From contig QZKM01000033.1 in assembly GCA_003599485.1 (NCBI GenBank), forward strand, positions 1 to 33,351: a stretch of 33,351 nucleotides of DNA, read 5' to 3'. Position numbers and translations under genes: made by a program. Numbering within the stretch: position 1 is the stretch's first letter; each line of letters begins with the position of its first letter. The notes below the pieces were generated by a model. That model worked only from the letters and a program-made list of their open reading frames with translations, made no database searches and was not told the DNA's origin. Positions 1 to 33,351 of the stretch are shown here, piece by piece. The stretch comes from Gammaproteobacteria bacterium (GTDB taxonomy: Bacteria; Pseudomonadota; Gammaproteobacteria; SURF-13).

Positions 1-2
1 GG

Positions 3-239
3 TTGCTGGCGCTGGCCGCCGGCGCGCGTGGCGCTGGCCCAGCCCCGCCGGGCGACGCCGCTTTGGGCGCGCCAGCCGGCGTTGCGCCCGGCCTCATCGC
101 GCTTGCGCGGCGCGTGGAAAGCGACATCGGCAAACGGTTCGAGGCCGTGCGCCGGTGTTATCTCGATAAACCCACGCCGCGTTTTCTGCGCTTGACCGGC
201 GCCATCGCGCACCGGCTCGAAGTCATTGGCGGGCGTTGA
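3..239 (+). CDS. 3' end of an unidentified gene (truncated by window edge)
   Basis: An open frame runs in from the left edge and stops with TGA at 237-239. About 78 codons are visible and the third codon positions are GC-rich, as in the neighbouring genes, so it is probably a real C-terminus. The first half is Ala/Gly/Pro-rich and looks like a linker. The last 40 residues are basic and charged. I do not recognise a family. The start lies outside the window, so the in-frame TTG at position 3 should not be taken as the true start. It converges on phoU, with only three bases between the two stop codons, so no terminator fits between them. Confidence 0.45.
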   Translation: MLALAAGARGAGPAPPGDAALGAPAGVAPGLIALARRVESDIGKRFEAVRRCYLDKPTPRFLRLTGAIAHRLEVIGGR

Positions 240-242
240 GGC

Positions 243-971
243 TCATCCACCCTGTTCGCGGCTTGCGCGCAACTCCTTCTCGATCTGCTCCAGGCTGATG
301 TGGCGCACGTCCTTGCCCTGCACCAGATAGATCACGTATTCGCAGATGTTGCGCGCATGGTCGCCGATGCGCTCCAGGGCGCGCGCGGCCCAGATCACGT
401 TGAGCACCCGCGATATGGTGCGCGGGTCTTCCATCATGAAGGTGATGAGCTGGCGCATCACGCCTTCATACTCCTGGTCCACCTTGCGGTCCTCGCGCGC
501 CACTGACAGGGCCATGCCGGTATCCAGGCGCGCGAAGGCGTCCAGCGCGTCGTGCACCATGCGCTGCACGTGATTGCCGAGAAACTGTATTTCCTGATAA
601 TTGTTCTTGGGCCGTTCCTCGTCCGCCAGACGCACCGCCATGCGCCCGATCTTGTCCGCCTCGTCGCCGATGCGCTCCAGGTCGGTGATGGTCTTGATCA
701 CTGCCATCACCAGGCGCAGGTCGCTCGCCGCGGGCTGGCGACGCGCGATGATCAGATTGCATTCCTCGTCTATACCCACTTCCATCTTGTTCACCAGATA
801 GTCGTTGGTGGACACCGTGGTACCGAGCTCGGCGTCGCCGTGCACCAGCGCGTCCAGCGCCAGCTGCACCTGCTGCTCCACCGTGCCGCCCATGTGCAAC
901 ACGCGCGAGCGGATATCTTCCAGCTCTTCGTTGTATTGGCGCGAGATGTGAGTTGAGATTTCCGGTTTCAT
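243..971 (-). CDS. phoU: PhoU, phosphate-specific transport system accessory/regulatory protein
   Basis: A 242-residue PhoU of normal length. The family has two three-helix-bundle repeats with E/DxxxD-type metal-binding patterns. Visible counterparts are the N-terminal block around EEL-DIRSRVLHMGG and the repeated DLERIGDEADKIGR and ALERIGDHARNICEY segments, which mark repeats one and two. PhoU acts at the cytoplasmic face with the Pst transporter and the PhoR sensor kinase, and it holds down PHO-regulon expression when phosphate is plentiful. It is the last gene of pstCAB-phoU, 136 bases after pstB. The start ATG at 969-971 has an AGGA sequence upstream. No separate promoter is evident, so expression probably follows the pst transcript. 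Confidence 0.97.
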   Translation of the reverse strand: MKPEISTHISRQYNEELEDIRSRVLHMGGTVEQQVQLALDALVHGDAELGTTVSTNDYLVNKMEVGIDEECNLIIARRQPAASDLRLVMAVIKTITDLERIGDEADKIGRMAVRLADEERPKNNYQEIQFLGNHVQRMVHDALDAFARLDTGMALSVAREDRKVDQEYEGVMRQLITFMMEDPRTISRVLNVIWAARALERIGDHARNICEYVIYLVQGKDVRHISLEQIEKELRASREQGG

Positions 972-1107
972 GTGAAATTCCTGTTTGCGATTCCGCCTAT
1001 GGCGCGATCAAAAATCCAGCGCTGCCGTCCATGGCGTCGCTGTGTGGCTCTTCCAAACCCCGGCCACGCCATCCATGTCGTGGCGTTCGCGGCTCCTATC
1101 CTGCCGC

Positions 1108-1977
<870 letters not shown>

Positions 1978-1990
1978 AATAGTATCACTC

Positions 1991-2917
1991 CTACCACTTG
2001 ATGCGTTTGCGGTAACGGTAACGGATATAAATGGCGAGCGCATTCATCAACAGCGTCATCGCCAACAGGACCAATCCGGCGCCGGCGGCGTTCAAATGAA
2101 ACTCGGCTTGCGGGCGCGACACCCAGTTGAACATCTGTATCGGCATCACGGTGAACGGGCTCGTCAACCATTCAAAGGACAGAAAGGGCGGTTGCGTGCT
2201 GAGCGGGGCGGGCGGCAGAAAGGCGATGAAGGTGAGCGCGCCGATGGTAATGAGCGGCGCGGTTTCGCCGATGGCGCGCGCCATGCTGATAATCACCCCG
2301 GTCATGATGCCGGCCAGCGAATAAGGCAGCACGTTCTGCGACACGGTCTGCCACTTGGTGGCGCCGAGCGCATAGGCCGCCTCGCGGATGCTGCCGGGCA
2401 CGGCGCGCACCGCCTCGCGCGTGGCGACAATCACCACCGGCAGGGCGAGCAGCGCGAGCGTGAGTCCCGCGGTGAGGATGCTTTCTCCCAGGTTCAGGGC
2501 ATACACAAACAATCCCAGGGCCAACAGGCCGTACACGATGGACGGCACGCCCGCGAGGTTAGTCACGTTGATCTCGATCAGGTCGGTCACCCAGTTTTTG
2601 GGCGCGTATTCTTCCAGGTACACGGCCGCCGCCACCCCCAGCGGCACCGCCGCGAACAGCGTGACCAGCATCACCAGCGCGGTACCCACCCAGGCCGAGA
2701 GGATACCGGCCTTTTCGGCAAAGCGCGACGGAAACGAGGTGAAGAAATGCCAGGACAAGCGCGGCAGGCCGTCCACGGCAAGGTCCACGATCAGCGCCGC
2801 CAGGGTCACCAGCCCCACCAAGGTGGCGAGCACGCCCAGCACGGCGAAGGCGCGGTCCGCGAGCTTGTGGCGCGCAATCATCACCTTGAGGTCCGGGGCG
2901 TGACGGGTATCGTCCAT
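1991..2917 (-). CDS. pstA: PstA, phosphate ABC transporter permease
   Basis: A 308-residue inner-membrane permease with about six hydrophobic segments. The EAA-loop region reads [15 protein letters not shown], typical of binding-protein-dependent transporter permeases that dock on the ATPase. PstA pairs with PstC to form the phosphate channel. Its ATG at 2915-2917 shares one base with the pstC stop codon (TGATG), indicating translational coupling and one-to-one production with PstC. Homology to PstA rather than PstC is clear from the N-terminal [21 protein letters not shown] segment and gene order pstC-pstA-pstB. Confidence 0.96.
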
Positions 2918-3828
2918 CAGTAGGCCTCGCGGAAACGTTTGCGCAACAGGTGGCCGGCGATGTTGAACAGCAGGGTGATAAGCAACAACGTGAGACCGGC
3001 GGCGAAAATGGTCTGGTAGCCGATGGAGCCGTGCGGCAGATCGCCCAGGCTCACCTGCACGATATAGGCGGTGATGGTGGCGGCAGGCTCCATCGGGTTC
3101 CAGGTGAGATTGGGCTGTAACCCCGCGGCGACCGCCACCACCATGGTCTCGCCCACGGCGCGCGAGATGCCGAGTATGTAAGCCGCCACGATGCCGGAGA
3201 TGGCCGCCGGCGTCACCACCCGCAGCGCGGTCTGGAAACGCGTCGAACCCATCGCGTAGGCGCCCTCGCGGATATGCATGGGCACGGCGCGCATGGCGTC
3301 CTCGGCCACCGAGCTGACATACGGAATAATCATCACGCCGATCACGAGGCCGGCGCTCAAGATGCTGAAGCCGGGCAGGTTGGGCAGGAATTTTTGCAGC
3401 AAAGGCGTGACGAACAGCAGCGCAAAATAGCCGTACACCACGGTGGGCACGCCCTCCAGCAGTTCCAGCACCGGCTTGACCGCCTCACGCACCTTGTGCG
3501 GGGCGAATTCGCTCAGGTAAATCGCGGTGATGGTGCCGAGCGGCACCGCCACGCCGAGCGCGACCAGCGCCACCATGAGCGTGCCGGAGAGCAGCGGCAA
3601 AATGCCGTAGTGCGCATCGGAAAACAGCGGGGTCCATTGGGTATCGGTGAGAAAATCCAGCAGCGGCACGTGCCTGAAAAAGCCGATGGACTCATAGAGC
3701 AGGATCGCCACGATAGCGGCGGTGGTGGCCACCGCGGACAGCGCCGCCAGGAACAGCAGGAATTCTATCAGCCGTTCCTTGATGTGGCGCAAGGGCCGGT
3801 GTGCGAAATCCGCTGCGTTGGAGCTCAT
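2917..3828 (-). CDS. pstC: PstC, phosphate ABC transporter permease
   Basis: A 303-residue integral membrane subunit that forms the phosphate translocation channel with PstA. It has an N-terminal membrane helix (about residues 18-45) and further hydrophobic segments. Its EAA-type loop reads REGAYAMGSTRFQTA, and the early GTLMVALVALGVAVPLG segment is typical of PstC. The stop overlaps the pstA start by one base. The start ATG at 3826-3828 has an AAGGA about 15 bases upstream, a rather distant ribosome site. It is separated from pstS by 186 bases that contain a hairpin and a PHO-box-like array, so it may have its own phosphate-starvation promoter. Confidence 0.96.
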   Translation of the reverse strand: MSSNAADFAHRPLRHIKERLIEFLLFLAALSAVATTAAIVAILLYESIGFFRHVPLLDFLTDTQWTPLFSDAHYGILPLLSGTLMVALVALGVAVPLGTITAIYLSEFAPHKVREAVKPVLELLEGVPTVVYGYFALLFVTPLLQKFLPNLPGFSILSAGLVIGVMIIPYVSSVAEDAMRAVPMHIREGAYAMGSTRFQTALRVVTPAAISGIVAAYILGISRAVGETMVVAVAAGLQPNLTWNPMEPAATITAYIVQVSLGDLPHGSIGYQTIFAAGLTLLLITLLFNIAGHLLRKRFREAY

Positions 3829-3875
3829 GGCCCTGGACTATCCTTAAAAAAGTGGACGGCTAAGCAAATAAGCTT

Positions 3876-3904
3876 ATTACGGAAATATGACAATTATGTT
3901 ACAT
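3876..3904 (-). promoter_or_regulatory. PHO-box-like array upstream of pstC
   Basis: Read leftwards, the sequence has three adjacent 11-base units resembling CTGTCATAWAW: ATGTAACATAA (8/11), TTGTCATATTT (9/11) and CCGTAATAAGC (7/11). The 18-mer TTGTCATATTTCCGTAAT matches the PhoB box consensus CTGTCATAWAWCTGTCAY at 14 of 18 positions by my count. The overlapping 18-mer ATGTAACATAATTGTCAT also scores 14. It lies 48-76 bases before the pstC start. PhoB is known to bind tandem 11-bp units, and inference assigns this site to pstCAB-phoU. No strong -10 is visible; TAAGCT at 3871-3876 is in suitable register. Confidence 0.6.
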
Positions 3905-3981
3905 AGGTGCCGGTGCACCCTCAAAAAATGCAAGTAACCTACTGAAAATGAAAAATTAGTTGGTTTGAGGGCGAGAAAAGC

Positions 3982-4002
3982 GGGGCGTCCGGCGGACGCC
4001 CC
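3982..4002 (-). terminator. Hairpin between pstS and pstC (attenuator or mRNA-stabilising stem)
   Basis: A perfect 9-bp stem (GGGGCGTCC / GGACGCCCC) with a 3-base loop begins 13 bases past the pstS stop. Read leftwards it is followed by GCTTTTC, a poor T-run. It could be a leaky terminator or a 3' stem protecting pstS mRNA. Either would give more PstS than PstC/A/B, as known for pst operons. The sequence shows the stem; the role is inferred. Confidence 0.6.
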
Positions 4003-4014
4003 CGTAAAATGCGC

Positions 4015-5070
<1,056 letters not shown>

Positions 5071-5135
5071 TGCAACATCCTCCTTTAAGGTAATAATGAT
5101 TGATTCAATGCTGGGCGGCATGTTGGCAGAGAAAT

Positions 5136-5153
5136 GTGACAATTTGATGAAAG
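5136..5153 (-). promoter_or_regulatory. PHO box upstream of pstS
   Basis: Read leftwards the 18 bases are CTTTCATCAAATTGTCAC, matching the PhoB box consensus CTGTCATAWAWCTGTCAY at 15 of 18 positions by my count. Ten bases further on is CAACAT (5120-5125), a weak -10 in the spacing typical of PhoB-activated promoters, in which the second half-site replaces the -35. The site is 66 bases upstream of the pstS ATG. The strong match and the target gene make a PhoB site very likely. Confidence 0.75.
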
Positions 5154-5263
5154 CGCACACGTATCAATATTACTTCTGCGCACCGGCAGCCTGCGCGCGC
5201 CGTGAGTCATCGCCGGGATGCGGCGGACGAACACCGCCCGGCGCCACTCTGATGTCCACGGCG

Positions 5264-6391
5264 TCATGCGCCGGGCGGGTGGGTGCCGGCTGCCGGGCAG
5301 CACTGGTCATAACCGGGAATACCGGGCTGGCGTTCGTACCACTCGCGCGTGCGGTTCACGATCCGCGCGATGGCGAGCATGACCGGCACCTCGACCAGCA
5401 CGCCTACTACCGTGGCAAGGGCGGCGCCTGACCCGAAGCCGAACAGCGCGATGGCCGTGGCCACCGCGAGCTCGAAGAAGTTGCTCGCACCGATCAGGGC
5501 AGAGGGGCCGGCCACGCAGTGCGGCGAGCCGAGCACGCGGTTGGCGAAGTAGGCGAGCCCGGAGTTGAAGAACACCTGCGCCAGGACCGGTACCGCGAGC
5601 AGCAGAATCACGAGCGGCTGGCGCACGATCTGCTCGCCCTGGAAGCCAAACAGCAGCCCCAGCGTGGTGAGCAGAGCCACGAGCGACACCGGGTGCAGCG
5701 CCCTGATCACGCGCGCCAGCCGCGCCCAGCCGTGCTCGTGCCGCAGGATCGCACGGCGCACGAGCCAGGCGGCCGCAAGCGGCGCCACGATATAGAGCGC
5801 GACCGACAGCAGCAGCGTATCCCACGGCACCGTGATGGCCGAGAGCCCGAGCAATATCCCCACGATCGGCGCGAACGCGAACACCATGATCACGTCGTTC
5901 AGCGCCACCTGGGTGAGCGTGAACTGCGGCTCGCCGCGCGTGAGATGGCTCCAGACGAACACCATGGCGGTGCAGGGGGCGGCGGCGAGCAGGATGAGGC
6001 CGGCGATGTACGAGTCAATCTGCTCCGCTGGCAACCACGGGCGGAACAGATAACCAACGAACAACCAGCCGAGCGCCGCCATCGAGAACGGCTTCACCGC
6101 CCAGTTGACGGCGAGCGTCACGCTGATGCCCCTCCAGTGAGTTGTCACCCGGTGCAGCGCCGCGAAGTCCACCTTGAGCAGCATCGGGAAAATCATCAGC
6201 CAGACGAGCGCCGCCACCGGCAGGTTGATGCGCGCGAGTTCGATGACGCCCGCCGCTTGAAACGCGGCGGGGAAGAGCCGCCCGAGCGTGATGCCGGCGG
6301 CGATGCACAGCAACACCCACGCGGTGAGATAGCGCTCGAAGAAGCCCATTCCGGCTCCGGCAGAGCGCCTCCCCGTTATCTGCGCACTCAT
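5264..6391 (-). CDS. acr3: ACR3-family arsenite efflux permease
   Basis: A 375-residue inner-membrane transporter with about ten hydrophobic segments. It matches the ACR3 (bile/arsenite/riboflavin transporter) family through [19 protein letters not shown] near the start and [14 protein letters not shown]. It also has [19 protein letters not shown], with the conserved cysteine at about residue 140. ACR3 proteins export arsenite using the proton motive force. The ATG at 6389-6391 is preceded by GAGGAG and overlaps the stop codon of the truncated arsC remnant (ATGA). The frame is open further upstream but that portion is the wrong-frame reading of the arsC fragment. It is transcribed leftwards after arsR. 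Confidence 0.95.
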
Positions 6392-6540
6392 GACGATCTC
6401 CTCGCCGTATGTTGCCACCCGGCACCCCCGGAGCGCGCCTCCAGCCACGCGCCGCCAAAGTGATTTGCCCAGCCCTCGGCCATTTGTGAGCGGCAGGAGT
6501 TGCCGGTGCACAGAAACAGGACGCGGATTTTCTGTTTCAT
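6388..6540 (-). pseudogene. arsC: Truncated arsC (LMW-PTP-type arsenate reductase), N-terminal remnant
   Basis: A 50-codon frame begins [20 protein letters not shown] and continues to about residue 37 exactly as an LMW-phosphatase-type arsenate reductase. It has the anion-binding CX5R loop (Cys11 to Arg17). Beyond about base 6430 the similarity stops, and the expected remaining 90-100 residues, including the resolving cysteines and the catalytic DP aspartate, are absent. The tail is 13 unrelated residues ending in a TGA that overlaps the acr3 ATG. It is therefore a deletion remnant in the arsR-arsC-acr3 order. The frame is still open and may be translated and coupled to acr3. An intact arsC lies at 7105-7545. 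Confidence 0.8.
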
Positions 6541-6654
6541 GGGCATGGCATCCCTTGTTTGTCGGCTGTCGGGTTTGGCCCGGCCATACCAAGGAGGCCG
6601 ACGCGCGCTACAGCCTGGCCCAGATTGGCAATGCACGCCCGGCCCGTTCGCGCC

Positions 6655-7008
6655 TCACGCGCAGCAGCGCGCCGGCGGCCGGTTTGGCATGGCTTCGAGC
6701 CGCCTGTGATCGCGGGCGTACGGCTCGGCGGTGGCATTGGCCCGCGCCATCATGGCGAGAACCTGCCGTGCCCACGGAGGCAGCACGGGATTGATCCGGT
6801 AGTGAATCCACAGCCCCTCGCGCCGGTCGAGGACGATGCCCGCCTGACGCAGCGTGGCGAGGTGGCGCGAGATCATCGGCTGTGAAAGCTTCAAGGCGTA
6901 CGTCAACTCGCACACGCACAACTCGCCTTCGGCGGCAAGCAGCATCAGGCAGCGCAGCCGTGTCGGGTCGGCAAGGGCGCGAAAGAAAACATCGGCGGTA
7001 AATGTCAT
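6655..7008 (-). CDS. arsR: ArsR-family arsenite-responsive repressor
   Basis: A 117-residue winged-helix repressor. ELCVCELTYAL carries the paired cysteines (Cys31 and Cys33) of the classical ArsR arsenite-sensing site, directly before the recognition helix LSQPMISRHLATLRQAGIV. A further CC pair sits at the C-terminus. Arsenite binding normally releases the protein from its operator. I chose the ATG at 7006-7008. No Shine-Dalgarno is present, but TATATT ends 7 bases before it, suggesting a leaderless transcript. The longer open frame upstream is antisense to arsC. It is divergent from arsC, with a palindromic operator candidate between them, and upstream of the arsC remnant and acr3. Confidence 0.93.
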   Translation of the reverse strand: MTFTADVFFRALADPTRLRCLMLLAAEGELCVCELTYALKLSQPMISRHLATLRQAGIVLDRREGLWIHYRINPVLPPWARQVLAMMARANATAEPYARDHRRLEAMPNRPPARCCA

Positions 7009-7015
7009 AGTACAA

Positions 7016-7055
7016 AATATACGCCTGGACAAATATATGTGCAAGCGCATATACT
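7016..7055. promoter_or_regulatory. Divergent arsR/arsC promoters with shared palindromic operator
   Basis: An imperfect palindrome occupies 7034-7053: TATATGTGC, AA, GCGCATATA (8 of 9 positions pair). For arsC (rightward) TGGACA at 7026-7031 and TATACT at 7050-7055 are spaced by 18 bases and enclose it. For arsR (leftward) TTGCAC at 7044-7039 and TATATT at 7021-7016 are spaced by 17 bases, with the -35 inside the palindrome. One bound repressor would therefore block both promoters. The motifs are seen directly; occupancy by the neighbouring ArsR is inferred. Confidence 0.65.
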
Positions 7056-7104
7056 TGCGGCCGAACGCTGCCGCATACGGCACGAACCCCGGTAAGGAGG
7101 AGTC

Positions 7105-7545
7105 ATGAATCACCCCATCCGCGTCCTGTTCCTGTGTACCGGCAACTCTGCCCGCTCGCAGATGGCCGAAGGTCTGCTGCGCTCGCTCGGAGGCCCGGAT
7201 TTCGAGGTATTCAGCGCCGGCGCCGAGCCCAAGGGTCTGCATCCGCTCGCAGTGGAGGTGATGCGGGAGGCCGGTATCGATATCTCCGGCCAACGCAGCA
7301 AGCCGCTCGATGCCTTTCTGGGACAGAACTTCGACTACGTGATCACGGTCTGTGATCGCGCGCGCGATCGCTGCCCGACTTTTCCAGGCGACAACGAATC
7401 CATCCACTGGGGCTTCGACGACCCGGCGGCCGAGACCGGCGATGCGGCGAAGCTGCTCGCCATCTTCCGGCGTGTGCGCAACGAGATCAACGAGCGGTTA
7501 CGGATCTGGGTGGCGATGCAGCACAAGCGCCTCAAACCTCAATAG
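7105..7545 (+). CDS. arsC: Arsenate reductase, LMW-PTP type
   Basis: A 146-residue arsenate reductase of the low-molecular-weight phosphatase fold. The anion loop CX5R is CTGNSAR (Cys11-Arg17). Cys83 and Cys90 lie in VITVCDRARDRCP, the usual relay cysteines of thioredoxin-coupled enzymes. The general-acid region reads GFDDPAAE (Asp105/106-Pro). It reduces arsenate to arsenite in the cytoplasm for export by ACR3. The ATG at 7105 follows an AAGGAGG with good spacing. It is divergent from arsR and downstream of an operator-containing promoter, so it is likely arsenite-inducible. Its sequence differs from the arsC remnant (SAR versus SCR in the loop), so the two are not a recent duplication. Confidence 0.95.
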   Translation: MNHPIRVLFLCTGNSARSQMAEGLLRSLGGPDFEVFSAGAEPKGLHPLAVEVMREAGIDISGQRSKPLDAFLGQNFDYVITVCDRARDRCPTFPGDNESIHWGFDDPAAETGDAAKLLAIFRRVRNEINERLRIWVAMQHKRLKPQ

Positions 7546-7636
7546 AGCGGCAACTGATCCCATAGCCACGCCGGTGAACATTCGATGACATACAGCAGCG
7601 CGTGCGCGCACTGCTCGCGTAACCCGCCTCCGGTGC

Positions 7637-7670
7637 TTGTAACAAATATGTCATCAAGTGTTCATAAAAT
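7637..7670 (+). promoter_or_regulatory. PHO-box array and -10 of ppk
   Basis: Three adjacent 11-base units resemble CTGTCATAWAW: TTGTAACAAAT (7637-7647), ATGTCATCAAG (7648-7658) and TGTTCATAAAA (7659-7669), each 8/11. The 18-mer at 7637-7654 matches the PhoB box at 14 of 18 positions. Exactly 10 bases later is TAAAAT (7665-7670), a good -10. Transcription should begin at about 7677-7679, at the ppk ATG. The pattern and spacing are seen; PhoB control is inferred. Confidence 0.65.
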
Positions 7671-7678
7671 ACCCGCGC

Positions 7679-9766
7679 ATGAACGAACTCGACCAGCCGG
7701 AGCTGTATCTCAACCGCGAGTTGTCGCTATTGGAATTCGACCGGCGCGTGCTGGAGCTGGCGGCCGATCCCGCGGTACCCTTGTTGGAACGGCTGCGTTT
7801 TTTGTGCATCTCCAGCAGCAATCTGGATGAATTCTTCGAGATCCGCGTCTCCGGCCTGAAGCAGCAGGCCGCCTTCGGCGTGGAACAGCCGGGCCCGGAC
7901 GGGCAGAGCGCGCAGGAAACCTTAAAGCGCATCGCCCAGGGCGCGCACGCGCTGGTGGCGGAACAGTACCGCCTGCTCAACGAGACGCTGATCCCGGAGC
8001 TACGCCAGCAGGGTATTTCCTTCGTGCGCCGCACGCACTGGAATGAAAAACAGGCGGAGTGGGTGAAGCACTATTTTCACCATGAGCTGCAGCCGGTGCT
8101 CACCCCGATGTCGCTCGATCCCGCGCATCCGTTCCCGCGCGTACTCAATAAAAGCCTGAACTTCATCGTATCGCTCACCGGCAAGGACGCCTTCGGGCGC
8201 AACAGCGGCGTCGCCGTGGTGCAGGCGCCGCGTTTGCTGCCCAGGCTCGTCCCGCTGCCGCGCGCGCTGTCGCAAGGCGCTTACGACTTCGTATTCCTCT
8301 CCTCCATCATCCACGCGCACGTCGGCGATCTGTTCCCCGGCATGCAGGTGACGGGCTGCTTTCAGTTCCGCCTGACGCGCAACAGCGAGTTGTTCGTCAA
8401 CGAGGAAGAGGTGGACGATTTGCTGCGCGCGCTGGAAGGCGAGCTGCTCATGCGCCGTTACGGCGAGGCGGTGCGCCTGGAGCTGGCGGACAATTGCACA
8501 CCGGAGATGACCCAGTACCTGCTTGACCAGTTCGGCCTCACGCCAGACGATTTGTACCAGATGCCGGGTCCGGTCAACCTGCACCGCCTGCTCGCCGTGT
8601 ATGAGATGGTGGAGCGGCCCGATTTGAAATACCGGCCGTTCACGCCCGGCCTGCCGAAGCCGCTCAGCCTCAATTGCGACATGTTCGAGGCGATGAAAAG
8701 CGGCGACGTGCTGTTGCATCATCCTTTTGAGTCGTTCACGCCGGTGGTGGACTTTTTGCGCCAGGCGGCGAGCGACCCGCAGGTGCTCGCCATCAAACAG
8801 ACATTGTATCGGGCGGGCACGGACTCGCCTCTGGTGGAACTGCTGGTGGAGGCGGCGCGCGCGGGCAAGGAGGTGACGGTGGTGGTGGAATTGCGCGCGC
8901 GTTTTGACGAAGCGGCCAATATCGCCCTGGCCAACCGTCTTACCGACGCCGGGGCGCACGTGCTGTACGGCGTGGTGGGTTACAAGACGCACGCCAAGAT
9001 GTTGCTGGTGGTGCGGCGCGAGGGGCGGCGCCTGCAACGCTACGTGCACCTCGGCACCGGCAATTATCACCCCGGCACGGCGCGCGGCTACAGCGACTAC
9101 AGCCTGCTTACCTGCGACAAGGAGATCACCGAGGACGCACACAAGCTGTTCCAGCAGCTCACCGGCCTGGGGCGCGAGATCAAGCTCAAAAAACTGCTGC
9201 ACTCGCCATTCACCCTGCACAAGACGCTGCTGCGCCTGATCGCGCGCGAGGCGGAGCACGTCAAACAGGGCCTGCCAGCACGCATCATCGCCAAGATGAA
9301 CGCGCTGTCCGAGCCGCAAATCATCCGCGCCCTGTATGAAGCTTCGCGAGCCGGAGTAAAAATAGACCTCATCGTGCGCGGCGTGTGCTGCCTGCGCCCC
9401 GGCGTGGCGGGCGTCTCGGAAAACATCCAGGTGCGTTCCGTCATGGGACGTTTCCTGGAGCACAGCCGCGTTTATTATTTTCACAACGCCGGCGACCCGC
9501 TCATGTACTGCGCCAGCGCCGACTGGATGAACCGCAATCTGTTGCGTCGAGTGGAGACCTGCTTCCCGGTCGAAGACCCCGCGCTGCGCGCGCGCATCTT
9601 CGAGCAAGGGCTGTTACCTTACCTGGAAGACAACACGCAGACCTGGCTGTTGCAAAGCGACGGCGGTTATAAACGCATCAAACCCGGCAACCAGAAACCG
9701 CGCGCCGCGCAACAATGGCTGCTGGAAAAACTCGCGGGCGATAACGCGGCGGGCGGCGTCAACTGA
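7679..9766 (+). CDS. ppk: Polyphosphate kinase (PPK1)
   Basis: A 695-residue PPK1, near the E. coli length of 688. It polymerises the ATP gamma-phosphate into polyphosphate, reversibly. N-terminal and head domains are visible from YLNRELSLLEFDRRVLELA. In the catalytic half, His438 in YKTHAKM is the expected phospho-histidine and His457 in YVHLGTGNY its partner, aligning with E. coli His435 and His454. I chose ATG 7679 over GTG 7658 because the latter lies inside the promoter elements. No Shine-Dalgarno is present and a -10 ends 8 bases before the ATG, so a leaderless message is likely. The stop overlaps the end of the convergent ppx by 8 bases. Confidence 0.97.
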   Translation: MNELDQPELYLNRELSLLEFDRRVLELAADPAVPLLERLRFLCISSSNLDEFFEIRVSGLKQQAAFGVEQPGPDGQSAQETLKRIAQGAHALVAEQYRLLNETLIPELRQQGISFVRRTHWNEKQAEWVKHYFHHELQPVLTPMSLDPAHPFPRVLNKSLNFIVSLTGKDAFGRNSGVAVVQAPRLLPRLVPLPRALSQGAYDFVFLSSIIHAHVGDLFPGMQVTGCFQFRLTRNSELFVNEEEVDDLLRALEGELLMRRYGEAVRLELADNCTPEMTQYLLDQFGLTPDDLYQMPGPVNLHRLLAVYEMVERPDLKYRPFTPGLPKPLSLNCDMFEAMKSGDVLLHHPFESFTPVVDFLRQAASDPQVLAIKQTLYRAGTDSPLVELLVEAARAGKEVTVVVELRARFDEAANIALANRLTDAGAHVLYGVVGYKTHAKMLLVVRREGRRLQRYVHLGTGNYHPGTARGYSDYSLLTCDKEITEDAHKLFQQLTGLGREIKLKKLLHSPFTLHKTLLRLIAREAEHVKQGLPARIIAKMNALSEPQIIRALYEASRAGVKIDLIVRGVCCLRPGVAGVSENIQVRSVMGRFLEHSRVYYFHNAGDPLMYCASADWMNRNLLRRVETCFPVEDPALRARIFEQGLLPYLEDNTQTWLLQSDGGYKRIKPGNQKPRAAQQWLLEKLAGDNAAGGVN

Positions 9767-11267
9767 ACTTCAACTTCACGCGCAGCGTCTTGAGATGCTG
9801 CGCCTCGTCGTTCAGATCGGCGCGGGTCAGGGGATGCTGGTTGAGCCAGCCGCGCGGAAACTTGAGCTTGATCGCAGCGCCCCGCACCGTCACGCGCGCC
9901 GACGCCGGGGCGCGCCGGTTGCGGCACAGCAGCACCGCCAGGCGCAACAGCACGCACAGCTTCATCAGCGCGCCGCGCATGCCTGCGGGCAAGGCCTGCA
10001 AGACAGCCAGCGCGGGTTTGCCGCGCTGGTTCAAGATGAGCGCGGCCAGACACTGCTGCTCCTGGCGCGAGAAACCGGGCAGGTCGGCGTGCTCGACCAG
10101 ATACGCCCCGTGCTTGCGGTACTGGCTGTAGCTCACGCTGAGGCCGATTTCATGCAACCTGGCCGCCCACTGCAACAGATTGCGCCACGGCGGCGCGTGC
10201 AATTCCCAGCCGGCGCCGGCCTGGCGCAGCAGGCGCAGCGCGCTGTTGCTCACGCGCCGCGCCTGGGCGCCGTCTATGGCGTGGCGCTCAACCAACTCCT
10301 CAATGGTGCGTGCGCGCACGTCTTCATGGCGCACGCGCCCCAGCATGTCGTACAGCAGGCCCTCGCGCAGCGCGCCCGGCGCATAGCGCAGGCGCTTGAT
10401 GGAAAACGCCTGGAACAAGGCGGCGAGTACCGCCACCCCGCCGGGCAACACCGCCGCGCGCGCGCGCTTGAGTCCGGGGAAATCCAGCTTGTCCACACGC
10501 CCGGCGGCAATCATGCGCTTGCGCAGCCTGGCCAGGGCCGCGGGCGTGATGGCGTCCTCGCCCCAGCCGCTGGCGCGCACGATCTCCTGTATCGCGTTGA
10601 TGGTGCCCGAAGCACCGATGCACTGTTCCCAGTCCAGCGCGCGCAACCGCCCCGCCACCGGCTGCAATTCCTGACGCGAGGCCAGCTCGGCCTGGGCGAA
10701 GCGCTTGGCGGTAATTACCCCGTCCGGAAAATAGCGCAGACTGCAGGCTACGCAGCCGGCCTGCACGCTGGCGAGTTGCGCCACCCTGAAGCCACGCCCC
10801 ACGATGATCTCGGTGCTGCCGCCGCCGATGTCCACCACCAGGCGCCGCTCGCGGCCCGGCGGCAGGCTGTGCGCCACGCCCAGGTAGATGAGACGCGCCT
10901 CCTCATGCCCGGCGATGACCTCGATGGGATGTCCCAGCGCGCGCTGCGCGGCGCGCATGAACTCCCTGGCGTTGTGCGCCAGTCTCAGGGTATGGGTGCC
11001 CACGGCCCGCACCGCGCCCGGCGGCATACCGCGCAGGCGCTGGCCGAAACGGCGCAGGCACTCCAGGGCGCGTCGCCCGGCGTCCCTGCTCAATTGATTT
11101 TTTTTATTCAGGCCCGCGCCCAGTTGCACCATTTCGCGGCGCCGGTCCAGGATGCGCAATCCGCCGCCATGCACGCGCGCGACGATCATGTGAAAACTGT
11201 TGGAGCCGAGATCCACGGCCGCGAGCGTGTCGGGTTGCGCGCGCGCGCTGGGCCTTATGCTAGTCAA
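9759..11267 (-). CDS. ppx: Exopolyphosphatase (Ppx/GppA family)
   Basis: A 502-residue Ppx/GppA phosphatase of the actin-like ATPase superfamily. AAVDLGSNSFHMIVARV is the phosphate-1 motif and VVDIGGGSTEIIVG the phosphate-2 motif. An HD-like C-terminal region includes ARLHEIGLSVSYSQYRKHGAYLVEHA. It removes terminal phosphates from polyphosphate, opposing PPK, or hydrolyses pppGpp; the ppk neighbour favours Ppx. Translation probably starts at TTG (11265-11267), as no ATG lies between it and the conserved core and GGGGAG is well placed 7-10 bases upstream. The start overlaps the end of the upstream transporter gene by 8 bases, suggesting coupled translation. The 3' end overlaps ppk tail to tail. 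Confidence 0.94.
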   Translation of the reverse strand: MTSIRPSARAQPDTLAAVDLGSNSFHMIVARVHGGGLRILDRRREMVQLGAGLNKKNQLSRDAGRRALECLRRFGQRLRGMPPGAVRAVGTHTLRLAHNAREFMRAAQRALGHPIEVIAGHEEARLIYLGVAHSLPPGRERRLVVDIGGGSTEIIVGRGFRVAQLASVQAGCVACSLRYFPDGVITAKRFAQAELASRQELQPVAGRLRALDWEQCIGASGTINAIQEIVRASGWGEDAITPAALARLRKRMIAAGRVDKLDFPGLKRARAAVLPGGVAVLAALFQAFSIKRLRYAPGALREGLLYDMLGRVRHEDVRARTIEELVERHAIDGAQARRVSNSALRLLRQAGAGWELHAPPWRNLLQWAARLHEIGLSVSYSQYRKHGAYLVEHADLPGFSRQEQQCLAALILNQRGKPALAVLQALPAGMRGALMKLCVLLRLAVLLCRNRRAPASARVTVRGAAIKLKFPRGWLNQHPLTRADLNDEAQHLKTLRVKLKFS

Positions 11268-12198
11268 GCGACGACTCCCCGCCGCGCGCCGGCGCGGGAC
11301 GCAATACGTGCGTCGCGGACTCGGGTTGCAGCGTCACATGTTCGATCCCGTAACGCTCACGCAGCAACTCGCGCAGTTCATGCAGCACCTGTTCCCATTC
11401 TGTTAAATCCCGCACCCGCACGTGCGCCGACAGCACCACCAGGCCGGAGGACAGGGTCCAGATGTGCAGGTCGTGCACCGACAGCACGCCGGGCAACGCC
11501 CCCATGCTGCGCCCGACTTCCGGCAAATTCACACCCGGCGGCACGCCTTCCATGAGCACGTGCAACGCCTCGCGCAGCAGGTTAAGGCTGGAATAGAGTA
11601 TCAACGCGCAAATCAACAGCGACAACAGGGGATCAATCGGCGTCCAGCCGGTGAACAGAATCACTACGCCCGCGGCGAGCGCGGCAACCGAGCCGAGCGC
11701 ATCACCCATGACGTGCAATAAGGCGGCGCGCGTGTTAAGCGTCTGCGCGCCGCGGGTGAGGATGCGCGCAACGATCAGGTTGGCGATCAAACCCAGCGCG
11801 GCGATCAGCGTCACCATGCCACCCGCCACCGGCTGCGGGGTGGAGAAGCGCTGCACGGCGGCATAACCGATGCCGGCCACCAGCAGCAGCATGAACAAAC
11901 CATTGCCCAGCGCCACCAGCACCTCGGCGCGTCCCAAGCCATAGGAGTAACGCGCCGAAAGCGGGCGGCGCGCCATCCAGGCGGCAAGCGCGGCAAACCC
12001 CAGGGCGGCGCTGTCCGTCACCATGTGGCCGGCGTCGCTGAGCAGGGCGAGCGATCCGGCCCACCAGCCCGCCACGGCCTCGATCAGCGCGAAGCCGAAC
12101 GTCAGCAGCAGGGCTGCGCCGAGCGCGCCGCCGCCCATTTCGGCCGCGTGGCGCTGACCCTGCGTCGGATACGGCTGGGCATAACGGTGTTCAGGCAT
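11260..12198 (-). CDS. Cation diffusion facilitator (Zn/Co/Cd efflux)
   Basis: A 312-residue CDF transporter of the CzcD/ZitB type. The metal site in membrane helices two and five is visible as SDAGHMVTD (Asp55, His58, Asp62) and HVMGDALGS (His162, Asp166). About six hydrophobic segments precede a cytoplasmic C-terminal ferredoxin-like domain beginning around SVHDLHIWTLSSG, which in this family binds regulatory metal. It exports divalent cations, probably zinc, in exchange for protons. The first 20 residues are short and contain a few histidines. The gene overlaps ppx downstream. Metal specificity cannot be read with confidence. Confidence 0.93.
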   Translation of the reverse strand: MPEHRYAQPYPTQGQRHAAEMGGGALGAALLLTFGFALIEAVAGWWAGSLALLSDAGHMVTDSAALGFAALAAWMARRPLSARYSYGLGRAEVLVALGNGLFMLLLVAGIGYAAVQRFSTPQPVAGGMVTLIAALGLIANLIVARILTRGAQTLNTRAALLHVMGDALGSVAALAAGVVILFTGWTPIDPLLSLLICALILYSSLNLLREALHVLMEGVPPGVNLPEVGRSMGALPGVLSVHDLHIWTLSSGLVVLSAHVRVRDLTEWEQVLHELRELLRERYGIEHVTLQPESATHVLRPAPARGGESSLD

Positions 12199-12331
12199 GG
12201 GTTTAGGTGTATGATCTTACAGGACTCGTGACTAGTATAGCGCGCGGCATAACGGGCTGAAGCAGTTCCCGCGCTGACGATATAGAAACGGCTGTGGCAG
12301 AGGGTGAAGACGGCACTACCCCATTTACATC

Positions 12332-14767
12332 ATGCGCAAGCCCGCTCTAAAACTACTCCTTCAATACTCGCCGTTTCTGGCGTTGGCGTCGGGTTTACTG
12401 GTCACCGGGATGCAGGCCGCTCATGAACGAACCACCCTGCAAACGATGGCCGGCAACCGTTTCGAGCAGGCGGTTCACACTACCCAGGCCCTGTTGGAAC
12501 GGCGCATGAATCGCTATCTAGGCGCCCTGGAAGGGGTGCGCGCCCTGTATGCCGCCAGCCAGTCCGTAGAGCGTCACGAGTTCCGCACCTATGTGCAAAG
12601 CCTGAACCTCCCGCTCCGTTACCCCGGGCTTGCGGCCGTTCAATACACGCCGCGCGAAACTCCCGCCACACTGGATGATTTTCACGCCCGGCTCAAGGAA
12701 GCGGGGCTGGGTGAATTCAAAGCCTGGGATCTGGCTGGCGGGCGCGGCGGGACGCTGCGCGCCGCCGGGGAATATCTGCCTGTCGAGTTTATCGAGCCCT
12801 ACACGCCTCTGGCGCTGGCCTTTGACGTTTCTTCCGGCACAGCCAATCACGAGGCGCTCAGGCGCGCCCGCGACCAGGGCCTGCCGGCCTTGTCGGGCAA
12901 GATTACCGGGCTGCTGGAAGGCGCCGGTGACCAGTCTGGCGACCAGCCGGGATTTTTACTGTTTGTGCCCATCTATCGCAATGGCATGCCGCTCGACACC
13001 GTGGCGGAACGCCGCGCGGCCCTGCAAGGCTATGTGAGCGGGGTGTTTCACGCGCGCGATCTGCTGGGGGGCATTTATGACGATCAAGCCCATCCGCATA
13101 TTGACTTCGCGGTCTTCGACGGCGCGGCGCTGACCCGCGAGGCCTTGCTCTATGATGACGACAACGTGACGCATGCACTGGATCCTACTCACCAGGCCGC
13201 TTTTGCAACCGCGCGCACGCTTGCCATTGCGGGACATAGCTGGACGCTTTACTTCTCCAGCCTGCCTGAATTCGACGCGCAGCCGAGGCATAACTTCCCG
13301 CTGCTCATATTGATGGGCGGCACGACGCTCAGCGTACTGCTGTTCTGGGTGATCTGGCTGCAAGTCAAAGGCCGCGCCGAGGCCGAACGCATCTCCGCCG
13401 AACTGCGGGAAAACCAGATGCGCCTCAGCGAGAGCGCGCAACTCCTCAAGCATCAGGCCCTGCACGACGCGCTCACCCGTCTGCCCAACCGCGCGTTGCT
13501 CGAAGACCGCCTGCAACAATCCCTTCTCGCTGGTACCCGCGACCCCAAGCCGCTCGCCCTCCTCATCATGGACCTCGACCGCTTCAAGGAGGTCAACGAC
13601 ACCCTCGGCCACCACGCCGGCGACCAGTTGCTGCAACAGATCGCGCTGCGCCTGCAGAATGCGCTGCGCAAATCCGACACCATCGCGCGCCTGGGCGGCG
13701 ATGAATTCGCGGTGCTGCTGCCGGGGGCGGACGCAGAGGGCGCCGTCCGCACGGCGCGCACCATGCTCACCAATCTGGAGGCCGCATTCCCGGTCGAGGG
13801 ACGTATGCTCGACGCGCGCGCGAGCATCGGTATCGCCCTGTCTCCCGCGCACGGCACGGATGCCGTCACCCTGCTGCGCCACGCCGATATCGCCATGTAT
13901 ACCGCCAAGCACGCGCGCCACGGCTATGCGCTGTATGACAGCGGGCAGGACCAGAACAGCCTGCTGCAACTGACGCTGACGAGCGCCCTGGATCGCGCCA
14001 TCGCGCACCGGGAGCTTACGCTTTACTATCAGCCCAGGGTGGATTTCAAGACCGGACGGGTGACGGGCGCCGAGGCCCTGGTGCGCTGGCAACATCCCGA
14101 GCGCGGGCTGATTGCGCCGGACGAGTTCATTCCGCTTGCCGAACGCACCGGACTGATCCGGCCCCTGACGCAGAGGGTGTTGAGCGAGGCCTTGCGCCAG
14201 TGCGCAGCATGGCGGCACGCCGGCATCGAGATGACGCTTTCGGTCAACCTCTCGGCGCGCGATTTCCAGGAGAACCGGCTTTGCGAGATGATCGCCTCCC
14301 AGCTCTCGGCCTGGGACGTCCCGCCGCACTGCCTGGAGTTTGACATTCCCGAAGACGCCCTCACCCCGGCGTACGTTCACATCGCACTGTTGCGCCTTGA
14401 CGCCATGGGCGTGCGCCTGTCCATTGATTGTTTTGGCAGCGGCCACTCATCGCTGCCCTCCCTCAAGAGACTGCCGCTGGACACCTTCAAGATTGACAGG
14501 TCACTTATAAAGAGCATGACCAAAGACAACGATACCGCGGTCATTGTGCGCTCGGCCATTAATCTTGCGCACGACCTTGGGCTTGGCGTGGTGGCCGAAG
14601 GCGTGGAGGATCAACAAACCTGGGACAGGCTCGACGAGTTCGGCTGTGACGCCGCGCAGGGGTTTTTCCTCAGTCCGCCGCTGCCGCCTGACGACTTGCT
14701 GCGCTGGATACAACAGCGTAACGCGGAAACCGCGCACAACACAAAAAACAACGCGGCGGACTCTTAA
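12332..14767 (+). CDS. Membrane CHASE-GGDEF-EAL cyclic-di-GMP protein with altered EAL site
   Basis: An 811-residue protein. A membrane helix (about 10-30) is followed by a periplasmic CHASE sensor domain (about 50-250), a second helix (about 322-345), a GGDEF domain and an EAL domain. GGDEF is intact at 455-459 and is preceded by an RxxD inhibitory site RKSD (446-449), so diguanylate cyclase activity with product inhibition is plausible. In the EAL domain Glu581-Ala-Leu is present, but the DDFG metal motif reads IDCFGSG: Asp699 is retained and the second Asp is Cys700. The ELTE motif reads FDIPED. Phosphodiesterase activity may be reduced or lost. Its stop overlaps moaC tail to tail by 4 bases. 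No clear Shine-Dalgarno precedes the ATG. Confidence 0.93.
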
Positions 14768-15243
14768 TCTCTCCTCCGCCATTCACCCGACTTGCCGCCG
14801 CTCTTTTCCAGCAAGCGGATCGCATCCAGGGTCATGCCGCGGTCTGCCGCCTTGCACATATCGTAGAGGGTGAGCAGCGCGATCTCGACGGCGATCAATG
14901 CCTCCATCTCCACGCCGGTCTGCGCCTCCGCTTCCGCCGTGGCGCGGCAATACACCGCGTTCTCCTCCGGGCGCGCCTCCAGCTCGACTTCAATCTTGCT
15001 GAGCGGCACGCTGTGACAGAGTGGAATGAGTTCAGCGGTCTTCTTCGCCGCCATGATGCCCGCCACGCGCGCCACGCCCAGCACGTCGCCCTTGGCGTGC
15101 GCGCCCTCCATGATAAGCCGCAAGGTGGCGGGCTGCATGTGGATGACGCCTTCGGCGCAGGCGCGGCGCAACGTCACGGGCTTGCCGCCCACGTCCACCA
15201 TGCGCGCCTCGCCCTGGGCGTTAAAATGACTTAATTTACTCAT
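14764..15243 (-). CDS. moaC: MoaC, cyclic pyranopterin monophosphate synthase
   Basis: A 159-residue MoaC of normal length. It converts the MoaA product into cyclic pyranopterin monophosphate, the second reaction of molybdenum-cofactor synthesis. Conserved segments are [35 protein letters not shown] with the active-site His, [24 protein letters not shown], and the [17 protein letters not shown]-terminus. It is divergent from moaD, with only 23 bases between the start codons, so promoters for one must lie inside the other. moaA is not in the window. The 3' end overlaps the CHASE-GGDEF-EAL gene by four bases. Confidence 0.97.
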
Positions 15244-15266
15244 GGATGCAGGTGTACACTTTGCTC

Positions 15267-15500
15267 ATGACGATTAGCGTAAAGTATTTTGCCGGCTTGC
15301 GCGAGCGTATGCAGCGCGCGGAGGATACCCTGCCCGCGCAAGGCGTCCACACGGTTGCCGAGGTGTGGAGCAAGGCTGCGCGCGGCGCACCCTGGCCGCC
15401 CAATATGCTGGCGGCGGTCAACCAGGACTACGCGCAAGCGCGCAGCGCCGTCAAGGACGGTGACGAGGTGGCGTTCTTTCCTCCTGTGACCGGCGGGTGA
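15267..15500 (+). CDS. moaD: MoaD, molybdopterin synthase small (sulfur-carrier) subunit
   Basis: A 77-residue ubiquitin-fold sulfur carrier. The C-terminal Gly-Gly after FFPPVTGG is the site of thiocarboxylation. The start MTISVKYFAGLRERM is the usual MoaD N-terminus, so I chose ATG 15267 rather than the in-frame ATG at 15246. No Shine-Dalgarno precedes it, but TACACT ends 6 bases before it, a possible -10 for a leaderless message. With MoaE it forms the synthase that inserts dithiolene sulfur into cyclic pyranopterin monophosphate. It is followed by a 230-base structured spacer before moaE. Confidence 0.93.
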   Translation: MTISVKYFAGLRERMQRAEDTLPAQGVHTVAEVWSKAARGAPWPPNMLAAVNQDYAQARSAVKDGDEVAFFPPVTGG

Positions 15501-15730
15501 GCCGCGAAGCGGCGAACGACCGGCCAAGGGCGAACCGCGAAGCGGTGAGCGGGTTGCAGGAAGCAACCTTGGGCTTTACGCGCAGCCAGGATGGCGTAGT
15601 GTAAAGGTCGGGCCGGTGTTAACAGTTTAACTGAGGTGACGCCAGGGAGGGCCTCTCATTGCTGGTAAAAATTGTCTCGGTGGCCAGGGATAGCCAAACC
15701 GCGGATGGCAACGATGATCTGGAGTAACCG
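15501..15730 (+). other. Spacer between moaD and moaE with repeats and stems
   Basis: No convincing gene fits this 230-base spacer. It begins with two copies of the small palindrome CCGCGAAGCGG (15502-15512 and 15535-15545). A stem GGTTGC/GCAACC at 15552-15568 follows, then CTTTAC/GTAAAG arms at 15574-15606 and a stem around CGGT-GGCC / GCC-AAACCG near 15679-15703. It could be a dispersed repeat plus a structured leader of moaE. I do not recognise a known riboswitch. Confidence 0.35.
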
Positions 15731-16168
15731 ATGACCATACAACTGCGCGCCGCGCCTTTCGACCCTTGGCAGGAACTGGCCCGCTACCAGGCAAACCTCA
15801 ATCAGGCGGGAAAGTTTGGCGCCACGGCCTGCTTCGCAGGGACGCTGCGCGACATGAATCAAGGCGATACGGTGAGCGCCATGACGCTGGAGCACTATCC
15901 CGGCATGACGGAAAAATATCTGGAGCAAATCAGCGCCGAGGCCGCGCAGCGTTTTGCAATTTTGGACAGCCTTATCCTGCATCGCCACGGCGCGCTTGCG
16001 CCCAATGACGCCATCGTGCTGGTAGCGGCATGGGCCGAGCACCGCGCGGCGGCGTTTGACGCCTGCCGTTATCTCATCGAAGAGCTGAAAACACGCGCGC
16101 CGTTCTGGAAAAAAGAGACACTGGAACACGGCGCGCGCTGGGTAGAGCACAACACCGCGCCGCGCTAA
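15731..16168 (+). CDS. moaE: MoaE, molybdopterin synthase large (catalytic) subunit
   Basis: A 145-residue MoaE of normal length. It binds the MoaD C-terminal tail and transfers sulfur to cyclic pyranopterin monophosphate. Recognisable segments are FAGTLRDMNQGDTVSAMTLEHYPGMTEK, RHGALAPNDAIVLVAAWAEHR and APFWKKE, the lysine-rich active-site stretch. The ATG at 15731 is preceded by a GGAG at a suitable distance. It lies downstream of moaD in the same direction but 230 bases away, so it may be separately transcribed or have a leader. The downstream 303-base gap belongs to the next gene's regulatory region. Confidence 0.96.
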   Translation: MTIQLRAAPFDPWQELARYQANLNQAGKFGATACFAGTLRDMNQGDTVSAMTLEHYPGMTEKYLEQISAEAAQRFAILDSLILHRHGALAPNDAIVLVAAWAEHRAAAFDACRYLIEELKTRAPFWKKETLEHGARWVEHNTAPR

Positions 16169-16471
16169 GCCCAACGCGGCACGATCTGCGTCACGCCAAA
16201 AAAGACCCTGCTTTTATGCGAGATAACGGCGGGAATTTAACTGAAATTTCACTCTGAAACCATATATTCACGTTGAATTTACATTGATTTACATCAAATT
16301 TACATTCGACTTTTAAAATTATTTTTTCTGTTAAATTGTTATTGAATAATGCTGCGGAAAGGATGATGATAATCTGTTGCCTACGGACAATAACATTGGC
16401 GCAGCAAACCGCAGCCGGGGTTCCGGGCGAAGCAAAAGCTTCATCGGCTCAGCGCGCCGGATTCCACCACC
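16169..16471 (+). promoter_or_regulatory. AT-rich intergenic region with perfect FNR/ANR box and phased ATTTACAT repeats
   Basis: This gap has no gene. Its centre is strikingly AT-rich compared with the surroundings. TTGAT-TTAC-ATCAA at 16284-16297 matches the FNR/ANR/CRP-family consensus TTGATN4ATCAA perfectly. TATTTT at 16320-16325 is a -10 placed so that the box centre would be at -41.5, the class II activator position. The box is embedded in three copies of ATTTACAT starting at 16277, 16287 and 16298, spaced about one helical turn apart. The predicted start near 16332 leaves a 140-base leader to the next gene. Confidence 0.6.
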
Positions 16472-18976
16472 ATGAAGAATATGTTGTTGCGCGTCCTCCT
16501 TGTTATCGAGGGCATAGAAGACGACGCCATGCGGATGACGCACGAGCTTACGCGCGCCGGTTATTGGGTGATAACGGAGCGCGCTGCCGCAGCGGACGCC
16601 CTGCGCGCGGCGCTGGAGCGCCGGTGGGACGTCGTGCTGTCGGACTACAGCCTGCCGCATTTCACCGCCCTGGAAGCGCTCTCCATCATCCAGCAGCACG
16701 ACCCTGATCTGCCGTTCATTATCGTCTCCGGCGCCATCGGCGAGGAACGCGCCGCGGAAGCGATGCGCCGCGGCGCGCGCGATTGCGTGGCGAAGGATAA
16801 TCTCACGCGCCTTCCCGCCGTGGTGGAACGCGAACTGCGCGAAGCGGAGGGGCGGCGCAGGCGCAAGCGGGCGGAACAGGCGCTGTTCGCCGGCGAGACG
16901 CGGCTGAAAGAGACGCAACGCCTCGCGCGTCTCGGCAGCTGGGAACTGGATCTCGTGAATAACGATCTCAAGTGGTCGGACGAGATCTACCGCATCTTCG
17001 AGATCGAACCCGCGCAGTTCGGCGCCTCGTACCAGGCCTTCCTCGATACGGTTCATCCCGACGATCGCGAACGGGTGAACCGCGCCTATACCGAATCGGT
17101 GCGGAACCGCATCCCCTGCGACATCGTGCACCGGCTGCGCATGAAGGACGGGCGCGTGAAATACGTGCACGAGCACTGCGAGACTTTCTACGATGGAGAA
17201 GGCCGGCCTCTGCGCTCCCTCGGCACGGTGCAGGACATCACCGGGCACAAACAGGCCGAGGACGCCCTGTTCCGCGAAAAGGAGCGTGCTCAGGTCACCT
17301 TGCAGTCCATCGGCGACGCCGTGGTCACCACCGACGCGCACGGGCTGGTCACTTATCTCAATCCCGCCGCCGAGCGGCTTACCGGCTGGGGCAACGATGA
17401 AGCGCAGGGCCAGGCTCTGCTGCGCATATTCAACGCCGTTCACGAGGACACGCGCGAGCCGCGCGAGTGCCCGGCCCTGCAGGCCCTGCGCGAGCGGCGC
17501 ATCATCGAGCTTAGCGCGCACACCTTGCTGATCCGGCGTGACGGGGTGGAGTTCGCGGTGGAGGACTCGGCCGCGCCCATCTTCAATCGTGCTGGCGACA
17601 TCATCGGCGCGGTGCTGGTGTTTCGTGACGTAAGCCACTCGCGTATGTTGACCAACCAGATCGCCTACCATGCGCGCCACGACGCCTTGACCGGCCTGCT
17701 CAACCGGCGCGAGTTCGAGTTGCATCTGGACCAGGCGCTGGAGAGCGCGCGCAATGAAGGCAAGCATCATGCGGTATGTTATCTGGACCTGGACCAGTTC
17801 AAGATGGTGAACGACACCTGCGGCCACGTCGCGGGCGATGAACTGCTCAAGCAGTTAAGCGCCAGGCTGCACAAGCATATCCGCGAAAACGACGTGCTGG
17901 CGCGCTTCGGCGGCGATGAATTCACCGTGCTGCTGGAGGGCTGCCCGCCGGACAAGGCCTGTGAAATCGCGGAATCCCTGCGCACCGTGGTAAATGAGTC
18001 GCGCTTCGCATGGGGGGATAAATCGTTCGAAATCAGCGCGAGTGTCGGCCTGGTGCCAGTCGGCTCCGGCAGCGGCAGCGCCGGCGACATCCTGGCCGCC
18101 GCGGACTCAGCCTGTTACGTAGCCAAATACCAGGGCCGCAACCGCGTGTACATGTATAACCCCAACGACAGCGCGCTCGCCGAGCGGCGCAGCGAGATGC
18201 AGTGGGCGGGCCGCCTGCAAAAAGCCCTGGAACAGGACGGTTTCCGTCTCTACTACCAAACCATGCTGCCGCTCAACCCCGGCCCCGGTGAAAACCAACA
18301 CGGTGAAGGCGAGCACTATGAAATCCTGCTGCGCAAACAGGACACGGAAGGCAACCTGGTGCTGCCCAACGCCTTCATCCCCGCCGCCGAACGCTACAAC
18401 CTGATGCCGGCCATAGACCGCTGGGTGATCCGTCATACACTCAAGGCGCTCGCCGCGCAACGCCAGGAGCATGCGGCATCCGCCTGCGCGATCAACCTCT
18501 CCGGCCAGTCGCTGTGCGATGACCGTTTCCTGGATTTTGTGATTGATGAGGTCAACCAGGCCGGGATCGTCCCCGCCCGCATCTGCTTCGAGATCACCGA
18601 GACCGCGGCCATCGCCAACCTGTCGCGCGCCATGCGCTTTATTTCCATGCTCAAGGGCATGGGCTGCCGCTTCGCGCTGGATGACTTCGGCAGCGGCCTG
18701 TCCTCGTTCGCCTATCTCAAGAACCTGCCGGTGGATTATCTCAAGATAGACGGCGGCTTCGTGCGCGGCATGGCGCGCGATCCGATAGACCACGCCATGG
18801 TCGAATCCATCAACCAGATCGGCCACGTGATGCGCATCCAGACCATCGCCGAATCGGTGGAGAGCGAGGACGTGCTCGCCGCGCTCAAAAAACTCGGCGT
18901 GGACTACGCGCAAGGCTACGCGCTGATGCAGCCGCAGCCCTGGTTACCGGACACCGCGCACAACCCTGCGCCGTAA
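16472..18976 (+). CDS. REC-PAS-PAS-GGDEF-EAL cyclic-di-GMP regulator
   Basis: An 834-residue protein with no membrane segment. The receiver domain (about 6-125) has the phosphoacceptor Asp58, Ser86 and Lys108, but the acidic pair reads Glu13-Gly14, so one magnesium-binding aspartate is missing. PAS domains follow at about 150-262 (with a PAC-like tail) and 275-395. GGDEF is intact at 480-484 with an RxxD site REND (471-474). The EAL domain reads Glu617-Ile-Leu in place of EAL, and FEITET, Asp737-Asp738 FGSG, LKIDG and AESVES are intact, so phosphodiesterase activity is plausible. The protein could both make and degrade c-di-GMP in response to phosphorelay and PAS signals. The ATG has no good Shine-Dalgarno. 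A candidate FNR promoter lies upstream. Confidence 0.93.
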   Translation: MKNMLLRVLLVIEGIEDDAMRMTHELTRAGYWVITERAAAADALRAALERRWDVVLSDYSLPHFTALEALSIIQQHDPDLPFIIVSGAIGEERAAEAMRRGARDCVAKDNLTRLPAVVERELREAEGRRRRKRAEQALFAGETRLKETQRLARLGSWELDLVNNDLKWSDEIYRIFEIEPAQFGASYQAFLDTVHPDDRERVNRAYTESVRNRIPCDIVHRLRMKDGRVKYVHEHCETFYDGEGRPLRSLGTVQDITGHKQAEDALFREKERAQVTLQSIGDAVVTTDAHGLVTYLNPAAERLTGWGNDEAQGQALLRIFNAVHEDTREPRECPALQALRERRIIELSAHTLLIRRDGVEFAVEDSAAPIFNRAGDIIGAVLVFRDVSHSRMLTNQIAYHARHDALTGLLNRREFELHLDQALESARNEGKHHAVCYLDLDQFKMVNDTCGHVAGDELLKQLSARLHKHIRENDVLARFGGDEFTVLLEGCPPDKACEIAESLRTVVNESRFAWGDKSFEISASVGLVPVGSGSGSAGDILAAADSACYVAKYQGRNRVYMYNPNDSALAERRSEMQWAGRLQKALEQDGFRLYYQTMLPLNPGPGENQHGEGEHYEILLRKQDTEGNLVLPNAFIPAAERYNLMPAIDRWVIRHTLKALAAQRQEHAASACAINLSGQSLCDDRFLDFVIDEVNQAGIVPARICFEITETAAIANLSRAMRFISMLKGMGCRFALDDFGSGLSSFAYLKNLPVDYLKIDGGFVRGMARDPIDHAMVESINQIGHVMRIQTIAESVESEDVLAALKKLGVDYAQGYALMQPQPWLPDTAHNPAP

Positions 18977-18994
18977 GAAAAGGCTGAAAATTTG

Positions 18995-19022
18995 CGCGCA
19001 ATCAGGTAAAGTGCGCGTTTTT
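18995..19022 (+). terminator. Rho-independent terminator after the REC-PAS-GGDEF-EAL gene
   Basis: A 6-bp stem CGCGCA / TGCGCG with an 11-base loop is followed directly by TTTTT (19018-19022). It lies 19 bases after the stop codon and 26 bases before rpe. The stem is short but GC-rich and the T-run is correctly placed. Confidence 0.5.
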
Positions 19023-19047
19023 ACAGCGTGTACTTACAGGTGTTCGC

Positions 19048-19725
19048 ATGACTGATTATCTTATCGCCCCCTCCATCCTCTCGGCCGATTTCGCGCGCCT
19101 GGGCGAAGAAGTGGACAACGTGCTCAAGGCCGGCGCCGACATCGTGCACTTCGACGTGATGGACAACCATTACGTGCCCAACCTCACCATCGGCCCGCTG
19201 GTGTGCGAGGCGCTGCGCAAGCACGGCGTCACCGCGCCCATAGACGTGCATCTTATGGTGAAGCCGGTGGATCGCATCATCCCCGACTTTGCCAAGGCGG
19301 GGGCCACATACATTACCTTCCATCCCGAAGCCACCGAGCACATAGACCGCTCGCTGCAACTGGTGAGGAGCCTCGGCTGCAAGTCCGGCCTGGTGTTCAA
19401 CCCGGCGACGCCGCTCGATCACCTGAAATACGTGATGGACAAGATAGACATGATTCTGCTCATGTCGGTCAACCCCGGCTTCGGCGGCCAGAGCTTCATT
19501 CCCGCCACCCTGCCCAAGCTGCGCGAGGCGCGCAAACTGATTGATGCCAGCGGCTGCAACATCCGCCTGGAAATAGACGGCGGCGTCAACACCGCCAACA
19601 TCCGCGAGATCGCCGAGGCGGGCGCGGACACCTTCGTCGCCGGCTCGGCCATCTTCAGCACCAAAGACTACCAGGCCACCATCGCCAAGATGCGGGATGA
19701 ATTAAAAAAAGTGGCTAGTAGCTAG
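19048..19725 (+). CDS. rpe: Ribulose-phosphate 3-epimerase
   Basis: A 225-residue (beta/alpha)8 epimerase that interconverts ribulose 5-phosphate and xylulose 5-phosphate in the pentose phosphate and Calvin cycles. The start [33 protein letters not shown] (metal His and catalytic Asp), [26 protein letters not shown] and [12 protein letters not shown] are all intact. The ATG at 19048 has AGGTG eight bases upstream. The final VASS and the TAG stop are encoded by a dispersed hairpin repeat (19711-19755), so the tail is probably of repeat origin. It heads the rpe-gph-trp series. Confidence 0.97.
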
Positions 19726-19755
19726 GAAAAGCGTTTTTGCCACGCTACTCGCTAC
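19711..19755. repeat. Dispersed hairpin repeat, copy 1 (rpe/gph junction)
   Basis: GTGGCTAGTAGCTAGG leads to an AAAAGCGTTTTT centre and ends GCTACTCGCTAC, forming an imperfect hairpin. Its reverse complement matches the copy at 22630-22677. It overlaps the last four codons and stop of rpe and ends shortly before the gph start. Confidence 0.75.
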
Positions 19756-19762
19756 TTAGATT

Positions 19763-20452
19763 ATGAAACTCAAAACCCCCAAAATGGTGTTGATAGATTT
19801 AGACGGCACGCTGGTGGACAGCGCGCCCGATCTCGCCTTCTGCGTGGACGAAACGCTCAAGCGCCTGGGTCTGCCGCCGCAGGGCCTGGAGCGGGTGCGC
19901 GACTGGGTGGGCAACGGCGTGGAAAAACTCATGCGCCGCGCGCTGACCGGCGACATCAACGGCGAGCCGGAAGCAACTCTGCTTCAGCGCGCCATGCCGG
20001 TTTTTCTGGAGCTGTACGACAACAACATCGCTGAGCGCAGCCGCTTATTCCCCGGCGTGCGCGAAGGCATGGCCGGGCTCAAGGCGCAAGGCATCCAGCT
20101 CGGCTGCGTCACCAACAAGATCGCGCGTTTTACCGAACCGCTGTTGAAGCGCCTCAGCGTGCGCGACGAGTTCGGCGTGGTGGTCAGCGGCGACACGCTG
20201 GCGCAGAAAAAACCGCACCCCGCGCCGCTGCTCTACGCCGCGCGCTTTTTTAACGTGGCGCCGCAGGAGTCGCTCATGGTGGGCGACTCGGTGCACGACG
20301 TGGAGGCCGCGCGCGCGGCGGGCTTCCAGATCGCCTGCGTGAGCTACGGCTACAACCACGGCGAAGACATCCGCGCCGCCCACCCTGACGCGGTGATAGA
20401 TTCTTTGGTAGAATTGGCGGAAGGCCTTAAACAAAACCGGGCGGTTGCTTAA
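19763..20452 (+). CDS. gph: Phosphoglycolate phosphatase, HAD superfamily
   Basis: A 229-residue HAD hydrolase. Motif I is LIDLDGTLVDSAPDL (two catalytic aspartates), motif II is around GCVTNK, motif III includes the lysine in QKKPHPAP, and motif IV is MVGDSVHDVEAARAAG. It dephosphorylates 2-phosphoglycolate; the position between rpe and trpE is classical for gph in gammaproteobacteria. The ATG at 19763 lacks a clear Shine-Dalgarno because the sequence immediately upstream is the hairpin repeat. Translation may depend on coupling or on the repeat being unfolded. HAD specificity cannot be proven from sequence, but context is strong. Confidence 0.93.
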   Translation: MKLKTPKMVLIDLDGTLVDSAPDLAFCVDETLKRLGLPPQGLERVRDWVGNGVEKLMRRALTGDINGEPEATLLQRAMPVFLELYDNNIAERSRLFPGVREGMAGLKAQGIQLGCVTNKIARFTEPLLKRLSVRDEFGVVVSGDTLAQKKPHPAPLLYAARFFNVAPQESLMVGDSVHDVEAARAAGFQIACVSYGYNHGEDIRAAHPDAVIDSLVELAEGLKQNRAVA

Positions 20453-20459
20453 CGAGACT

Positions 20460-20534
20460 ATGGAACAATACGGACACCGTGCAACGCGATGGCGTGCCTG
20501 ATCGCAGGCCTTGAGGCCGCACGTTGTCTTTTTT
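20460..20534 (+). promoter_or_regulatory. Possible trp leader peptide and attenuator
   Basis: Eight bases after gph, an ATG opens a 13-codon frame (20460-20501) reading MEQYGHRATRWRA, with one Trp two codons before the end. It overlaps a stem GCGAT/ATCGC (20486-20505). A second stem GCaGGCC-TTGA-GGCCGC (20504-20520) follows, and a long pairing CAACG/CGTTG (20482-20526) would close both. A six-T run lies at 20529-20534. This resembles a transcription attenuator before trpE. Only one Trp codon and no good ribosome site make it tentative. Confidence 0.35.
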
Positions 20535-20561
20535 CCATAACGATCTCGATGAGCGACACGC

Positions 20562-22061
20562 ATGACACCGCAACTTTTTCACACCCTGGCCGCCCAGGGC
20601 TATAACCGCATCCCGCTGGTACGCGAGGTGCTGGCCGACCTCGACACGCCGTTAAGCGCCTATCTCAAGCTCGCCGCTGAGCCCTATTCGTATTTATTCG
20701 AATCGGTGCAGGGCGGCGAGAAGTGGGGGCGCTATTCCATCATCGGCCTGCCCTGCCGCACCGTGCTGCGCGTGTTCGGGCACGACATCCGCGTGGAAAA
20801 AGACGGCGCCGTCATCGAGCGGGTGCAAAGCCATGATCCGCTCGACTGGATCGAGCAATTCCAGGCGCGCTATAAAATCGCGCCCGCCGCCGGGCTGCCG
20901 CGCTTCACCGGCGGGCTGGTGGGTTACTTCGGCTACGACACGGTGCGCTACATCGAACCGCGTCTTGCCAAACACAGCAAGCCCGACGCGCTCGGCACGC
21001 CGGATATCCTGCTCATGGTGTCGGACGAAGTGGTGGTGTTCGATAACCTGAGCGGCAAGCTGCATCTGGTGATCCACGTCAACCCGGCCATAGATAACGC
21101 CTGGGACAAGGCGCACGCGCGCCTGGATGAGTTGTGCGCGCGCCTGCAACGCGCCGCGCCGCGCCCGGTGGAGCCTGCGCCCGCGCCGATCAGCGAAGCC
21201 GACTTCGTGTCCGGCTTCACCCGGCAGGGTTTCGAGCAGGCCGTCGCGCGCGCCAAGCACTACATCGTCGAGGGCGACATCATGCAGGTGGTGCTGGCGC
21301 AGCGCCTGTCCGCGCCGTACCAGGGCAGCGCGCTCAATTTCTACCGCGCGCTGCGCGGCTTGAATCCGTCGCCGTATATGTTCTATCTTGATCTGGGCGA
21401 TTGTCAGATAGCCGGTTCCTCGCCGGAGATACTGACGCGGGTGGAAGACGGCGTCATCACCGTGCGCCCCATCGCCGGCACGCGCCGGCGCGGCGTCACC
21501 GAACAGGAGGATCGCGCGCTGGAAACGGAACTGCTCGCCGACCCGAAGGAGCGCGCCGAGCATCTGATGCTGATAGACCTGGGGCGCAACGACGTGGGGC
21601 GCGTGGCCGAGACCGGCAGCGTACAGGTCACGGAAAAAATGGTCATCGAACGCTACTCGCACGTGATGCACATCGTGTCCAACGTGACCGGAAAATTAAA
21701 ACACGGCATGACGGCGCTGGACGCCCTGCGCGCCACCTTTCCCGCCGGCACCGTGAGCGGCGCGCCCAAAATCCGCGCCATGGAGATCATCGCCGAGCTG
21801 GAGCCGGTGAAGCGCGGCATCTATTCCGGCGCGGTGGGCTATCTGGGCTGGAACGGCAACATGGACACCGCGATCGCGATACGCACCGCGCTGCTCAAGG
21901 ACGGCGTGCTGCACGTGCAGGCGGGCGCGGGAATCGTGGCCGATTCGGTGCCGCGCACGGAGTGGGAGGAGACCATGAGCAAGGCGCGCGCGCTGGTGAG
22001 CGCGGCGGTCACGGCCTCGCGCGGGCTGGATGTGACGGCGGAGGCAACGCCATGCTCCTGA
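20562..22061 (+). CDS. trpE: Anthranilate synthase component I
   Basis: A 499-residue chorismate-binding enzyme that makes anthranilate with ammonia supplied by TrpG. The N-terminal [20 protein letters not shown] region contains the LxxxxxS tryptophan-feedback element. The catalytic C-terminus is full length: [67 protein letters not shown] and [12 protein letters not shown]. The ATG at 20562 is taken as start since the conserved N-terminus follows directly. The stop overlaps trpG by 10 bases, giving coupled translation of the two subunits. Confidence 0.97.
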
Positions 22062-22633
22062 TGATAGACAACTACGACTCCTTCACCTATAACCTGGTGC
22101 AATATCTGGGCGAACTGGGCGCGGACGTGCGCGTGTTCCGCAACGATCAGATCACGGTGCAGGAGATCGGGAAACTTGCGCCCGCGCGCATCGTGATCTC
22201 GCCCGGCCCATGCACGCCCAATGAGGCCGGCGTGTCGGTGGATACGATCAGGCAATTCGCGGGCAAGATTCCCATCCTGGGCGTATGCCTCGGCCATCAA
22301 AGCATCGGCCAGGCATTCGGCGGCAGGATCGTGCACGCGCGCGAGCTGATGCACGGCAAGACCTCGATGATACATCACACCGGCAAGGGCGTGTTCCAGG
22401 GCCTGCCCGATCCGTTTGAGGCCACACGCTATCACTCGCTGGTGATTGAAAAGCCGTCGCTGCCGGAGTGCCTGGAAATCACCGCCTGGACCGAAGACGC
22501 CCAGGGCAATCTGGACGAAATCATGGGCGTGCGCCACAGGACGCTCAACGTCGAGGGTGTGCAGTTTCATCCTGAGTCCATACTGACCCAATACGGGCAT
22601 GATCTGCTGAAAAATTTTTTATCGAACAAGTAG
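22052..22633 (+). CDS. trpG: Anthranilate synthase component II, glutamine amidotransferase
   Basis: A 193-residue class I glutamine amidotransferase. The start [19 protein letters not shown] is typical, the nucleophile Cys lies in [16 protein letters not shown] and the His-Glu of the triad in [13 protein letters not shown]. It provides ammonia to TrpE, and in some bacteria also serves PabB. I chose ATG 22052, which lies inside the trpE end; an alternative ATG at 22061 overlaps the trpE stop. The TAG stop at 22631-22633 is the first bases of a dispersed repeat, so the reading frame is closed by repeat DNA. Confidence 0.97.
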
Positions 22634-22681
22634 CGAGTAGCCAGGTAAAAACGCTTTTACTCGTTACTAGCCACTCGCCAC
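22630..22681. repeat. Dispersed hairpin repeat, copy 2 (trpG/trpD junction)
   Basis: GTAGCGAGTAGCCAGG leads to TAAAAACGCTTTTAC, and the end TACTAGCCACTCGCCAC is complementary to the beginning. It matches the reverse complement of the copy at 19711-19755. It supplies the trpG stop codon and ends about 10 bases before the trpD start. A degenerate half-copy (CTGCTACTTGCTGCTTTTTTG) sits between trpD and trpC at about 23729-23749. Confidence 0.75.
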
Positions 22682-22691
22682 TGAGGTAATC

Positions 22692-23717
22692 ATGGACATG
22701 CAAACCGCCATCCGCGCCGTCACTGAGCGGCGCGACTTGTCAGAAGATGAAATGACCGCCGTGATGGAGATCATCATGGGCGGCCAGGCCACGCCCGCCC
22801 AGATCGGCGGCTTTCTCATCGGCCTGCGCATGAAGGGTGAAACCATCGGGGAGATTGCGGCGGCGGCGCGCGTGATGCGCGATCTCGCCGTCAAGGTCGA
22901 GGCGCCTGCCGAATATCTGGTGGACACCTGCGGCACCGGCGGCGACGGCGCGCATACCTTCAACATCTCGACGGCGAGCGCCTTCGTGGCCGCGGCGGCC
23001 GGCGCGCGCGTCGCCAAGCACGGCAACCGCTCGGTGTCGAGCAAATCGGGCAGCGCCGACGTGCTGGAGGAGGCGGGCGTGAATCTTGACCTCACGCCGC
23101 AGCAGGTCGCCGCGTGCATCGAAAAAACCGGCGTGGGATTTTTATTCGCGCCCCGGCACCACGGCGCCATGAAGCACGCCATCGGCCCCCGGCGCGAGAT
23201 GGGCGTGCGCACCCTCTTTAATTTACTGGGCCCGCTCACCAACCCGGCGGGCGCGCGCAACCAACTGCTCGGCGTGTGGAGCGCGGGCTGGCTGACGCCC
23301 ATTGCCGAAGCGCTGGCGCGCCTGGGCAGCCGCCACGTCATGGTGGTGAACGCCGAGGACGGACTGGACGAAATCAGCATCGCCGAGCCCACGCACGTGG
23401 CGGAATTGAAGGAGGGAGAAATCACGCGCTATGTCATTGCGCCGGAGGAGTTTGGGCTGGCGCGCGCCGATCTCGCCGGCCTCATCGTCGAGAGCCCCGC
23501 GCAAAGCCTGACGCTTATGCGCGCGGCGCTGGATAACGTCCCCGGCGCGGCGCGCGACATCGTGTCGTTCAATGCCGGCGCGGCGATTTACGTGGCGGGC
23601 GCCGCGGAAACTTTGGAACAGGGTGTGCGCAAGGCGCAAGCGGCCATCGCCAGCGGCGCGGCGCGTGAGAAACTCGAAGCGCTGATCCGTTACACACAAA
23701 ATTTCAAGACGGCCTGA
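22692..23717 (+). CDS. trpD: Anthranilate phosphoribosyltransferase
   Basis: A 341-residue enzyme transferring phosphoribosyl from PRPP to anthranilate. The helical N-terminus contains [20 protein letters not shown]. The PRPP-binding loop is [18 protein letters not shown], followed by [29 protein letters not shown] and [11 protein letters not shown]. The active-site DGLDE acidic pair is visible as [10 protein letters not shown]. The ATG at 22692 follows GAGG eight bases upstream. It is separate from trpG, not fused. Confidence 0.97.
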
Positions 23718-23748
23718 ATCCATATTTCCTGCTACTTGCTGCTTTTTT

Positions 23749-24549
23749 GTGAAACCCGACATCCTGCAAAAAATACTCATGCGCAAGGCCGAAGAAGTCG
23801 CCGGGCGCAGCACCGCATTGCCGTTACGCGAGTTGAGTCAACGCGCCGCCACCGCGTCCGCGCCGCGCGGCTTTACCGCCGCCATTGAAGCAAAAATCCG
23901 GCGCGGTGAGGCGGCGGTAATTGCCGAGATCAAAAAGGCCTCACCCAGCCAAGGCGTGATACGCGCCGATTTCCGTCCCGCCGAGATCGCTCAATCCTAT
24001 GAGCGCGCGGGCGCGGCGTGTCTGTCGGTGCTCACCGACCGGGATTTTTTCCAGGGCGACGACAGCCATCTGCAACAGGCGCGCGCGGCGGCATTGCTCC
24101 CCGTATTGCGCAAGGACTTCATCATTGACGCCTATCAGGTCTACGAGGCGCGCGTCCTCGGCGCGGACTGCATCCTGCTCATCGCCGCCGCCCTGGATGA
24201 CGCGCAGTTGCAGGAGTTCACCGGCCTGGCCGCACACCTCGGCATGGACGTGCTGGTCGAGGTGCACGATGCCGATGAGCTGGAACTCGCGCTGGCGCTG
24301 GATACCCCGCTTATCGGCATCAACAACCGCAACCTGCGCACCTTTGAGACCACGCTCTCCACCACGCTCGACCTGCTCGATAACATTCCTCACGACCGCA
24401 CCGTGGTGACGGAAAGCGGCATCCACACCCCACAGGACGTCGCACTGCTGCGCGCGCGCGGCGTGCACGCGTTTCTGGTGGGCGAAGCCTTCATGCGCGC
24501 CCCCGACCCCGGCGCCGAGCTTGCCAGACTGTTTTCTGGACACCTCTAA
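23749..24549 (+). CDS. trpC: Indole-3-glycerol-phosphate synthase
   Basis: A 266-residue (beta/alpha)8 enzyme. Recognised segments are [16 protein letters not shown] (catalytic Lys), [51 protein letters not shown] and [12 protein letters not shown]. It closes the indole ring in tryptophan synthesis. There is no PRAI (TrpF) domain, so trpF is elsewhere. I chose GTG 23749 since the conserved [13 protein letters not shown] follows; no ribosome site is visible because a degenerate copy of the hairpin repeat precedes it. It is the last trp gene here; trpF, trpB and trpA are absent. Confidence 0.95.
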
Positions 24550-24601
24550 AAATCCGCTGAAGCTACGATGGCAGCGATGATGAATAAAACCCGATTTGGG
24601 G

Positions 24602-24607
24602 TATACT
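24602..24607 (+). promoter_or_regulatory. -10 element for the DUF4160 gene
   Basis: TATACT ends six bases before the GTG start of the DUF4160 gene. No Shine-Dalgarno fits in between, so a leaderless transcript is likely. No good -35 is visible in the 17 bases upstream. Confidence 0.4.
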
Positions 24608-24613
24608 TTCCAT

Positions 24614-24856
24614 GTGCCGACCATCCTGAAGGCAGGGGCCTATCGCTTCTTTTTCTACGCCGGGGACCGTGACGAGCCCCCGCATATTCATATTGAGCAT
24701 GACGATAAACTCGCAAAATTCTGGCTGGAACCGGTGCGCTTGCAGAGCAGCGGGGGCTTTTCCAGGGTTGAAATCTCGCGCATCCAGCGCCTGGTTATTG
24801 ATCATCGCTCTCAATTGATAAAGGCATGGCATGACTATTTCCGCAATTCAGATTGA
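24614..24856 (+). CDS. DUF4160 domain protein
   Basis: An 80-residue protein with the DUF4160 signature: TILKAGAYRFFFYAGDRDEPPHIHIEH. Similar proteins start at this methionine (MPTI). I chose the GTG at 24614 over the TTG at 24596, which lies in the promoter. Its 3' end overlaps the next gene (DUF2442) by 26 bases. These two families are frequently adjacent and have been proposed as a toxin-antitoxin-like pair. Which partner is toxic cannot be read here. No catalytic motif is recognisable, apart from the conserved PPHIHIEH histidines. Confidence 0.85.
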   Translation: MPTILKAGAYRFFFYAGDRDEPPHIHIEHDDKLAKFWLEPVRLQSSGGFSRVEISRIQRLVIDHRSQLIKAWHDYFRNSD

Positions 24857-25133
24857 AATCCCGCATGCTGAAAATGTTACGGTCACAGAGGACACCCTCT
24901 CGGTTGATCTCAGTGATGGCCGCACCATTTCTGCCCCGGTAGCCTGGTATCCCCGGTTGCAGCACGCCAGTCAAGCGGAACGTAAGCATTGGCGTCTGAT
25001 CGGCAAGGGAGTCGGCATTCATTGGGAAGACCTTGATGAAGATATCAGCGTAGAGGGGCTGCTCGCGGGCAAGCCCTCCGGCGAAAGCCAGGAGTCTTTT
25101 AAAAAGTGGCTATCCACACGAACATCCGCCTGA
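24831..25133 (+). CDS. DUF2442 domain protein
   Basis: A 100-residue DUF2442 protein. The characteristic core is LSVDLSDGRTISAPVAWYPRLQHA, then LIGKGVGIHWEDLDEDISVEGLLAGKP. It is translated from an ATG inside the end of the DUF4160 gene, so both are produced from one message. DUF2442 proteins are usually assigned to a NifB/helix-turn-helix-associated or antitoxin-like role on the basis of gene context; the specific function is unknown. The last 20 residues beyond GKP are variable. Confidence 0.87.
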   Translation: MTISAIQIEIPHAENVTVTEDTLSVDLSDGRTISAPVAWYPRLQHASQAERKHWRLIGKGVGIHWEDLDEDISVEGLLAGKPSGESQESFKKWLSTRTSA

Positions 25134-25158
25134 CGCCTGCCCGTCTTTGCCGTCCGTG

Positions 25159-25578
25159 ATGAAAGCCCGCGTAAAATGGATTGAGCACAGCACCTTTGTC
25201 GCACAAAGCGGCAGCGGCCACTCGGTGGTGCTGGACGGGCCGCCGGAGGCGGGCGGGCAGAATCTCGGCGTGCGCCCGATGGAAATGGTGCTGCTGGGTT
25301 TGGGCGGCTGCACCGCGTTTGACGTGGTGGACATCCTCAGGAAAAAGCGCGAGCCGGTCACCGGCTGCGCGGTGGAGATCGAGGCCGAGCGCGCCGAAAC
25401 CGTGCCCAAGGTATTCACCAAAATCCACGTGCGTTACATCGTCACCGGCAAGAACGTCAAGGAAGAATCCGTCAGGCAGGCCGTGGAGCTGTCGGCGGAA
25501 AAGTATTGCTCGGTATCCATCATGCTGGGCAAAACGGCGCGCATGACGCACGACTACCAAATCCTCAACGAGGCCTGA
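25159..25578 (+). CDS. OsmC/Ohr-family protein (YhfA-like)
   Basis: A 139-residue OsmC-fold protein. The two redox cysteines are visible: Cys51 in GLGGCTAFDVVDIL and Cys117 in AEKYCSVSIMLG. The first lies at the start of the long central helix. The family includes peroxidases for organic hydroperoxides and uncharacterised YhfA-type proteins; the spacing and KKREPVTGCAVEIEAERAE segment resemble the YhfA branch. I chose ATG 25159. It is preceded by the DUF2442 gene at a distance of 26 bases and followed by a VOC gene, and may share their transcript. Confidence 0.9.
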   Translation: MKARVKWIEHSTFVAQSGSGHSVVLDGPPEAGGQNLGVRPMEMVLLGLGGCTAFDVVDILRKKREPVTGCAVEIEAERAETVPKVFTKIHVRYIVTGKNVKEESVRQAVELSAEKYCSVSIMLGKTARMTHDYQILNEA

Positions 25579-25584
25579 CCGGCG

Positions 25585-25992
25585 TTGACCGCGCCCCGTC
25601 CTTCTCCCCTCTCCGGCCTGCGCCATCTGGCGCTCAACGTGAGCGACCTCGGCGCGTGCGAGCAGTTCTACGCGGGCTTGCTTGGCCTACGCGTGGACTG
25701 GCGGCCCGATGCGGACAATCTTTACCTCAGCTCCGGCAACGACAACCTCGCCCTGCACCGCGCCAAGAGTCCCCTCAACCGGCAGGCGCAGCCGCTCGAT
25801 CACTTCGGTTTCGTGCTGGATGCGCCTGAGCAGGTGGACGCCTGGCACGCCTGGCTGCGCGAGCGCGGCGTGGCCATCAAGGCCGCGCCGCGCGACCACC
25901 GCGACGGCTCGCGCAGCTTCTACTGCCTGGACCCGGACGGCAACACCGTGCAATTTATTTTCTTGCCAGCCAGGGTGCAAAATGATGCATAA
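25585..25992 (+). CDS. VOC-family metalloenzyme-like protein (glyoxalase/bleomycin-resistance fold)
   Basis: A 135-residue single-domain VOC protein. LRHLALNVSDLGACEQFYAGLLGLRV is the first beta-alpha-beta-beta-beta module, with a probable metal His in the first strand. LDHFGFVLD holds the second His, and FYCLDPDGNTVQFIFLP carries the DPDGN turn and the terminal metal ligand in the NTVQF strand (Gln in place of the usual Glu). A TTG at 25585 is the probable start; no clear ribosome site is visible. Members act as glyoxalase, dioxygenase or resistance proteins, and no specific substrate can be named. Confidence 0.85.
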   Translation: MTAPRPSPLSGLRHLALNVSDLGACEQFYAGLLGLRVDWRPDADNLYLSSGNDNLALHRAKSPLNRQAQPLDHFGFVLDAPEQVDAWHAWLRERGVAIKAAPRDHRDGSRSFYCLDPDGNTVQFIFLPARVQNDA

Positions 25993-25993
25993 T
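25963..25993 (+). promoter_or_regulatory. Candidate speD promoter
   Basis: TTGCCA (25963-25968) and CATAAT (25988-25993) are spaced by 19 bases, slightly long, and overlap the VOC gene stop. A start near 26000 would leave a leader of about 38 bases with a GGAGG ribosome site. Confidence 0.4.
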
Positions 25994-26037
25994 TGCGCGC
26001 TCATGTTTATCAGTATGGGTAGCCGGAGGACGCCGCC

Positions 26038-26874
26038 ATGTTGAAGCCGATCAAGAAACTCAAGCTGCAGGGCTTTAACAACCTGACCAAGACCTTGAGC
26101 TTCAACATCTACGATATGTGCTACGCCACCTCCGAGGCGCAGCAACTCGCGTACATCAAGTACATTGACGAGGCTTACAACGCCGAGCGCCTCACACACA
26201 TCCTCACCGAGGTGTGCCACATCATCGGCGCCAACATTCTCAACATCGCGCACCAGGACTACGACCCGCAGGGCGCGAGCGTGACCATGCTCATCTCCGA
26301 AGAGGCGGTGATCCCCGCCGAGGCCACCGGCGCCGAAGGTCCCGGCCCGCTGCCGGACCTGATGCGCGCCCCGGAGCCCGCCGCGCGCGAATCGGTGGTG
26401 GCGCATCTGGACAAGAGCCACATCACCGTGCACACCTACCCGGAGAGCCATCCCGACAAGGGCATCAGCACCTTCCGCGCCGACATTGACGTGTCCACCT
26501 GCGGACGCATCTCACCGCTGCGCGCCTTGAATTATCTGGTGCACAGCTTCGACTCGGACATCGTCATCATGGACTACCGCGTGCGCGGCTTCACGCGCGA
26601 CGTCACCGGCAAAAAGATTTTCATAGACCACAACATCAACTCGATCCAGAACTTCATAGACCGCGACACGCGTGAGCGCTACCAGATGATGGACGTGAAC
26701 GTTTACCAGGAAAACATCTTCCACACCAAGATGATCCTGAAGGAGTTCGGGCTGGACAACTATCTGTTCGGCACCACCGAGGCGGAGCTGGAACCCAAGG
26801 AACGCGAGCGCATCAAGCAAAGCCTGAAGCGCGAGATGTCGGAAATTTTCTACGGCCGCAACCTCGCGCGCTAG
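26038..26874 (+). CDS. speD: S-adenosylmethionine decarboxylase proenzyme (SpeD)
   Basis: A 278-residue SpeD of the E. coli type (264 residues). It forms the aminopropyl donor for spermidine. The proenzyme self-cleaves before Ser127 in [16 protein letters not shown] to form the pyruvoyl group. Strongly conserved segments are [61 protein letters not shown]-like [11 protein letters not shown], and [14 protein letters not shown]. Relative to E. coli it has an insertion of about 15 residues before the cleavage site ([13 protein letters not shown]). The ATG follows a GGAGG. speE is not adjacent. An intergenic hairpin separates it from coq7. Confidence 0.97.
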
Positions 26875-26884
26875 AATCTGTCTC

Positions 26885-26914
26885 CCCCTCTCCCCGCGCA
26901 AACGGGGAGAGGGG
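26885..26914. repeat. Perfect 12-bp hairpin between convergent speD and coq7
   Basis: CCCCTCTCCCCG, a six-base loop CGCAAA and CGGGGAGAGGGG form a perfect stem 11 bases past the speD stop. Neither side has a T-run, so it is not a standard intrinsic terminator. The motif is common as a dispersed element and may block or slow convergent transcription. Confidence 0.6.
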
Positions 26915-26936
26915 TTGAAAGCCGTTATTTCCGCGC

Positions 26937-27581
26937 TTACAACCAGTACGCCGTACCCGTCATCACCCCGGCGCTCAGCGCCATGAGCCTTTTCACCGGC
27001 TGCGGCAACTCCGCCGCTCCCGCCTCCACCGCCTGGGTCGCATGCATCGCCTCGTCCGCGCGCATCGCCTCCAGTATCGCGCGGCTTCTCCCGTCCTCTT
27101 GGGGCAGGCGCGCGATATGGTTATCAAGGTGGCGCACCACCTGGCGTTCGGTCTCGACCACAAAGCCCAGGCTCCATTTATCGCCGGCCAGGCCCGAAAC
27201 CAGCCCGATGGCGAACGACCCGGCGTACCACACCGGATTCAACGCGCTGGTGCGTCCGCCCAGCTCGCGCACGCGCTGTTCGCACCAGGCCAGATGATCG
27301 TTTTCTTCCGCCGCCGCGCGCTCCATGTGCGCGCGCAGTTCCGGTTTTCCGGCGCTCAAGGCATGGCCGCGATACAAGGCCTGCGCCGCCACCTCACCCG
27401 CGTGATTGACGCGCATCAGCCGCGCCGCCTCGGCCTGGCTGCCTGCGTCCAGTTTCGCATCGCTTGAGTCCGCCGGCCCGGGCGCGGGCCGCTGCGCGGA
27501 AGCGGGCGCGCACACCGTGCGCAACGCCTCATCCAGCCCCATCAAAATCCGGTCGGCCAGGCTGTAGGAACGAATGGTCAT
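26937..27581 (-). CDS. coq7: Coq7/UbiF-type demethoxyubiquinone hydroxylase
   Basis: A 214-residue di-iron monooxygenase for ubiquinone synthesis. The E/ExxH ligands are visible: Glu63 in NHAGEVAAQAL, Glu93-x-x-His96 in AEENDHLAWC, Glu in FVVETERQVVRHL, and Glu-x-x-His near the end in RADEAMHATQA. The protein is of the ferritin-like Coq7 type rather than the flavin UbiF type. The start ATG at 27579-27581 has no Shine-Dalgarno; GATACT (27588-27593) lies 6 bases before it and TTGCGC (27611-27616) 17 bases further upstream, a possible promoter for a leaderless message. It is convergent with speD and divergent from the next gene. Confidence 0.95.
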   Translation of the reverse strand: MTIRSYSLADRILMGLDEALRTVCAPASAQRPAPGPADSSDAKLDAGSQAEAARLMRVNHAGEVAAQALYRGHALSAGKPELRAHMERAAAEENDHLAWCEQRVRELGGRTSALNPVWYAGSFAIGLVSGLAGDKWSLGFVVETERQVVRHLDNHIARLPQEDGRSRAILEAMRADEAMHATQAVEAGAAELPQPVKRLMALSAGVMTGTAYWL

Positions 27582-27621
27582 GGTTAAAGTATCATGCGGC
27601 GCATGGCGGCGCGCAAGCGTT

Positions 27622-27627
27622 TATAAT
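27622..27627 (+). promoter_or_regulatory. -10 element of the [2Fe-2S] protein gene
   Basis: A perfect TATAAT lies 25 bases before the ATG at 27653. No convincing -35 is visible. It sits in the 71-base gap between divergent coq7 and this gene and would give a leader of about 18 bases without a Shine-Dalgarno. Confidence 0.45.
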
Positions 27628-27652
27628 AGCTTTTTTCCGGCGCAACCCCGCT

Positions 27653-27976
27653 ATGAGCGAACCCTATTACCGCTACCACGTCTTTTTCTGCACCAACCAG
27701 CGCGAGGAAGGCAGAACCTGCTGCAACAACTGCGGCGCGCAGGCGATGCGCGATTACGCCAAACAGCGCGTGCATGAACTCGGCCTCGCGCGCAAGGGCG
27801 GCGACGGCAAGGTGCGCATCAACAATGCAGGTTGCCTGGACCGCTGCGAGGAAGGACCGGTCATCGTGGTCTATCCCGAGGGCGTGTGGTACAGCTACGT
27901 GGACAAGGAAGACATAGACGAGATCATTGAGGAGCATTTACAACACGGCCGCCCCGTCGAGCGGCTGCGTATTTGA
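27653..27976 (+). CDS. [2Fe-2S] thioredoxin-like ferredoxin protein
   Basis: A 107-residue thioredoxin-fold [2Fe-2S] ferredoxin. Cysteines are at 13, 23, 24, 27, 61 and 65. The cluster set is probably Cys13 (FFCTNQ), one of the CCNNC cysteines, Cys61 and Cys65 (AGCLDRCEEGPVIVVYPEG), the motif seen in Shethna-type and NuoE-like domains. Its redox partner is unknown. It ends four bases before the TTG alternative start of the ABC ATPase gene (stop overlaps TTGA) and two bases before its ATG, so the two are probably co-translated. No known shared function is evident. Confidence 0.9.
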   Translation: MSEPYYRYHVFFCTNQREEGRTCCNNCGAQAMRDYAKQRVHELGLARKGGDGKVRINNAGCLDRCEEGPVIVVYPEGVWYSYVDKEDIDEIIEEHLQHGRPVERLRI

Positions 27977-27978
27977 AC

Positions 27979-28914
27979 ATGCCACAGGCGGCGTCCCCCA
28001 CGTGCAACGCCGTCACCGCGCGCGGACTGAGCAAACTCTACAATGGCGCGCCCGCGGTAGACGGCATAGACCTCGACATCCCCTCCGGACTCTGCTTCGG
28101 CCTGCTCGGCCCGAACGGCGCGGGTAAAACCACCACGCTGCGCATGCTGCTCGGCGCCACGCCACCGAACGGCGGCACGCTTGCAGTGCTGGGCTACCCG
28201 ATTCCCGTACAGGCGCGTGAGATGCGCGCGCGCGTGGGCGTAGTGCCGCAGCAGGACAATCTCGACCCCGATTTCACCGTCATCGAAAATCTGCGCGTGT
28301 ACGCCAGCTATTTCGGCCTGTCCGGCCCCGCGCTGGAACGGCGCATTGAAGAGGTGCTGCATTTCGCGGCGCTGGAGAGCAAGACGCGGGCCGGCATCAA
28401 CACCCTGTCCGGCGGCATGAAGCGCCGCCTTACCCTGGCGCGCGCGCTCATCAACGACCCGGAACTCCTGGTGCTCGACGAGCCCACCACCGGCCTCGAT
28501 CCGCAGGCGCGCCAGATGCTGTGGCAGCGCTTGCGCACGCTGATGACGCAAGGCAAGACCCTGATTCTCACCACGCACTACATGGAAGAGGCCGAGCGCC
28601 TGTGCCAGCGTATCGCGGTGATGGATCATGGCCGTATCCTGGCCGAAGACAGCCCGGCGGGGCTGATCGGGCGCCACATCGAACCGCAAGTGATCGAGGT
28701 GTACGGCGCCGATGTCGAAACCTGGTTCAACACTCACGCGCGCGCGCGCGTGGAGCGCGCGGAGCGCATTGGCGAAACCGTATTCTGCTACGCCCACGAC
28801 ATGCGTGAGTTGCTGGACGACCTCGCCGCGCGCCCCAGCCTGCGCTACATCCACCGTCCGGCCAACCTGGAAGACGTATTCCTCAAACTCACCGGACGCG
28901 ATTTGCGCGATTAA
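27979..28914 (+). CDS. ABC transporter ATP-binding protein, NodI/daunorubicin-type
   Basis: A 311-residue ATPase of the ABC-2 exporter class. Walker A is GPNGAGKTT, the Q-loop PQQDNLDPDF, the signature TLSGGMKRRL, Walker B LLVLDEPTTGLDPQ and the H-loop THYMEEAERL. The C-terminal extension resembles NodI/DrrA subunits. With the downstream permease it would export a lipid-linked saccharide, drug or other unidentified molecule. I prefer ATG 27979; a TTG at 27973 overlaps the preceding stop. The partner gene is 209 bases downstream, an unusually wide gap that holds an inserted repeat element. Confidence 0.92.
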   Translation: MPQAASPTCNAVTARGLSKLYNGAPAVDGIDLDIPSGLCFGLLGPNGAGKTTTLRMLLGATPPNGGTLAVLGYPIPVQAREMRARVGVVPQQDNLDPDFTVIENLRVYASYFGLSGPALERRIEEVLHFAALESKTRAGINTLSGGMKRRLTLARALINDPELLVLDEPTTGLDPQARQMLWQRLRTLMTQGKTLILTTHYMEEAERLCQRIAVMDHGRILAEDSPAGLIGRHIEPQVIEVYGADVETWFNTHARARVERAERIGETVFCYAHDMRELLDDLAARPSLRYIHRPANLEDVFLKLTGRDLRD

Positions 28915-28924
28915 TCCATTTTTT

Positions 28925-28953
28925 CCGTCATTCCCGCGAAAGCGGGAATCCAG
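28925..28953. repeat. Inverted repeat, left arm, ATTCCCGCG-type
   Basis: CCGTCATTCCCGCGAAAGCG continues to GGAATCCAG. It is itself a hairpin (TTCCCGC/GCGGGAA) and pairs, inverted, with 29086-29114 (27 of 29 positions). This type of repeat is common in many proteobacteria. Confidence 0.85.
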
Positions 28954-28965
28954 TATATTCTTACA

Positions 28966-29082
28966 ATGATGGCCGCCATTACACGGGAAAAACAGATTAA
29001 GAAATGGCGAAGAGCTTGGAAAATTTCCTTGATCGGGGCAACAAACCCTCTTTGGCGGGATTTATGGAGCGAGATTTTATAA
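28966..29082 (+). pseudogene. 3' fragment of a GIY-YIG nuclease-superfamily gene
   Basis: Translation from 28966 gives 38 residues, MMAAITREKQIKKWRRAWKI then SLIGATNPLWRDLWSEIL and a TAA stop. This is the typical C-terminus of the small (about 95-residue) GIY-YIG superfamily proteins, which normally ends with an ITREKQIKKWRR..LI..NP.W.DL pattern. The N-terminal half containing the GIY-YIG catalytic residues is missing, replaced upstream by a repeat. It is a remnant carried inside an inverted-repeat element that splits the two exporter genes. The fragment cannot be an active nuclease. Confidence 0.85.
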
Positions 29083-29085
29083 CCC

Positions 29086-29114
29086 CTGGATTCCCGCGTA
29101 CGCGGGAATGACGG
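29086..29114. repeat. Inverted repeat, right arm, ATTCCCGCG-type
   Basis: CTGGATTCCCGCGTACGCGG continues to GAATGACGG, the inverted partner of 28925-28953. The differences lie only in the hairpin loop (GAAA versus GTAC region). It ends 9 bases before the permease start. Confidence 0.85.
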
Positions 29115-29123
29115 AATTTTTAA

Positions 29124-29900
29124 ATGAATTTGTTATTCCCCGCCCTAAGCCTGCGCTGGATACCCGTGTGGCGGCGCAATTTTCTGGTGTGGCGCAAGCT
29201 GTTCGGCCCCTCCATGGTCGGCAACTTCGTCGAGCCGCTGCTGTATCTGCTCGCGCTCGGCTTCGGCCTCGGCGTGTTTGTGGGCGAGATGCAGGGCATG
29301 CCCTACAGCGTGTTCCTCGCATCGGGCCTGGTGTGCGCCTCCGCCATGAATACCGCCACCTTCGAGGGATTGTACTCGGCCTACACGCGCATGGCGCACC
29401 AGCAAACCTGGGGCGGCATGCTCGCCACGCCGCTCATGGTGGACGACATCGTGCTGGGTGAAATGCTCTGGGCCGCCACCAAAAGCCTGATCTCGGCCGC
29501 ACCCATCCTCGCGGTCGCGGCGGCCCTGGGGCTGGTGCACGGCATGAACGCCCTGTGGGTGCTGCCGCTGGTATTGCTCGCGGGCGCATCCTTTGCCGCG
29601 CTCGCGCTGTGCGTCACCGCCTTCGCCAGGAGCTACGACTTTTTCGTGTATTACTTCACCCTCGTCATCACCCCCATGTTTCTGTTGAGCGGCACCTTCT
29701 TTCCCCTCGACGCCATGCCTGACGCCGTGCAATGGGGCGCGCAAATCCTGCCGCTCACCCATGCCGTGGAGCTGGTGCGCCCGCTCATGACCGGCGCACC
29801 GCACAGCCAGCCCCTGCTCCACCTCGCCGTACTCACCCTCTACGCCGCGGCCGGCCTGTATTTCGCCTGCCTCCTGCTGCGCCGCCGGCTCATGGCCTGA
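29124..29900 (+). CDS. ABC-2 type permease, NodJ-like
   Basis: A 258-residue integral membrane protein with about six hydrophobic segments. ABC-2 features include [34 protein letters not shown], the [20 protein letters not shown] loop and the conserved [14 protein letters not shown] between the last helices. It pairs with the upstream NodI-like ATPase. No substrate is evident. The ATG at 29124 follows AAATG-rich repeat-flanking sequence with no clear ribosome site. The repeat element between the two partners probably inserted after the operon formed. Confidence 0.9.
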
Positions 29901-29919
29901 CCGGAACAGGCTGCGGCCC

Positions 29920-29948
29920 TTGCCGCGCCGCGCGCTTTCCTGTAAAAT
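29920..29948 (+). promoter_or_regulatory. Promoter of rplM-rpsI
   Basis: TTGCCG (29920-29925) and TAAAAT (29943-29948) are spaced by 17 bases. Transcription would begin near 29955, about 35 bases before the rplM start, with a GGAG ribosome site in between. Confidence 0.6.
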
Positions 29949-29989
29949 TTCCGGTTCTTTGCAGCGAGTTTGAGTTTTTGGAGACGATG

Positions 29990-30418
29990 ATGAAGACCTT
30001 TAACGCCAGGCCCGAAACCGTCCAGCAGGGCTGGTACGTGGTGGACGCCGACGGCAAAACCCTGGGCAGGCTGGCCAGCGCCATCGCGCTGCGCCTCAAG
30101 GGCAAACACAAGCCCGAATACACCCCGCACGTGGACACCGGCGACTTCATCGTGGTGGTCAACGCCGGAAAGCTGCGCGTCACCGGCAACAAGCTGAATG
30201 ACAAACTGTATCAGCAGCACACCGGCACCATCGGCAATTTAAAGACCGCCACCCTGGGCAAGCTGCTGCAAACCAGGCCGGAGCGCGTGCTGGAAACCGC
30301 GGTCAAGGGCATGCTGCCCAAAAACCCGCTCGGGCGCGCGATGTTCCGCAAGCTCAAAGTCTACAAGGGCGCCGCGCACCCGCACAGCGCGCAGCAACCC
30401 AAGCCGTTAAATATCTAA
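29990..30418 (+). CDS. rplM: 50S ribosomal protein L13
   Basis: A 142-residue L13, identical in length to E. coli. It begins [22 protein letters not shown] and contains [35 protein letters not shown] and [23 protein letters not shown]. It is an early-assembling 23S rRNA-binding protein. I chose the second of two adjacent ATGs (29990) because GGAG is then six bases away and the length matches the family. It is the first gene of the rplM-rpsI operon. Confidence 0.97.
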
Positions 30419-30431
30419 CCTGGAAACACAC

Positions 30432-30821
30432 ATGGCACACACTCCCAGCAGCACCGGCCGGCGCAAAAGCTCCACCGCGCGCGTGCGCTTAAGCAAAGGC
30501 AAAGGCGCGATCACCATCAACGGCCGCTCCATTGAAAACTATTTTGGCCGCGAAACCGCGCGCATGGTGGTACGCCAGCCGCTCGAAGCCGTGAAGCTCA
30601 CCGGCAACTTCGACGTGCACGTCAACGTGCACGGCGGCGGCAACATCGGCCAGGCCGGCGCCATCCGCCACGGCATCGCGCGCGCCCTCATCGCCTACGA
30701 CGAAACCCTGCGCGCCCCGCTGCGCAAGGAAGGCCTGGTCACGCGCGACGCGCGCGAAGTCGAACGCAAAAAAGTGGGCCTGCACAAGGCAAGAAGGGCG
30801 CCGCAGTATTCGAAACGATAA
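30432..30821 (+). CDS. rpsI: 30S ribosomal protein S9
   Basis: A 129-residue S9. [75 protein letters not shown] are the standard conserved regions. The C-terminal SKR tail that reaches the P site is intact. It follows rplM by 13 bases. The usual gammaproteobacterial downstream neighbours (such as petA or sspA) are absent; the operon ends at a repeat-rich region. Confidence 0.97.
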
Positions 30822-30828
30822 CACCATG

Positions 30829-30863
30829 CAGGGAAAAGGGGAAAGATACAAGGGCAAAGGGAG
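30829..30863. repeat. Purine-rich repeat, copy A
   Basis: CAGGGAAAAGGGG followed by AAAGATACAAGGGCAAAGGG. The core AAAGATACAAGG recurs at 31352-31381 and, inverted, at 31230-31266 and 31400-31444. It lies directly before, and may supply the ribosome site for, the four-helix-bundle gene. Confidence 0.8.
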
Positions 30864-31219
30864 TGGACTCCTTTGAGAGCCTGGATGTATGGAAACGAAG
30901 TTGCCGTCTGTGCGTTGAAATATACCGCGCCCTGGAAACTTGCCGGGAATTCGGCTTCAAAGATCAGATTACGCGGGCGGCACTGTCTGTACCCTCGAAC
31001 ATTGCCGAAGGATATGAGCGCAATACATCCAAAGAGTATGCTCACTTCCTGAAAATCGCCAAGGGCTCATGCGGCGAATTGCGCACACAGCTTTACATAG
31101 GCGTCGAGTTAGGGCTGATTAACAAAGCAAAAGCCAAGGACTATATAAAAGAGGCAACAGAATTAGCCAAAATGCTTCAGGGCATTGTTAAAAAGTTAAG
31201 TTTGAAGACATCAAAGTAA
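30863..31219 (+). CDS. Four-helix bundle protein (23S rRNA intervening-sequence/S23 family)
   Basis: A 118-residue helical protein of the four-helix-bundle/IVS23 family: FESLDVWKRSCRLCVEIYRAL, FGFKDQITRAALSVPSNIAEGYERNTSKEYAHFLKIAKGSCGELRTQLYIG and a C-terminal helix. Members occur inside 23S rRNA intervening sequences or in chromosomes; their molecular role is unknown. The start is GTG 30863, with an AGGG from repeat A eight bases upstream. The gene lies between inverted copies of the repeat (A and B), suggesting that the repeats and gene may move or be copied as a unit. Confidence 0.9.
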   Translation: MDSFESLDVWKRSCRLCVEIYRALETCREFGFKDQITRAALSVPSNIAEGYERNTSKEYAHFLKIAKGSCGELRTQLYIGVELGLINKAKAKDYIKEATELAKMLQGIVKKLSLKTSK

Positions 31220-31229
31220 CTTGCCGGCG

Positions 31230-31266
31230 CCCCCTTTTCCCTTGTATCTTTTCCCTTTGCCCTGTA
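31230..31266. repeat. Purine-rich repeat, inverted copy B
   Basis: Read on the minus strand it gives CAGGGCAAAGGGAAAAGATA followed by CAAGGGAAAAGGGG, the inverse of copies A and C. It lies between the four-helix-bundle gene and the tRNA. Confidence 0.8.
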
Positions 31267-31271
31267 GTCAT

Positions 31272-31345
31272 TGGGGGATCGTCTAGCGGTAGGACTGCGG
31301 ACTCTGACTCCGCCAACCTTGGTTCGAATCCAAGTCCCCCAGCCA
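31272..31345 (+). tRNA. tRNA-Gln (anticodon CUG), with encoded CCA
   Basis: The cloverleaf folds completely. The acceptor TGGGGGA (31272-31278) pairs with TCCCCCA (31335-31341). The discriminator is G, and CCA is encoded at 31343-31345. The D stem GTC/GAC encloses TAGCGGTAG. The anticodon stem GCGGA/TCCGC encloses CTCTGAC, with anticodon CTG at 31304-31306. The T stem CTTGG/CCAAG encloses TTCGAAT. Anticodon CUG reads CAG and acceptor U1-A72 with G73 fits bacterial tRNA-Gln. The gene sits between inverted repeat copies B and C. Confidence 0.97.
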
Positions 31346-31351
31346 TAACAA

Positions 31352-31381
31352 CAGGGCAAAGATACAAGGGGAAAGGGGAAA
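31352..31381. repeat. Purine-rich repeat, copy C
   Basis: CAGGGCAAAGATACAAGGGG followed by AAAGGGGAAA. It is direct relative to copy A and inverted relative to B, so the tRNA lies within an inverted pair. Confidence 0.8.
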
Positions 31382-31399
31382 CAAAACCTGACCCCAGGC

Positions 31400-31444
31400 C
31401 CTTTTGCCTTTTTCCTTGTATCTTTGCCCTTTTCCCTTTCCCCT
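31400..31444. repeat. Purine-rich repeat, inverted copy D
   Basis: Minus-strand reading gives CAGGGGAAAGGGAAAAGGGC, then AAAGATACAAGG and a further AAAAGG-rich tail. With C it forms another inverted pair, 20 bases apart. It ends next to the stop codon of the SEC-C protein gene. Confidence 0.8.
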
Positions 31445-31448
31445 GCTT

Positions 31449-32072
31449 TTACGTCCACAACGCCTCGCCGCGCGCCTCTTTCTCGGCGATATCTTTTAAA
31501 AATTCCTGCGGGCCGAAGCCGAACCAGCGCTCGTTACGCTGATACAGAAACGGGCGCAGGGTTTCCATCGAGTATCTCTGGTACCAGGCCAGCACCTTTT
31601 CATCCGGGTCGCGCCCGGCCGACACCAGCACGTCCACCGGCTTGCCGCGCCACTGCGAGCGCCCGGTGAGCACAATCACGCCGGATTTGTTCGGCTGCAT
31701 CCACTCGGGCAGCGGGCTCCCCGCCTCCGCCCAGCCGCAGAAAAATACCCGGCACGGATCCTGCGGACGTTGTTCATGGATAGTGCAGTGATGCCCGTCG
31801 CTGTACGGGCACGGATGGCCCAAATAAATATCCTTCCCCAGCACGCGCGTCCTGAGCCAGCCGTCGCAGCACAGCGAACAGTCGCCGCACGGTCGCGGAG
31901 CTGCGCTCCGCGCTAACTCTGCTTGTCCCCCCCTTTGCAAAAGAGGGGCGGAGGGGGGATTTGATTTAAGCGCGGCAGGCCGCGCCGCGCCGTGGCACTT
32001 TTTGTATTTCAACCCGCTGCCGCACGGGCAGGGGTCGTTGCGTCCGGGTGTGCTCAATACACTTTTCCTCAC
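31449..32072 (-). CDS. SEC-C motif / YkgJ-like cysteine-cluster protein with repeat-derived linker
   Basis: A 207-residue protein. An N-terminal SEC-C zinc motif, NDPCPCGSGLKYKKCHG, is followed by a linker of about 35 residues and then a YkgJ-type cluster, CGDCSLCC, with further Cys in CPYSDGHHCTIHEQRPQDPCRVFFC. The YkgJ (UPF0153) family is proposed to bind zinc or an Fe-S cluster; function is unknown. The linker (including KSNPPSAPLLQRGGQ and AELARSAAPRP) is encoded by two palindromic repeats at 31895-31911 and 31927-31958. The start could be GTG 32072 or TTG 32057; the latter has the better ribosome site (AGGA 8 bases away). It stands alone, downstream of a toxin-antitoxin-like pair. Confidence 0.85.
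   Translation of the reverse strand: MRKSVLSTPGRNDPCPCGSGLKYKKCHGAARPAALKSNPPSAPLLQRGGQAELARSAAPRPCGDCSLCCDGWLRTRVLGKDIYLGHPCPYSDGHHCTIHEQRPQDPCRVFFCGWAEAGSPLPEWMQPNKSGVIVLTGRSQWRGKPVDVLVSAGRDPDEKVLAWYQRYSMETLRPFLYQRNERWFGFGPQEFLKDIAEKEARGEALWT
31895..31958. repeat. Palindromic repeats inserted in a coding region
   Basis: GCGGAGCTGCGCTCCGC (31895-31911) is a perfect 8-bp stem. The nearby element at 31927-31958 has CCCCCCC-TTTGCAAAAGAGGGG and GGGGGG arms, a type found scattered in many genomes. Both lie inside the SEC-C/YkgJ gene, in frame, encoding its linker. Confidence 0.7.
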
Positions 32073-32111
32073 GGGTTTGACCCGCTCACAAATTCCATTT
32101 AAACCAGCCGC

Positions 32112-32167
32112 GCAGCCCGGATGCAGCGCAGCCTGCCTGCGCAGGCAGACGGAGTCCGGGTGTCGTT
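32112..32167. repeat. 56-bp palindromic repeat, copy 1
   Basis: The 56 bases GCAGCCCGGATG...GTGTCGTT are identical to 32831-32886. The internal 16-mer CTGCCTGCGCAGGCAG is a perfect palindrome and CCCGGA/TCCGGG forms an outer stem. It abuts the stop codon of the DUF5615 gene. Confidence 0.95.
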
Positions 32168-32545
32168 TTAACCAGGCCCGCCCAAGGGAAGGGGGCGCAC
32201 GCGAATACGGCTTTGCTCGATAACCACGACACTACCTTGCTCCAACTCCTTGCGGAGGGATTCTATATTGGCAAGCAGAATCGCCAATTGATGTTCCGGC
32301 CTGCGTTCTATCTCGCGCCGGAACAAAACAAAGGATGGGGAACTGCTGTCGCGCAATGCAAGCAAGGCGCTAAAGTCCGTGTCTGCAGAAAGCAGGATGC
32401 GGCCTTCCGCGGCGGCCAACTCGATTACCACCTCGTCTTTGGCGGACTGTAAACCGCGCTCCCGTATATGGGAGGCATCATATCCCGCTGCTCGCAATCC
32501 TTCGGCAACAGCGGGTGACAGTGCATTATCCACCAAAAACTTCAA
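32168..32545 (-). CDS. DUF5615 PIN-like protein, probable toxin
   Basis: A 125-residue PIN-like protein of the DUF5615/Mut7-C-related family. The start [24 protein letters not shown] has the first acidic residue at Asp6. KDEVV (Asp37, Glu38) and SADTDFSAL (Asp55, Asp57) provide the other likely metal ligands of a ribonuclease site. [16 protein letters not shown] follows. It is co-translated with the upstream DUF433 gene (overlap ATGA, 32542-32545), a pairing described as a toxin-antitoxin-like arrangement. The stop codon lies exactly at the boundary of the 56-bp repeat. Toxicity is inferred from family and context. Confidence 0.87.
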
Positions 32546-32772
32546 GATGCCTTTACCAGCGGCAGCTCCCGCTCCCGCACGGCTTCTGCGGCGTATTGCA
32601 GGGCTTCGCGTATATCCTCAGCCTGCAAATCGGGAAAGGCGCGGAGGATTTCCTGCTGGGCCATGCCTTCCGCCACCATCCCTACGACGGTTGCTACCGG
32701 GATACGGAGGCCACGTATGCAGGGCGCTCCCCCCATTTGATCGGGGCTGATGGTGATGCGCTGGAATTTCAT
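32542..32772 (-). CDS. DUF433 domain protein, probable antitoxin
   Basis: A 76-residue DUF433 protein: [58 protein letters not shown]. The helical repeat with a winged-helix-like fold suggests DNA binding and autoregulation. It overlaps the DUF5615 gene by 4 bases, antitoxin first, as is typical. The start ATG at 32770-32772 is preceded by AGGAG (on the minus strand, GGAGGAGAC just upstream). It lies between two identical 56-bp repeats. Confidence 0.88.
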
Positions 32773-32830
32773 TTTGCAGTCTCCTCCAAAAATCAGTTTA
32801 CCATATCACTATTGGCCCCACATTAACCCG

Positions 32831-32886
32831 GCAGCCCGGATGCAGCGCAGCCTGCCTGCGCAGGCAGACGGAGTCCGGGTGTCGTT
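32831..32886. repeat. 56-bp palindromic repeat, copy 2
   Basis: Identical to 32112-32167 over 56 bases and in the same orientation. The two copies bracket the DUF433/DUF5615 pair. It also lies upstream of the porin gene. Confidence 0.95.
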
Positions 32887-32980
32887 CCAACTCCCGGATT
32901 CCATTTCATTCCATCCGGGCTACTTGTTGTATTTATGCAACATAAGGCCGTTTGGGTGTGGTTTTTTTATAAATAAAGTG

Positions 32981-33010
32981 TTGCAATCCCGCCTCCGGCT
33001 ATGGTATGTT
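32981..33010 (+). promoter_or_regulatory. Porin promoter
   Basis: TTGCAA (32981-32986) and TATGTT (33005-33010) are spaced by 18 bases. The start would be near 33017. An AT-rich stretch (TTTTTTTATAAATAAAG) lies just upstream. The leader of about 75 bases to the ATG contains the 33017-33036 repeat. Confidence 0.5.
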
Positions 33011-33016
33011 GCCGAG

Positions 33017-33036
33017 GTCAACTGACGTCAATTGAC
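33017..33036 (+). promoter_or_regulatory. Tandem 10-bp operator-like repeat before the porin gene
   Basis: GTCAACTGAC (33017-33026) is followed immediately by GTCAATTGAC (33027-33036). The second is a perfect palindrome and the first differs at one base. TGACGTCA spans the junction. It overlaps the predicted transcription start and could bind a repressor. Confidence 0.4.
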
Positions 33037-33091
33037 TCTAGAGCAGTTTGTAGAAGTGTACATCTAAAAAATTTTTTAAGGAGAGAACGAA

Positions 33092-33351
33092 ATGAAGAAG
33101 AAACTTCTTGCAGTTGCAATCGCGGGCGCGTTCGCCGCTCCGGCTGCGATGGCCGATGAAGGCAACGTAACCATTTACGGTCAGGCCAATGCGGCAATTG
33201 AATCCACTGACGCTGACGGCACGGGTACCGCCGGACGCAAGACGAGTGTCGCCAGCAACGGTTCGCGCCTGGGCATCAAGGGCTGGGAGTCTTTGGGTAA
33301 CGGTCTCAAGGCCGTGTTCCTGATGGAATCGGCTGTGGGCTTGGATGGTGA
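33092..33351 (+). CDS. Outer-membrane porin, N-terminal part (truncated by window edge)
   Basis: 86 codons are visible, running off the right end. A Sec signal peptide of about 21 residues (MKKKLLAVAIAGAFAAPAAM then A-D) is followed by EGNVTIYGQANAAIESTDAD, typical of the first beta strand of Gram-negative trimeric porins. RKTSVASNGSRLGIKGWESL is the conserved second-strand region. Such porins form general diffusion channels. AAGGAG at 33078-33083 is well placed before the ATG at 33092. Whether it is anion-selective or phosphate-responsive cannot be judged. Confidence 0.93.
   Translation, partial: MKKKLLAVAIAGAFAAPAAMADEGNVTIYGQANAAIESTDADGTGTAGRKTSVASNGSRLGIKGWESLGNGLKAVFLMESAVGLDG

Follow-up and report, generated by a model that had tools for sequence, protein, structure and literature searches.

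A candidate class II FNR site upstream of a GGDEF-EAL gene in an uncultured gammaproteobacterium

The region between moaE and a gene for a predicted c-di-GMP enzyme carries a perfect FNR/ANR box, and we consider it probable (about 0.65) that this box is a functional FNR/ANR-type activator site. At low oxygen FNR would bind TTGATTTACATCAA, activate the gene at 16472-18976 in class II mode and alter c-di-GMP turnover. The window, the whole stretch of DNA that we analyzed, is 33,351 nucleotides long and corresponds to a single contig, G000:C21, in a genome of 1.69 Mb and 96% completeness. For comparison we used one genus-mate, hereafter the congener, and four other genomes of the family; genome-wide counts rest on pattern searches.

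A perfect FNR box precedes a GGDEF-EAL gene

The palindromic box TTGATTTACATCAA lies at 16284-16297, with its center at 16290.5, and is the sole perfect match to TTGATN4ATCAA in the window, which bears out the first-pass annotation. It also fully matches TTGATNNNNATCAA, the sequence expected at class II FNR-activated promoters. With one mismatch allowed, TTGATN4ATCAA has four matches in the window compared with 0.41 expected. The GC content of the window is 62.6%, and the stretch 16230-16350 is 77% AT. When the 303-bp intergenic region was dinucleotide-shuffled, 0.09% of the shuffles contained a match at all 10 defined positions. The box is nested within three tandem repeats of ATTTACAT, again as previously described. 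Tandem Repeats Finder reports 3.0 copies of a 10-bp unit at 16276-16306, with copies beginning at 16277, 16287 and 16298 and thus spaced by 10 and 11 bp. At least two copies of ATTTACAT occurred in 0.02% of shuffles of the same region.

The upstream neighbor moaE (15731-16168, Pfam MoaE) and the downstream gene (16472-18976) are both encoded on the + strand. Since no gene is divergent, the box can serve only the latter. Its product of 834 amino acids has the Pfam architecture REC-PAS-PAS-GGDEF-EAL and contains the motifs RENDVLARFGGDEF, EILLR, NLSGQS, FEITE, DDFGSG and LKIDG, so that the GGDEF motif, the RxxD I-site and the EAL-domain motifs are all in place. The protein is therefore a predicted GGDEF-EAL c-di-GMP enzyme with its catalytic motifs, in agreement with the c-di-GMP regulator proposed earlier. 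Because both the GGDEF and the EAL domain look intact, the direction in which c-di-GMP would change cannot be told. Of the molybdenum-cofactor connection suggested in the first-pass annotation, the position of moaE directly upstream and co-directional stood, while any link between the two genes amounts to adjacency. A search for near matches of the region in E. coli genomes returned none.

At the acidic pocket of the receiver domain (16499-16530) the sequence is VIEGIEDD, compared with IEDNEDD in the congener; the ED pair is preserved in the other orthologues too. In this species only, one residue was gained and one acid of the pocket lost, for which an assembly error is possible; the phospho-acceptor region SDYSLP is retained. 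If the assembly is correct, phosphorylation control of the GGDEF-EAL protein may, speculatively, have been lost.

The genome encodes a predicted Fe-S FNR protein and an FNR regulon

A single FNR/CRP-type (Crp_2-type) regulator is encoded in the genome. It contains the cysteines C19, C22, C28 and C122; the Fe-S FNR pattern, as in E. coli FNR, is C-x2-C-x5-C plus C122. The protein passes the NCBIfam Fnr cut-off (252.4 versus 228 bits), and the solved structures closest to it are those of FNR-type regulators. It can be classed as a canonical Fe-S FNR protein, with the cluster predicted from the four cysteines.

Perfect FNR boxes occur 13 times in the 1.69 Mb genome and not once in the reversed control. 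With 0.25 boxes expected from the base composition of the window, this is a 50-fold excess. A few of these boxes are situated within reading frames and could be due to chance. The remaining boxes include ones ahead of or close to genes for a D-2-hydroxyacid dehydrogenase and Hsp20, for the anaerobic ribonucleotide reductase NrdD and a phosphoribosyltransferase, and for a phosphoketolase, a beta-CASP protein and a PPDK_N protein. NrdD, phosphoketolase, D-2-hydroxyacid dehydrogenase, Hsp20 and PPDK_N are typical of low-oxygen metabolism. By inspection of the flanking genes, six of the boxes have a perfect counterpart at the corresponding place in the congener. The box between the D-2-hydroxyacid dehydrogenase and Hsp20 genes (G000:C4; L146 2308-2430) is followed about 40 nt on by a near-perfect second box, TTGATCTAGGTCAA, and then by a PAS-GGDEF gene and fnr.

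The box lies at class II spacing from a candidate -10 hexamer

The candidate -10 hexamer TATTTT (16320-16325, + strand) follows the box by 22 nt, which places the box center at -41.5 from a putative transcription start at 16332 (+ strand). This gap dominates in the family. Across six genomes, -10-like hexamers after FNR boxes peak at gap 22 with 20 of 61 (mean score 2.51), compared with mostly 2-7 at other gaps; the 61 are box-gene pairs, among which a palindromic box flanked by two candidate genes counts twice, and they include the box of the window. Gap 22 is the class II position and the usual geometry of the family's FNR regulon, and the candidate TATTTT lies exactly there.

The hexamer itself is less telling. 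TATTTT agrees with TATAAT in four of six positions, and in shuffles of the downstream stretch a hexamer with at least 4/6 appeared at exactly gap 22 in 13.6% and anywhere in gaps 20-23 in 44.5%. By these frequencies, and those given above for the box and the ATTTACAT repeats, the latter two go beyond chance and TATTTT alone does not; by itself it is weak evidence in AT-rich DNA. A better hexamer, TAAAAT (16314, 5/6), is wrongly spaced. The earlier placement of a -10 at the class II position was supported in its spacing, which coincides with the family peak, with TATTTT itself a weak candidate.

Taken together, these features point to the following course of events. At low oxygen the genome's single Fe-S FNR protein would dimerize and the dimer would bind TTGATTTACATCAA centered at -41.5. 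Bound FNR would contact RNA polymerase in class II mode, raising transcription of the REC-PAS-PAS-GGDEF-EAL gene from about 16332, and the additional GGDEF-EAL protein would change c-di-GMP turnover. Binding, start site and activation, like the direction of the c-di-GMP change, are what we infer. Observed are the box, an FNR protein that has the four cysteines, the regulon and class II spacing as the geometry usual in that regulon.

Known systems provide close parallels. In E. coli and Salmonella Enteritidis, yfgF (pdeF), a gene for a GGDEF-EAL c-di-GMP phosphodiesterase, has a class II FNR-dependent promoter (PMC3718329). Both promoters precede a GGDEF-EAL gene, and they would have in common an FNR box at -41.5 and a -10 at class II spacing, for which the window offers a candidate hexamer; expression of yfgF was measured, and the control proposed here is read from sequence. 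YfgF is a membrane protein with a MASE1 domain and a degenerate GGDEF domain, whereas the protein in the window has a REC-PAS-PAS arrangement and an intact GGDEF motif. As the architectures differ, this is not homologous control of the same gene, and nothing points to a shared ancestry of the two promoters. The box consensus and the -41.5 position are likewise those of the E. coli class II FNR promoters (nirB, narG, dmsA and others; PMC3688515), for which start site and FNR dependence have counterparts here only by inference.

The site appears to be specific to this species

In the congener, which has the same moaE neighbor, the aligned stretch reads TTTACACACATCAC, with three of the ten defined positions changed, and the segment that holds the -10 is missing. 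No perfect box was found upstream of the orthologues in three further family genomes (G003, G004 and G005), the best matches having 2 to 4 mismatches; upstream of the G003 and G004 orthologues the sequence is a different one and moaE is absent. The first-pass annotation had named lack of conservation as a ground for rejecting its proposal, and to the extent of these four genomes conservation is indeed lacking in part. As far as the compared family genomes reach, the FNR site seems specific to this species. It probably arose or sharpened recently in this lineage, perhaps from short ATTTACAT duplications.

The pattern does not extend to related proteins or to other genes of the genome. Among 79 GGDEF-EAL relatives from other genomes with enough upstream sequence, none was preceded by a perfect box and one by a box with one mismatch, so there is no recurring FNR pattern in this protein group. 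The genome contains 17 GGDEF genes, and only the one at 16472-18976 has a perfect box upstream. The other 16 have no box with fewer than two mismatches in the 400 bp upstream, less sequence being covered for one that starts near a contig end. One GGDEF protein (G000:C12, 28610-29071) carries an N-terminal Protoglobin domain, through which oxygen may also reach c-di-GMP by way of a globin sensor. The FNR box at G000:C12:26668 was considered as a switch for this globin-coupled cyclase and rejected, as roughly 1 kb or more, including another ORF, separates it from the downstream GGDEF gene.

The congener shares a different element with the window. A leader island, ATTGAATAATGC..CGGAAAGGA.GATGAT, aligns between the two at 16341-16370 (+ strand), downstream of the proposed start at 16332; it may point to a further promoter or to an element of the leader. 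Given this island and the long inferred leader of about 140 nt, another promoter is possible. No Rfam match of weight to a c-di-GMP riboswitch or other known RNA was obtained for the leader. Neither does it look like a missed N-terminus: although the congener's leader can be read through in frame, that of the window is out of frame, and by eye the substitutions are not of a coding kind.

These comparisons bear on whether the box might be an accident of AT-rich tandem duplication, with no regulatory role and with the gene expressed from another promoter. That neither the congener nor the three other orthologues have a perfect box, that the box is nested in short repeats and that the congener preserves the leader island instead would all fit such an origin. 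Yet the rarity of a perfect match in shuffles of the region, the genome-wide excess of such boxes and the class II spacing speak against it, and we would expect FNR to bind any accessible perfect box. We therefore regard an accident as unlikely. For activation by FNR it still counts as adverse evidence that the congener's box is degenerate where six other boxes are perfect, that G003-G005 offer none, that the -10 is weak and that there may be another promoter.

Possible repression of an overlapping promoter

FNR might also bind the box and repress, with transcription starting at a different promoter, one that overlaps the box or lies upstream of it. A promoter scan returned two suitable pairs against 0.7 expected, namely TTTACA (16278) with TACATT (to 16306) and CTGAAA (16241) with TATATT (to 16268), and at repressed E. 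coli promoters FNR sites span from upstream of the -35 to the start site (PMC3688515). The two promoter-like matches, however, are within the spread of shuffles. Moreover, the distance from the box to TATTTT equals the prevailing class II spacing of the family, and in E. coli the site lies at -41.5 +/- 4 in 19 of the 23 FNR-activated promoters whose starts are known (PMC3688515). Repression is accordingly quite improbable in our assessment.

The tandem repeats and a possible second regulator

The ATTTACAT repeats could themselves be the site of a second regulator. Candidates are a response regulator of the OmpR/PhoB family and the LuxR-type regulator that belongs to a cytochrome cluster. The promoter would then combine oxygen with another signal, or both proteins would compete for the same DNA. 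Such a site would be compatible with FNR control, so our confidences in the various readings are not constrained to total one. The spacing of 10-11 bp between direct repeats recalls the sites of OmpR/PhoB-family regulators. On the minus strand the repeats read TGTAA-N6-TGTAA-N5-TGTAA, and TGTMA-N6-TGTMA has 12 occurrences against 3 in the control, the phoB, pstC and ppk promoters included. With Pho boxes, the direct repeats bound by PhoB, they share the TGTAA-like half-site and the 11-bp spacing on that strand.

Scoring led us to reject PhoB as the reader of the repeats. A matrix was derived from 17 Pho boxes that the family carries in its pstS, pstC, phoB and ppk promoters. With it the repeats reach 7.3 (+) and 2.3 (-) bits, far below the 17-29 bits of the real boxes (leave-one-out). 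The window does contain strong Pho boxes elsewhere, at 3887-3903 (-) for pstC, 5136-5152 (-) for pstS and 7638-7654 (+) for ppk, with 29.0, 23.3 and 23.9 bits from a matrix that includes them and 20-28 bits in leave-one-out scoring. A CpxR-like reading found no matching regulator in the genome. The minus strand carries GTAAA-N6-GTAAA-N5-GTAAA and the CpxR site is GTAAAN5GTAAA, but the genome encodes three OmpR-family regulators, PhoB among them, and all stay below the CpxR cut-off.

The closest look-alikes of the repeats, TGTAAATATAGTGTAA and TGTAAAAATAGTGTAA, are found at G000:C29:27175-27190 and 28865-28880 (L313 7176 and 8866), where they precede a long cytochrome-like gene and a gene ahead of a LuxR-type response regulator. 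They are closely similar to the repeats but stand in the opposite orientation, and a C29-like pattern with two mismatches allowed gave nothing above control in relatives; since the pattern was derived from these two sites and the one in the window, the agreement of the three with it carries no weight. We likewise discarded the idea of a regulon of TTTAC or TGTAA tandem repeats across the family, as counts in relatives are at control level. The repeats are also not conserved in the congener. With PhoB failing and no CpxR identified, the earlier suggestion that the repeats may be sites for a second regulator gained no support, and we consider such a site distinctly doubtful. The simplest account would be micro-duplication of about ten bases.

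Significance

Returning to class II activation by FNR, the promoter, if functional, would be an oxygen-responsive entry point into c-di-GMP signaling in a small-genome uncultured gammaproteobacterium with 17 GGDEF genes. The general picture would remain unchanged, because E. coli already provides a GGDEF-EAL gene under class II FNR control. In a more far-reaching scenario, control of the enzyme would have passed recently from a two-component system to oxygen: the receiver would have lost a conserved pocket acid, short duplications would have built the FNR site and promoter, and FNR-dependent transcription would have replaced phosphorylation. We hold this sequence of events to be very improbable. 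Were receiver phosphorylation truly lost, then together with the new FNR site this would, speculatively, constitute a change of input. If functional, the site would illustrate how a single lineage might acquire an FNR site inside short repeats.
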